From NCBI GenBank assembly GCA_902786275.1, contig CADACC010000006.1:1-52964 (forward strand): 52,964 nt of DNA, written 5' to 3'. Source of the stretch: an uncultured Erysipelotrichaceae bacterium. Its GTDB lineage: Bacteria > Bacillota_I > Bacilli_A > RF39 > UBA660. The notes below the pieces were generated by a model. The model ran no database searches. It was not told the origin of the DNA and saw only the letters and a program-made list of their open reading frames with translations. Shown piece by piece: positions 1 to 52,964 of the stretch (positions within the stretch are counted from its first letter, which is position 1; each line of letters begins with the position of its first letter). Position numbers and translations under genes: made by a program.

Positions 1-2071
<2,071 letters not shown>

Positions 2072-2153
2072 ACTACTTTTGCTCTTTTCTGATAGAAATT
2101 AAATTAATTTTTATTTAATACGTCATTATTATACTATACTCTTTAAAAAAATA

Positions 2154-3110
2154 CTAATAATTATTATGAAGGTATGAGATGCCTTTTTTAGTAATAACAC
2201 GACCTTTAAATGTTCTTTTAATAAACAATAGTTCAATTAGATATTTTTCAATTATATCTTCAACAGTCTTTTTAGATTCATTTAAATAACTTGTGATTGT
2301 ATTTATTCCTACAGGCTTGTCTTTATATTCAAAATGAAGCATTTTTAAATATCTAATATCTAAATCCGTTAATCCATGTTTTTTAATACCTAGTTTTTCT
2401 AATATTTTCGTAACAAATTCTTCATCAATTAAATTTACTTTACTAATTAATGCAAAGTCATTAATTCTTTTTAAATAATTTATAGCAATTCTTGGTATTA
2501 GTCTTGAAACTGATGCAATTCTATCTAGAGCTTTATTAGTGTACTTATACTCTAGTTTATTTGATAAATTATTTAATATTTTGCTTATTTCTTTAAATGT
2601 ATAATTAGTTAAATTAAATGTGATTGAAAATCTATCAAGAAGTGGTTTAGATATTTCTTCTAGCTTTGTAGTTGCACCAATTAAGGTAAATGGTGGTAAT
2701 TCAAACTTTCTAATCTCTTTTAATGAATCACTTTTTACATTTAAATTAATATAAAAGTCTTCCATAGCAGAATATAGTACTTCTTCACAGTTTTTGTTTA
2801 GAGCATGAATTTCATCAATAAATAAAACGTCTCCTTCATTTAATTTACTTAACATAATTATTACATCTTTAACTTTTTCAATAGAGTTTGCGTTTATTAT
2901 AATTATGTTTTGATTTAATTCTTTAGCAATCAAATAAGCAAGTGATGTTTTACCGACACCAGCATGTCCAGCAAGTAGTATATGATCAAGTGAAGTATCT
3001 TTTATTTTTGCTGCTTTTATATATACTCTTAAATTATCTATTATAGTTTTTTGACCAATAAACTCTTCAAAATTATTAGGTCTTATAACATTATTATAAT
3101 CATTATTCAT
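2154..3110 (-). CDS. ruvB: Holliday junction branch migration ATPase RuvB
   Basis: AAA+ motor that drives branch migration of Holliday junctions together with RuvA. The 318-residue protein shows Walker A GHAGVGKTSLAY (about residue 48), Walker B GDVLFIDEIHAL, sensor-1 LIGATTK and the arginine-finger stretch LLDRF, followed by a C-terminal winged-helix region. It is slightly shorter than the usual 330-340 residues. Its start overlaps the end of ruvA by 8 bases, the normal ruvAB arrangement. A ruvC gene is not present; Bacillota use RecU instead. Confidence 0.96.
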   Translation of the reverse strand: MNNDYNNVIRPNNFEEFIGQKTIIDNLRVYIKAAKIKDTSLDHILLAGHAGVGKTSLAYLIAKELNQNIIIINANSIEKVKDVIIMLSKLNEGDVLFIDEIHALNKNCEEVLYSAMEDFYINLNVKSDSLKEIRKFELPPFTLIGATTKLEEISKPLLDRFSITFNLTNYTFKEISKILNNLSNKLEYKYTNKALDRIASVSRLIPRIAINYLKRINDFALISKVNLIDEEFVTKILEKLGIKKHGLTDLDIRYLKMLHFEYKDKPVGINTITSYLNESKKTVEDIIEKYLIELLFIKRTFKGRVITKKGISYLHNNY

Positions 3111-3657
3111 ATTTTAAAGTCTCCAGTAATTTTATAGCTTGCTTAATTTGAGTGTTCATGTCTTTAGTTGTATCTATTTGCTTATATATTTTAAAAATGT
3201 CATAATCATTATATTCTAGAGATCTTAGTATTGAGAGAAATTCTATATTAATATTAATTGAGTTTTCATATTTAAATTTTGATAATTTATGAATTAATTC
3301 TTTCACGTTATTTTTTGTAATCTTATTTATTTTTAATATTAAGTCTTCATCCTTACTGGCAACAATATTTAATAAATCTTCTACAGTATATTTTTTTAAT
3401 ATTAAATAAGCTGATTTAACACCAATTTTTGGTATTTCTAGAAGTTTTATAAATATATCTCGCTCTAGTTTTGTTTTAAATCCATAAAGTTCTGTAATAG
3501 AATCACTTATGTGATTATATATAAATATTTTTATATAGTAATTAAGTTTTATGTCTTTATTGTTACAAATATATATTTTATAACCTATGTTACTTATTTC
3601 TAAAACTATATAACTTTCAGATATGCTAACAACCTTACCATAAATGAAATCATACAT
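3103..3657 (-). CDS. ruvA: Holliday junction DNA-binding protein RuvA
   Basis: Binds the four-way junction and loads RuvB. The 184-residue protein begins MYDFIYGKVVSI, the family OB-fold N-terminus, followed by a helix-hairpin-helix region containing IPKIGVKSAYLILKK. The C-terminal RuvB-contacting domain is short and Lys/Ile rich. Sequence divergence is high, as with other genes here, but position and overlap with ruvB make the call firm. An RBS (GAGGT) lies just before the ATG. A hairpin terminator after obgE separates this gene from the upstream operon. Confidence 0.93.
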   Translation of the reverse strand: MYDFIYGKVVSISESYIVLEISNIGYKIYICNNKDIKLNYYIKIFIYNHISDSITELYGFKTKLERDIFIKLLEIPKIGVKSAYLILKKYTVEDLLNIVASKDEDLILKINKITKNNVKELIHKLSKFKYENSININIEFLSILRSLEYNDYDIFKIYKQIDTTKDMNTQIKQAIKLLETLKYE

Positions 3658-3715
3658 TTTACCTCACCTCAGGTACTGTATAATAATCTATAATCATTTA
3701 TTTTTTTGTCGAAAT

Positions 3716-3744
3716 AAAAAAGTTAACTCAAAAAGTTAACTTTT
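3716..3744 (-). terminator. Terminator after obgE
   Basis: Inverted repeat with arms 3718-3727 and 3735-3744 (GTTAAC core) and a run of A on the plus strand, giving a U-tract when read from the minus strand. It lies directly at the obgE stop codon. Confidence 0.75.
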
Positions 3745-5017
3745 ATTCTTTAAATGTAAATATATAATCTAATATTTGGACATCATCACCACGAACAGCT
3801 CCAGCTTCCTCTAAAGCTTCTTCAACTCCCATGCCTTTTAATTTACGTCCAAATCTTATTATTGATTCTTCTTCAGTGAATTTAGTCATTTTAAATAATT
3901 TTTCTATTTCTTCACCTTTAATTACCCATATTCCATTATCGTTTGTAATTGTATAAGGTCTTTCATTTTTAAACTTATATATAATGTGTGATTCAAATTC
4001 ATCATCACTATATATTGAGTCTTCTTTGATTGTATCTAAAGTATCTGCAAGCTTTTCCATAGCTTCTTCAATACCAATATTATTTAATGCACTTATTGGA
4101 TAAATATCAATTTTTGGGTATTTCTTTTTAAATGCTTTTAAATTTTCTTCAAAATCTGGTAGATCACACTTATTTGCAATAACAATTTCTTTTTTATTTG
4201 ATAATTTTTTACTATACTTTTCAAGTTCGTTTCTTATTATCTCGTAATCTTCAATAGGGTTTCTACCTTCATATCCACCCATGTCAATTATGTGTGCAAT
4301 AATTCTTGTTCTTGATGCGTGTTTTAAGAATTTATGACCAAGTCCGGCACCTTCAGATGCTCCTTCTATTAATCCAGGAAGGTCAGCAATTACAAATGAT
4401 CTATGATCTTTTAGTTTAACAACACCTAAATTAGGATTTAATGTTGTAAAATGATAAGCCGCAATTTTAGGTTTTGATGAGCTAATAACAGATAAAAGAG
4501 TTGATTTCCCTACGCTTGGAAGTCCAACTAATCCAACATCAGCCAAAACTTTTAGCTCACATTTTAAATATCTTTCTTCACCAGGTTCTCCGTATTCGCT
4601 CATTTTTGGAGCATTATCTGAATGAGTTGCAAAGGCTTTATTTCCTCTACCACCACGTCCTCCATGAGCTACAATAACTTCTTCACCATTTTTAGTTAAA
4701 TCAGCAATAACTAAATTAGTGTCCATATCAATAATTGTAGTTCCAGCTGGAACTTTTATAATAATATCTTCAGCGTTAGCTCCATTTCTATTGCTACCTT
4801 TACCATTAACCCCTTTATCACCTTTAATTATCTTTTGGTATCTTAAATCAATTAATGTTTTTAAACCTTCGTCTACTTTAAAAATAATATCTGCACCTTT
4901 GCCACCGTTACCACCATCTGGTCCACCCATTGGAACATATTTTTCACGTCTAAAAGATGTACATCCGTCTCCACCTTTTCCGGCAATAACTTTTATTGTA
5001 AGTTCATCTACAAACAT
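3743..5017 (-). CDS. obgE: Obg/CgtA GTPase
   Basis: Ribosome-associated GTPase involved in 50S subunit assembly and stress signalling. The 424-residue protein has the glycine-rich Obg fold at residues 1-158 (GGDGCTSFRREKYVPMGGPD), a GTPase domain with G1 GLPSVGKST, G3 DLPGLIEGA and G4 NKCD, and a C-terminal OCT domain of about 70 residues ending near DYIFTFKE. Domain order and length match the Bacillus protein. It lies downstream of the rplU-prp-rpmA cluster, as in Bacillus, but trmB and a small unknown gene intervene. The ATG is preceded by GAAGGTGA. Confidence 0.97.
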   Translation of the reverse strand: MFVDELTIKVIAGKGGDGCTSFRREKYVPMGGPDGGNGGKGADIIFKVDEGLKTLIDLRYQKIIKGDKGVNGKGSNRNGANAEDIIIKVPAGTTIIDMDTNLVIADLTKNGEEVIVAHGGRGGRGNKAFATHSDNAPKMSEYGEPGEERYLKCELKVLADVGLVGLPSVGKSTLLSVISSSKPKIAAYHFTTLNPNLGVVKLKDHRSFVIADLPGLIEGASEGAGLGHKFLKHASRTRIIAHIIDMGGYEGRNPIEDYEIIRNELEKYSKKLSNKKEIVIANKCDLPDFEENLKAFKKKYPKIDIYPISALNNIGIEEAMEKLADTLDTIKEDSIYSDDEFESHIIYKFKNERPYTITNDNGIWVIKGEEIEKLFKMTKFTEEESIIRFGRKLKGMGVEEALEEAGAVRGDDVQILDYIFTFKE

Positions 5018-5074
5018 CTAAATCACCTTCTTTTTAATGTTACCATAAAGAAAAAATATAAACTAGAGTTAAGT

Positions 5075-5401
5075 TTAATTTACTCTAGTATTTTCATTAT
5101 TAATATATTTATGTAATCTATTTGAATATTCCACGTAATCGGGAGATACTTCTCTAATATCAATACCTTGAAGTAAATATTTTTTTAAAATATTCTTTTT
5201 ATTAATTTTAAATAAAAATCTTATTCTATCAGTTTCATATTCATTAAATGGTTCAACTTCACAATTATTTAAATTTAAAATTTTTTTTACAAAACTCATA
5301 AGTTCAGGTTTATATTCAATTTTTACGCTAGGATTTAATCCTTGATACATAAAAAATATGATACAACTATATACACTTTCTGGAGTAATTTTACTTCCCA
5401 T
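5075..5401 (-). CDS. Hypothetical protein, 108 residues
   Basis: Not recognised. A small protein without signal peptide or membrane segment, charged and helical in character. Its N-terminus (ITPESVYSCIIFFMYQG) is the most hydrophobic part. The RBS GAGGGGT lies just before the ATG, so translation is credible. It sits between trmB and obgE. In Bacillus the gene before obg is spo0B, but this product is too short and shows no phosphotransferase His motif, so I do not make that call. It probably belongs to the obgE transcript, 57 bases upstream. Confidence 0.65.
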   Translation of the reverse strand: MGSKITPESVYSCIIFFMYQGLNPSVKIEYKPELMSFVKKILNLNNCEVEPFNEYETDRIRFLFKINKKNILKKYLLQGIDIREVSPDYVEYSNRLHKYINNENTRVN

Positions 5402-5458
5402 AACAACCCCTCAAATCCAATATATATATTAACATATGTTCGATATAATGTCAAAATT

Positions 5459-5490
5459 AAAGTGTTTACAGGTTAAACTGTAAACACTTT
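5459..5490 (-). terminator. Terminator after trmB
   Basis: Perfect 13-base inverted repeat (5459-5471 and 5478-5490) with a 6-base loop directly after the trmB stop codon, followed on the minus strand by a T-rich stretch. Confidence 0.8.
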
Positions 5491-5491
5491 A

Positions 5492-6130
5492 CTATTCATC
5501 AAACTTAGCATCTAAATAATATATCTGTCTATGTTCTTTAAAGTATTGCATTTCAAAATCTGTCATATAGTTTTCGATTTTTCTTTCATCATGGTGTAAA
5601 TCTAAACTTACAAGATCAAATGTGTACCAGTAGTTACTTAAACTTTCTAGAGCGGATGCAAATAATATTTTATTATCTGTTTTCATAATTATATGTTTGT
5701 GTTTTTTAAAAACACGATCATATAAACTTAAATAACTTGCATGTGTAAATCTTTTCTTCTCATCAGCTTTTCTTGGCCATGGTTCAGAGAAAGTTAAGTA
5801 AATAGTATCTATTTCTTTTCCAAAAAAATTTATTATATTTCTTGCATCAGCACATATTAATTTTAAGTTATCAAGTTCATTAGAACCTATCTTATTTACT
5901 GCTGTTGCTATTTGATTTTGATCGTATTCAAGTCCAATATAATTAATATTTGGATGATGTTTAGCCATTTCTATAATAAAGTTTCCTCTACCAGTTCCAA
6001 GTTCAAGGCATATTGGATTATTATTACCAAATAATTCTTTCCATTTTCCTTTATAACTTGCTGGGTTTTTAATTAAACAATCCTTATATTTATTAATACT
6101 ACCCGCATTTTTTACAACATTATATTTCAT
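5492..6130 (-). CDS. trmB: tRNA (guanine-N7)-methyltransferase TrmB
   Basis: Methylates G46 in the tRNA variable loop using S-adenosylmethionine. The 212-residue protein has the SAM-binding motif LELGTGRGNF (about residue 41), the acidic LEYDQNQI strand end, and the TrmB signature LTFSEPWPRKADEKKRFTH, which contains the substrate-binding residues. Length is typical. It is a single gene between rpmA and the 108-residue unknown gene, with its own terminator at 5459-5490. RBS GAGGTGAAAC precedes the ATG. Confidence 0.96.
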   Translation of the reverse strand: MKYNVVKNAGSINKYKDCLIKNPASYKGKWKELFGNNNPICLELGTGRGNFIIEMAKHHPNINYIGLEYDQNQIATAVNKIGSNELDNLKLICADARNIINFFGKEIDTIYLTFSEPWPRKADEKKRFTHASYLSLYDRVFKKHKHIIMKTDNKILFASALESLSNYWYTFDLVSLDLHHDERKIENYMTDFEMQYFKEHRQIYYLDAKFDE

Positions 6131-6167
6131 AATGTTTCACCTCTTCGTTTATATATTATCATAAGAA

Positions 6168-6196
6168 TAAAAAAATATCACTTTTTTAGTGATATT
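6168..6196 (-). terminator. Terminator after rpmA
   Basis: Arms 6174-6182 and 6188-6196 (AATATCACT/AGTGATATT) with an A-run on the plus strand, which reads as a U-tract from the minus strand. It closes the rplU-prp-rpmA operon. Confidence 0.75.
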
Positions 6197-6488
6197 ATTT
6201 TACTTCATAAACAGAAACTTTTCTTTTATCTCTTCCAAGTCTTTCAAATTTAACTTGTCCATCAATTAGTGCAAATAATGTATGATCTTTTCCCATACCA
6301 ACATTTGTACCAGGATAAACTTTAGTTCCTCTTTGTCTATAAATAATAGATCCAGCACTAATTACTTCACCGTCAGCTGCTTTAGCACCTAAACGTCTAC
6401 CTCTTGAGTCACGACCATTATGAGTTGAACCCTGAGCTTTAACGTGTGCGAATCTTTGTATATTTAAACATAAATGTAACATACTCAT
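6195..6488 (-). CDS. rpmA: Ribosomal protein bL27 with Prp-cleaved N-terminal extension
   Basis: Component of the 50S subunit at the peptidyl-transferase centre. The body ([16 protein letters not shown], then [12 protein letters not shown]) is unmistakable. The first 13 residues form the extension that Firmicutes remove with the Prp protease: LNIQRF followed by A corresponds to the known LNLQFF-A site, so cleavage is predicted after Phe13. The site is unusual in having Arg for the first Phe. The prp stop and this ATG are adjacent, with AGGAG inside the end of prp; a second ATG two codons in is also possible. Confidence 0.96.
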
Positions 6489-6788
6489 CTATTCTCCTTT
6501 ACTAATTTTTATATTATCAGGATACTGTCTTTCTAAATCTTCTAAACATGTAATCATATTAGAAAAAACTTTTTTTACATTTTCATCATTAGTATTATTA
6601 ATAATTTCAATTTTATTTAAATCATCAGTATACTTAACATCTTTATTAAATTCGATTGCTAAGTTCACACTTGATAGAATAATACTTGATGCAGATGCAC
6701 AAACAATATCTTTTCCTTGATCGGCATATCCAGCATGCCCTGTTATTTTTAAATTTTTAAAATCATTATTATATACTACTTTTATCAT
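6489..6788 (-). CDS. prp: Ribosomal-processing cysteine protease Prp
   Basis: Cysteine protease that removes the N-terminal extension of bL27, essential where L27 carries it. The 99-residue protein has the catalytic pair in order: His in the GHAGYADQGKDIVC stretch and Cys in DIVCASAS. Its gene lies between rplU and rpmA, as in Bacillus and Staphylococcus. It begins 2 bases after the rplU stop and its stop codon abuts the rpmA start, so the three are one translationally coupled unit. Length is slightly below the usual 106-112. Confidence 0.93.
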   Translation of the reverse strand: MIKVVYNNDFKNLKITGHAGYADQGKDIVCASASSIILSSVNLAIEFNKDVKYTDDLNKIEIINNTNDENVKKVFSNMITCLEDLERQYPDNIKISKGE

Positions 6789-6790
6789 AA

Positions 6791-7093
6791 TTATTTAACA
6801 GAAATCTTTTTAACCACTAACTTAGTATATGGTTGACGATGTCCTTGAGTATTACGATATTTTTTCTTAGGTCTAAATTTAAAAACAACGATTTTTTTAG
6901 CTTTACCTTGTTTTTCTACTGAACAAACAACTTTAGCTCCATCAACATATGGAGTTCCAGCTTTGCCATCAACATATAAAACATCAGTAAATGTTACTTC
7001 TGAACCAACTTCTTTATCTAATTTTTCAACATAGATAGTTTCGCCTTCAGAAACATAATATTGTTTTCCACCTGTAACAAATATAGCTTTCAT
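6791..7093 (-). CDS. rplU: Ribosomal protein bL21
   Basis: Structural protein of the 50S subunit. The 100-residue product shows the family start [17 protein letters not shown] and the conserved RNA-binding end [17 protein letters not shown]. It is the first gene of the rplU-prp-rpmA operon. A strong RBS (AAGGAGG) lies 9 bases before the ATG, preceded by a roughly 110-base GC-richer leader that probably regulates the operon (entry at 7098-7205). Confidence 0.97.
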
Positions 7094-7097
7094 CCAA

Positions 7098-7205
7098 CAT
7101 TACCTCCTTATATATATTTTTGAGTCACGCCTTTAAGGTACATAAGTTTGTTTTTTAATAGAAAACCTTTTTAGTGCGGTTTTTCCGGGAAAGCCCTTCA
7201 AACGT
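7098..7205 (-). promoter_or_regulatory. rplU 5' leader, candidate L21 leader RNA
   Basis: Between the spoIVFB stop and rplU lies a conspicuously GC-richer, structured stretch ending in the AAGGAGG site. On the minus strand it contains short complementary elements (GGG-CTTT-CCC, CGG-AAAAA-CCG) and a CCTTAAAGG palindrome. Firmicutes commonly carry an L21 leader RNA here that lets L21 repress its own operon. Position and composition fit; I cannot confirm the consensus fold by eye. Confidence 0.55.
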
Positions 7206-7216
7206 AGATAATAATA

Positions 7217-7966
7217 TCAAATATTAGAACAATTGTCAAACTTATTTCGTAATATTTCTTGCTCGTTTTTAAGCTTTTTATCAAAGAAAAATGATAGTTC
7301 TTCTCTTTTTAATTTCTTTAAATTAACTTTTTGATGATATTTTACTTTTTTATAATGAAAATCACCTAGTAGTCTTTCCAAATAAAACATATTTATTAGC
7401 ATCTTTTTATTCTTTAATTCTTTTATAAACATAATTAATAAAAAGGTTGCTAAGATAAAGTTCAAACTACTATTTTTTATTCCATAAATTAAAAAAACAA
7501 TATAAAGTATTATATTTAAAAAATAAAGTAATTTTAATGAATAATAATATGGAATATATCTCGAAAATAAATTAAACATTATTTTACTTCCATCAAGTGG
7601 TATTAGAGGTATAAGATTCAATAATATTAATGATACATTAATATCCAACAAAACCTTACTTCTAATAAAGAAGATACTAATAAATATAAATATTACTTGA
7701 AATATAAATCCACCTGAAGATATAAGCAAATCTTTATATATTTCACAATTAATCTTTTTATCTATTTTAATAATTCCACCAAAGGGATATACATCTATTT
7801 TCTCTATTTTAAAGTGAAACAATTTTATAAAATATATATGACCAAGTTCATGAATTAAAAAAGTTAAAAAAAATAAAGTAAATACGTAAAAATACCCTGA
7901 ATAAATATATAAAGCAATTACAAAATATGTGCTTAGATTAATTTTTATTCTTTTTATAGTCTTCAT
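7217..7966 (-). CDS. spoIVFB: SpoIVFB-like M50 site-2 membrane metalloprotease
   Basis: Intramembrane zinc protease. The sequence has HELGH in a hydrophobic helix (about residues 39-43), the PFGG loop, and NLIPLIPLDG carrying the third zinc-ligand Asp, with about five hydrophobic segments. The gene sits directly before rplU and after the SpoIVFA-like frame, the Bacillus order; in Bacillus the enzyme cleaves pro-sigma-K during sporulation. The substrate here is unknown. I chose the ATG at 7966 because it leaves a normal 38-residue lead to HELGH; ATG 7984 is possible. It overlaps the end of the SpoIVFA frame by 29 bases and ends in TGA, evidence for the standard code. Confidence 0.82.
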   Translation of the reverse strand: MKTIKRIKINLSTYFVIALYIYSGYFYVFTLFFLTFLIHELGHIYFIKLFHFKIEKIDVYPFGGIIKIDKKINCEIYKDLLISSGGFIFQVIFIFISIFFIRSKVLLDINVSLILLNLIPLIPLDGSKIMFNLFSRYIPYYYSLKLLYFLNIILYIVFLIYGIKNSSLNFILATFLLIMFIKELKNKKMLINMFYLERLLGDFHYKKVKYHQKVNLKKLKREELSFFFDKKLKNEQEILRNKFDNCSNI

Positions 7967-8249
7967 ATTTAATATATTTACCATCTTTCTCAATAAGAAG
8001 ATAAATGTATTCGCTTTTACTTGATCCAATTAAACTATTTTTATTTAAATACTCATATGGTTTAACATCACTATTTTCAATATTTCCATACCATATATTA
8101 TATCCGTCAATGCCTTGCACAATAATTGTTTCGTTAAAATTTTCTTTAGGCCCTTTATAAATTACAATTCCGCTTTCAATTGTTCCAATTGGAGCATTAG
8201 TTGCAACTTTTATGAAATTCTTCTGAGTTAACCATTTTGTTTTCATCAT
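7938..8249 (-). CDS. SpoIVFA-like protein, C-terminal (degenerate LytM/M23) part, frameshifted
   Basis: This frame encodes a degenerate LytM/M23-type domain: APIGTIESGIVIYKG, then a YGNIENSDVKPYEYLNKNSLIG stretch read as YGNI...V...LIG, and IYLLIEKDGK where an active M23 peptidase would have the HxH zinc motif. That inactive form is typical of SpoIVFA, the inhibitor and scaffold of SpoIVFB. The frame has no good RBS before its ATG, and its first dozen residues look out of frame. It joins naturally to the preceding frame if one base near 8214 is skipped. It is most likely the second half of one gene spanning 7938-8466. Confidence 0.7.
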   Translation of the reverse strand: MMKTKWLTQKNFIKVATNAPIGTIESGIVIYKGPKENFNETIIVQGIDGYNIWYGNIENSDVKPYEYLNKNSLIGSSKSEYIYLLIEKDGKYIKYEDYKKNKN

Positions 8250-8466
8250 TTTTTAAATATAATACTTCCTTACCTATAATTTTTTTAGAGAGTTTATTTA
8301 TTTTTATAAAATTAAGTGACTTGTTAAATATTTCATTTTTTATGTCATTTATGAACTTTGGATTGTGTTTTTTTATAATTAATATTCCTAATATTACTAT
8401 AACTATAATAAATATTTTACTTATTAATTTACTTATGCTTTTCTTTAATTTATATCTTTTTTTCAT
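8197..8466 (-). CDS. SpoIVFA-like protein, N-terminal membrane part, frameshifted
   Basis: The frame starts with a Lys-rich cytoplasmic stretch, then one membrane helix (about residues 18-30, IFIIVIVILGILII), then the SpoIVFA-type juxtamembrane pattern PKFINDI...SLNFIKINKL..KIIGK. The last residues (HKSCN) are probably junk produced by a +1 shift at about 8214. Without the extra base, EEF would continue into IKVATNAPIG of the next frame. Whether this is a sequencing error, a true mutation or a programmed shift cannot be told here. In position it matches spoIVFA between mreD and spoIVFB, with minCD missing. Confidence 0.68.
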   Translation of the reverse strand: MKKRYKLKKSISKLISKIFIIVIVILGILIIKKHNPKFINDIKNEIFNKSLNFIKINKLSKKIIGKEVLYLKNDENKMVNSEEFHKSCN

Positions 8467-8493
8467 ACATAATTATATTAAAAAATATAGTTT

Positions 8494-8856
8494 TTATGAC
8501 TGTTTAAATAAAACATTATATTTATAACTAAACTGAATATTTATAACTAAACTGATAATATATGACGGCGTAATCATAAAATATAAATTATTTAAAGCTA
8601 ATAAATTTGATGCTATAAAAACATTATAAATCAATATATAGAATTTAAATAAATTCTTGCTCTTCTTTGGATACAAGTAATACGTTAATAGCATAATAAT
8701 AGTTGATGTGAAATAATAGTTTAAAAGTGTTATATCAAATAATAAGCCGTACATAGCATAATAAGTAATATGTCTTTTTTTCTTTATTAGATATGAAAGA
8801 AAAGGGAAAAATAAAATACAGCTATATATATTTGAAAATATATCAATTATTATCAT
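8494..8856 (-). CDS. mreD: MreD-like rod-shape membrane protein (short)
   Basis: Called mainly from position: it follows mreC with a 14-base overlap, as mreD does. The 120-residue product is almost entirely hydrophobic, with about four membrane segments, consistent with MreD but shorter than the usual 160-170 residues. Sequence similarity is weak, as is normal for this family. The last 15 or so residues are affected by a 19-base tandem duplication at 8517-8554 that changes the frame of the C-terminus. MreD acts with MreC, RodA and PBP2 in lateral wall synthesis; no mreB lies in this window. Confidence 0.65.
   Translation of the reverse strand: MIIIDIFSNIYSCILFFPFLSYLIKKKRHITYYAMYGLLFDITLLNYYFTSTIIMLLTYYLYPKKSKNLFKFYILIYNVFIASNLLALNNLYFMITPSYIISLVINIQFSYKYNVLFKQS
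8517..8554. repeat. 19-base tandem duplication at the mreD 3' end
   Basis: Two adjacent copies (8517-8535 and 8536-8554) identical except for the first base. As 19 is not a multiple of three, the duplication shifts the reading frame of the last mreD codons. With a single copy, the frame would instead end at a TAA about 35 bases further on. Confidence 0.8.
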
Positions 8857-9466
8857 TTATAACTCCTAAATAACGGATTTTATATGGATTTACATTAAAT
8901 GTTATATATATTCTATCTTTTTCTATTTCTTTCACTTTTCCAACAGGAATATTTGAAGATGAATAATTATATTTTGATGTAAATACAACATCATTTTTCT
9001 CAACATTACTACAGTTAATTAAATCATTTATGTAGTATTTATTATTCTTAACTCTAAGGGTTCCAAAACATTCATTTATTTCAACTGCAATATTAGTTTT
9101 ATTTGAGTAAATAAGTCTGACAATTGAAAAATCTTTGAATACTTTTATGGTTTCTCCTACTAAGCCATCACTATTTACAACAAAAGATAATTCTTTAATT
9201 CCGTCATTACTTCCCTTATTAATAATAACTAAATTGTTAAGTTTTTTTATAGATAAATTTATGATTTCAGCTGGTGTAAATGTATAATTCTCTCTAAGCA
9301 AATCATAAGTGTTTTTTATCTCTTTGTATTCTTTTTCATATTTTGGAGTGCTATTTTTAGTCAATTTTTGAAAATTATTTTTAGTAAACGAAATTTTATA
9401 CATAAATATACATAGTATTAGCACTATTGTAATTATAAAATTAACCACAATCTTTTCCATTTTCAT
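8843..9466 (-). CDS. mreC: Rod-shape determining protein MreC
   Basis: Scaffold of the elongasome outside the membrane. The 207-residue protein has one N-terminal membrane helix (residues 5-25), a short coiled-coil stretch rich in Lys/Glu, and a beta-domain with the MreC hallmarks: VINKGSNDGIKELSFVVNSDGLVGE and, near the end, IPVGKVKEI. It is short compared with the usual 270-290 residues, mainly in the coiled coil. It overlaps mreD by 14 bases. The start has GGTGAG as RBS, and the stop is TGA. Confidence 0.9.
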   Translation of the reverse strand: MKMEKIVVNFIITIVLILCIFMYKISFTKNNFQKLTKNSTPKYEKEYKEIKNTYDLLRENYTFTPAEIINLSIKKLNNLVIINKGSNDGIKELSFVVNSDGLVGETIKVFKDFSIVRLIYSNKTNIAVEINECFGTLRVKNNKYYINDLINCSNVEKNDVVFTSKYNYSSSNIPVGKVKEIEKDRIYITFNVNPYKIRYLGVINDNN

Positions 9467-9539
9467 AAATACTCACCATTAATAGTATTTGATAATGTTT
9501 TAAAATTATAAAAAATTGTTTTTAATTGATTAATATTTC

Positions 9540-9568
9540 TTGATAGGATTTAAAAATTATAGTATACT
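9540..9568 (+). promoter_or_regulatory. Sigma-A type promoter of the pilus ATPase gene
   Basis: TTGATA (9540-9545) and TATACT (9563-9568) separated by 17 bases, 33 bases before the ATG at 9602. It faces away from mreC, which is divergent. Confidence 0.7.
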
Positions 9569-9601
9569 AATAAAGAGAATAAAGGATTAGACGGTGATAC
9601 A

Positions 9602-11215
9602 ATGTTCAAAGAATTTGATTACGATAATAAGCCTATTGTTGAAATAGTTAATGAAATAATTACTGATGCTGTTTCTCATGATGCATCAGACATCCACTTT
9701 GATCCATATCCTGATAATTTACATATCAGAATACGTATCGATGGTGAACTAGTTGATTATGCAATTGCACCAGATTCTGTAAAAAAGAATCTTTTAACTC
9801 GTGTAAAAATAATGGCTGGCATGAACATTACTGAAACTCGTCTTCCACAAGATGGTGCTATTAAGCAAAATATTAATGGTAACGATTTGGACTTGCGTGT
9901 ATCTTCACTTCCAATTCTTGATGGTGAAAAAGTTGTTATTCGTATCTTAGATTATTCAATGAGTACTGCTGGACTTGAAAATCTAGGGTTTAGTGAAGAA
10001 AACTACCAAAACATTACAAAGATTTTAAAAAACCCACATGGAATTATCCTTGTAACAGGTGCTACTGGTTCAGGTAAATCAACTACCGTTTATGCAATGC
10101 TTCAAAAACTTAATACTCCAAACAGAAACGTAATTACAGTTGAAGACCCAGTCGAAATGAAAATTGAAGGTGTTAACCAAGTTCAGACAATGAGTGAAAT
10201 TGGTTTAACATTTGGTAATACACTTAGAAGTATCTTACGTCAAGACCCAGATATAATAATGATCGGAGAAATTCGTGATGACGAAACAGCAAGAATTGCC
10301 GTTCGTGCATCAATAACTGGTCACTTAGTATTATCTACTATCCATACAAATAACTCTCTTAATACAATTGAACGTTTAACAGATATGGAAGTTGAAAGAT
10401 ACTTACTTGGAGCTGCTTTAACAGGTATTGTTTCACAAAGACTATGTAAGAGTTTATGTCCTCATTGCCGTAAATTAAGACCAACAACAGATTATGAAAA
10501 AATATTATTTAAAGAAGTATTAAATCAAGATGTTTTACAAATATATGAACCTGTAGGTTGTGATAAATGTATCCAAGGATATAAAGGACGTATCGCAATT
10601 CATGAAGTATTAATTATTGATCAGGAAATTAGAGACGCTATTGTTGACAATGTAAGTAAAGAAGAACTTAGACGTTTAGTTTATAATCGTGATAATTCTG
10701 CAAATACTCTACTTAAAGATGGATTGCAAAAAGTTTTAAGTGGTTATACAAGTTTTGAAGAAATATTAAGAATAATAGATATTGATGAAGACCTTGGTGA
10801 AGAAGACGAACAAATTAAGAATGCATTAATTGGTAATAAGAAAAGAGCTTCTCATACAAATTTAAAAGAAGCACATGTTGGACAAATTGATACATCTGCA
10901 TTTGGTGGTGATCAAGAGCGTAATAGACCTGCTACTCACCCTACTCCACAAGTTATGCCTCAAGCTATTAACCAGCAAGCTATAAGACCTCAGCAAGGAC
11001 CAACACCACAACCAATGCCACAACAAAATCCTGCAGCAAATAGGACTCCAACAATGCAAAATACTCAAGCTGCATTACAACAAAGAATGCAACAACCACA
11101 AGCTGTTATGCCACAGCCAACTATGCCACAACCAACTATACAACAAGCACCAGGAGTTCAAGTACATCCTCAAAATAATATAAATCTTCCAACAAGAGAT
11201 ATTGATGCATTATAG
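9602..11215 (+). CDS. Type IV pilus / type II secretion assembly ATPase (PilB/GspE/ComGA family)
   Basis: Cytoplasmic hexameric ATPase that powers pilus or pseudopilus assembly. It shows Walker A GATGSGKST (about residue 155), Walker B DIIMIGEIRD, the His box STIHTNNS, and a four-Cys zinc module (CPHC, then CDKC) of PilB/GspE type. The N-terminal MshEN domain of long PilB proteins is absent, so it resembles ComGA. Odd feature: about 110 C-terminal residues form a low-complexity Gln/Pro/Met tail of unknown function. pilD and pilC lie convergent next door, and comEA/comEC further on, so a DNA-uptake pseudopilus is likely. RBS GGTGAT precedes the ATG. Confidence 0.93.
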   Translation: MFKEFDYDNKPIVEIVNEIITDAVSHDASDIHFDPYPDNLHIRIRIDGELVDYAIAPDSVKKNLLTRVKIMAGMNITETRLPQDGAIKQNINGNDLDLRVSSLPILDGEKVVIRILDYSMSTAGLENLGFSEENYQNITKILKNPHGIILVTGATGSGKSTTVYAMLQKLNTPNRNVITVEDPVEMKIEGVNQVQTMSEIGLTFGNTLRSILRQDPDIIMIGEIRDDETARIAVRASITGHLVLSTIHTNNSLNTIERLTDMEVERYLLGAALTGIVSQRLCKSLCPHCRKLRPTTDYEKILFKEVLNQDVLQIYEPVGCDKCIQGYKGRIAIHEVLIIDQEIRDAIVDNVSKEELRRLVYNRDNSANTLLKDGLQKVLSGYTSFEEILRIIDIDEDLGEEDEQIKNALIGNKKRASHTNLKEAHVGQIDTSAFGGDQERNRPATHPTPQVMPQAINQQAIRPQQGPTPQPMPQQNPAANRTPTMQNTQAALQQRMQQPQAVMPQPTMPQPTIQQAPGVQVHPQNNINLPTRDIDAL

Positions 11216-11220
11216 AAATT

Positions 11221-11257
11221 AAAAAAGATATAAGATTTAATTCTTATATCTTTTTTT
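11221..11257. terminator. Bidirectional terminator between the pilus ATPase gene and pilD
   Basis: Arms 11227-11235 and 11242-11250 (GATATAAGA/TCTTATATC), flanked by six A and seven T. It can serve both convergent genes. Confidence 0.85.
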
Positions 11258-12014
11258 ATAACATAAAGTATTTACTAATTAATTTACTGAATAGATCCAT
11301 ATTTAGAAAAACAATTAATAAAGCTGATATTATAAATGGTCCAAACGGAACTATTGGTTCTTTTTTTATAATAGAAACAATAATTGCGTATGGGAAAGCT
11401 ATAAATGCTGAAAGAATAAATGCAGCTAGACCTAATTTTATACCAAGTACAACGCCAAGTAGTATAGCTAATTTAATATCTCCCCCACCAAGAGATTCTT
11501 TTTTAAATGCTTTATCGCCAAACAATTTAATTAGTAATAATACTAAAAACATAAGTATTCCAGCTATTACAGCTAAGTAAAAAGCCTTAAATCCAAAGAA
11601 ATAAAACTTCAAGCCAAGCACTAATATAATGGCTGTAAAAAGTGGACTATCACTAATAATATAATATTTAAAATCACTTATAAAAATTATGATTGTAAGT
11701 GAAAATAAAATTAGTGAAACATAAAACATATAATCAAATTTAAATAAGTAATATGAAAGCATAAATGAAGCAGATGTAATTAATTCAATTAAAACAGTTA
11801 AAAAAGGAATCTTGGCCCCACAGCTGCGGCATTTTCCTTTTTGAAGAATATATGAAATAACTGGAATTAATTCATACCAAGCTAACATATGCTTACAATT
11901 ATCGCAGTGTGAACCTGGTTTAACAATTGATTCGCCTTCTGGTAATCTTGTTGCAACTACCAAGTAAAATGAACCAAAAATTAAACCAAAGATTCCTAAA
12001 ATAACATATATCAT
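11256..12014 (-). CDS. pilD: Prepilin peptidase (A24 family, PilD/ComC)
   Basis: Membrane aspartic protease that cleaves and usually N-methylates prepilins. It has the N-terminal GSFYLVVATRLPEGESIV segment, a four-Cys zinc motif (CDNC, CRSC) at about residues 37-65, the first catalytic Asp in ISDFKYYIISD, and the second in GGGDIK, with about eight membrane segments. I chose ATG 12014 (252 residues) because AAAGG lies 5 bases upstream; a TTG 42 bases further upstream would overlap pilC. It follows pilC by 16 bases. No prepilin gene is in the window. Confidence 0.94.
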   Translation of the reverse strand: MIYVILGIFGLIFGSFYLVVATRLPEGESIVKPGSHCDNCKHMLAWYELIPVISYILQKGKCRSCGAKIPFLTVLIELITSASFMLSYYLFKFDYMFYVSLILFSLTIIIFISDFKYYIISDSPLFTAIILVLGLKFYFFGFKAFYLAVIAGILMFLVLLLIKLFGDKAFKKESLGGGDIKLAILLGVVLGIKLGLAAFILSAFIAFPYAIIVSIIKKEPIVPFGPFIISALLIVFLNMDLFSKLISKYFML

Positions 12015-12030
12015 ATAAACCTTTACCCCA

Positions 12031-13596
12031 CTATTTAATACTATCGTATAATCCAAACATTGGTCCCATTACTGCAAGAATGATAGCTCCAACTACGAAA
12101 GCTAGTGTACAAATAAGAACTGGTTCGATAAAGTTTTTAAGATTTGTAACTAAGTTTCTATGTTGTTCTTGATAATACTCTGAAACTTTTTGCATCATAT
12201 GTGCAAGTTCACCAGTTGATTCACCAGTTACAATCATGTGATATGCAACATCTGGAATTGCCCAGTGGTTTTTAAATGATTCAGAAATGCTTTCACCTTT
12301 ACTTATATTATCAATTGTTTGGAACATTATGTCTTTATATATTTCATTATTAGTTATCTTAACTAAGATATCCATACTATCTGTAATAAATACGTTGTTT
12401 TTAAGCAGTGATGCAAATGTCTTAGTAAAGATTGTCATTTCATTATAAATAATTAAATTTTTTACAACTGGCATATGCATTAAAGCTTTTTGAACATATA
12501 TTCTAAATGCTTTAACTTTCTTATATAAGAATGCAAATACAATTACTATTATTGCTATTACTAAGATTATATAAAACCAGTTATTCTTCAAGAAGTTACT
12601 TGCACCTATAATAAAGGCGGTCAGTCCAGATATTTTTAAGTCTGACTGCTTATAAATATCGGTAAACTGTGGAATAACATAAACAAGAATAAATATAACT
12701 ACACCGATAGCAAAAATAGAAATAATTGCTGGATACATGATAGCACTTATCATTTGTTTTCTTGTTTTATCAATTTCAGTATAATAATCTGCCATGTCAT
12801 CTAGTGTTTCTTCTAGAGTACCAGATGCCTCAGCAGCTTTAATCATATTAATTAAAAGTCCAGGGAACATTTTTCCTTGTTTCTCAAGAGCAACTGAGAA
12901 ATCTTCACCAAGTGTTAATTGATAAACAATTGATTGGAATGCTCTTTTTCTGTTTTTATTTTTTCTACCTAATTGTTCACCAAGTATTTTAACTGAATTT
13001 GTAAGTGTAATACCTGCTTTTAAATAAGTAGATAACTGAGTAAGCCAGAATAGCAAATCTTTTACTTTCATTTGTCTATTTGTAATATTAGATCTACCAT
13101 ACATCATATTTATAAATCTTGATGTTTTAATTTGGAATACTTCATAACCTTCATTTACTAAGAATGCATTAACATCTGATTTAGAAAGACCAGCGATAAC
13201 CTCAGTAGAAAAGCGTCCTGATTTGTCTCTAACTGTTGCTTGATACATAACAGCTTCAGGATTTCTAACTGAACCACTTACTTTTAAGTCTTCAATTAAT
13301 TTTTTTTGTTCTTGTTCAAGCTTATCTATATATTTAGCACTGTATCTAACTTTAGATTCTTTGATTTGCCTTTTATCAGCTTTACGGTTTCTTTCAAATT
13401 CATCTTCTTTTTTATATTGTGCATTTTTAACAGCTGTTTCAGCAGATATTCTTGCATTGCTTACACCTGATGAAACTAAATCCACAGTTAAAAATTTAAA
13501 ACCAGATAAGAAACTCTTAAATACGGTATAAATAAGCATAAATGGAAAAGTAATAATATTCATGACTAAGTTATTTGAATTTTTACTAGAACTCAT
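12031..13596 (-). CDS. pilC: Type IV pilus inner-membrane platform protein (PilC/GspF/ComGB)
   Basis: Inner-membrane platform on which the assembly ATPase acts. From about residue 118 it follows the family: YQATVRDKSGRF-type start, then two repeated T2SSF domains (about 175-300 and 375-500; MIKAAEASGTLEETLDDMADYY reads as EASG..E..LD..A.YY), with three membrane helices. Odd feature: about 115 extra N-terminal residues with a hydrophobic stretch (MNIITFPFMLIYTVF) and a long charged, probably coiled-coil segment, absent from standard PilC. It is followed by pilD. A promoter-like TATAAT (minus strand, 13628-13633) lies upstream. Confidence 0.92.
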   Translation of the reverse strand: MSSSKNSNNLVMNIITFPFMLIYTVFKSFLSGFKFLTVDLVSSGVSNARISAETAVKNAQYKKEDEFERNRKADKRQIKESKVRYSAKYIDKLEQEQKKLIEDLKVSGSVRNPEAVMYQATVRDKSGRFSTEVIAGLSKSDVNAFLVNEGYEVFQIKTSRFINMMYGRSNITNRQMKVKDLLFWLTQLSTYLKAGITLTNSVKILGEQLGRKNKNRKRAFQSIVYQLTLGEDFSVALEKQGKMFPGLLINMIKAAEASGTLEETLDDMADYYTEIDKTRKQMISAIMYPAIISIFAIGVVIFILVYVIPQFTDIYKQSDLKISGLTAFIIGASNFLKNNWFYIILVIAIIVIVFAFLYKKVKAFRIYVQKALMHMPVVKNLIIYNEMTIFTKTFASLLKNNVFITDSMDILVKITNNEIYKDIMFQTIDNISKGESISESFKNHWAIPDVAYHMIVTGESTGELAHMMQKVSEYYQEQHRNLVTNLKNFIEPVLICTLAFVVGAIILAVMGPMFGLYDSIK

Positions 13597-13721
13597 ACCT
13601 GTCCACCTCTACTCTATCATACTAAAAATTATATCATATCAAGTTGAAATATTAAAGTATTATTTTGTTAAATAAGTAATTATTTTTTGTTAGCTACCAT
13701 ATTATATTTTAGGTGGTAATT

Positions 13722-13973
13722 ATGTTTTCTAATAATAATCAATTACTTTTAAAAATTATTAATGGCGCCTCTAATATTATTTCTACATCCAAGAAGATTA
13801 TTCCAATATATAATGATATAAAACCTTTAATAAATAAAATTAAAAATATAAAAGAATTTATATCTAGTAAGAATATAAACTTATTTAAACCCTCAAATAA
13901 TGTTCTTGAAAGCAAAAAAGAAGAAACAATTACAAATGTAAATGTTTCTTCTAATCCTCAGTTTTTTATCTAG
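13722..13973 (+). CDS. Small hypothetical protein, YqfQ-like
   Basis: An 83-residue Asn/Lys/Ile-rich protein with no membrane helix. The middle (ISTSKKIIPIYNDIKPLINKIKNIKEF) loosely follows the pattern of the Bacillus YqfQ/VrrA family, where residues around a VQQYGP-like motif are followed by KNLP. Location supports this: YqfQ in Bacillus lies near trmK, sigA and dnaG, as here. The ATG at 13722 is right for the AGGTGG site; the GTG at 13713 falls inside that site. The gene converges on trmK and the stop codons overlap by 8 bases. Function unknown. Confidence 0.55.
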   Translation: MFSNNNQLLLKIINGASNIISTSKKIIPIYNDIKPLINKIKNIKEFISSKNINLFKPSNNVLESKKEETITNVNVSSNPQFFI

Positions 13974-14607
13974 ATATATATTCTTTATAATAAGATAATA
14001 TTTTTTTTAAATTATCTTTTTTAGGCTTATCAGTCACCTTTTCAATAATTGATAATATGTTTTCTAAATTTTCTTGATAATACCATTTATTATCACTTTT
14101 ATAAATTCCGCACATATATTCCTGTTCTGATAAAGATTGTTTCCCTTTATGGGACACAATAATGTCATAGTTAATGTCTTTGTCTTTTAAACATGTTTCA
14201 TCTACTATGCTGAATGAAATTTCATTAAGATACTTTCTTAATTCGTCCAAATTATTATTTGATTGAATAATTAATTTATCAATATGTTTAAGATCTGCAT
14301 TATCTATGATATTTTTAATAGTAGAAAAACCCATACCAGTTATAATAAGCGTATTATATTTAGATATATCAATTTGCTTTACTCCATCACTTAAATATAA
14401 ATTAATTTTATCTTCTAAATTATATTTAAATACATTTTCTTTAGCATTACTTAATACTTTATTTGATATATCTGAACCATCTGCAATACTTACAATATTA
14501 TTTTTAATTAAAAATATTGGTAATAATGCATGATCTGTACCAATATCTAAAATAGAGTCTTTAGCATCAACTAGTGATGCAATAGTTTTAATACGATTTG
14601 AAACCAT
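13966..14607 (-). CDS. trmK: tRNA (adenine-22-N1)-methyltransferase TrmK
   Basis: SAM-dependent methylase of A22 in tRNA, specific to Firmicutes and relatives. The protein starts VSNRIKTIASLV and has the TrmK SAM motif ILDIGTDHALLPIFL and the ITGMG motif near residue 90. Length (213) is near the family's 225-235. The start at 14607 (ATG) follows the sigA stop codon so closely that the genes overlap or touch; a TTG at 14616 is also possible. The position after sigA is the conserved Bacillus order. Confidence 0.93.
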   Translation of the reverse strand: MVSNRIKTIASLVDAKDSILDIGTDHALLPIFLIKNNIVSIADGSDISNKVLSNAKENVFKYNLEDKINLYLSDGVKQIDISKYNTLIITGMGFSTIKNIIDNADLKHIDKLIIQSNNNLDELRKYLNEISFSIVDETCLKDKDINYDIIVSHKGKQSLSEQEYMCGIYKSDNKWYYQENLENILSIIEKVTDKPKKDNLKKILSYYKEYISR

Positions 14608-14608
14608 A

Positions 14609-15709
14609 TTAGTCAACCATAAAATCTTTTAATTTTTTAGCACGAGATGGATGACGTAGTTTTCTTAAAGCTTTTGCTTCGATTTGACGAATACGTTCAC
14701 GTGTAACATTAAATCTTTTACCAACTTCTTCAAGTGTGTGACATGTTCCATCAATTAAACCAAATCTAAGTTCAAGAACTTCTTGTTCTCTTTCTTGAAG
14801 TGTCATTAAAACATTTTTAATTTCTTCTTTAAGAATTTCATTAGTTGCATATTCTTCAGGTGACATACTTGATTTATCTTTAATGAAATCACTTAAATGA
14901 GAATCATCTTCCTCACCAATTGGTGTTTCAAGTGAAACTGGTTCTTGACTAATTTTAATTACCTCACGAACCTTGTCTACACTAATACCCATTTTTTTAG
15001 CAATTTCTTCTTCAGAAGGCTCACGATTAAGTTCAAGTGTCATTTGTCTTTGAATACGAACCATTTTATTGATTGTCTCAACCATATGAACTGGTACACG
15101 AATAGTTCTGGCTTGGTCAGCAAGTGCTCTTGTTATAGCTTGTCTAATCCACCATGTTGCATATGTAGAAAATTTGTATCCTTTATCATAATCAAATTTA
15201 TCTACTGCTTTCATTAAGCCTATATTACCTTCTTGAATTAAATCAAGGAATAATAATCCACGACCAACATATCTTTTAGCAATTGATACAACTAGTCTTA
15301 AGTTAGATTCAGCTAGTTGTTGTTTTGCGTCTTCATCACCATTTGCAATTTGAATACTTAATTTTAATTCTTCCTCAGGTGAAAGCAAACTAATACGTCC
15401 AATTTCTTTTAGATACATTCTAACTGGATCATTAATGTTAACGTCTTTTGTTATCTCTTCATCAGCTAAAATAACAGGTTCATCATCAGCATGTTTACCG
15501 CCTTCTCCACTTGATTCATCGTCAGTATCATCTGATACTACTGCTATACCATTTTCTATTAATAAATTATATAGTTCATCAAGAGAGTCAGCATCAATTT
15601 CTAATCCTTTTAATTTTTCTGCTAATTGCTCATATGTTATAAAACCTTCTTTTTTACCAATTTCTATTAATTCTTTTTCTCTTTCTTCTAATGTTTTAAT
15701 TGCTTCCAT
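14609..15709 (-). CDS. sigA: Primary sigma factor RpoD/SigA
   Basis: Housekeeping sigma-70 subunit of RNA polymerase. The 366-residue protein has a short acidic region 1, then region 1.2 ([17 protein letters not shown]), region 2 ([33 protein letters not shown]), region 3 (ALETPIG-type stretch [14 protein letters not shown]) and region 4.2 ([19 protein letters not shown]). Promoters in this window with TTGAnn/TATAAT boxes fit its expected specificity. It overlaps the end of dnaG by 14 bases, giving the conserved dnaG-sigA macromolecular-synthesis operon. Confidence 0.98.
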
Positions 15710-17444
15710 TACTTTCCACTTCCTTCTTTAGTTTGGTTAACTCTTCAGTTAATTCTATTTTTTTATTTACATCTTTTTCGTTCTTTATTTTTGTTTTTAT
15801 TTCTTTAATTTCTTTATTAAGTAACATCTTTTTTTCTGCTTTTATGTATTCACTAAATAATTCATCATTTATATCTAAGTCACCATACTTAGACACAATA
15901 TCTATTATTATACTCTGCATCTCGACTTTATCCGATAAATACGTTATGAAATCAGCAATGTTTATGGTGTTATTTTGTTCATAGTAATACCTAATTTCAC
16001 TTACAATATTTCTTTGCCATTTTTCAGGTAAGAAACCAAGTTGTTTAATAAATAGTTTTATGTATTTGCCATTTGATATCATTCCAAGAATTATATTTGC
16101 AACCGCTTCATCAATTTTTAATGCTACAGTTTTTTCATCAGGGTTTTTTTCTATTTTTTGTTCTTTTTCTTCACCTGCAAAATTTGACGCTAAATTAGAA
16201 TAATCCAAATTATAATCTTTGGCAAGTTTTTTTAACGTTACTTCAATTAAAATCTTATCAGTTTCATTTTTTAAATCATTAATTACTAGTTTAATATATT
16301 TAGATAAATCTGTTACGTCATCTAAATTAAGATTTTCTTTAAAATATTCAAGCTTATAATTTAGAAAACTTAATGGGTTTTTAATTAAATTCTCAAATTT
16401 TTCTACACCATATTTATTCAAATACTCATCTGGGTCTTTTGCACCGCTAAGCAAGACTATTTCAGGAATTATACCACTTTTGACTAGAATATTACCATTT
16501 TGATACATACCTAGTTTTCCAGCAGAATCATTATCCATCATTAGAATAACTTTGCATCTTAGTTTTTTAATGGCATCAACTTGATCTGATGTAAGGGCTG
16601 TGCCCATCAGTGCAATAACATTTTTAAATCCAGATGCATACATTTTTAAGGCATCCATGTTTCCTTCTACTATTATTAATTCATGAGCATTTCGTACATG
16701 ATTCTTAGCTCGGTGAAAATTAAATAATATTTTACCTTTTTTGAAAATCTCAGATTCCTTTGAATTAATATATTTTGGATTATTACTATCTTTGTATATT
16801 CTTCCTGTAAAACCTAAAACATTTCCTTCCAGATCATGTATAGGAATCATGATTCTATCATTAAAAACATCATGTGTATACTTTTCAAGTGATATTAAAG
16901 ATGTTTTTTCTATATCTGCATCCTTATATTCTTTTTTGTTTAAAAATGAATATAACATATTATTTTTAGGAGATAACCCAAATTCAAATTCTTTAATGAT
17001 ATCGTTACTAAAATTACGAGATTTTAAATATTTTAAAGCTTCTTCGCCATCTTTTGTATTTAAATAATTTTGAAAATATTTAGAGGCATCTTTTAATATA
17101 TTATAATATACAACAAGGTTTTTATTTATATTATCTTTCTTTTCAGCTGTATACTCAAAGTTTATTCCTGCTTTTCTTGCAACAATAGCAACTGCTTCTA
17201 AAAAAGATACATTTTCATAGTTTTGAACAAAAGTAAAAACATTACCAGCAGCGCCACAAGAAAAACAGCGATATATTTGTTTATCACTTGATACACTCAT
17301 ACTTGGAGCATGGTCTTCGTGAAATGGACACACACCAAAAAAATTCTTACCTTTGCTAGTTAAAGGTACATAATCTTTAACAACATCTACAATATTTACA
17401 CTATTTCTTATTTCATTAATTTTGTTTTCATCTATATATGCCAT
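15696..17444 (-). CDS. dnaG: DNA primase DnaG
   Basis: Synthesises RNA primers at the replication fork. The 582-residue protein has the N-terminal CHC2 zinc motif ([11 protein letters not shown], then YRCFSCG), the primase core with [17 protein letters not shown], a TOPRIM Glu in IVEGNMDAL and DxD-like LMMDNDSAG. The C-terminal DnaB-binding part is Lys/Glu rich and strongly diverged. It is first gene of the dnaG-sigA-trmK unit. RBS GAGGT precedes the ATG. Confidence 0.97.
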
Positions 17445-17455
17445 CTAAAATACCT

Positions 17456-18022
17456 CTACAATAATATATATATCCGAAAGATACCTGATTTCCTTTTTTT
17501 TAATTGAAAAAATTGTGTTTTTTTATAAAAATCACGATTTTTTTCAATTTTTTCAAGTTTCCCCTGAAAAACTAGTTGTTTTTTTTTATTCTTTTTATCA
17601 CATGTTATTAGATATATTCCACTATCAATATCTTTATATTTAAAAGTACCATTCTTTTTTATTTTATATATACTATTAATCTTGTAATGGTATATTTCAT
17701 CATTACTTTGTAAAATAACCAACTCTCCAATTTTTAATTTATAAAGATTTTTAAAATAGCTAATACTACTATTACCAGAATGAGATGCTATTATAATTGA
17801 ACCTTTTTGTTTTTTTATATCATAATTATTTATAAGTTCTAAGCCATAATCAACACTATTATATTTTGAATCATAATCATATATATTTTCGTCTAATTGA
17901 ATAGTTGGTATAAGTAATCTTAATTTGTTATCACTATAATTAATATTATAATTATCAATCCTCGTTAGTGATAATAAAAAGACAAATAAAATATACAAAT
18001 AATTATTTAAAAAACTTAACAT
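17456..18022 (-). CDS. Sortase-like protein with an unusual active site
   Basis: Sortases are membrane cysteine transpeptidases that attach surface proteins to peptidoglycan. The 188-residue protein has an N-terminal membrane helix (residues 5-20), the His motif IASHSG followed by YFKNLYKLKIGE, and the Cys motif IYLITCD, matching a class D-like sortase. Where the catalytic Arg is expected, 6-8 residues after the Cys, it has KKKQLVFQG, with no Arg nearby; either a Lys or Gln substitutes or the enzyme is altered. It overlaps the upstream surface-protein gene by 20 bases, so that protein is its likely substrate. Confidence 0.82.
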   Translation of the reverse strand: MLSFLNNYLYILFVFLLSLTRIDNYNINYSDNKLRLLIPTIQLDENIYDYDSKYNSVDYGLELINNYDIKKQKGSIIIASHSGNSSISYFKNLYKLKIGELVILQSNDEIYHYKINSIYKIKKNGTFKYKDIDSGIYLITCDKKNKKKQLVFQGKLEKIEKNRDFYKKTQFFQLKKRKSGIFRIYILL

Positions 18023-19241
18023 ATATAAACCATAATAAAAGAGATGCTGGTATTCCTAGTAAATATATTAAGCTTCTGCTTTTATATGTATAGGGAATCT
18101 TTATAGTTTTCTCATCTAAATTTTCATTTAAATTAATTTCGTTTTTATCAGGAGTTGTTATAGGTTTTTTAATTTCCGTAGTTTTTTTAGGTTCTTCTTT
18201 TTTTAAAGAACATACATTAATAATAGTTAAGTCATTATTTTTCGAATTAAAATCATATATGTATTCATTCTGATTATATTTTTCAGGAAGTGATTTAACT
18301 CTTATTTTAAATGATCCAACTGGAATATAATCTGAAATACACTTTCTATCTTTATTACATGTAATTTCGCTTATTACCTCATCATCTTCATCTAAAACCT
18401 CGTATGTTCCACCTATAAATACACTTTCACTACTTTCTTCATCACATTCATTAATCATAACTTTACCTGCAGTTATTAATATACTAATAGATAGTTTATC
18501 TTTAAATATGTCTCCCCTTGTTAATATATTTTGCCCATTTTCATTATAGTGAAATTTAGGTTCTTTATAATATTTATAATCTAAATCAATTTCTGCTTCT
18601 TCACCTACATCAAGAGCGTTATTTAAATCTAATATATTTGAGTTTACTTCTCCAACAGAACTTTGATATCTATTTAGTAGCATATTTACATCAGTTATTT
18701 TTATATCATCATTATAATTAAATATATATTCATCACTTAAAGCTGGTCTATCTTTATGATTATTAACTAAATTATATATTTCATCAATTTCATATTTAAA
18801 CATGTTTTCTATTTTATTATGATGTTCATCAACAAAATACATTGTCCAGTTTGATGGCATTAATTCTTTCCATATAATGTACTGCGTTATAGCATACCAC
18901 TTAATGTCTGTGTGATTTCGATATTTATATCCATAATAAGCTATTTTTTTAATCTTTTCCCATTTATCTGCTTGAATATTAAATTTAGAATTATAATTTA
19001 CTTCATCAGTGTATTCTCCTTGCGATAAAGTTGCACCTGGTTCAATGCAATAAACTAGCTCGTTAGTTCCTTCTTTGTATATTTCGCGAAACTGTCTGTA
19101 GACTTTTTTATTTATTCTATCCATGTAAATATATATTCCTGGTACATGACCACCTAGATAAAACTTACTAGTTGCACTAGATTTATCTATAAAAGCAAAA
19201 AACATAAATAGTATTAAAGATAAATATATTGTTTTTTTCAT
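18003..19241 (-). CDS. Thioester-domain surface protein with C-terminal anchor
   Basis: Probable covalent-binding adhesin. It has a signal peptide (residues 1-25, MKKTIYLSLILFMFFAF) and an N-terminal thioester domain: Cys in LVYCIEPG and Gln in the ITQYIIWKEL motif would form the internal thioester seen in class I Gram-positive TED adhesins. A middle beta-rich region follows, a Cys-containing Cna-like or prealbumin-like domain (GTYEVLDEDDEVISEITC), then a Lys/Pro/Thr linker and IPYTY before a hydrophobic helix and KFFK. IPYTY may be a noncanonical sorting signal for the overlapping sortase. ATG 19241 is chosen; the RBS is weak, and a terminator hairpin lies just upstream. Confidence 0.8.
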   Translation of the reverse strand: MKKTIYLSLILFMFFAFIDKSSATSKFYLGGHVPGIYIYMDRINKKVYRQFREIYKEGTNELVYCIEPGATLSQGEYTDEVNYNSKFNIQADKWEKIKKIAYYGYKYRNHTDIKWYAITQYIIWKELMPSNWTMYFVDEHHNKIENMFKYEIDEIYNLVNNHKDRPALSDEYIFNYNDDIKITDVNMLLNRYQSSVGEVNSNILDLNNALDVGEEAEIDLDYKYYKEPKFHYNENGQNILTRGDIFKDKLSISILITAGKVMINECDEESSESVFIGGTYEVLDEDDEVISEITCNKDRKCISDYIPVGSFKIRVKSLPEKYNQNEYIYDFNSKNNDLTIINVCSLKKEEPKKTTEIKKPITTPDKNEINLNENLDEKTIKIPYTYKSRSLIYLLGIPASLLLWFIYVKFFK

Positions 19242-19250
19242 AATATTCGA

Positions 19251-19284
19251 CAAAAAATCTCACATATACTTTAATATGTGAGAT
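19251..19284 (-). terminator. Terminator after the RnfD-like gene
   Basis: Arms 19257-19267 and 19274-19284 (ATCTCACATAT/ATATGTGAGAT) with a U-tract on the minus strand. It lies only about 10 bases before the surface-protein ATG, so read-through or attenuation may control that gene. Confidence 0.75.
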
Positions 19285-19308
19285 AGATATCTTTAAATTA
19301 TCACTAAA

Positions 19309-20190
19309 TTATGTGTGTTTCAAGAATATCTTTTGTCGAATAATATTATAGATTCTATAGATAATACTTAAAGCAAACACAGTGATAATAGCTCCAGTAT
19401 ATACCTTGAAGATAAAGACCAAAATAAATGATATAAGACCTACTAAGATACTATAAATTGTGATTTCATTTGATATAGATGGGCTTGATTCATTTATCGG
19501 AGCTATAAAAATAAATGAAAAGAATGACGTACCATTTAAAAGTAATATCAAATTATTCAAATATGATTTTGTTATAAACATATAAATAAAAGAAAAAACT
19601 ATAAATGTTATTGATGAAATAATAAAAATATTCTTTTTATATGTTTTTATAAACGACAAAATTACATATGATATTAGTAACCAAAAGACACTTGATGTAT
19701 ATAAAAATGATGCTCCTCTTCCGAAAAATAAATCAAATAAAGTAAATTTGTACATATTAGTTATTTCCATAGGATTGAATATAATAGAATTATTAAATAT
19801 TTTATTTAAAATGATTAATATAGTGCATAAAAATGCTATGTTATTTATTTTTAAATGATTTGGAACTAAAGCAACTACAAACATCATACCTATACATATT
19901 GAAAAATATGCAATCATATTAAAATCGAATGGAGCTACTAAACCAGCTAAAACACCAAATTTTAAAAGTTCACTTTTTTTATTTTTAAATATAAGTCCTA
20001 TTAAATAACCTATTAAAATAGATATTAATGGATACATAGCTACTTTAAATACTTCAAATAGATTAATATACTTATTTGTATATAATAAATATCCATTTTT
20101 ATATATTCCATATATAAATAAAGGAGCTACTGCTAAATAGAAAAGATTTTCATTTCTTGTTTCTTTAGAAAATATATATGTTTGATTCAT
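19309..20190 (-). CDS. RnfD/NqrB-like membrane protein, diverged
   Basis: A 293-residue protein with about nine membrane segments. The C-terminal half resembles RnfD: NGTSFFSFIFIAPINESSPS corresponds to the LxGxxFFxxFFMATDxxTSP-type loop, followed by a helix with FKVYTGAIITVFALSI. The conserved SGAT-type flavin-attachment site is not visible; GRGASFLYTSS stands at a comparable place. In Rnf complexes RnfD carries covalent FMN within a sodium- or proton-pumping ferredoxin:NAD oxidoreductase. It follows the RnfC-like gene by 3 bases, but RnfA, B, E and G are not nearby. Assignment rests on the pair and on pattern similarity. Confidence 0.62.
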   Translation of the reverse strand: MNQTYIFSKETRNENLFYLAVAPLFIYGIYKNGYLLYTNKYINLFEVFKVAMYPLISILIGYLIGLIFKNKKSELLKFGVLAGLVAPFDFNMIAYFSICIGMMFVVALVPNHLKINNIAFLCTILIILNKIFNNSIIFNPMEITNMYKFTLFDLFFGRGASFLYTSSVFWLLISYVILSFIKTYKKNIFIISSITFIVFSFIYMFITKSYLNNLILLLNGTSFFSFIFIAPINESSPSISNEITIYSILVGLISFILVFIFKVYTGAIITVFALSIIYRIYNIIRQKIFLKHT

Positions 20191-20193
20191 AAA

Positions 20194-21312
20194 CTATCTA
20201 ATCCTTCCTATTTTAGATGGGCATATGTATGAACACATGTTACAGTCAATACATTTTCCAGGGAATGGTCTTCCTGATAATTTATATTTTTGAGGATTTA
20301 ATTTTTGGGGACAATATTTATTACATAGTCCACAGTTTATACATTCTCTTGGTTCTTCAAGATCCTTTTTTAATATTACTATTGAATTTATACTTGAATC
20401 TAAAACGTCGGTTGGTGTTATAATTTCTCCTTTTATTGCACTGTTTTTAAGGATTATATCTTCTGGTTTAAGTTTTATTTTACATTCTTGTAATAAATCA
20501 GATATTAAAACATTTAATTTAGTTGTAATTAAATAATCAGTTTTTAAACTATATGATGATATTAAAACTTCTTTTTCAATTATCTTTTTACCTCTTTTAA
20601 TTATTGTATACAAATAATATAAATCTGTAGGCGTTAGAACTAAAGCATTCTTTAGATTAAGTTTTCTTGTTATTAAAAGAGGATGTGAACACGGATATTT
20701 ATCGTGAGTTAAAGTAATATTAATATCAGGGTACATTCCAGATAAATTCGTTATATATTCAATATTTGCCTCATCAGTATCGCTTGCAATAATATATGGG
20801 TTTTTAATTTCAAATATTTGTGATAATGCATCAAACATTTCCATAATATCGCTATTATGAATATTAAATACAGATGAATATACTTTTTCAGCATCTTCGC
20901 AAACTACAAGTGATAAAACAAAATTATCAATTGAATCAAAATTATTTAAAAAATATTTAATATTATCTGAATATAGTTTTGAATTTGCATCATTAAGTAA
21001 GTCTAATACTTCTTTTTTAGATAGATTATTTATCTTCTTTCTTAATACTTTATTAGAATTAAATTTTTCTTTATAGTCATTTTGAATAACAAGATAATTA
21101 TTATTATCTAATTCTTTTGTGCCTAAAACTTTACCAGATACAGTTGAGTAAATATCATTTCCATTAATGTTGAATAAAACTTGTTCTTTTAATACTTTTG
21201 ATTTACCATCAATAAAGTATTTAACGGAATTATTAATTTTAAAATATAAGTATTCAGGTGAAAGATATTCTTTTTTTATAATTTTTTTAGGAATAAATTT
21301 GTCTTTTGCCAT
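20194..21312 (-). CDS. RnfC-like protein with two 4Fe-4S clusters
   Basis: The 372-residue protein follows RnfC: an N-terminal barrel-sandwich stretch (NGNDIYSTVSGKVLG), a middle region with KYPCSHPLLITRKL matching the KYPxGxExxLI element, and a C-terminal pair of complete cluster motifs CINCGLCNKYCP and CIDCNMCSYICP. The glycine-rich GLGGAGFPT loop that binds NADH/FMN in RnfC is missing; the corresponding place reads LNDANSKLYSDN. It is therefore probably an electron-transfer protein without the usual nucleotide site. No signal peptide. It is coupled to the RnfD-like gene and begins its own operon downstream of uvrC. RBS GAAGGTGA. Confidence 0.72.
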   Translation of the reverse strand: MAKDKFIPKKIIKKEYLSPEYLYFKINNSVKYFIDGKSKVLKEQVLFNINGNDIYSTVSGKVLGTKELDNNNYLVIQNDYKEKFNSNKVLRKKINNLSKKEVLDLLNDANSKLYSDNIKYFLNNFDSIDNFVLSLVVCEDAEKVYSSVFNIHNSDIMEMFDALSQIFEIKNPYIIASDTDEANIEYITNLSGMYPDINITLTHDKYPCSHPLLITRKLNLKNALVLTPTDLYYLYTIIKRGKKIIEKEVLISSYSLKTDYLITTKLNVLISDLLQECKIKLKPEDIILKNSAIKGEIITPTDVLDSSINSIVILKKDLEEPRECINCGLCNKYCPQKLNPQKYKLSGRPFPGKCIDCNMCSYICPSKIGRIR

Positions 21313-21362
21313 GTTACTTCACCTTCTAAATAATTATAACTTAAAAGGAAGAAAAAATAAAA

Positions 21363-23150
21363 TTATTTTTCTTCCTTATTGCTTCTAAGCGTTAAATATA
21401 AATTATTTGCAACTTCTTTTGGTAAAATACTTTCAAGTTCTTCAAGAGATGCTTCTTTTAATTTAACAGCGCTTCCAAATTTACTTAATAATTCTTTTTT
21501 TCTTTTAGGCCCAATTCCTTCAACTTCATCTAGATAACTGCTAATTAAGCCCTTACTTCTTATTTGCCTATGATATGTAATTGTAAATCTATGAACTTCA
21601 TCTTGCATAAAAGTTAAAAAGTTAAATAAATCACTGTTTTTTTCAATTGGTATTTCTTCCAATGTATCACCATCAATTAAAGCACTTGTTCTATGGTGAT
21701 TATCTTTCTTTAATCCACATAGTTTGATTTTATCATCTAAAGCAAGTGATGAAAGAACTTCCTTAGTAGCATTAATTTGAGTTAAACCTCCGTCTACTAA
21801 AATTAAATCAGTTAGATTCTCGCCATCAACTAAAGCATGATAGTATCTTCTATATATAACTTCTTTCATAACATGATAATCATCGTTTACATCTTTAGTT
21901 GATTTATATTTACGGTAAGCATTTTTTACTGGTTCTCCATTAATAAATACAACCATACCACTAACTGTAAATGTTCCAAACAAGTGAGCATTATCAAATA
22001 ATTCAATTCTACTTAAGTTTTTAATATTAAGAAGTTTACCTAATTCATTATTTACATCTTTAGTTCTTTTATTCTTGTTATCAATTAACTTGCTTTCTCT
22101 TTCAAAAAATATTTTAGCATTGTTACATGCCATATTAACAAGTTCTTTCTTTTTACCTTTTTCAGGTATAATAATATTCATATCATAAACATCTTCAAGA
22201 ACTTCTAAACCTTCAAATGGTTTATATATTAGTATCTCCTTAGGTATTTCATGGTTTTTATAAAACATACCAATATAGTTAAATAAATCTTCATCTAAAC
22301 TTGATACAATATCTATTATTTTATTATGAGATTCTAATAGTTTTCCATTTCTTATAAATAAAATATTTATTGATAAACTATTATTTGTATAATATACACC
22401 TATAATATCTCTATTTACATAATCATTTAAAACAATATATTGTTTTTCTGAAATAATATTAATGTATTCAAGTTCTTCCTTTAATTCTTTAGCTAATTCA
22501 AAGTTTAAATTATCTGAAGCTTGATTAATCTTTTCTTTAATTTTATTTACGATTACATCTGTATTACCTCTTAAAAATGATAAAACTTCAGATTCCATTA
22601 AATTTAACTTATTTTCATCAATATTTTTTTGACAATATCCTAAACATTCACCAATGTGATAGTATAAACACACTTTATTTGGCATACCATCGCACTTTTT
22701 AAATGGATATAATCTATTAAGAAGTTTAACTATTCTTCTTGCAGCATATGCGTTAGGATATGGGCCAAATAGATATTTTTTATCAGATTTTCTAGCATTT
22801 AGATATCTAGATACTTTTAGTTTTGGATATGGTTTGGAAATATATTCTATATATGGATATGATTTGTCATCTCGAAGTAGTATGTTATATTTTGGATCAT
22901 AATGTTTTATTAAATTAATTTCAGTTAAGAAAGCCTCAACCTCAGTATTTGTTACAATATACTCAAATGTATCAACTTCAGAAACCATTATTTTAGTTTT
23001 CCCGGTTACTCTACCATTAAAGTATGAATGAAGTCTTTTATTTAAATCTTTAGCTTTACCTACATAAATTACTACCCCATTTTTATTCTTCATTTGGTAT
23101 GATCCAGGTAAATGAGGTACTGATTTTAATAACTCTTTAATTTTATCCAT
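21363..23150 (-). CDS. uvrC: Excinuclease ABC subunit UvrC
   Basis: Makes both incisions in nucleotide excision repair. It has the N-terminal GIY-YIG domain (GSYQMKNKNGVVIYVGKAK, residues 15-95), a UVR motif (NFELAKELKEELEYI), the RNase H-like UvrC domain (IELFDNAHLFGTFTVSGMVVF; DLILVDGGLTQI) and a C-terminal helix-hairpin-helix (VEGIGPKRKKELLSKFGS). The 595-residue length is normal. ATG 23150 is selected because GGTGAT lies 4 bases upstream; the GTG 12 bases earlier is within that site. Confidence 0.97.
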   Translation of the reverse strand: MDKIKELLKSVPHLPGSYQMKNKNGVVIYVGKAKDLNKRLHSYFNGRVTGKTKIMVSEVDTFEYIVTNTEVEAFLTEINLIKHYDPKYNILLRDDKSYPYIEYISKPYPKLKVSRYLNARKSDKKYLFGPYPNAYAARRIVKLLNRLYPFKKCDGMPNKVCLYYHIGECLGYCQKNIDENKLNLMESEVLSFLRGNTDVIVNKIKEKINQASDNLNFELAKELKEELEYINIISEKQYIVLNDYVNRDIIGVYYTNNSLSINILFIRNGKLLESHNKIIDIVSSLDEDLFNYIGMFYKNHEIPKEILIYKPFEGLEVLEDVYDMNIIIPEKGKKKELVNMACNNAKIFFERESKLIDNKNKRTKDVNNELGKLLNIKNLSRIELFDNAHLFGTFTVSGMVVFINGEPVKNAYRKYKSTKDVNDDYHVMKEVIYRRYYHALVDGENLTDLILVDGGLTQINATKEVLSSLALDDKIKLCGLKKDNHHRTSALIDGDTLEEIPIEKNSDLFNFLTFMQDEVHRFTITYHRQIRSKGLISSYLDEVEGIGPKRKKELLSKFGSAVKLKEASLEELESILPKEVANNLYLTLRSNKEEK

Positions 23151-23233
23151 ATATATCACCACTTCAGTTAAAAGTATTATACTACAAATAAGCGATTTTA
23201 TTGTATAATTAATTTATCAAGTGTGGTGATTAT

Positions 23234-23581
23234 ATGAATCTAATAAAAGAATCATTGTATGAAATAAAAAAATCTAAATTTTATGCATATAATTATTTGG
23301 TAGATAATATTGATGAAATAAACAATATTTTAGATACTTTAAGAAAAGAACATAAAAAGGCTAGACATATTGTCTATGCATACAAAATAGATGGTGTTGA
23401 AAAGAAGTTTGATGATGGTGAACCTTCTGGCACTGCTGGAATGCCACTATATAATATAATTAATAAAAAGAACTTAAATCACACACTTATAGTAGTTGTT
23501 AGATACTTTGGTGGAATAAAACTTGGTGCTGGTGGTTTACTTAGAGCTTATAATCAAGCTGGATCTGATGTAACAAAATAA
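23234..23581 (+). CDS. Short YigZ/IMPACT-family protein (N-terminal domain only)
   Basis: The 115-residue protein contains the IMPACT domain: SKFYAYNYLVDN, the KARHIVYAYKI and FDDGEPSGTAGMP signatures and YFGGIKLGAGGLLRAYNQA. YigZ proteins are normally about 200-215 residues with a C-terminal DUF1949 domain; here the stop falls at the end of the IMPACT domain and is followed at once by a terminator. The second domain is missing rather than frameshifted, because no coding remnant lies between the stop and the terminator. The YigZ role is still uncertain; IMPACT in eukaryotes regulates Gcn2 signalling. RBS GTGGTGAT. Confidence 0.85.
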   Translation: MNLIKESLYEIKKSKFYAYNYLVDNIDEINNILDTLRKEHKKARHIVYAYKIDGVEKKFDDGEPSGTAGMPLYNIINKKNLNHTLIVVVRYFGGIKLGAGGLLRAYNQAGSDVTK

Positions 23582-23605
23582 AAAACACTTATAAAGTGTT
23601 TTTTT
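23581..23605. terminator. Bidirectional terminator between yigZ and trxA
   Basis: Arms 23581-23590 and 23594-23603 (AAAAACACTT/AAGTGTTTTT) with a three-base loop, placed exactly between convergent genes. Confidence 0.8.
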
Positions 23606-23891
23606 ATTTGAATTCATTTTCAAGTTCTTCTTTATTTCTTAAACCTATTATTTTCTTTACTTCTTTTCCATCAGTAAATTTAATAAGTGTTGGAATAGAC
23701 ATTACGCCAAATTCTCTTGCAATATCAGGAAATTCATCAACGTTAATTTTTAAAACATCAAATGAATCTATTTCTTCTAAAATGCTCCCAACCATCTTAC
23801 AAGGTCCACACCAATCAGCATAAAAATCAACAACAATGTTTCCTTTAATTTCTTTTTCAAAATCTTCTTGTTTTTCTAAATGTTTAATCAT
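23604..23891 (-). CDS. trxA: Thioredoxin
   Basis: Small cytoplasmic disulfide reductase. The 95-residue protein has the classic WCGPCK active site in DFYADWCGPCKMVG, the conserved cis-Pro in MSIPTLIKF, and the usual thioredoxin fold order with Asp in VDFYADW. No signal peptide, so it is cytosolic. Its ATG overlaps the stop codon of the upstream CvpA-like gene by 8 bases (the frames share the TATGATTAA region). It ends in a terminator shared with yigZ. Confidence 0.95.
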   Translation of the reverse strand: MIKHLEKQEDFEKEIKGNIVVDFYADWCGPCKMVGSILEEIDSFDVLKINVDEFPDIAREFGVMSIPTLIKFTDGKEVKKIIGLRNKEELENEFK

Positions 23892-24591
23892 ATCTAATTA
23901 AATCCTTTCTATTAATTCCTTTTAATTTTCCAATCATTATAAGTTCTTCAACTTCTTTTTTAGAAACTACTTCATATTTTATTAATGTATTTGTTACATC
24001 AATGTTACACTTGTTTTTATCTTCATCATCATGACAAGTTTTAACAACATCATTAATCTCTTCATATGCCAAATAATTTCTACTTGTTTCTTTTGAAAAT
24101 AAAACTGTTCTTTCCATTATTATTTTTGATATAAATGAATTATATACATATTTTCTTGTTGTATTTACATTTAGAAGCATAAATAACATTACAAAGGTTA
24201 TAACAAGAGCATTTATAGCACCCACTATAATACTTAATATTTTTGACGGAATAGTTAAAACAATTGTTTTATCAATTAATTTTTGAAGTATTCCTGTTAT
24301 ATTTAATAGTATTGCTAAAAAACCAAATAAGAACATAAATATTATAATAAACGCAATTCCTTCATATATAAGGATATTTAATGATGATATACCTTTGTAT
24401 ACTCCCTTAAATGTAAAAAATGGACATGTTTTTAAAAGAATTCCAGCAAGTTCACTTCGAAATATAAATGAAATAAACATAATTAAAGTTATACCTATTA
24501 AGGAAATAATACCTTTTAAAAATCCTTTTTTGAATCCAGCATACATGCCAAGAATAAATATTAAAATGATTATAATATCTAGCACATTCAT
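23884..24591 (-). CDS. CvpA-family membrane protein
   Basis: The 235-residue protein shows the CvpA family start (NVLDIIIILIFILGMYAGFKKGFLKGI) with four predicted membrane helices in the first 150 residues, followed by a soluble Lys/Glu-rich tail of about 80 residues containing two Cys (KTCHDDEDKNKC). CvpA was named for colicin V production; in Firmicutes homologues are membrane proteins of unclear role in envelope or stress responses. It is co-transcribed with trxA through an 8-base overlap. The family is recognised but no specific function can be assigned. Confidence 0.8.
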   Translation of the reverse strand: MNVLDIIIILIFILGMYAGFKKGFLKGIISLIGITLIMFISFIFRSELAGILLKTCPFFTFKGVYKGISSLNILIYEGIAFIIIFMFLFGFLAILLNITGILQKLIDKTIVLTIPSKILSIIVGAINALVITFVMLFMLLNVNTTRKYVYNSFISKIIMERTVLFSKETSRNYLAYEEINDVVKTCHDDEDKNKCNIDVTNTLIKYEVVSKKEVEELIMIGKLKGINRKDLIRYD

Positions 24592-24684
24592 ATAATACCT
24601 CTTCTATATTTTTATTATAGTATAATATAAGTGAAAAAAGAAGAAAAATATGTTAAAATTATTTTATTGAAGGGATGTATTATA

Positions 24685-25620
24685 ATGACAATAGTCTTCA
24701 AATTAAGTGATAATTTAAAACCTAAAGTAATAGCTCATTACGAGGATATGTTTAAAGAAAAAACTCCTCCATATGCTATATTTCAAGCACAAGAATTAGA
24801 TGGAACTGTAATTACTTTATATGAATCAGGTAAAATAATGTTTCAAGGTATTTCAGCTGATATAGAGGCTAATTTATGGATTGATATGGAAAGACATCTT
24901 AACAATCGCATTATAGATATTACAACTGGTAAAGATAAAAATAAAAACGATAATAAAAAAGAAGATGTTAAACCAATTACTAATAAGGCTGCCATTGGAT
25001 CTGATGAAGTTGGAACTGGAGATTTTTTTGGACCTATTGTTGTTACTGCATCATTTGTATCAAAAGAAGATCAACAATTTTTAATAGATTTAGGAGTAAA
25101 AGACTCTAAAAAAATAACAGATGAAACAATTATTAAAATAGCTCCAAAAATTATTGAAAGAATACCTCACTCTACTTTAATATTTGATAATGAATCATAT
25201 AACAAATTTCATACTGATGATATTAATATGAATAAAATAAAAGCGATACTTCATAATAAAGTGCTCTTAAACTTAATCAAAAAAGAATATCCATATGAAG
25301 AAATTATTATAGATCAGTTTGTTAATCCAAAAAAATATTATGAATATATAAAAGATGCCAAAGAAATTGTTAAAAATATTACTTTCTTTACTAAGGCAGA
25401 AGATAAATACTTATGCGTTGCGGCATCAAGCATTATAAGTCGTTATGTATTTTTAAAGAAAATGGATGAATTATCAAAAGAAATTGGTATGGAAATACCA
25501 AAAGGTGCTGGAACTATCGTTGATGAAGTTGCACAAAAAATAATTGATAAATATGGTTTTGAAAAGTTAAATACTATTGCAAAACTAAATTTTAAAAATA
25601 CTGATAAATTAAAAAAGTAA
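24685..25620 (+). CDS. rnhC: Ribonuclease HIII
   Basis: Degrades the RNA strand of RNA:DNA hybrids. The protein has the RNase HIII N-terminal substrate-binding domain (residues 1-85; IVFKLSDNLKP, then IMFQGISADIEA) and a type II RNase H core with GSDEVGTGDFFGPIVVTA, where the catalytic Asp-Glu lie, and later KAEDKYLCVAASSIISR. Length from ATG 24685 is 311 residues, right for the family. A GTG at 24631 would place the start almost at the likely -10 element (TATAAT, 24621-24626), so it was rejected. Confidence 0.95.
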   Translation: MTIVFKLSDNLKPKVIAHYEDMFKEKTPPYAIFQAQELDGTVITLYESGKIMFQGISADIEANLWIDMERHLNNRIIDITTGKDKNKNDNKKEDVKPITNKAAIGSDEVGTGDFFGPIVVTASFVSKEDQQFLIDLGVKDSKKITDETIIKIAPKIIERIPHSTLIFDNESYNKFHTDDINMNKIKAILHNKVLLNLIKKEYPYEEIIIDQFVNPKKYYEYIKDAKEIVKNITFFTKAEDKYLCVAASSIISRYVFLKKMDELSKEIGMEIPKGAGTIVDEVAQKIIDKYGFEKLNTIAKLNFKNTDKLKK

Positions 25621-25639
25621 TCATTTGATTACTTTTTTT
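25612..25639. terminator. Bidirectional terminator between rnhC and holA
   Basis: Arms 25612-25623 and 25626-25637 (AAAAAGTAATCA/TGATTACTTTTT), flanked by A and T runs, at the stop codons of both convergent genes. Confidence 0.85.
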
Positions 25640-26561
25640 ATATACAAAATAAATTTATTAAATAATAACCCAAATTTTCTTTATTAAATTTAAATTCTTT
25701 AATTCCCATATCAATATTTGAAAGTTCAACTAATAGATTTAGAAACTCTTCTTCAGTTCTAATATTTGCCTTTTTAGATAACTTATTATATGAAAAATCT
25801 TTTATATTAAATATAGTTAATACCTCATTTAATTTATTTGAATCTTTTCTATAATGTTTAATTAAGTATGTTACCCTTACATTCCACGCAAGAAGTGCTA
25901 CTAAAGAGGAAATATCAATATTAAGAATTTTCATATTATTAACGCATTTAAGAGCTTCTTTTTCATTCATATCCATTAATGCATCAATAAATCTATTATT
26001 ATTACCATCAGGTGTTAAGGATACTAAGTTAAACGCTAATTCATCTGATATATTATCTTTACCAAGTATTAGGAGTTTATCAATTTCACTTAGCATTATG
26101 TCATAGTCATTTAAACATGATTCAGCTATATAATTTAGTGCTTTTTCTGATATGTGTGATCCATGTTTTTTTATATATTCTTTTACATCATTTTGAATAT
26201 TAAACTTATTTTTACTTATACTTTCATAAATTTTATAATCTTTAAAAATCTTTGAATAATATATGTTTTTCTTATCTACTTTTTTTGTGATAAAAACAAC
26301 CTTAGTTATTTCAGACGGATGATCAAAGTAATTTGTTAAGGATTCATCTTCGAATCCTTTATCAAATATTTTATCGGCATTTTCAACAACAACATATTTT
26401 TCATCATCAAATAATGAAACCGATGAAAATTCATATAATATGTCATCTATAGATGAATCATTTAAATCTATTTTTACAACATTAGAAAAATCACCGTAAA
26501 TCTTATTTAAGGTGTCTTTTATAAAATAATAACTATCTGAAATAATTAAATTTATTTTCAT
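25638..26561 (-). CDS. holA: DNA polymerase III delta subunit HolA
   Basis: Clamp-loader subunit that opens the beta clamp. The 307-residue protein begins MKINLIISDSYYFIKDTL, has the AAA+-like N-terminal part with VVVENADKIFDKG, and the C-terminal helical domain with the AWNVRVTYLIKHYRKD pattern typical of delta (VLxWxxRxLYxxK). Walker residues are absent, as is normal for delta. In Firmicutes, holA is usually followed by rpsT; here the flanking gene is unrelated and rpsT is not in the window. Confidence 0.93.
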   Translation of the reverse strand: MKINLIISDSYYFIKDTLNKIYGDFSNVVKIDLNDSSIDDILYEFSSVSLFDDEKYVVVENADKIFDKGFEDESLTNYFDHPSEITKVVFITKKVDKKNIYYSKIFKDYKIYESISKNKFNIQNDVKEYIKKHGSHISEKALNYIAESCLNDYDIMLSEIDKLLILGKDNISDELAFNLVSLTPDGNNNRFIDALMDMNEKEALKCVNNMKILNIDISSLVALLAWNVRVTYLIKHYRKDSNKLNEVLTIFNIKDFSYNKLSKKANIRTEEEFLNLLVELSNIDMGIKEFKFNKENLGYYLINLFCI

Positions 26562-26595
26562 AATTCATCCTCAAGTAAATTATAACATATAAATA

Positions 26596-26626
26596 AAAAT
26601 AAAGACTACTAATTAGTCTTTATTTT
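26596..26626 (-). terminator. Terminator upstream of holA
   Basis: Arms 26596-26608 and 26614-26626 (AAAATAAAGACTA/TAGTCTTTATTTT), a 13-base perfect stem with 5-base loop, closing the 86-residue unknown gene. Confidence 0.75.
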
Positions 26627-26675
26627 CTTTGATTTTCTAATTCTTTAATTTCTTTTGCTAAAAAACAAAATATCA

Positions 26676-26936
26676 TTATTTTCTACCAGTTCCGCTTAGG
26701 TGTGCCCTGTCCATTAAATCATATAATAATTCATGGGATTCATTATCAAGATTAGTTGTATCCTGACTATTTCTGATTTTTTGCATTGTTTCTAAATAAT
26801 TAGCTTCCCAACGCGAAATGTATTTTTGAGCATCTTCCTCACTAAGAGATGGAACTAATTCTATTAATCTACTAACGTTACCATTTTGTAGTGCTTCTCT
26901 GATAGAATTTTTATACATGTAATCAACTTCATCCAT
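26676..26936 (-). CDS. Hypothetical protein, 86 residues
   Basis: Not recognised. A soluble, mainly helical protein with a SLSEEDAQKYISRWEANYLETMQKI segment and a basic, Gly-rich end (HLSGTGRK). The strong RBS AAAGGAGGG before the ATG and a terminator after it indicate that it is expressed. It lies downstream of the comEC remnant (26981-27133), and so forms part of the rearranged segment between comEC and holA. No signal peptide or membrane helix. It could be an accessory cargo gene like its neighbour at 27187. Confidence 0.65.
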   Translation of the reverse strand: MDEVDYMYKNSIREALQNGNVSRLIELVPSLSEEDAQKYISRWEANYLETMQKIRNSQDTTNLDNESHELLYDLMDRAHLSGTGRK

Positions 26937-26980
26937 TATTATTTTCCCTCCTTTTATTATTATATCATAATTAATAATAT

Positions 26981-27133
26981 TTAGTTTCTATATAATCTTA
27001 CATTTAATTTACTATTTTCAATTGCAAATATTACGCTTCCATCTTAATCTGTTCTATAAATCTTACTATTTTTTAAAACATCTAATACTTCTTTATTTGG
27101 ATGACCATACCTGTTATTCTTGCCAACTGGTAC
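26981..27133 (-). pseudogene. Decayed second copy of the comEC 3' end
   Basis: The minus-strand frame reads VPVGKNNRYGHPNKEVL, then KIYRTD-stop-DGS and ends IENSKLNVRLYRN. This aligns with the last 50 or so residues of intact comEC (ISVGKNNRYGHPNKEVL, KIYRTDQDGS). Gln of comEC is TAA here (27044-27046). Nothing upstream continues the gene. Codons differ at many third positions, so it is not a recent duplicate of the neighbouring comEC. Confidence 0.88.
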
Positions 27134-27149
27134 CATGTAGTTAATACAT

Positions 27150-27178
27150 ATAAAAAGAACTATCATTTGAAAGTTCTT
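27150..27178 (-). terminator. Terminator after the 124-residue unknown gene
   Basis: Arms 27155-27161 and 27172-27178 (AAGAACT/AGTTCTT), followed on the minus strand by TTTTTA. It separates that gene from the comEC remnant. Confidence 0.6.
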
Positions 27179-27186
27179 ATCTTGTT

Positions 27187-27561
27187 TTATTTTTTAAGTA
27201 AAATATCAGCAATGTCTTCTAATGGAGAAATTCCGTAAATATATCCTAGATTTCTTTTCCAAATTTCTGCTCCGTCACTATATTTCACAAATTCCCATGC
27301 TTCTCCATCATCTGCATCAACTGTTGTATCATCATTTTTTACTAATTCTATATTATTAATTATGCTATCAAACTCATCTTTGATAAGTTCAAAATTTAAT
27401 GTGTTTGTGTTATTTTCAGGCAAATTATATAAAACAGTATAATCAACTGACATATCATCATATATAGTCCATTTTTTTTCTTTCCAAGTTCCTGGACCAA
27501 TTAGACCCCAATTAAGATTTCTTATTTTCAAAACAATATTTTTCAAAATTATCAACTCCAT
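27187..27561 (-). CDS. Hypothetical small acidic protein, possibly an immunity-type cargo protein
   Basis: Not recognised with certainty. The 124-residue soluble protein is acidic in the middle (DDTTVDADDGEAWEFVKYSD) and Trp-rich, a composition seen in small immunity proteins; this similarity is only of style. It has no signal peptide. It lies between intact comEC and a diverged comEC 3'-end remnant, and has its own terminator, as if it arrived as a cassette. The ATG at 27561 has no clear RBS; a TTG at 27546 has GGAG about 9 bases upstream and may be the true start. Confidence 0.6.
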   Translation of the reverse strand: MELIILKNIVLKIRNLNWGLIGPGTWKEKKWTIYDDMSVDYTVLYNLPENNTNTLNFELIKDEFDSIINNIELVKNDDTTVDADDGEAWEFVKYSDGAEIWKRNLGYIYGISPLEDIADILLKK

Positions 27562-27585
27562 ATTAATTATATCATAAAATTATTT

Positions 27586-29592
27586 CTACGGGATACAAGT
27601 TTCAATTTTTAATTTATTATTTTTAATCTTTAACATAATACTTCCATCTTGATCTGTTCTATATATCTTTAAATCTTCTAAAGTGTTTAATACTTCTTTG
27701 TTCGGGTGACCATATCTATTATTTTTACCTACACTAATAATGGAGTATTTAGGATTTATCTCATTTATAAACTCTTTGCCACTACTCGTCTTTGAGCCAT
27801 GATGGCCTACTTTAAGTACATCTATATCTGGTAAATTATACTTTTGTATTATCTCTTTTTCAGTAGTAGTTGATGCATCTCCCATAAACATAAATTTATA
27901 ACTATTTAATTCAGTATATATAACATTTGAATTATCATTTTCATTATCATATTCTTTTGTTTGAAGAAAATATAATTTATTCTTATCAATATTTAATTCT
28001 TTGATACATGAATAATACTTTATTTTCTTTTTATCTAATACTTTAATTAATTCTCTTTCTAAATCATTAAACTCACCACAGTTAAAAATTACTTTCTCTA
28101 CTTTAAAGTTTTCTACTATATTTATAGCTTCACCCATATGATCAAAATCTCCGTGAGTAATTACTAAACTATTAATCTTTTTTACACCTATACTATGAAG
28201 AAATGATCTTATATTGTTTTTTAAATAGGTGTCTTTTTGCACTCCACCAGTATCAATTAAAGTAACATTCTTATGATTTTTACCAATATAAACAATCATA
28301 TCTCCTTGATGTACATCAATAAAATATAGATATCTATTATTATCAAAATACATATAGCTATATGAGTAAAACATTATAAAGATATAGATTATAATACATT
28401 TTATTGTTGGTTTATTTAAATAACATAAATATATTAAATAAATTAAGATAAGTGCGTATATACTCATTTTTGGAAATATAATCATTGTTATTTTTACATT
28501 ATTAATGTACTTATTTATTATTTCCAATATTAAAGATAAAAAATATAGTATTGCATCAAAAAAAGAACAAATCATGCTTAAGAACACTAAAGGATATATA
28601 AGATAACAAATATAATAGAAAAATAACATTCCTAATAAAGGGGCTAAGATATTGACTTGATAATTAAAATAAATAGTAAGTGGTAATGATATTACATATG
28701 AAAAGATATTTATTTTAAATAAACTATTATATTTTTGACCGTAAAACATTAAAAAGTAAGACAAAATAAATGAATACCAAAATGAAGATTTATATATAGA
28801 CCCAGGATATAAAAATAATGATATGTTTAATATAAGAACAAAAATAAATATTTTATTTAAATTTATATTATATTTTTTATTTATATATACCGAGTAATAT
28901 AACAAAGCTGCACGTAATAATGATATTGAAAAATTTGAATTAAACAAATATATAAATGTAATAAAAATAATTAAAGCCATAGTTACGTTTTCTTTTTTAA
29001 TAATTTTTTTAAATTGCTTTTTAAAAAAACTAAGTAGAAATACGAGATGAAATCCTGATACACACAAGTGATGAGATATACCATTTTCTATATAGTAAGT
29101 TTTTATATCTTGATCTAAATATGTTTTATCTGCAGATAAAAAAGTATAAACATATTTTTTACTTCTTAATTTATCCATTTTGTTATTTAGAATCTTTTTT
29201 ATATTATAGATACTGTTATTACCTACTATCTTAAATTCATCTATATTAATTATTCCTTCTATTCCTTCAGACTTTAGATATTTAATATAATTAAAAGAAT
29301 TTGGAATCTTATAAGTATTTAAATCTTTAACGCTATATTTAAAACTTATAATATCTCCTATATCAAGTTTGTTATTACTATTATTTATATATGCTTTATA
29401 TTTTATTTTACCTTTTATAATTATAACCGTATATTCTTGGTACTTTTTTATATCGGTAACTGTTCCTTTATCAGTAGAATTATTATTTATTAATTTATAA
29501 TTATTACAATAATTAATAATTTTTAATAAAGTTACAAGAGAAAATAAGATGATTAGAGCTTTAAATAGTAATATAATCTTTGATTTTTGCAA
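27586..29592 (-). CDS. comEC: DNA internalisation protein ComEC/Rec2
   Basis: Forms the membrane channel for single-stranded DNA in natural transformation. The 668-residue protein has an N-terminal OB-like domain, a competence domain with about ten membrane helices (HLCVSGFHLVFLLSFF marks its start) and a C-terminal metallo-beta-lactamase domain (THGDFDHMGE, KVGHHGSKTSSG) ending in SVGKNNRYGHPNKEV. All parts are intact, though shorter than the Bacillus protein (about 775). It overlaps comEA by 32 bases. With PilB/C/D-type genes at 9602-13596 it indicates a DNA-uptake system. Confidence 0.95.
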   Translation of the reverse strand: MQKSKIILLFKALIILFSLVTLLKIINYCNNYKLINNNSTDKGTVTDIKKYQEYTVIIIKGKIKYKAYINNSNNKLDIGDIISFKYSVKDLNTYKIPNSFNYIKYLKSEGIEGIINIDEFKIVGNNSIYNIKKILNNKMDKLRSKKYVYTFLSADKTYLDQDIKTYYIENGISHHLCVSGFHLVFLLSFFKKQFKKIIKKENVTMALIIFITFIYLFNSNFSISLLRAALLYYSVYINKKYNINLNKIFIFVLILNISLFLYPGSIYKSSFWYSFILSYFLMFYGQKYNSLFKINIFSYVISLPLTIYFNYQVNILAPLLGMLFFYYICYLIYPLVFLSMICSFFDAILYFLSLILEIINKYINNVKITMIIFPKMSIYALILIYLIYLCYLNKPTIKCIIIYIFIMFYSYSYMYFDNNRYLYFIDVHQGDMIVYIGKNHKNVTLIDTGGVQKDTYLKNNIRSFLHSIGVKKINSLVITHGDFDHMGEAINIVENFKVEKVIFNCGEFNDLERELIKVLDKKKIKYYSCIKELNIDKNKLYFLQTKEYDNENDNSNVIYTELNSYKFMFMGDASTTTEKEIIQKYNLPDIDVLKVGHHGSKTSSGKEFINEINPKYSIISVGKNNRYGHPNKEVLNTLEDLKIYRTDQDGSIMLKIKNNKLKIETCIP

Positions 29593-30217
29593 ATAACGAT
29601 TCGCCTATTCCAGATACATTTTTAATATCCTCAATACTAGTAAATTCATTACTATTTCTATATTCAATAATTTGTTTAGCTTTTTGTTCTCCGATTCCAG
29701 GAATTGTCATAAGTTCATCTAAAGAACCTTTATTTAAAGAAATAAGTTTATTAGAATCGTTTTGAATATTATTTGCATCTGAATTTTTTATTTCACCTAT
29801 TACTTCACTACTACTTGGTAAAGCGTCATTTTTTATTGTGTTTTTTATATTTTCTTTTAACTTTTTTGAAATAATTATAACCATTTCATTTTTTAAAGTT
29901 TTACTTAAATTAATGTTATCAGTTGATGCTCCTTTTTTTAGACCTCCAGCCATTTTAATGGCGTCGTTTACATTCATATTTTCCGTACCTTCATAAACTC
30001 CCGGTTTTTTTACTTCACCTTTAATATCAATTTTAATTGTATTTGTTTCTTTATTATTATCTATATTCTTCTCAACTTCACCTATTTGATTATTAGTTTT
30101 TATTTTATATAAATCACTGATAATTATGGCATCATTTATGACAATAAATAACAAACAAATAAGCAATATAAAATAATTGTTTTTTAATTTAAAAATTAAG
30201 TCATTAAAAAATTCCAT
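29561..30217 (-). CDS. comEA: Competence DNA receptor ComEA
   Basis: Binds extracellular double-stranded DNA and passes it to ComEC. The 218-residue protein has one N-terminal membrane helix (residues 16-33), an SLBB domain (IDIKGEVKKPGVYEG, MAGGLKKGASTDNINL) and two C-terminal helix-hairpin-helix motifs (ELMTIPGIGEQKAKQIIEYR; ISGIG-like VSGIGESLFAKI). The start codon lies within a 15-base inverted repeat (30210-30262), so translation may be controlled. RBS AAAGGAG is 6 bases before the ATG. It overlaps comEC by 32 bases. Confidence 0.95.
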   Translation of the reverse strand: MEFFNDLIFKLKNNYFILLICLLFIVINDAIIISDLYKIKTNNQIGEVEKNIDNNKETNTIKIDIKGEVKKPGVYEGTENMNVNDAIKMAGGLKKGASTDNINLSKTLKNEMVIIISKKLKENIKNTIKNDALPSSSEVIGEIKNSDANNIQNDSNKLISLNKGSLDELMTIPGIGEQKAKQIIEYRNSNEFTSIEDIKNVSGIGESLFAKIKDYITI

Positions 30218-30262
30218 ATTTTTCTCCTTTCAATAATATACATTACCGAAAAATATGGAATT
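30210..30262 (-). promoter_or_regulatory. Hairpin covering the comEA start codon
   Basis: Perfect 15-base inverted repeat, arms 30210-30224 and 30248-30262, with a 23-base loop. Read from the minus strand, the 3' arm holds the last G of the AAAGGAG site, the spacer and the comEA ATG; the rest of the RBS is in the loop next to the stem. There is no U-tract, so it does not look like a simple ftsW terminator. Confidence 0.7.
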
Positions 30263-30266
30263 TCCT

Positions 30267-31427
30267 TTAAATATTTGAAATTTCTTCTAAATTTTTTTCT
30301 GTAGAGTTCTCAAAAGCTATTCTTTCGACAATAAATATCATACATATGACATTTATTGCAAATGATCCACCATAACTAAGTAGTGGTAATGGTACACCAG
30401 TTAGTGGTAGAAGTGCTGTAATACCAACTAGATTAATTAATATATGAAGTGCCAAATAAACAAATACACCATAACATATAATTTGATTTCTTAAATTAGT
30501 TGATTTTTTTGATATTAGATATATTCTATAAAGCATATATCCATACATTAAAATAATAAGTACACCAACACATAAACCTAATTCTTCAACAATAATTGGG
30601 AAAATAAAGTCTGTATGTGATTCTGGTAAATATAAATATTTTTGAGTACTATTTCCAAGTCCTACACCAAATAGACCACCATTTTTCATAGCAATAAACC
30701 CATTACAAACTTGATATCCTGTTTCTTGAGTATATCTTGAACATGGATTCTTATAATTAAATCTGGATTCTTGAGTATGTGTTAATGCTGATGAATGAAA
30801 TAACAGGATATATAATGCTATAAAAACAACAATAAGAGATCCATATTTTACATATTTCATATATTTTTCTTTAAATGGAAGAGATAAAAATATAGCCCCT
30901 ACTATACCTGCATATATGGCTGCACTTCCTAAATCTGGTTGTAAAATAATTAAAACTGCACATGTTACATATATTGCCATTGGAATTAAAGCACCAATTA
31001 TGCTTGGATTTTTTCTTGAAAAGTATCTTCCATAAAAATAACCCATAGTTAAAATAGAAAATGATTTTATAAATTCACTTGGTTGAATTGATAAAAAACC
31101 TACTTTATACCAGCTCGATGCATTATTAGTAATTATTCTTTTAGTTATAAGTGATAAAAGTAATAACGAAAAAATAATTAAACCAACATAAGCAATACCC
31201 TTATAATATTTAGTTGGGGTTTTCATAATAAAATAACCTACTAAAAAAGCCCCAATTACAAATATTAATTGTTTTTCAAAGAAATAATATGAGGGTTTAT
31301 CATAACGAAGGACAGATGATACACTTGATGAAGAATAAACCATAACTAATCCAACAAGAAGCATAATCATAAAAACAATAAATAAAGGCTTATCTATTTT
31401 ACTCCATGTCTTTCTCATATTATTCAC
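30267..31427 (-). CDS. ftsW: Septal peptidoglycan glycosyltransferase FtsW
   Basis: SEDS-family glycosyltransferase that polymerises peptidoglycan with its PBP partner, with about ten membrane segments. Signature elements are SSWYKVGFLSIQPSEFIK, ILQPDLGSAAIY, GGLFGVGLGNSTQKYLYLPESH as two parts (GGLFGVGLGNS; PESHTDFIFPIIVEELG) and LPLLSYGGS. PESHTDFIF and size (386) favour FtsW/SpoVE over RodA. The extracellular loop before GGLFGVGLG carries two Cys (NPCSRYTQETGYQVCNG), possibly a disulfide. Its stop lies 4 bases before the comEA hairpin, so ftsW may be the head of the competence transcript. Confidence 0.92.
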   Translation of the reverse strand: MNNMRKTWSKIDKPLFIVFMIMLLVGLVMVYSSSSVSSVLRYDKPSYYFFEKQLIFVIGAFLVGYFIMKTPTKYYKGIAYVGLIIFSLLLLSLITKRIITNNASSWYKVGFLSIQPSEFIKSFSILTMGYFYGRYFSRKNPSIIGALIPMAIYVTCAVLIILQPDLGSAAIYAGIVGAIFLSLPFKEKYMKYVKYGSLIVVFIALYILLFHSSALTHTQESRFNYKNPCSRYTQETGYQVCNGFIAMKNGGLFGVGLGNSTQKYLYLPESHTDFIFPIIVEELGLCVGVLIILMYGYMLYRIYLISKKSTNLRNQIICYGVFVYLALHILINLVGITALLPLTGVPLPLLSYGGSFAINVICMIFIVERIAFENSTEKNLEEISNI

Positions 31428-31539
31428 CTATATTAATAATACCATATTACATAATAAAACTAAAAGAAATTAGAAAAAATAATGTCAAAAATCGTTTAAC
31501 AATAATATATTACATTAGAAATGAAAAGGAGGTATAACT

Positions 31540-31725
31540 ATGTATTATTACGGAAATAACGGATATTATTCACCAGGATATCAAATGCCTTGTCAAAATA
31601 ATGGTTTTGTTGGATATACTCAAGGGTTTGGATCAGGAGCGGCTATTTGGATAGTACTATTTATATTGCTTGTAATAATTATTGGATCAGGATGGAGCTT
31701 CTTTAATAATAACAATAATAATTAA
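31540..31725 (+). CDS. YjcZ-family small membrane protein
   Basis: A 61-residue protein with a Tyr/Gly/Asn-rich N-terminus and one membrane helix, GFGSGAAIWIVLFILLVIIIG, read here as GFGSGAA then IVLFILLVIIIG. This is the pattern of YjcZ-family proteins (GFGSGFALIVVLFILLIIVG), small proteins common in Bacilli and often linked to sporulation or the spore coat. It ends in a poly-Asn tail. A very strong RBS, AAAGGAGGT, precedes the ATG and a terminator follows immediately, so it is a single-gene transcript. Its role in this organism is unknown. Confidence 0.75.
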   Translation: MYYYGNNGYYSPGYQMPCQNNGFVGYTQGFGSGAAIWIVLFILLVIIIGSGWSFFNNNNNN

Positions 31726-31753
31726 AAAGAAAGGAAAATACCTTTCTTTTTTT
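31724..31753 (+). terminator. Terminator after the YjcZ-like gene
   Basis: Arms 31724-31734 and 31741-31751 (AAAAAGAAAGG/CCTTTCTTTTT) with a T tract. The -35 box of the next promoter overlaps the T-run. Confidence 0.75.
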
Positions 31754-31800
31754 GATTTTTTTTAAATTATTTGATACAATATTCCTCGAAAAAAGCGAGG
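31752..31800 (+). promoter_or_regulatory. def promoter and RBS-containing hairpin
   Basis: TTGATT (31752-31757) and TACAAT (31775-31780) with 17-base spacing. A short hairpin, CCTCG (31784-31788) with CGAGG (31796-31800), includes the GAGG that would serve as the def RBS. Confidence 0.55.
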
Positions 31801-31810
31801 TTGATTATTT

Positions 31811-32362
31811 ATGAAGTTACCTGATATTAAAATATTAGATGAAAAAAATAAATTACTACATAAAAAATCTGAAGAAATTAAATTTCCGATGGATAAAAAA
31901 GATATAGATTTACTTCAAAATATGCTAACTTACCTAGAGATGAGTCAAATAGAAAAATACAGTGAAAAATATAACTTAAGACCTGGTATGGGGCTTGCAT
32001 TTGTACAAGTTGGAGTACCCAAAAGAGCTTTTGTTATATGTAACGAGAATGACGATGGTGAGTTTGATAAATATATTATTATAAATCCTGAAATCATCAG
32101 TATGAGCGAAGAAATGATTTATGTTGGTGAAGGTGAAGGATGTTTAAGTATTAATCGTGAAGTTGAGGGCATTGTTCCAAGACATGCTAGAATTACAATA
32201 AAAGCTCAAAATGAAGATGGCGAAGAATACACTATGAGAGTTCGTGAAGATTTAGCAGTTGCTTTCCAACATGAAATTGATCATTTAAATGGTATTATGT
32301 TTACAGATCACATAGACCCTAAAAACCCATTTAAAGATGCAGATAAAATGAGAGAAATATAA
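31811..32362 (+). CDS. def: Peptide deformylase
   Basis: Removes the formyl group from N-formyl-Met of new proteins. The 183-residue protein has all three motifs: motif I GMGLAFVQVG (usual GxGLAAxQ, with F for the second A), motif II EGEGCLS with the metal-ligand Cys, and motif III QHEIDHLNG with the two His ligands. Length and the insert between motifs I and II fit the Gram-positive type 2 enzyme. It is transcribed alone and ends at a terminator shared with smc. Confidence 0.96.
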   Translation: MKLPDIKILDEKNKLLHKKSEEIKFPMDKKDIDLLQNMLTYLEMSQIEKYSEKYNLRPGMGLAFVQVGVPKRAFVICNENDDGEFDKYIIINPEIISMSEEMIYVGEGEGCLSINREVEGIVPRHARITIKAQNEDGEEYTMRVREDLAVAFQHEIDHLNGIMFTDHIDPKNPFKDADKMREI

Positions 32363-32392
32363 AAGTATCGTACAAACGTACGATACTTTTTT
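32361..32392. terminator. Bidirectional terminator between def and smc
   Basis: Arms 32361-32373 and 32378-32390 with an AAAC loop (core GTATCGTAC), flanked by A and T runs at both stop codons. Confidence 0.85.
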
Positions 32393-35330
32393 ATTTATCT
32401 TCTAACTTAACGCTTACTATTTTACTTACACCAGATTCTTGCATTGTTATACCATATAAAATATCAGCATATTCCATAGTTCTCTTTTTATGAGTAATAA
32501 GAATAAATTGGCTTTTATCTTTTTTACTCTTTATATATTCGCCGAAAGTATCGACGTTAGCATCATCTAGTGCAGCTTCAGCTTCATCTAATATAATAAA
32601 TGGAACAGTTTTAACATTTAAAATTGCAAATAATAGTGCAATTGCAGTTAATGTTTTTTCTCCTCCACTTAATAGAATAATTGAGTTAAGCTTCTTTCCT
32701 GGAGGTTCTGCAATTATTTCTATTCCAGTTGTTAAAATATTTTCAGGATCAGTTAATTTTAATATACCTTTACCACCCTTAAATAATATTTTAAACACTT
32801 TAGCAAATTCCTCACTGATTTTATTAAATGTTACTTCAAATTTATCAATCATGATTTTATCCATTTCATCAATAATCTCAAGAAGTTCCTTAGATGCTGT
32901 TTCAAGATCTTGTTGTTGTTTAGTTAGAAATTCATATCTTTCCCCTAACCTTTTATATTCAGCTATTGAACCAACGTTAACGTCACCTAAAGCATTAATT
33001 TCTTTTTTAAGTTTGTTAACTTTAGATCTTGCATTATCCTCTAGTAAATCCAAGTTAAATTCAAGTTTAGCTTTTTCATAAGTTAACTGATAATTTTCAG
33101 ATAGTGTTTGAAGTAAATTATCAAGTTTAACATCATATCTTCCTATTTTAATTTCCTTTTCTTTAAGCTCATTTGAAAGACGATTATACTCACTGTTTTC
33201 ATTTCTTAATTTATTTTCTTCTTCACTTAAATTAGTAGAAGCTTCAAGTTTTTTATTTTGAAGAGCATTAATATCTTTTTCAAGAAGTTCTTTTTCAGTT
33301 ACTTTCTTGTTATACTCATCCATAATCTTTTCTATTTCAGTATCAAGTTTATCACCCAGTAGTGATTCTTGTCCTTTAATAGATTCTTCTTTTTCTTTTA
33401 AACTATTATTCAAATCTGATAATAATAATTCTTTTTGATTTATTGTTTCATTATAATTAATAAGTTTTTTATCAGCTTCGAATATATTATTATTGATAAT
33501 TTCTTCTTCTTTAATTAACGCATCTAGATCAGCATTAATTTTTATTTCTTCTTTTTTAAGATTGTCTAAATCATACTTTAATTTATCAAGTTCATTTTTC
33601 TCATTAATGAATGATTTTTTCTTATTTGTTCCACCAGTGATAGATCCACCTGTGTGAAGTATTTCACCATCAATAGTTACTATTCTATATTTATAATCAA
33701 CTATTCTTCCTATTAGATTCATTGTATCAATGTCTTTAACAACGATAACATTTCCTACTTGATTATCAACTACATCACGATATTTAGCTTCACATTTAAC
33801 TAGATTATTTAGTGTATTTATATAACCATTTACCTCAGTTAATCTTGATATTACACTATTATCTACATATCTTGGTTTAATAATATTTAATGGAAAGAAT
33901 GTTGCTTTACCAAGTTTATTTTCTTTTAAGTAATTGATTGATTCTTTAACTACATCTTCATTATCAACTACTAAAAAGTTAGCTGATGATCCAAGAGCTG
34001 TATCAAGTACAGTTAAATATTCATCATCAATTTCTATTAGTGATGAAATTGTTCCATGAATTCCATTTAATCTTGGGTTACTTAATATAGATTGAACTGA
34101 ATATGGAAGTTTAGCATTAGATAAAATATTATTTTCTAATATATCAATTTTGTTTTCAGTACTTAATATTTCTTTATTATTATTTTGAAGTTTAGTATTA
34201 AGGGTTGATTTAGTAACTTTTAAATTTATTAAATCATTATCATATTCTGACTTTTGATTGAATACAAGTTTGTAGTTTTCTTTTAAATTTTTGATATCTT
34301 CTTCTAGAATTGTCTTATCTTTTTCTTGGTTTAGAATTTCTTCTTTAATACTTAAAATAACGCTTGAAATTTGATTTTCACTATATTCATACTTTTTTCT
34401 TTCAATCATCATTTTCTTATCAGCATTTAATTTAGCAATATTATTATTAATACTAATAAGTTCATTATTCTTTTCAGATATCTCAACTTCAAGTTTTGTG
34501 ACTTCTAATTTTAAAGTCTCAATTAAAGCATTATTCTTATTTGATGATGATTCCTTATCTAATAGAAGTTGTGATAAAGAATCAATATCAGCTTTTAATT
34601 TTTGATACTCTTTATTTATTTCCGTAATATCATTAGTAATTAAGCCTATTTCAATTTCTTTTAATTCATCTTTTAATGCCAAATACTTTTCTGCTATTTC
34701 ACTTTGTTCCTTTAGTGGTTCTACTGTAGTTTTTAACTCATCAATTACTAAATTGATTCTTAGAAGATTTTCTTTAGTTCTATCAAGTTTTCTTAATGAT
34801 TCTTCTTTTCTCTTTTTATATTTTAAAACACCAGCTGCTTCTTCAAAAATGGTTCTTCTCGCTTCAGGTTTTGAATTAATAACATCAGCAATATTACCTT
34901 GAGATATTATATTAAATGAATCATTTCCAGCTCCTGAATCAATAAATAGATTTGTAATATCTTTAAGTCTTACTTTTTGTCCATTTATTAAATACTCATT
35001 TTCTCCAGATCTATATACAATTCTTTTAATTTCTATTTCGGTATAGTCAGTATTAAAGTAGTGATCAGTATTATCAAATGTTAAAGCAACCATTGCACGT
35101 GATTGCATTGGTCTATCTTTTGAACCAGAAAAAATAACATCTGTCATGTTATCTGATCCACGTAATGATTTTATTGATTGTTCACCTAAAACCCATCTAA
35201 CGGCATCTACTACATTACTTTTACCTGATCCATTGGGTCCAACTATTGCAGTTATACCATCTTTAATTTCAAGATCAAGTTTATCAGCAAAAGATTTAAA
35301 GCCTTGAGCTTTAATACTTTTTAAGTACAT
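32391..35330 (-). CDS. smc: Chromosome segregation ATPase SMC (short form)
   Basis: Condensin subunit for chromosome organisation. It has N-terminal Walker A GPNGSGKSNVVDAVRW, the Q-loop region, a first coiled coil (about residues 170-390), the hinge (NPRLNGIHGTISSLIEID to GGSITGGTNKK), a second coiled coil (about 560-790), and the C-terminal LSGGEKTLTAIALLFAI signature with Walker B IILDEAEAALDD. The 979 residues are about 200 fewer than the Bacillus protein (about 1186); the reduction is in the coiled-coil arms. It is 12 bases downstream of rnc, the conserved rnc-smc order. RBS AAGGTGA. Confidence 0.96.
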   Translation of the reverse strand: MYLKSIKAQGFKSFADKLDLEIKDGITAIVGPNGSGKSNVVDAVRWVLGEQSIKSLRGSDNMTDVIFSGSKDRPMQSRAMVALTFDNTDHYFNTDYTEIEIKRIVYRSGENEYLINGQKVRLKDITNLFIDSGAGNDSFNIISQGNIADVINSKPEARRTIFEEAAGVLKYKKRKEESLRKLDRTKENLLRINLVIDELKTTVEPLKEQSEIAEKYLALKDELKEIEIGLITNDITEINKEYQKLKADIDSLSQLLLDKESSSNKNNALIETLKLEVTKLEVEISEKNNELISINNNIAKLNADKKMMIERKKYEYSENQISSVILSIKEEILNQEKDKTILEEDIKNLKENYKLVFNQKSEYDNDLINLKVTKSTLNTKLQNNNKEILSTENKIDILENNILSNAKLPYSVQSILSNPRLNGIHGTISSLIEIDDEYLTVLDTALGSSANFLVVDNEDVVKESINYLKENKLGKATFFPLNIIKPRYVDNSVISRLTEVNGYINTLNNLVKCEAKYRDVVDNQVGNVIVVKDIDTMNLIGRIVDYKYRIVTIDGEILHTGGSITGGTNKKKSFINEKNELDKLKYDLDNLKKEEIKINADLDALIKEEEIINNNIFEADKKLINYNETINQKELLLSDLNNSLKEKEESIKGQESLLGDKLDTEIEKIMDEYNKKVTEKELLEKDINALQNKKLEASTNLSEEENKLRNENSEYNRLSNELKEKEIKIGRYDVKLDNLLQTLSENYQLTYEKAKLEFNLDLLEDNARSKVNKLKKEINALGDVNVGSIAEYKRLGERYEFLTKQQQDLETASKELLEIIDEMDKIMIDKFEVTFNKISEEFAKVFKILFKGGKGILKLTDPENILTTGIEIIAEPPGKKLNSIILLSGGEKTLTAIALLFAILNVKTVPFIILDEAEAALDDANVDTFGEYIKSKKDKSQFILITHKKRTMEYADILYGITMQESGVSKIVSVKLEDK

Positions 35331-35342
35331 TTACTTCACCTT

Positions 35343-35990
35343 CTATTTAGCACATTTTGAATAAGCATCATAAGCAGCTTTTTGTTCTGCTTCCTTTTTA
35401 GATTTTCCAACACCATGACCATAAGTTATGTTATCTATAATGACATCAACTTCAAATGTTTTATCATGAGCAGGGCCATCTTCTTTTACAACTTTGTATT
35501 CAACAGATTTTTTATCTGTTTGCACCATTTCTTGTAGTACAGTTTTATAATCATCAAAAAATTGATGACCTGACTTTATATATGGAATTACAATTTCATA
35601 AATATATTTATGAGCGGCTGAAAAACCTTGATCAAGATATATAGCTCCAAGAATTGCCTCAAACACATCAGCTATAATAGTTTCATTTACATTTGATAAT
35701 TGTCCATGTCCTACTTTTATGTAAGGAATATAACCTATTTGTTTTGCATATTCATATAAAGCTTTTTCACATACATAACTTGCTCTAGTTTTACTCATTA
35801 GACCTTCAGCTAAATCTGTATTTTGATATAAGTATTCGCTTACTATAACTTGTAAAACAGCATCACCTAAGTACTCTAATCTTTCATAATTTTCACAATC
35901 ATGTTCATTAGAATAACTACTATGAGTAAGTGCTGTGTCTAAAAGTTTTCCATCATTAATTTTTATTCCGTATTTATCTAGAAAATTCAT
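35343..35990 (-). CDS. rnc: Ribonuclease III
   Basis: Double-strand-specific endoribonuclease for rRNA and mRNA processing. The 215-residue protein has the catalytic signature ERLEYLGDAVLQ, the second acidic motif ADVFEAILGAIYLD, and a C-terminal double-stranded RNA-binding domain (residues about 145-213, ending GKSKKEAEQKAAYDAY). Length is near the usual 220-250. It lies directly upstream of smc, as in Bacillus. TATAAT-like sequence (minus strand, near 36023) precedes it. Confidence 0.96.
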   Translation of the reverse strand: MNFLDKYGIKINDGKLLDTALTHSSYSNEHDCENYERLEYLGDAVLQVIVSEYLYQNTDLAEGLMSKTRASYVCEKALYEYAKQIGYIPYIKVGHGQLSNVNETIIADVFEAILGAIYLDQGFSAAHKYIYEIVIPYIKSGHQFFDDYKTVLQEMVQTDKKSVEYKVVKEDGPAHDKTFEVDVIIDNITYGHGVGKSKKEAEQKAAYDAYSKCAK

Positions 35991-36054
35991 AATATCATTC
36001 CTTAATATAAACTAGTTTTATTATACCAAAATAATATTAAAATACCAAAGATAT

Positions 36055-36083
36055 TTTACAATTAAAGAAAATTATAGTACAAT
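36055..36083 (+). promoter_or_regulatory. Promoter of yidD and the ZnuA-like gene
   Basis: TTTACA (36055-36060) and TACAAT (36078-36083), 17 bases apart, 16 bases before the yidD ATG. It is followed by the RBS AAAGGTGAG. Confidence 0.6.
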
Positions 36084-36099
36084 TTATAAAGGTGAGATA

Positions 36100-36306
36100 A
36101 TGAGAAAGATATTAATATTTCTTATTAAGTTATATCAAGTAACACCGCTGCATACACATAATTTATGTCGATTTCAACCTACTTGTTCTCAGTATATGAT
36201 TGATGCTTTGAATAAGTATGGAACAGTAAAAGGTTTAAAACTAGGCTTTAAACGAATAAAAAAATGTAGACCTGGTGGTGAATTTGGTTACGATCCCGTT
36301 AAATAA
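36100..36306 (+). CDS. yidD: Membrane protein insertion efficiency factor YidD
   Basis: Small protein that helps YidC insert membrane proteins. The 68-residue sequence has the family hallmarks HNLCRFQPTCSQYMIDAL, with two conserved Cys, and KKCRPGGEFGYDPV at the end; the third Cys is also present. An amphipathic N-terminal helix (KILIFLIKLYQ) fits peripheral membrane binding. YidD is usually next to rnpA-yidC; here it is apart from them and precedes a lipoprotein gene by 13 bases. Confidence 0.95.
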   Translation: MRKILIFLIKLYQVTPLHTHNLCRFQPTCSQYMIDALNKYGTVKGLKLGFKRIKKCRPGGEFGYDPVK

Positions 36307-36319
36307 AAAGGAGATTATT

Positions 36320-37195
36320 ATGAAAAAATTATTATTAAGTATTGTATTAGTTGGGGTTTTATTTACAACTACAGGTTGTTTTGATAAAAAAAATATGGAA
36401 AAGATAAGTATCAATACAACAGTTTATCCTATTACTTTTATTGCTAAAACTTTATATAATGAAAATGCCACAATCAAAAGTGTATATCCAAACGGAGTTA
36501 ATCTAAAGAAATTTAATTTAACTAAAAAACAAACTACTGAGTACGCCAAAGCTGATATTTTTATATATAATGGTTTAACAAATGAAAAAGCTATAGCAAA
36601 AGATTTTATTAATGAAAACAAAAAGATTTCAATAATTGATATATCTTATGGTTTAAAATATGATTATGGAATTGAAGAATTATGGCTTTCTCCAAATAAC
36701 TTCTTAATGATTAGTAAAAATGTTAGAGATAGTTTAAAAAACTACGTTGATAGTAAATATACAAAAAAATCTATTGATGAAAACTACAAAAAATTAGAAG
36801 AAACAGTATCTATTATGGATGCTGAGCTTAGAAATATAGCATCTAATGCTATTGCAAATGGAAAAGATACAATTGTAACTTCAAATGATACGCTTAAATT
36901 CTTAACTCATTACGGATTTAATGTTATATCACTTAATGATGAAGCTGAAGGTAAAAATAATAATATAAATACTTTAAAAAGTAATTTTAAAAGTAATAAA
37001 TATACAACAATATTTATGTTAACTGGTGATGAAGAAACAGATCTAATTAAAAACTTAAAGGATAATTATCATGCTAAAATTGTTGTTGTAGATAGTATGA
37101 TTACACTATCTAAAGAAAACCTTGATGCTGGTAATGATTACATTATGATTATGAATCAATTTCTTGATAATTTAAGAACTGTAACAACAAATTAA
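36320..37195 (+). CDS. ZnuA/TroA-like lipoprotein lacking the metal-binding histidines
   Basis: The fold is that of cluster A-I metal-binding proteins of ABC transporters. It has a lipoprotein signal with TTTGC lipobox (Cys21 of MKKLLLSIVLVGVLFTTTGC), then INTTVYPITFIAKTL and a central helix with YAKADIFIYNG. The usual ligands are replaced: DPHxYEPT reads NLKKFNLT, DPHxWLDP reads EELWLSPNN, and SHxAF reads SNDTL; only the late Asp (VVDSM) remains. No ATPase or permease gene is adjacent. It may therefore bind another ligand or act as a surface protein. ATG 36320 has RBS AAAAGGAG. Confidence 0.82.
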   Translation: MKKLLLSIVLVGVLFTTTGCFDKKNMEKISINTTVYPITFIAKTLYNENATIKSVYPNGVNLKKFNLTKKQTTEYAKADIFIYNGLTNEKAIAKDFINENKKISIIDISYGLKYDYGIEELWLSPNNFLMISKNVRDSLKNYVDSKYTKKSIDENYKKLEETVSIMDAELRNIASNAIANGKDTIVTSNDTLKFLTHYGFNVISLNDEAEGKNNNINTLKSNFKSNKYTTIFMLTGDEETDLIKNLKDNYHAKIVVVDSMITLSKENLDAGNDYIMIMNQFLDNLRTVTTN

Positions 37196-37219
37196 ACAAC
37201 CTGTTTAAGGTTGTTTTTT
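37194..37219 (+). terminator. Terminator after the ZnuA-like gene
   Basis: Arms 37194-37201 and 37209-37216 (AAACAACC/GGTTGTTT), then a T-run, directly after the stop codon. Confidence 0.75.
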
Positions 37220-37221
37220 AG

Positions 37222-37250
37222 TTGACTACACATTTAATATATTGTAAAAT
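37222..37250 (+). promoter_or_regulatory. Promoter of tRNA-Ser
   Basis: TTGACT (37222-37227) and TAAAAT (37245-37250) separated by 17 bases, 19 bases before the tRNA 5' end. Confidence 0.65.
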
Positions 37251-37269
37251 TAATTTGTGACTTGGTTAT

Positions 37270-37360
37270 GGAGCAGTACTCAAGAGGCTGAAGAGGCGCC
37301 CCTGCTAAGGGTGTAGGTCGGGTAACTGGCGCGAGAGTTCAAATCTCTCCTGCTCCGCCA
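37270..37360 (+). tRNA. tRNA-Ser (anticodon GCU)
   Basis: A 91-base class II tRNA: acceptor stem GGAGCAG/CTGCTCC, anticodon loop with GCT in CCCCTGCTAAGGG, a long variable arm, a GAGTTCAAATCTC T-arm, and an encoded CCA. It reads AGC/AGU codons. Confidence 0.95.
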
Positions 37361-37375
37361 CTTATTAAGTCAATT

Positions 37376-37403
37376 AAACTTATGAGAAATCATAAGTTTT
37401 TTT
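37376..37403 (+). terminator. Terminator after tRNA-Ser
   Basis: Arms 37376-37385 and 37390-37399 (AAACTTATGA/TCATAAGTTT) with a GAAA tetraloop and a T-run. Confidence 0.8.
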
Positions 37404-37422
37404 ATATAGTATAAATGATAAC

Positions 37423-37446
37423 AAAAAAACTCACATTTGTGAGTTT
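37423..37446 (-). terminator. Terminator of the Lys-Ile-Glu tRNA cluster
   Basis: Arms 37427-37435 and 37438-37446 (AAACTCACA/TGTGAGTTT), with a plus-strand A-run that gives the minus-strand U-tract. Confidence 0.75.
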
Positions 37447-37456
37447 ATTTTTATAA

Positions 37457-37533
37457 TGGTGACCCGTACGGGATTTGAACCCATGAATGCATGCGTGAAA
37501 GGCATGTGTGTTAAACCACTTCACCAACGGGCC
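37457..37533 (-). tRNA. tRNA-Glu (anticodon UUC)
   Basis: Cloverleaf on the minus strand: acceptor GGCCCGT/ACGGGTC with one G-U pair, anticodon stem-loop CATGC-CTTTCAC-GCATG with TTC, T-arm GGGTTCAAATCCC and encoded CCA. It is the last of three clustered tRNAs. Confidence 0.95.
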
Positions 37534-37541
37534 ATTCAAAA

Positions 37542-37618
<77 letters not shown>

Positions 37619-37688
37619 ATTTTGTTGAGACCTCTTTAATTTTATAATATTTCGAGATAATATGCAAGGCTTTTTTAACAAAACAAAT

Positions 37689-37764
37689 TGGTGTCCCCTT
37701 AGGGATTCGAACCCTAGACCCATTGATTAAGAGTCAATTGCTCTACCAACTGAGCTAAGGAGAC
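37689..37764 (-). tRNA. tRNA-Lys (anticodon CUU)
   Basis: Cloverleaf on the minus strand: acceptor GTCTCCT/AGGGGAC with one T-G pair, anticodon stem-loop TTGACTCTTAATCAA with CTT, T-arm TAGGGTTCGAATCCCTA and encoded CCA. First of the minus-strand cluster. Confidence 0.94.
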
Positions 37765-37811
37765 ATAACCAATTGCTTTTTAATTATAACATAATTTTAT
37801 AAAATTTAAAG

Positions 37812-37836
37812 AAAAAATTACGTATTTACGTAATTT
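37812..37836 (-). terminator. Terminator after the CmpB-like membrane gene
   Basis: Arms 37815-37824 and 37827-37836 (AAATTACGTA/TACGTAATTT) with an A-run on the plus strand. The stem includes the stop codon of the gene. Confidence 0.65.
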
Positions 37837-38479
37837 AATCAACTATTTTTACATAAGGTACTCTTTTTAAGATATATTTATCTGTGTATTTCCTATCAAG
37901 GTATCTTTCAAATTTTGTGCTAGCTTGTACGTTATGTGCTCTTTCACTCATACGCATAACTGCAAATGATGAAATAAATATATCGTAAACCATAAATACA
38001 GAAACAATTATTGTAACAATATAAAGTGGTATTTTAGGGATTTTGTTAAATACTTTATTAAATGCTGGGTAAATAGTTTTAAGCCATAAAACTGCTATAA
38101 CACCCCAAATAGGTAAATACGGAATAAATACTCTCCCATGTATATTCATTCCCATTTTTGCATATGACCACATACGTGTTCCAAAAACATATTCTAAAAT
38201 TAAACTACATATATATTCAAAAACGCCACCAATAATACTACCAAAAATAAATATTAACCAGTTCTTCTTCCCTTTTAATAAATTTAATATAATTGATAGT
38301 ATGCATGCAGCTATACCATATATTGGTTTAATAGGACCATATAATAGCCCTTGTTTATTCATAAAAACGCCATGTTTAAGTAAATAAAATGATGTTTCTA
38401 AAACATAACCTGCAATACTACCTATAACAAAAATCCAAACTAATTTAGTTATGGTTATTTCACGATCTTTGTTTTTCAT
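37835..38479 (-). CDS. Putative ABC transporter permease-like membrane protein (CmpB family, PF06541)
   Basis: The 214-residue protein has five or six membrane helices with the family pattern: IGSIAGYVLETSFYLL near the N-terminus, the GVFMNKQGLLYGPIKPIYG loop, GGVFEYICSLILE and the RMWSYAKMGMNIHGRVF stretch. This family is annotated as a putative permease, but no ATPase partner is here and its role is unproven; related proteins occur near envelope genes. A single-gene transcript ending with its own hairpin. Confidence 0.78.
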   Translation of the reverse strand: MKNKDREITITKLVWIFVIGSIAGYVLETSFYLLKHGVFMNKQGLLYGPIKPIYGIAACILSIILNLLKGKKNWLIFIFGSIIGGVFEYICSLILEYVFGTRMWSYAKMGMNIHGRVFIPYLPIWGVIAVLWLKTIYPAFNKVFNKIPKIPLYIVTIIVSVFMVYDIFISSFAVMRMSERAHNVQASTKFERYLDRKYTDKYILKRVPYVKIVD

Positions 38480-38563
38480 ATAACCACCTACCTGTATTAT
38501 ATCAAAGTTAAATAAATATGCAAATTAAAGATATTTATGTTATAATGTCTTTAGGTGATAGTT

Positions 38564-38752
38564 ATGAATAATCCAATTAATAGATTATTTATTTATGGAA
38601 TTTTAGGTCTTGGAATAAGTATTGCAATGATACTTGAAAATTACATTAGTAAAAGTAATTCAACAATGGAATACGTAATCGGAATTACTTTATGTGGTTT
38701 TTCAATATTATTTTTAATATCAGGAATTATTTTAAAGATTAAAAATAAATAG
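38564..38752 (+). CDS. Small membrane protein, 62 residues
   Basis: Not recognised. Two hydrophobic helices (LFIYGILGLGISIAMIL and VIGITLCGFSILFLIS...) joined by a short polar loop (NYISKSNSTMEY) and a Lys-rich C-terminus. ATG 38564 follows GGTGAT by 4 bases; the GTG 9 bases earlier lies in that site. TATAAT (38541-38546) is a likely -10 box, and a terminator follows directly. The compact transcription unit makes it a real gene. It is divergent from the CmpB-like gene. Confidence 0.6.
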   Translation: MNNPINRLFIYGILGLGISIAMILENYISKSNSTMEYVIGITLCGFSILFLISGIILKIKNK

Positions 38753-38782
38753 TGTAAGAATTTCTTCTTACACTATTTTTTT
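38750..38782. terminator. Bidirectional terminator between the small membrane gene and the deacetylase gene
   Basis: Arms 38750-38760 and 38764-38774 (TAGTGTAAGAA/TTCTTACACTA) with a T-run, between convergent stop codons. Confidence 0.85.
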
Positions 38783-39954
38783 AAGCTTCGATATTTTGTA
38801 TTTGGAGTAAGTTCTATACCTTTTATTCTTGCTAGTTCTGATACTGAAACGACTCTATAGCCTCTTACATATAGTTCTGGCAAGATTTTTTCAACTCCAA
38901 TTTTAGTTGTTTGGTGTATATCATGCATTAAAACAATATCTCCATCAGATACGTTATTTATAACATAATCATATAAATAATCACTATCTTTATACTTCCA
39001 ATCTAAAGTATCGACACTCCATAAAATAAAGCTATATGGGTAAGAATCTTTAATTTTATCATTCATAGATCCATATGGTGGTCTTAATAATTTTAAATTT
39101 TCTCCGGTAATACTGTTATATACTTCATTTGTTTTATATACTTCTTCATCTAACTTATTTGCTTTTAATTTTTTTAGATTAGTGTGAGAATATGTGTGAG
39201 ATCCAATTTCCATACCATGTTCTTTAACATATTTAACAATATCTGGATTTGGATTCATGAAACTTCCAAGCATAAAGAATGTTGCATGTGATTTGTTATT
39301 TTCAAGATAATTTACAATATCAAATGTATTATTTCTACTAGGACCATCATCAAATGAAAATGCTATATATTGTTTAGTTGGATCATATTCATAAGCAGAT
39401 TCATTTTTATATGTTTCATCAAGAGAAAATGAGTAATTTAAATATTTTGATACTTCATTATTATTAATTATTAAATATATAGGTTCAGAATAATATGGAG
39501 TTGATACAACATTACTGTAATGAATAATTATTTCATTATCCTTTACTTCTAAATATTTTGTAACGTTATTTTGATTTATTGCATCAACAATAAATTTAGG
39601 ATATTTTTCATTTAACAGTCTTTGTTCAACTTCATTAAAATCTTTATTAAATTTACTTTTAATTATTCTTCTATAAGAGACTACATCACCTGTATTATTA
39701 TCAATAAAGAAAGTTACACAGTTACCATTTTTATCGTTTTTATAAACATAATTAATAATTCCATTACTTAGATAATTGCTTGATTCAAGTTTAAAACCTT
39801 TAGACATTGTTGATCTAATTGTTTTTAGATTATTATTAAATCTGTCCTTAACCCCTACTTTTTTACCTTCATTTATCTTAGGAATGATTAACAGAATAAT
39901 CAATATAAGTAACGATACAATAGATACTATTAATGAATTGTACTTCTCATTCAT
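38773..39954 (-). CDS. Membrane-anchored polysaccharide deacetylase (PgdA-like)
   Basis: Predicted to remove N-acetyl groups from peptidoglycan or another polysaccharide. The 393-residue protein has an N-terminal membrane anchor (residues 8-24), about 150 residues of beta-rich linker like the PgdA middle domain, and a NodB domain from about residue 197: motif 1 FSFDDGPS, motif 2 GSHTYSHTNL, motif 3 LRPPYGS, motif 4 LWSVDTLDW and motif 5 IVLMHDIH. All metal and catalytic residues (Asp-Asp, two His, Arg, Asp, His) are visible. It is a single gene, and terminators lie on both sides. Confidence 0.92.
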   Translation of the reverse strand: MNEKYNSLIVSIVSLLILIILLIIPKINEGKKVGVKDRFNNNLKTIRSTMSKGFKLESSNYLSNGIINYVYKNDKNGNCVTFFIDNNTGDVVSYRRIIKSKFNKDFNEVEQRLLNEKYPKFIVDAINQNNVTKYLEVKDNEIIIHYSNVVSTPYYSEPIYLIINNNEVSKYLNYSFSLDETYKNESAYEYDPTKQYIAFSFDDGPSRNNTFDIVNYLENNKSHATFFMLGSFMNPNPDIVKYVKEHGMEIGSHTYSHTNLKKLKANKLDEEVYKTNEVYNSITGENLKLLRPPYGSMNDKIKDSYPYSFILWSVDTLDWKYKDSDYLYDYVINNVSDGDIVLMHDIHQTTKIGVEKILPELYVRGYRVVSVSELARIKGIELTPNTKYRSLKK

Positions 39955-40009
39955 GACTTATCCCTTACCTAACATTAATAGTATACCTCAAAATAGCTCA
40001 ATTAAAAAT

Positions 40010-40039
40010 AACTTTTTAGACATTTTAGTCTAAAAAGTT
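40010..40039 (-). terminator. Terminator after the radical SAM gene
   Basis: Arms 40010-40021 and 40028-40039 (AACTTTTTAGAC/GTCTAAAAAGTT). The 5' arm on the minus strand is within the last codons, and an AT-rich tail follows. Confidence 0.7.
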
Positions 40040-40828
40040 ACATTTTTTGCAAAGCTCATTTGTTCTTATTCCACTTCTTAATTCTTTATCTAATTTAGTA
40101 GTTTTTTCATTATTTAAAATTTTATCAAAATCATCTTTTAGTATATTACCAAGTACTATTTTACCTCCGCCATCTAAGCAACATGGGACAACAGTTCCAT
40201 CAGATAAAATTGCTATATGATCTTTTAGCGCATAACACTTTCCTTGATATTCTTTTGATTCTTTGTTATTTTCTGGCCATATAAATTCTGTATCAAAATT
40301 TAAAAATATATTATCTGCTAATTTTATATTGTTTTGCTTTTCATTAATAGTTACATTATATTTACTTTCAAGAAATTTTATTATTTCACCTTTATATTTA
40401 GATGATGCCCACATACGATAATTAATGTATGTATCATGACAATTTTTTATACTGTAATTATATATATCAGTTAAATAATCTACTAAGTTTTTATTATACA
40501 TTTCATTATAACTATGTAATGATATATTTATCTGCCTTACAGTTTCTTTCAAATTATTAATTAAATATCCATTTGAAGTTAAATTAATATAAAATTCATT
40601 TTCTTTAGCTAACTTAATAAATTCATTTATATCTTTATGAAGTAAAGGTTCACCTAAAACGTGAAGATATAGATATTTAGTATATGGTTTTATCTTATTT
40701 AATATTTTTTTAAATTCATCTATTGAAAGTGATCTTTTTTCTCTTTTTGTTTTTAAACAAAAAGGACAATTTAAATTACAGATATTTGATACTTCAACAT
40801 AAATTTTCTTAAACCTATCTCTCTTCAT
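40025..40828 (-). CDS. Radical SAM protein with SPASM-like C-terminus
   Basis: The 267-residue protein has the radical SAM cluster motif CNLNCPFC near residue 17, the LHVLGEPLLHKDI motif (GGE-like, for SAM binding) and LTSNGYL. At the C-terminus, ILSDGTVVPCCLDGG and CKKCNF form a SPASM-type half-site that would bind an extra iron-sulfur cluster. Such enzymes modify peptides, sugars or tRNA precursors; no precursor peptide gene is visible nearby, so the substrate is unknown. It lies between the deacetylase gene and ddl, with its own terminator. Confidence 0.88.
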   Translation of the reverse strand: MKRDRFKKIYVEVSNICNLNCPFCLKTKREKRSLSIDEFKKILNKIKPYTKYLYLHVLGEPLLHKDINEFIKLAKENEFYINLTSNGYLINNLKETVRQINISLHSYNEMYNKNLVDYLTDIYNYSIKNCHDTYINYRMWASSKYKGEIIKFLESKYNVTINEKQNNIKLADNIFLNFDTEFIWPENNKESKEYQGKCYALKDHIAILSDGTVVPCCLDGGGKIVLGNILKDDFDKILNNEKTTKLDKELRSGIRTNELCKKCNFLD

Positions 40829-40862
40829 AAAAATAACCTCATTTACTTGTTAATAATAACAT

Positions 40863-40888
40863 AAAAAAATGAGCAATGCTCATTTTTT
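40863..40888 (-). terminator. Terminator after ddl
   Basis: Palindrome centred at 40876 with AAAATGAGC and GCTCATTTT arms (about 40867-40874 and 40878-40885) in A/T runs. It overlaps the ddl stop codon region. Confidence 0.7.
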
Positions 40889-42083
40889 ACATTAATTTGT
40901 TTTTTGCTCCTTTTGATCCACCATATGTAGATAGAACATTAGATTCAAATACAGATACTTTCTTTAAACTATTTTTATAATTCTTAATAGTAATTGTAAT
41001 TAAATTATCAAGTAAAGTTTCATAACTTATATCTTTTGGAGTAAAGAAGAAGAATGCTAAACAACCAGGAATAGTATTTGGCTCATTAACATAAACTTCT
41101 TTTGTTTTTTTGTTTACCAAGAAGTCAAATCTTGTAACACCAGAAAGTTCTAAAGCTCTAAAAGCTTTTTTAGCTTGATCATATATTGATGTTTCTATTG
41201 CTTTATCAAGTTTAGCTGGGATTTTAAATCCACTAGTTGATACTTCTCCAGAAAGTTTCTTTGATGGAGATTTCTTTCCACCACCTTCAGCTAAATACTT
41301 ATCTTCAAATGTTAAGAATTCGTTTGATGTAAGCATTTCACCAATTAAGCTTGTTTCCATATATGAGTGATCACCAAAAACAGCACAGTCAACTTCAAGT
41401 AAGTTATCTACAGCTTTTTCAATGATAATTTTTTCATCATAAGTTAAAGCGTCTTCAATAGCTTCTGTTATCTTTTTATCATCATTTACAAAGCTAATAC
41501 CAATTGATGAACCAAGTCTAGCAGGTTTAACAATAACAGGATAGCCAAGTTTTTTTACTTTCTTTAATATTGAATCTTCATCTTCAATATAGTCTTCTTC
41601 AAAAAACCAAATATAATCAACAACGTTTACGCCTTCAGCAGCCATAACTTGTTTTTGAATTACTTTGTCTTGTCCAAGTGCAGCACCAAGTACTTTTGGT
41701 CCAACATATGGAACACCTATTGAATCAAAGTAGCCAGCTAAAGATCCATCTTCTACTCCTTTTCCATGAACAATTGGAAAAGCAACATCTATTGTATTTA
41801 CAACTGATTTAAAGATTGAATTATAGTTTACTAAACAGAATTCATCATCTTTTTTAACTAATGTTACTTTCTTTAAGTATTTCTTATAAGCTTTAAAATC
41901 CTTATAAGTATCCATTTCTCTTAAAACATTACCTGTATAAAAAGTTCTTTCTTTGTCAATGTAAACAGGTATAACTTCATATTTATCTTTATTTATATTT
42001 TCCATAGCTTGAACTGCTGTAATGATGCTAACATCATGTTCAACAGAACTTCCACCAAAAAATACACCAACTTTAATTTTCAT
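40887..42083 (-). CDS. ddl: D-alanine--D-alanine ligase
   Basis: Makes the D-Ala-D-Ala dipeptide for peptidoglycan. It has the N-terminal VGVFFGGSSVEHDVSI motif, PIVHGKGVEDGSLAGYFD, VPYVGPKVL, the ATP-grasp Lys in PVIVKPARLGSSIGIS, and the magnesium-site Asn-Glu-Pro in VYVNEPNTIPG. The 398 residues slightly exceed the normal 350-370, with a C-terminal extension rich in Lys. Phe at the VFFGG motif is fine. It is 14 bases downstream of murF, which uses the product: substrate and ligase are co-expressed. Confidence 0.95.
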   Translation of the reverse strand: MKIKVGVFFGGSSVEHDVSIITAVQAMENINKDKYEVIPVYIDKERTFYTGNVLREMDTYKDFKAYKKYLKKVTLVKKDDEFCLVNYNSIFKSVVNTIDVAFPIVHGKGVEDGSLAGYFDSIGVPYVGPKVLGAALGQDKVIQKQVMAAEGVNVVDYIWFFEEDYIEDEDSILKKVKKLGYPVIVKPARLGSSIGISFVNDDKKITEAIEDALTYDEKIIIEKAVDNLLEVDCAVFGDHSYMETSLIGEMLTSNEFLTFEDKYLAEGGGKKSPSKKLSGEVSTSGFKIPAKLDKAIETSIYDQAKKAFRALELSGVTRFDFLVNKKTKEVYVNEPNTIPGCLAFFFFTPKDISYETLLDNLITITIKNYKNSLKKVSVFESNVLSTYGGSKGAKNKLM

Positions 42084-42097
42084 TTTTATATACTCCT

Positions 42098-43684
42098 TTA
42101 TTTTTCATTAAAAATATCTGGTAAATCACTTTGAAGTAATATATAAGTATCTTTACCTTTTAATTTATTAACTAGATTAAATGCATCTAGTACATTATTT
42201 AGAACAAATATATTATCAGGATTAAATTTATTTTCAATTAATCCTTCTTTTATATATTTAGTTTGTTCTTTACCTATTAATATAGCATAATTTACCTTAT
42301 CTGACATATATTTTCCTAAATCTTTATGCATTTTATCTGCTAAAGGTCCAAGTTCTATCATTCCAGATGAAATAACTATTTTTTCTCCAGGCATCATTTT
42401 AAGAACATCAAGTGCCATCTTACATCCATCAGGATTTGCATTATAAGCATCGTCAATTAAATGCATATCATAATATCTTTTTAATTCTAATCGATGTTCA
42501 ACAGGTTTAACACCTTTAACAGCTTTAATTAATTGTTCTTTTGATATACCAAGTTCATTACCAAGAGCTATACCAGCTAATATATTATATATATTATTTT
42601 TACCTAATAACTTAGTCGTAAATTCATATTTCTTTTTGTCATTTTTAAAATGAACTGTAAATGTTGTTCCAAGATTTGATAATTTTATATCTGTTGCATA
42701 AACATCGCATTCTTTATAATTATCAATACCAATCCATAAAACTCTAGCTTTAATATCTCCTTTATAGCTTACTTGTTTTGGATCATCTCGATTTAATATA
42801 CCTATTCCATCTTCAGGAAGACTTTCAATAAGCTCAAACTTAGTCTTTTGAATAGTTTCTTCAGAACCAAAAGTTTCTAAATGTGCTATTCCTATTTTAG
42901 TTAGAATTCCATATTTAGGATGAACTAAATCACATAGTTCTTTTATTTCACCTTTTTTACATGCACCCATCTCAGCAATAAAGTAATCATTAAACTTATC
43001 TAAATAATTATTTATTGTCATCATTAGACCATATGGTGTATTAAAGTTTTTAGGTGATGCTAATGCATTATATTTGACATTTAAAATATCACATAGGATA
43101 TTTTTACTACTTGTTTTTCCATAACTTCCAGTAATGCCAATAACACTTAGATTACCCATATTATTAAGTTTATTAATAGCTTTACTTTTAAAATATAAAC
43201 CAACAAGTTTTTCTTCCGGAATATTTATTATATTTGCAAAAATAATAACAAATTGATCTAAATACATTAAAAGCCATAATATAATCATAAATACATACTT
43301 ATTAATATCAATTAAACATATATTTATTATAAATGGAAGCATATATATAAGAGTTAATGTTATATATAATCTTATAACTCTTTTAGTATATACAAGGGGT
43401 ATCTTTTTTTGTTCTTTTTTATATAAGTATAATCTTATAAATGCAAAAAATAGATATATACAAGTAAAAGCATATATATAATTTACTTTGATTATATATA
43501 CAAATACTAATAGAGGTATAAATAAAAGTTCTATATTTAAATATATCTTTTTTAAATGAGTTTTAATATATTTAATAAACTTATTACCTCGATTATATCT
43601 ATTTTGTTGTAAGTATTGTATAGTCCTATTAGATTTTATATAAAAATATATTATATAAATTAATATCATAGGAATTAACTTCAT
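42098..43684 (-). CDS. murF: MurF-type ligase fused to an N-terminal membrane domain
   Basis: UDP-MurNAc-tripeptide:D-Ala-D-Ala ligase by similarity. About residues 1-165 form an extra domain with five or six hydrophobic helices, absent from standard MurF. The Mur ligase part follows: ATP loop GITGSYGKTSSKN, the central AEMGACKKGEIKELC stretch (MurF-type AEMGAxxxGEI), IGIAHLETFGS, and a C-terminal domain with HRLELKRY and DAYNANPDG. The DAYNANP motif is MurF-specific. With ddl downstream and the hydrolase upstream it forms a wall operon. The membrane part would place lipid-precursor synthesis at the membrane. Confidence 0.9.
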   Translation of the reverse strand: MKLIPMILIYIIYFYIKSNRTIQYLQQNRYNRGNKFIKYIKTHLKKIYLNIELLFIPLLVFVYIIKVNYIYAFTCIYLFFAFIRLYLYKKEQKKIPLVYTKRVIRLYITLTLIYMLPFIINICLIDINKYVFMIILWLLMYLDQFVIIFANIINIPEEKLVGLYFKSKAINKLNNMGNLSVIGITGSYGKTSSKNILCDILNVKYNALASPKNFNTPYGLMMTINNYLDKFNDYFIAEMGACKKGEIKELCDLVHPKYGILTKIGIAHLETFGSEETIQKTKFELIESLPEDGIGILNRDDPKQVSYKGDIKARVLWIGIDNYKECDVYATDIKLSNLGTTFTVHFKNDKKKYEFTTKLLGKNNIYNILAGIALGNELGISKEQLIKAVKGVKPVEHRLELKRYYDMHLIDDAYNANPDGCKMALDVLKMMPGEKIVISSGMIELGPLADKMHKDLGKYMSDKVNYAILIGKEQTKYIKEGLIENKFNPDNIFVLNNVLDAFNLVNKLKGKDTYILLQSDLPDIFNEK

Positions 43685-43694
43685 ACATAATCAC

Positions 43695-44423
43695 CTAACC
43701 TATAAATGATTTAATAATATTAATTGTTTTTTGCTTATCTTCTAAATATGCAAAATGACTTAATCCTTCATATGGGATAACAGCTGAATCTTTAATTAGT
43801 TTTTCAATTTCATATGCATTATCAATTGTTTCAGTTGTATCATTTGTTCCCCAAATAATTATTGTTGGAACAGTTATTTTTTTGCAATTTTCTGTTGTAT
43901 CAGTATTAACATGTTTTACAAGAATATCTCTCATAATTGGAGTTGCATTCTTATAATCTGTTGAACCAATATGTTTTTTAACTTTATCTGCAATAGATTT
44001 AAGTCCAGGCATCTTAGCCATTTTCTTTAATACTCTTACTTTAAGAGGTTGTTTTTTAATATGTACCTTGTAAGGGCTTGATAAAAGTACTAATTTTTTA
44101 ACTTCATACTTGCTAGCATAAATAATAGATATCTTACCACCAAAAGAATGACCTATTAATATTGGCTTTTTAATTTTTAAGAACTTTACTAATTCATGAA
44201 GCATATCAACAAATACATCTAGTTCCCAAGCATATGAAGGTTCTTTAGTTTTTCCATGCCCAGGTAAATCAATTACTAATACATTATTATCTTTTACAAA
44301 TGGTTTTGCTATTGGAAGCATCATTTGAATATTTTGACCCCAACCATGTAAAAATATCAAAGTGTTTTCTTTTTTATTATCAACGTATTCGTAATTTATT
44401 TTTATATCTTTGTAAGTAAACAC
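43695..44423 (-). CDS. Alpha/beta hydrolase
   Basis: The 242-residue protein has the family order: FLHGWGQN oxyanion loop (about residue 25), VIDLPGHGKT, nucleophile elbow LIGHSFGGK with Ser, then the acid Asp (IIWGTNDTTE) and the final His (LSHFAYLED). The substrate cannot be told; it may act on an ester. The GTG start at 44423 is preferred because AAGGAGG lies 9 bases upstream; a TTG at 44447 would be before that site. It lies 10 bases before murF, so it probably belongs to the wall-synthesis operon. Confidence 0.88.
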   Translation of the reverse strand: MFTYKDIKINYEYVDNKKENTLIFLHGWGQNIQMMLPIAKPFVKDNNVLVIDLPGHGKTKEPSYAWELDVFVDMLHELVKFLKIKKPILIGHSFGGKISIIYASKYEVKKLVLLSSPYKVHIKKQPLKVRVLKKMAKMPGLKSIADKVKKHIGSTDYKNATPIMRDILVKHVNTDTTENCKKITVPTIIIWGTNDTTETIDNAYEIEKLIKDSAVIPYEGLSHFAYLEDKQKTINIIKSFIG

Positions 44424-44479
44424 TATATTTATCCTCCTTATAGGCAAACTCCCTATTTAATTATACTTTATAAATAAAA

Positions 44480-44506
44480 AAAATTTTCATATATAATGAA
44501 AATTTT
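44480..44506 (-). terminator. Terminator after the 220-residue unknown gene
   Basis: Arms 44480-44490 and 44496-44506 (AAAATTTTCAT/ATGAAAATTTT) with an A-run on the plus strand. Confidence 0.65.
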
Positions 44507-44511
44507 ACTTA

Positions 44512-45174
44512 TTATTTACGTGTTTGCACCTTAGTTCTTCTTAATGGAACTCTATCAAATATCTCTGGGAATAATAAATGTATCTCAGGACATTTGTATT
44601 CTTTTGCATATACTTTAATAATATCTTGAATGCTATACATATCTCCAACTATAATTTGAGCTGTATTACCATTTCCATAATTAATATCAACATTATAAAC
44701 TACAGTATCGCTAACTACTTTAACACGTTTTGAATACTTAACTCCATTAATAGTTGCATCCATATAAAGTACTCCATTATAGAAATTATATGATCTAGTA
44801 ATCTCACCTTTTTTATAATATAAGATATTTCCATTAGGTATTCCGTTATCACCTATTATTTTTGAAATACTTCCAATGGTTTCTTCGGGATCATCGTTTT
44901 TATTTGGAATCATTGCCTCAATATTTTCATCAGGATATTCGCTTCTAGGTTCTGGTGTCATATCAATAGATGACTTTGTAACTAGTCTAATTGCATCGTG
45001 TGATAAAACATCATAAAGTAAAGATGACATATTACCTCCGAAGAAACTTCTTAGCTTGTCGTTTAAAGCAATGTATGCTTTTTCTTTTTCTTTTAATGTT
45101 ATTGCATTTTTTATTTCATTTTTAAGAAAATTGATATTTTCTATTTCTATTTGTAATTCTTTATAAGAATCCAT
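44512..45174 (-). CDS. Hypothetical protein, 220 residues
   Basis: Not recognised. The first 50 or so residues look like a helical coiled coil (Glu/Lys/Leu-rich); the middle is acidic and Pro-rich (EPRSEYPDENIEAMIPN), and the C-terminal half is beta-rich with GEITRSYNFYNGVLYMDATI. No signal peptide or membrane segment, so it is probably cytoplasmic. ATG 45174 has RBS AGAGGTG 6 bases upstream; the GTG 9 bases earlier overlaps that site. It has its own terminator. Neighbours (a membrane thioredoxin-like gene, an alpha/beta hydrolase gene) do not reveal a function. Confidence 0.65.
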   Translation of the reverse strand: MDSYKELQIEIENINFLKNEIKNAITLKEKEKAYIALNDKLRSFFGGNMSSLLYDVLSHDAIRLVTKSSIDMTPEPRSEYPDENIEAMIPNKNDDPEETIGSISKIIGDNGIPNGNILYYKKGEITRSYNFYNGVLYMDATINGVKYSKRVKVVSDTVVYNVDINYGNGNTAQIIVGDMYSIQDIIKVYAKEYKCPEIHLLFPEIFDRVPLRRTKVQTRK

Positions 45175-45236
45175 TATGTTCACCTCTATAAATGTAGTAT
45201 ATATTATAATATGAACAAATGAATAATTTCAATAAA

Positions 45237-45266
45237 AAAAATAACAACTTTTAGTTGTTATTTTTT
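45237..45266 (-). terminator. Terminator after the thioredoxin-like gene
   Basis: Arms 45237-45249 and 45253-45265 (AAAAATAACAACT/AGTTGTTATTTTT) with a three-base loop. Confidence 0.85.
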
Positions 45267-45920
45267 ACTTTTTTTAACTAGACTTAGAATTTCATCTTGT
45301 TTTGTGATTAATTCTTTTTTAGTTTTATTATTTGAATAAGCAACGAAACCAATTATGGCACCAGCAAATAATAGATCAAAAGTAAATGTCCAAATTAGGG
45401 TTTTATTACTTCCACCATTTTCTGCTTTATCCATTTCTTCAAATACATCATATCTTTTTTTCTTATCAGTGTTATATAAGTCTTTGATAGCTTTTTTGAT
45501 GTCTTCATCGTAAGTTTCTGCATATCCTGCATATGTTTTATCACCAATAATAATAAATGGAACACCAGCAATATCTTTATCTAAGAATTTACCAACATTA
45601 CTCATTAATTCACTATTAGTTTTATCATACCAAACTTCAAATGAAACTAATTTAAAATATTTACCATATTCAGGTGAAATACTATTTAAAAAGTTTAAGA
45701 AATCTTCACAATGTGGGCATCCTTTACCTCTAAATAGATAGATAGTTATTTGTTTATCATTTTCTTTGTAAGTTTTATTTTCAAGTGTAATGCTTTCATC
45801 TTTAAGTGTTTCTTTAAAATTCATTGTTTTATATTTTTCAATGTATTTATTTGACTTAGCAAATACAAATGTTGGTAAAACCATAACCATTACTAATAAA
45901 ACTGTAAGTATTTTTTTCAT
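45258..45920 (-). CDS. Secreted, C-terminally membrane-anchored thioredoxin-like protein (CPHC)
   Basis: The 220-residue protein has a signal peptide (MKKILTVLLVMVMVLPTFVFA), a thioredoxin-fold domain with the redox motif YLFRGKGCPHCEDF (CPHC as in DsbA), the cis-Pro stretch AGVPFIIIGDKTYAG, and a C-terminal membrane helix (TLIWTFTFDLLFAGAIIGFVAY, read in two parts) with a Lys-rich tail. Orientation would put the CPHC outside the cell. It could form or repair disulfides; two Cys in the FtsW loop and in the surface protein are possible clients. It is a single gene. Confidence 0.85.
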   Translation of the reverse strand: MKKILTVLLVMVMVLPTFVFAKSNKYIEKYKTMNFKETLKDESITLENKTYKENDKQITIYLFRGKGCPHCEDFLNFLNSISPEYGKYFKLVSFEVWYDKTNSELMSNVGKFLDKDIAGVPFIIIGDKTYAGYAETYDEDIKKAIKDLYNTDKKKRYDVFEEMDKAENGGSNKTLIWTFTFDLLFAGAIIGFVAYSNNKTKKELITKQDEILSLVKKSKK

Positions 45921-45978
45921 TTCTCGTCTACTCTCCTTCTAACTAATTATAATACATAATAAAGTTAAAGTGCAAGTT

Positions 45979-46947
45979 TTAAATACGTTCTCTTTCTTTG
46001 TACTTAGTATATTCTCCTCTTATTTCACCAAGTATTGGGTCTATATCAAGAGGTGTTATTACTTTTTTCTCTCTAGTTATAGGATATAGTCTACAGAATA
46101 AATACCCTAAAGCTGGTACTTCTTCAAATAATCCTGGAGAAGTTCTTATAAGTTTTAATATATAATGTTGAATTGGAAGATTTGATTCTTTAAACATTTT
46201 ATTCATATCAGCATTTATATCAGTAGTTGATCCAATAAAAGTATATAAAGCTATTTGCTTTTTTGTTGTTAGAATATCATGTTCATTGATTATTTCATAG
46301 ATTTCTCCATCATCAGTCTTTTTTCGAAGTTTTCCTAAATAATTACGATAGCCGAGTAAATTAGGTGCAAAATTTTTTAAAATATATGATACTACATGTG
46401 AAAAGTAAGCTTGATTAATAACACATTCATTATCTTGTTTATCGTGATTTTCATCAATATAATGATTAATATCTCCCTTTTTCCTTAGAATAAAATCTTT
46501 AAGTAAAACTTTCATATTTTTTGTAAAAAGAACGTCATCATTGCAAGAAATACGGCTTTTATATAGAAAATCTATAAACTCTTGAATATAAGGATATCTA
46601 TTTAAAGTTGCTTCATCTATCCCGTTTGTAATAACATCAATTTTTCCTCTAATTAATGTAGGTGGTAAAAATATTGTTCTTTTATATGATGATCTTTTTG
46701 GATCTATTCCAAGGCATATCAAATCATCTTTTTTAAGTTCATTTAATTCAATTGCTTTTCTATATATTTTATTATCATATTCCACTGGAGCAATTACAAA
46801 TAAATCTTCATTTATTTTATGCATATCCATTAATTCAAAATCATACGCTTCATAAGTTTCTACCAGTTTTGAAATTAATAATGAAATATATCCAGATGAA
46901 TAAATACATCCCTCAAATTGCTGTTTTGTTAATCCAAATGTGTTCAT
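45979..46947 (-). CDS. Hypothetical protein, 322 residues
   Basis: Not recognised. A soluble, mainly helical protein without signal peptide. Features: a basic-aromatic patch (IDPKRSSYKRTIFLPPTLIRG), a middle His/Asp-rich stretch (NHYIDENHDKQDNE), IALYTFIGSTTDIN and a C-terminal LGYLFCRLYPITREKKV. No catalytic motif could be named. It lies between the tRNA-Leu/Ile2 cluster and the thioredoxin-like gene, with 31 bases to the next downstream tRNA-side region, and no clear operon partner. The RBS is AGAAAAGAGA, weak. It looks like a real, chromosomally encoded gene by codon usage and length. Confidence 0.7.
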   Translation of the reverse strand: MNTFGLTKQQFEGCIYSSGYISLLISKLVETYEAYDFELMDMHKINEDLFVIAPVEYDNKIYRKAIELNELKKDDLICLGIDPKRSSYKRTIFLPPTLIRGKIDVITNGIDEATLNRYPYIQEFIDFLYKSRISCNDDVLFTKNMKVLLKDFILRKKGDINHYIDENHDKQDNECVINQAYFSHVVSYILKNFAPNLLGYRNYLGKLRKKTDDGEIYEIINEHDILTTKKQIALYTFIGSTTDINADMNKMFKESNLPIQHYILKLIRTSPGLFEEVPALGYLFCRLYPITREKKVITPLDIDPILGEIRGEYTKYKERERI

Positions 46948-47021
46948 ATATCAGAATCTCTTTTCTTTTTTTGTAAAGCCTAGTATAACAAAATGACTAT
47001 ATAAAATCAATTTATAAATAA

Positions 47022-47045
47022 AAAAAATAAGCATTACGCTTATTT
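47022..47045 (-). terminator. Terminator after tRNA-Leu
   Basis: Arms 47025-47032 and 47038-47045 (AAATAAGC/GCTTATTT) with an ATTAC loop and an A-run on the plus strand. Confidence 0.75.
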
Positions 47046-47056
47046 AATATTCAAGT

Positions 47057-47141
47057 TGGTGCAGGTAAAGGGACTTGAACCCATATGGATCGCTCCGCTA
47101 GATCCTAAGTCTAGTGCGTCTACCAATTTCGCCATACCTGC
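47057..47141 (-). tRNA. tRNA-Leu (anticodon UAG)
   Basis: An 85-base class II tRNA on the minus strand: acceptor GCAGGTA/TACCTGC, anticodon stem-loop CTAGACTTAGGATCTAG with TAG, a long variable arm (CGGAGCGATCCATA), T-arm GGGTTCAAGTCCC and encoded CCA. Confidence 0.95.
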
Positions 47142-47154
47142 ATAAAAATATAAA

Positions 47155-47231
47155 TGGTGGACCTCGTAGGACTCGAACCTACGACCGCCCGGTTATGAGC
47201 CGGATGCTCTAACCAACTGAGCTAGAGGTCC
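47155..47231 (-). tRNA. tRNA with anticodon CAU, probably Ile2 (lysidine type)
   Basis: Cloverleaf on the minus strand: acceptor GGACCTC/GAGGTCC, anticodon stem-loop CCGGCTCATAACCGG with CAT, and encoded CCA. C4-G69 and C5-G68 in the acceptor stem are typical TilS identity pairs, favouring tRNA-Ile2; elongator Met cannot be excluded by eye. Confidence 0.88.
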
Positions 47232-47294
47232 AATTGCTATTTAATAATAACACAATTTATATTAAGTTGCAAAGGTTTTTTACTTAAATACATA

Positions 47295-47320
47295 CAAAAA
47301 AGATAAGTTATTACTTATCT
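47295..47320 (-). terminator. Terminator after the 140-residue unknown gene
   Basis: Arms 47301-47308 and 47313-47320 (AGATAAGT/ACTTATCT) with a TATT loop and an A-run. The stem includes the stop codon. Confidence 0.7.
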
Positions 47321-47733
47321 CCTTGTAACATATTAAGTAAATCAATTTTAAACATATCTTTTGAAGCATTATTTTTAGAAATCATTATACCTTTATAAGT
47401 AGTTAATTCTGATCTATGACCTTCAATTAAGATATCGTTAGGATTAATTGTATCAAGCATTACTACTTGATTTTCTTTGTAAACAATATATCTTACTTTA
47501 ATTTCACCATACATTTTTGCAAACATTTTATCTGTAGGTAATTTAAGTTCATATGTTTCAGTTTTATCTTTCTTATTTGTAGATATTTTTTCTCCTAAAA
47601 ATTTACCTTCTTTTAATGAATGATAATAATCAAAAGTTAATTTTTTATAAGCTAGCATATTATATTTTTTTAATGCTCTTTCTAACTTTTTATATTCATT
47701 TTCATTAATGTAATCTAAAACATAACCTTTCAT
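47311..47733 (-). CDS. Hypothetical protein, 140 residues
   Basis: Not recognised. A soluble Lys/Glu/Tyr-rich protein. Its first half is helical (ENEYKKLERALKKYNML), then mixed beta (YELKLPTDKMFAKMYGEIKVRY) and a final IDLLNMLQGDK. No signal peptide or active-site motif. The upstream gap has an unusual RBS of the TAGGGGGG type, about 7 bases before the ATG. The gap of 128 bases to the Smr gene includes AT-rich sequence but no obvious riboswitch. Terminated by its own hairpin and probably transcribed alone. Confidence 0.65.
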   Translation of the reverse strand: MKGYVLDYINENEYKKLERALKKYNMLAYKKLTFDYYHSLKEGKFLGEKISTNKKDKTETYELKLPTDKMFAKMYGEIKVRYIVYKENQVVMLDTINPNDILIEGHRSELTTYKGIMISKNNASKDMFKIDLLNMLQGDK

Positions 47734-47861
47734 AATTATATACCCCCCTAATTACTCAAAAGACTTTGCTTTAAGTAACATAATCATGTTGATATTCTTT
47801 CTTATGTGACTTAATAGTATCATTTTTTCGAACAAATGTCAACATTTTTTTAATTTTTATC

Positions 47862-48128
47862 TTATTTTTCGACTTTTAGTACAATTATAGTCTCCCCAAT
47901 GTTCCAATTATTTAGGTAAAAATCTTCAACTTTACTATTATTTTTAAGGAGTTCGTGAATCCTGTTTTTTAGAATACCTTCCCCTTTTCCATGAATAATA
48001 GCTATATATTTATTACCTAATTTATAATTATCATCTATAAATTGTGTTAAATAAAGGGAAACACTATCATATGTTTCCCCATGAACATCAATTCTAGGTG
48101 ATTTACTTGTTAGTATATCACTTCTCAT
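47862..48128 (-). CDS. Stand-alone Smr domain protein
   Basis: The 88-residue protein is a single Smr (small MutS-related) domain: PRIDVHGETYDSV (the DLHG-type motif, here DVHG), and IIHGKGEGILKNRIHELLK (the HGKG motif), the two signature regions of nuclease-active Smr. In MutS2 it follows an ATPase domain; here it is alone. Possible roles are DNA or RNA cleavage, including ribosome-rescue nicking as for SmrB. It follows the PfkB-like gene by 6 bases and is probably co-transcribed with it, though the functions look unrelated. Confidence 0.9.
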   Translation of the reverse strand: MRSDILTSKSPRIDVHGETYDSVSLYLTQFIDDNYKLGNKYIAIIHGKGEGILKNRIHELLKNNSKVEDFYLNNWNIGETIIVLKVEK

Positions 48129-48134
48129 ATTTAT

Positions 48135-49250
48135 TTATCCTTGATTATTATTTATATTTTGCATTGCTTGTTCATAGCTCATAGGACCTTGTTGAACAGG
48201 TTGTTGTTGAACTGGCGTTTGAGGAACTTGTTGATTTTGAACAGGAGCAGCTTGTTGCATTTGAACTGGTGCAGCTTGTTGAGTTTGATTAACAGGTTGT
48301 TGTGCAGGTTGTTGCTGAGCAGTTTGATTAGTATTTGATGCACCTACTGGGAATTTTTCATTATAATAATTACTTACCTCAGTATAACTTGGAATAGATA
48401 ATCTAGCTCCAATCTTTGTTGCTGATAAACCAGCAGTAATGTTTGCGTATCTTACACATTTTTCAAGATCAAAACCTTTAGATAATGCAAATGTAAATGC
48501 TCCATGGAATATATCTCCACAACCAGTTGTATCAACAGGAGTTATTTTAATTCCAGGCATAATTTTAATTTCATTATTAACTGCGTATAAAGCTCCTTTA
48601 TCTTCTAGAGTTACAACTATTTCAGATTTAGGATACTTATTTTTTAATTGTGTATATACTTGAACTAATGAGTTTGGATTAGCATAGTCAATTTTTGTTT
48701 TAGTTACAGTTTCAGCAAATCCTTTAGATGAAACTATATACTTACAGTATTTACATAGTTCAAGTAATTCTGGAGTAATTCTACCAGCATCTATTACTGA
48801 TATTTTATCTCTATATTTATTTAATGCATAAAGTGATGCATTATACTCATGACCATCGATTAAAACTATATCAGGATCCATTGTAAACTCATATCTTTTT
48901 AATCCAGGTCTTTCTCCAGAAATATTAAATAGAGTTCTACTTCCATTTTTCTTATTAATCATAATAAATGAAACTGAAGTTGGTTTTTCATAATTAGTTT
49001 CTAGATACTCTGTATTAACACCAATGCTTTCAAATTCTTTTTTGATTTTAGAACCAAAATCATCAGATCCAACTACACCAGCGTAATATGTTTCTACACC
49101 CCATTTACCAAGTAAATAAGCTGCATTACCAGCAGGTCCACCACCACAAGTATAACTTTCACTTAAGCGATATTTAGTGTTTTCAACAGGATATTCATCT
49201 ACTGGGCAAGATATATCATATGAAGAATGTCCAATTACTAGTACTTTCAT
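48135..49250 (-). CDS. PfkB-family sugar or nucleoside kinase with a Gln-rich tail
   Basis: The 371-residue protein has the ribokinase-family order: a first strand VIGHSSYDISCPVDEYP, the glycine motif CGGGPAGNAAYLLGKWG (PfkB signature 1) and PVDTTGCGDIFHGAFTFA (signature 2, with the catalytic Asp). The core ends near residue 308. The last 60 residues are low-complexity, Gln/Pro/Ala/Val-rich (QQPAQQPVNQTQQAAP). The substrate is unknown. The tail resembles that of the pilus ATPase. Next gene downstream is the Smr protein. Confidence 0.9.
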   Translation of the reverse strand: MKVLVIGHSSYDISCPVDEYPVENTKYRLSESYTCGGGPAGNAAYLLGKWGVETYYAGVVGSDDFGSKIKKEFESIGVNTEYLETNYEKPTSVSFIMINKKNGSRTLFNISGERPGLKRYEFTMDPDIVLIDGHEYNASLYALNKYRDKISVIDAGRITPELLELCKYCKYIVSSKGFAETVTKTKIDYANPNSLVQVYTQLKNKYPKSEIVVTLEDKGALYAVNNEIKIMPGIKITPVDTTGCGDIFHGAFTFALSKGFDLEKCVRYANITAGLSATKIGARLSIPSYTEVSNYYNEKFPVGASNTNQTAQQQPAQQPVNQTQQAAPVQMQQAAPVQNQQVPQTPVQQQPVQQGPMSYEQAMQNINNNQG

Positions 49251-49331
49251 TTATTAATCACCTTTTCTATTCTAAGGTTAATTATACTATATTAAATATA
49301 AAAAATAAAGCACGTTTTATATAATATAATA

Positions 49332-49361
49332 TTGTTTATACATTACTTAAAATGTTATAAT
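49332..49361 (+). promoter_or_regulatory. Promoter of the acyltransferase gene
   Basis: TTGTTT (49332-49337) and TATAAT (49356-49361) with an 18-base spacer, 24 bases before the ATG at 49386. The RBS TAGGAG follows. Confidence 0.6.
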
Positions 49362-49385
49362 CTTTAAGTATAGGAGATAAAAAAG

Positions 49386-50417
49386 ATGAGAAAGCAATAT
49401 ATTAATTTTTTAAAGTTTGTTTCTATTTTATTTGTTATTTTGATTCATCTTTTATCAAAAGCTTGGAACACAACTGCAGTTAATTCATCAACTTTTAAAG
49501 TTCTAACTTTTATTGATATTTTATTTTTAGTATGCGTTCCTATATTTGTAATGTGTAGCGGTGCTATTTTTTTAAATAGAAATGATAGTATTAAAAAAAT
49601 ATTATTTAAATACATATTAAAAATATATCTTATTTTTATAGCATTTAACTCTTTATATAAAATAGCAGATATTATTATGTACCAAGATCAAGTAATTAAT
49701 ATAAAATTAGTATTTAATATACTAAAAGAATCTATATTACTTAAAAATATATATCATTTATGGTATTTAAAAGTTGTAATAGCAGTCTATTTAACTACAC
49801 CACTTTTAAAAGCTTTAATTAAAATTAAATATAAACACATTGATTTTGTTATTCTAGCTTTGTTATTAATTATATTTAAAGGATTACCAATATTTATTAA
49901 AAGTAGTTCATTTATAACATTTAATTCTCTATTTGGTTTTACTATTTATTATTTTTTAGGATATTTACTTGATAAGTATAGAAGTAAAAAATTAATATAT
50001 TATTTAATTCCACTTAGCATTGTTTCTTATGGTTATTCATATATTACGACAATTAATGATTCAATTATAACTGGTTCTGGTTCTGTTAAATTCTTACAAT
50101 ATCAATCATTTAATATTATGATTATATCTATTCTATTCTTTGCTCTTGCATCATATTACCGTAATATATTTGAAAAAGATAGAATTAAAAAGTATTTAGA
50201 GTTTGAAGCAAAATACAATTTTAACATTTATTTATTACATGGGTTTGTAATTGGTTTACTATCTTATCTAAAAGTCATCAACTTGTATGATTATCACTTC
50301 GTACCAATTATATTTTTATATTTAATATATGTTTATGTACTTAGCTTTATATGTGGATTTATGCTTAAATCTATTACAGATAAATTCAGAAATATAATAA
50401 AAAAATCAATAATGTAA
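49386..50417 (+). CDS. Acyltransferase 3 family membrane protein
   Basis: The 343-residue protein has about ten membrane helices and the acyltransferase-3 signature start: YINFLKFVSILFVILIHLL, with the conserved His in the first helix (usual RxxxxxxVxxxHxx). HLWYLKVVIAVYLTTPLL (a second conserved region) follows, as does a late NFNIYLLHGFVIG. Such proteins O-acetylate or succinylate wall polymers or lipid-linked sugars. A single gene with own promoter and terminator, beside galE, which may provide or modify the sugar acceptor. Confidence 0.85.
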   Translation: MRKQYINFLKFVSILFVILIHLLSKAWNTTAVNSSTFKVLTFIDILFLVCVPIFVMCSGAIFLNRNDSIKKILFKYILKIYLIFIAFNSLYKIADIIMYQDQVINIKLVFNILKESILLKNIYHLWYLKVVIAVYLTTPLLKALIKIKYKHIDFVILALLLIIFKGLPIFIKSSSFITFNSLFGFTIYYFLGYLLDKYRSKKLIYYLIPLSIVSYGYSYITTINDSIITGSGSVKFLQYQSFNIMIISILFFALASYYRNIFEKDRIKKYLEFEAKYNFNIYLLHGFVIGLLSYLKVINLYDYHFVPIIFLYLIYVYVLSFICGFMLKSITDKFRNIIKKSIM

Positions 50418-50436
50418 ATTATTGATTTTTTATTTT
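50401..50436. terminator. Bidirectional terminator between the acyltransferase gene and galE
   Basis: Arms 50401-50413 and 50418-50430 (AAAAATCAATAAT/ATTATTGATTTTT), then T-rich sequence, at the convergent stop codons. Confidence 0.85.
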
Positions 50437-51443
50437 ATATTAATATACTTTTTTTCAAAATTATAACTATCTCTAACCATATCTTCTAAGGTTTTAGTGC
50501 ATTCAAAGCCTAATTCTTTCTTAGCTTTAGTCGGGTCAGAATAACAAACAGCTATATCACCTGGTCGTCTTGGAACAATTTTATAGTTTATTTTTACTCC
50601 ATTTTCTTTTTCAAAAGCTTTTATCATATCTAGAACACTGTATCCTTTACCAGTTCCAAGATTATATATAAATAAGCCTTTATCTTCCTTAATTAATTTT
50701 TCAATAGCTTTAACATGTCCTTTAGCAAGATCAACAACATGTATATAATCTCTAATTCCAGTCCCATCTGGTGTATCATAATCATTTCCAAATACGCTTA
50801 AACATTCAAGTTTACCAGTTGCAACTTTAGAAATATAAGGTAATAGATTTGCAGGAACACCATTAGGTTCTTCTCCAATTAAACCTGATTCGTGAGCTCC
50901 GATTGGATTAAAATATCTTAGTATACAAATACCATTATTCTCATCAGATTTATATAAATCTTTTAAAATTTGTTCTACCATTAATTTGCTTGTACCATAT
51001 GGATTAGTTGTTCCGCCTGTCTTACATTCTTCAGTGATTGGAACTACTTCAGGGTCTCCATAAACTGTTGCACTTGAACTAAATACTATCTTATTTACTT
51101 CATATTCTTTCATAACTGATAATAAGTTTAGAACGCTTGAAACATTGTTTGTATAGTATTCGATTGGTTTTTCAATACTTTCACCAACCGCTTTATATGC
51201 TGCAAAATCTATAACTGCATCAATTTTATTTTCGCTGAAGATTCTTCTTAGTATTTCTTTATTAAGCATATCTCCTTCATAAAATTCTATTTCTTTATTG
51301 GTTATCATAAAAATTTTATCTAAAACTTCTCTTTTACTATTTGAAAAATTATCAAGTCCTACAACTTCATATCCACTCTTAAGAAGTTCAACACATGTAT
51401 GTGAACCTATATAGCCAGTTGCTCCTGTTACAAGTATTTTCAT
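50430..51443 (-). CDS. galE: UDP-glucose 4-epimerase
   Basis: Interconverts UDP-glucose and UDP-galactose. The 337-residue SDR-type protein starts MKILVTGATGYIGSHTCVEL with the GxxGxxG NAD site, has the catalytic Ser in FSSSATVYG and the YxxxK in NPYGTSKLM, and the GalE motifs RYFNPIGAHESGLIGE and GTGIRDYIHVVDLA. Length is typical. RBS is GAATGTAA-weak, with ATG at 51443. It lies between the acyltransferase gene and proS and ends at a shared terminator. Confidence 0.97.
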   Translation of the reverse strand: MKILVTGATGYIGSHTCVELLKSGYEVVGLDNFSNSKREVLDKIFMITNKEIEFYEGDMLNKEILRRIFSENKIDAVIDFAAYKAVGESIEKPIEYYTNNVSSVLNLLSVMKEYEVNKIVFSSSATVYGDPEVVPITEECKTGGTTNPYGTSKLMVEQILKDLYKSDENNGICILRYFNPIGAHESGLIGEEPNGVPANLLPYISKVATGKLECLSVFGNDYDTPDGTGIRDYIHVVDLAKGHVKAIEKLIKEDKGLFIYNLGTGKGYSVLDMIKAFEKENGVKINYKIVPRRPGDIAVCYSDPTKAKKELGFECTKTLEDMVRDSYNFEKKYINIK

Positions 51444-51480
51444 ATTACATTCACCATCCTACTATAAGTATACCATATAA

Positions 51481-51510
51481 AAAAAATATGTACTAGTGTA
51501 CATATTTTTT
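51481..51510 (-). terminator. Terminator after proS
   Basis: Arms 51481-51493 and 51498-51510 (AAAAAATATGTAC/GTACATATTTTTT) with a TAGT loop, placed at the proS stop. Confidence 0.85.
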
Positions 51511-52936
51511 AATACTGAATTCCCCAAATTACATGGTGTTTAGCTTCTTTACCACAGCAAACACATTTAGTATCAATTTTTTCTCCATCTTCAACGATGC
51601 ATCTAGACTTGCAACCTTTAATCTCTTTAATTCTTGTTTCACAAGCTTCATCACCACACCACATAGCATGAATAAAGCCAGGTTGCTTATTAAGTATGTC
51701 TTCCATATCCTTTAAGTTATGAGCTTCAAAAGTAAGTTTATTTTGTCTGTCTAAAGCTCTTTGATACATATCTTTTTGAATTGTTTCAAGTAAATTTGAA
51801 ATATATTCAACAGTTAATTCATCTTTATTTATAACTATCTTTTCTCTTGTATCACGTCTTGCTACAGTAACTGTTCCATTTGCTAAATCTCTGGCTCCAA
51901 TTTCGATTCTAACAGGAATACCATTAACTTCAGCTTCAGCAAATTTAAATCCTGGAGATTTTTCAGAATCATCTATATAACTTATTATATTATTATCGTT
52001 TAATTTAGTATTAAATTCTTTTACTAAAGAATCAACTTCTTCGTTATCTTTACCAATAGGTATTATAACAACTTGTTTTGGAGCAATTCTTGGTGGAAGA
52101 ACCAATCCATAGTCATCAGCATGAACCATAATAATAGCAGCAATCATTCTTGTTGTTTTACCCCAAGTTGTATAATATGCATATTCTTCTTTGTTATCTT
52201 TATTAGTAAATTTTACATCATAAGCCTTACTAAATTTTTGACCAAAATAATGGCTTGTTCCGTCTTGTAAGCATACGCCATTATACATTAAGTCTTCACA
52301 AGTAATTGTATATTCTGCACCAGCAAACTTCTCTTTTTCAGTTTTTTTACCGGAAATAGATGGAATAGCCAAAATTTCGTGGTTAAACCAAACATATACA
52401 TCCATCATTCTTTTTGTTTCAGCTTCTGCTTCTTCAGCTGTTGCATGAACCGTGTGACCTTCTTGCCATAAGAACTCTCTGCTTCTTAAAAAAGGTCTAG
52501 TTTCTTTTTCGTATCTAAATACATTACACCATTGATTATATAATTTTGGTAAATCTTTATATGATGTAATATGTTTTTTATAATAATCACAAAATACAGT
52601 TTCAGATGTAGATCTAATTGCATGTCTTTCTTCAAGTGCTTTATCGCCTGCAGCAGTTGCCCATAAAAGTTCTGGAGCAAATCCTTCAATTAATTCCTTT
52701 TCTTGATTAAATAAGTGTTCAGGAATTAAAAGAGGCATTTGTACATTTACATGTCCTAGTTCTTTAAATTTTTTATCTAAAATAGATTGTATTTTTTCCC
52801 AAATTGCATACCCATTAGGTTCAATTGCGATACATCCTTTAACTGATGTATAGTCAGCTAATTTAGCAGCTCTTACAACATCGGTATACCATTTGGCAAA
52901 ATCTACATCTCTTGATGTTATACTTTCGTTTTTCAT
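51509..52936 (-). CDS. proS: Prolyl-tRNA synthetase, archaeal/eukaryotic-like type (ProS type 3)
   Basis: Charges tRNA-Pro. The 475-residue protein lacks the YbaK-like editing insert of the long bacterial type and matches the short class IIa form: motif 1 VNVQMPLLIPEHLF, motif 2 NVFRYEKETRPFLRSREFLWQEG (in parts, RYEKETRPFLRSREF), motif 3-like GTSHYFGQKFSKAY, and the anticodon domain with PPRIAPKQVVIIP. The C-terminal zinc-type domain has KGCKSR and KCVCCGKEA Cys. RBS GGTGATT lies before the ATG at 52936. Both ProRS types occur in Bacillota and Mollicutes relatives. Confidence 0.97.
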   Translation of the reverse strand: MKNESITSRDVDFAKWYTDVVRAAKLADYTSVKGCIAIEPNGYAIWEKIQSILDKKFKELGHVNVQMPLLIPEHLFNQEKELIEGFAPELLWATAAGDKALEERHAIRSTSETVFCDYYKKHITSYKDLPKLYNQWCNVFRYEKETRPFLRSREFLWQEGHTVHATAEEAEAETKRMMDVYVWFNHEILAIPSISGKKTEKEKFAGAEYTITCEDLMYNGVCLQDGTSHYFGQKFSKAYDVKFTNKDNKEEYAYYTTWGKTTRMIAAIIMVHADDYGLVLPPRIAPKQVVIIPIGKDNEEVDSLVKEFNTKLNDNNIISYIDDSEKSPGFKFAEAEVNGIPVRIEIGARDLANGTVTVARRDTREKIVINKDELTVEYISNLLETIQKDMYQRALDRQNKLTFEAHNLKDMEDILNKQPGFIHAMWCGDEACETRIKEIKGCKSRCIVEDGEKIDTKCVCCGKEAKHHVIWGIQY

Positions 52937-52964
52937 TATTAATCACCTATTATTCTTCAATATT

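Follow-up and report, generated by a model that had tools for sequence, protein, structure and literature searches.

A thioester-domain adhesin gene overlapping a sortase gene with glutamine at the catalytic-arginine site in an RF39 bacterium

In a 52,964-nucleotide stretch of DNA from an uncultured Erysipelotrichaceae bacterium of the order RF39 (hereafter the window), the gene for a surface adhesin overlaps a sortase gene whose product has glutamine, Gln149, at the position of the arginine of the Cys-His-Arg triad. This glutamine is shared by a clade of sortases from the same order, referred to here as Q-type, and nearly all surface proteins encoded beside them carry sorting signals other than LPxTG. 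We interpret the locus as a two-gene anchoring cassette that relies on a dedicated, catalytically active subclass of sortase whose substrate site has been rewired, a reading to which we assign a probability of about three in four.

The adhesin and its genomic setting

The adhesin gene (18003..19241) and the sortase gene (17456..18022) are both on the minus strand, with the adhesin upstream, and overlap by 20 bases (18003-18022); an earlier note on this DNA had described the two genes as overlapping. The adhesin likely starts at the ATG at 19241, the mechanical open-reading frame opening at a TTG at 19253, and comprises a signal peptide, a thioester domain, an Ig/CnaB-like part and a C-terminal sorting signal. 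The thioester domain (18831..19055, minus strand) matched Pfam TED, PF08341, with 34.3 bits against a cut-off of 22 (E=3.4e-8), and the closest solved structure by sequence was SaTIE-TED (6fx6, E=8e-4), with an additional weak match to pilin T6. Codons were located for both residues that had been proposed to form a thioester, the Cys of VYCIEPG (19047..19049) and the Gln of ITQYIIW (18882..18884), both on the minus strand; among 72 distinct partner proteins of Q-type sortases, the predicted thioester Cys column contains 58 Cys and 12 gaps, and the predicted Gln is present in 65. The codons of the sorting motif (P4-P1', 18084..18098, minus strand), together with the motif survey described below, bear out the earlier reading of IPYTY in place of LPxTG. 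This motif is followed by KSRS, a hydrophobic helix and KFFK (hydrophobic segment, 18018..18071, minus strand), which fits the xPxTx motif, helix and positive tail of a sortase substrate.

The adhesin has a thioester domain, stalk domains and a C-terminal membrane segment in common with the TIE proteins SfbI, SaTIE, BaTIE and TIEpLS20. The TIE proteins reported to be sortase-anchored are not known to be encoded beside a dedicated Q-type sortase gene that overlaps their own. TIEpLS20, unlike the window adhesin, is without a sorting signal (PMC8092201).

The pair is flanked by dnaG/rpoD-like genes at 17444 and lower coordinates (names taken from the translated sequences) and by Rnf-like genes at 19309 and higher coordinates. 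The Rnf-like genes include RnfC- and RnfD-like frames (20194-21312 and 19309-20190, minus strand) that matched curated models below cut-off only and that we describe as a divergent or reduced Rnf complex. The source genome (68 contigs totalling 1.1 Mb, with a completeness of 90%) encodes one TED protein, that of the window, and four sortase matches, and two of the other sortases retain Arg (GKKRVVLHA and RETRLVVHA). The LPXTG-anchor model found no protein above its cut-off in the source genome, and its weak sub-threshold matches were open-reading frames without a sorting signal.

Residues at the sortase active site

The sortase has 188 residues, with an N-terminal hydrophobic segment preceding the sortase domain, and passed both Pfam PF04203 (E=1.3e-14, 54.4 bits, cut-off 26.6) and the generic model TIGR01076 (45.8 bits, cut-off 39.35). 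The curated class C, D, E and GN models gave weak matches, none of which passed, leaving the generic sortase model only. The class D placement suggested in the earlier note was rejected, as the two NCBIfam class D models scored far below their cut-offs, at 20.1 bits (cut-off 165) and 20.4 bits (cut-off 140); the best curated subfamily match was to class C, which also failed (35.3 bits, cut-off 160). Class A is characterized by LPxTG partners, and this tail was found in 1 of the 72 Q-type partners, the window adhesin ending in IPYTY.

An AlphaFold2 model built from a 54-sequence alignment (pLDDT 85.3) matched many sortases with Z scores of 14-17, the SrtC1 and SrtA chains at about 17 (2.5-3.0 A over 128-136 residues) and class A SrtA chains at about 16-17. 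In this model, strand beta 7 (135-141) ends at Cys141 and strand beta 8 (148-161) contains Gln149 at its start. The codons of the catalytic His81 (ASHSG, 17780..17782) and Cys141 (LITCD, with the TC motif, 17600..17602) were read directly on the minus strand, and both residues are intact as claimed. Past Cys141, the sequence continues as DKKNKKKQLVFQGKL, in which Gln149 (17576..17578, minus strand) is reached after eight residues, like R216 past C208 in S. pyogenes SrtA. In a profile alignment to solved sortases, Gln149 is opposite the Arg of B. anthracis SrtA (2kw8, SKRYVVAGDL). By alignment, then, the residue at the catalytic-Arg site is Gln149, and the proposal that Arg had been lost at KKKQLVFQG is upheld by this structure and by the Arg-type sequences described below. 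No substitute Arg is conserved elsewhere in the Q-type alignment, in which the sole near-invariant basic residue is Lys123, located in a different loop.

Relatives of the window sortase were taken from its own order. Gln149 was present in 25 of 26 sequences in the first relative set and was invariant, as were His81, Thr140 and Cys141, in the 54-sequence alignment (A4). All rows of a 98-sequence alignment contained the catalytic His and Cys (43/43 Q-type and 51/51 Arg-type), while the Arg site was occupied by Gln in 42 of the 43 clade members and by Arg in all 51 Arg-type rows; Thr140, which precedes Cys141, was kept in every Q-type row. The Q-type sequences formed one clade with the Arg-site column removed (bootstrap 100, SH-aLRT 98), and 20 additional loci fetched afterwards as a test all carried Gln (20/20), showing that the altered site noted in one sequence is conserved clade-wide. 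We give next to no weight to the explanation that Gln149 is an artefact of sequencing or assembly, or a chance event confined to a single genome. It is ruled out, since the same residue is found in four species of the genus as well as in the 20 further loci. A single member of the clade departs from Gln (KKNYLIIS; L034:1345-1884, plus strand) and is also the exception in the set of 26; its partner has a degenerate-looking tail, VPNAS, and this pair may be decaying because the tail is without a clear positive end. A separate 984-residue frame (L150:914-3868, minus strand) contains a Q-type sortase domain (DDAQIVHIGYL) and may be a surface protein-sortase fusion.

For scanning genomes, a narrower five-sequence alignment served as the query, the 26- and 9-sequence alignments being too diverse. 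Applying a stringent threshold of E<=1e-28 to 385 genomes sampled across the order, we found Q-type copies in 273, from 79 of 117 genera, and many carriers had 2 to 5 copies each. One match was Candidatus Onthousia, a genus placed in RF39. Among 392 genomes drawn from the phylum, scores reached 241 bits within the order and did not exceed 89 bits outside it; the sortases from outside the order that were fetched and readable all had Arg. RF39 reportedly retains the majority of peptidoglycan genes, and the related orders RFN20 and ML615J-28 are reported to be without srtA/B (PMC10868615).

Two further positions distinguish the clade. Position 123 (17654..17656, minus strand) is Lys in 41 of 43 Q-type sequences, compared with Pro in 23 of 51 and otherwise mixed residues in the Arg-type, and position 125 (17648..17650, minus strand) is Gly in 41 of 43 Q-type sequences and Asp or Glu in 43 of 51 Arg-type sequences. 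Both fall in the segment that aligns with the SrtA beta6-beta7 loop, where 2kw8 has P and D; this loop has been reported to affect P4 specificity (PMC13104033). An alternative explanation is that Lys123 rather than Gln149 replaces Arg, conserving the charge at another place; Lys is not a common Arg-type residue at position 123, and it is retained in 91 of the 115 sequences of a wider set. We hold this explanation to be less likely than not, as 19 of the 115 have Asn and Gln149 is the more constant residue. Compared with the class A sortases (SrtA of S. aureus, S. pyogenes and B. anthracis), the Q-type enzymes have the same fold, TC motif, His and Cys, and differ in having Gln for Arg, in the Lys and Gly of the beta6-beta7 loop, in partners ending in V/I/A-PxTx rather than LPxTG and in usually having one partner per enzyme.

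Several genomes of the order encode, within pilus-type operons, a class-B-like sortase that carries Lys at the Arg site (LSTCYNNSEKLVLHAKL; L141:3158-3943 (plus strand), L155:2573-3364, L160:5194-5991, L161:5355-6131, L162:5029-5835 and L164:5142-5921). In L141, L160, L161, L162 and L164, a small neighbouring protein ends in PPNTI, VPNTL, VPYTF or PPSTY. In these sortases, Arg may have been lost a second time, independently of the Q-type clade.

Partner proteins and their sorting signals

A signal-bearing neighbour was found close upstream in 85 loci and overlapped the sortase frame in 80 of them, a figure that is somewhat inflated because longest open-reading frames were used and that includes a few Arg-type pairs. 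The overlap, and its recurrence in many genera, agree with the dedicated pair that had been proposed from the window. TED was detected in 51 and SpaA-type Ig domains in 41 of the 72 partners, many of which are cut off at the edge of the fetched sequence. Where a genome has several Q-type copies, each usually has one substrate of its own.

The partner signals are broadly V/I/A-P-(D/N)-T-x. Among the 72, P4 is Val in 49, Ala in 7, Ile in 6 and Leu in 2. At P2, 35 have Asp and 15 have Asn, and P1' is Gly in 29 only. The co-occurrence with IPxTx-ending proteins that the earlier note had asked about therefore recurs in relatives in the wider form V/I/A-PxTx, and a normal LPxTG tail occurs in 1 of the 72. 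LPxTG accounts for 22 of the 23 curated signals next to Arg-type sortases of the same order, and for 22 of 31 once all signal-bearing neighbours are included. Leu at P4 was present in 2/72 Q-type partners compared with 22/23 curated Arg-type signals (p=3e-18, shared ancestry ignored); the curated LPxTG-type neighbours used in this initial comparison were a selective set, and the result was kept in the recount with all neighbouring signals (2/72 and 23/31, p=4e-14, shared ancestry again ignored). Of the 20 out-of-sample loci, 15 had recognisable partners, all with Val or Ala at P4 (Leu 0/15). Taken with the loop residues, these data indicate that a Pro-x-acidic loop and Arg became a Lys-x-Gly loop and Gln as Leu at P4 gave way mostly to Val. 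Since the motif and Gln both track one clade, they stand in essence for a single evolutionary change, and their association is no proof of causation.

One Arg-type sortase (TCENNIKKRLIVVAEL; L173:4516-5124, minus strand), scoring between the Q- and Arg-types, overlaps the gene for a 1270-residue protein ending in MPDTY (L173:5105-8917, minus strand). It may belong to a sister lineage in which the motif change preceded the loss of Arg, as the pairing of an Arg-type enzyme with MPDTY would suggest.

Signals of the VPDTG type are already known from the pneumococcal RrgC (PMC5640630), and the class C pilus sortases with RrgC are likewise associated with VPDTG-like signals, although these enzymes retain Arg and act within pilus operons. 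A sortase that polymerises the adhesin into fibres, or only releases it, with no wall attachment, would be compatible with the SpaA-type domains of the partners and with class C as the best curated subfamily match, far under cut-off as that match is. We consider this unlikely given that most Q-type sortases have a single substrate and each cassette a single surface protein.

Predicted function and significance

In the anchoring cassette that we favour, the adhesin would be exported and held by its C-terminal helix and positive tail, and the co-expressed sortase would cut past Thr (IPYT|Y), forming a thioacyl enzyme on Cys141, and then transfer the adhesin to an amine of a peptidoglycan precursor. 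The thioester domain at the free end of the adhesin could then bond covalently to a surface. With five PBP transpeptidase matches and one FemAB match above cut-off, the source organism has a wall and a possible cross-bridge nucleophile.

Activity in an enzyme of this kind is predicted from sequence and from work on other sortases. The Arg of S. pyogenes SrtA makes hydrogen bonds to the P4/P3 carbonyls and lies out of reach of the P1 oxyanion. The oxyanion hole is served by the Thr that precedes Cys, and R216A abolishes activity (PMC9520033). Efficient transpeptidation on LMVGG is reported for an engineered SrtA that carries Ser at the Arg site (PMC9520033, PMC13104033). This SrtA-beta (Ser at R197, LMVGG-specific) resembles the Q-type in being Arg-free with a changed specificity, in its case as an active enzyme, and differs in being a laboratory product with Ser instead of Gln and another motif (PMC9520033, PMC13104033). 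Because the Arg of known sortases chiefly contacts the backbone carbonyls of P4/P3, Gln149 probably offers a neutral hydrogen bond, with Lys123 of the remodelled loop perhaps assisting, and this site would recognise V/I/A-P-x-T-x rather than LPxTG. The contacts of Arg, the activity of the Ser variant and the retention of Thr140 in the Q-type are together the grounds on which we propose an active enzyme. Counting against this proposal is the loss of activity in R216A (PMC9520033): losing Arg is normally fatal, and the window sortase could be a pseudosortase without catalytic activity, binding the adhesin tail in the role of a chaperone or a retention factor. This is improbable in light of the invariance of His, Cys and the preceding Thr over 54 sequences, the several copies per genome, mostly each with its own substrate, and the adjoining sorting signals, which remain intact.

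The broader proposal of a natural Cys-His-Gln class, active in hundreds of species of one uncultured order and able to dispense with Arg because its binding was rebuilt around Gln149 and Lys123 for V/I/A-PxTx signals, we judge to have a slightly better than even chance. Within the open-licence literature, to which the search was confined, we found no report of a natural sortase in which Gln replaces Arg. The sortase Arg has been treated as a triad member, and recent structures suggest that it serves in substrate positioning only (PMC9520033, PMC13104033); a large natural Gln clade with a matching change in its tags makes this question directly testable. Q-type enzymes would also widen the range of sortases usable for protein ligation, because P1' is often not Gly, and would help explain the display of covalently anchored adhesins by a little-known gut order. 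If the Cys-His-Gln class is real, Arg would be a specificity residue and not an essential member of the catalytic triad.
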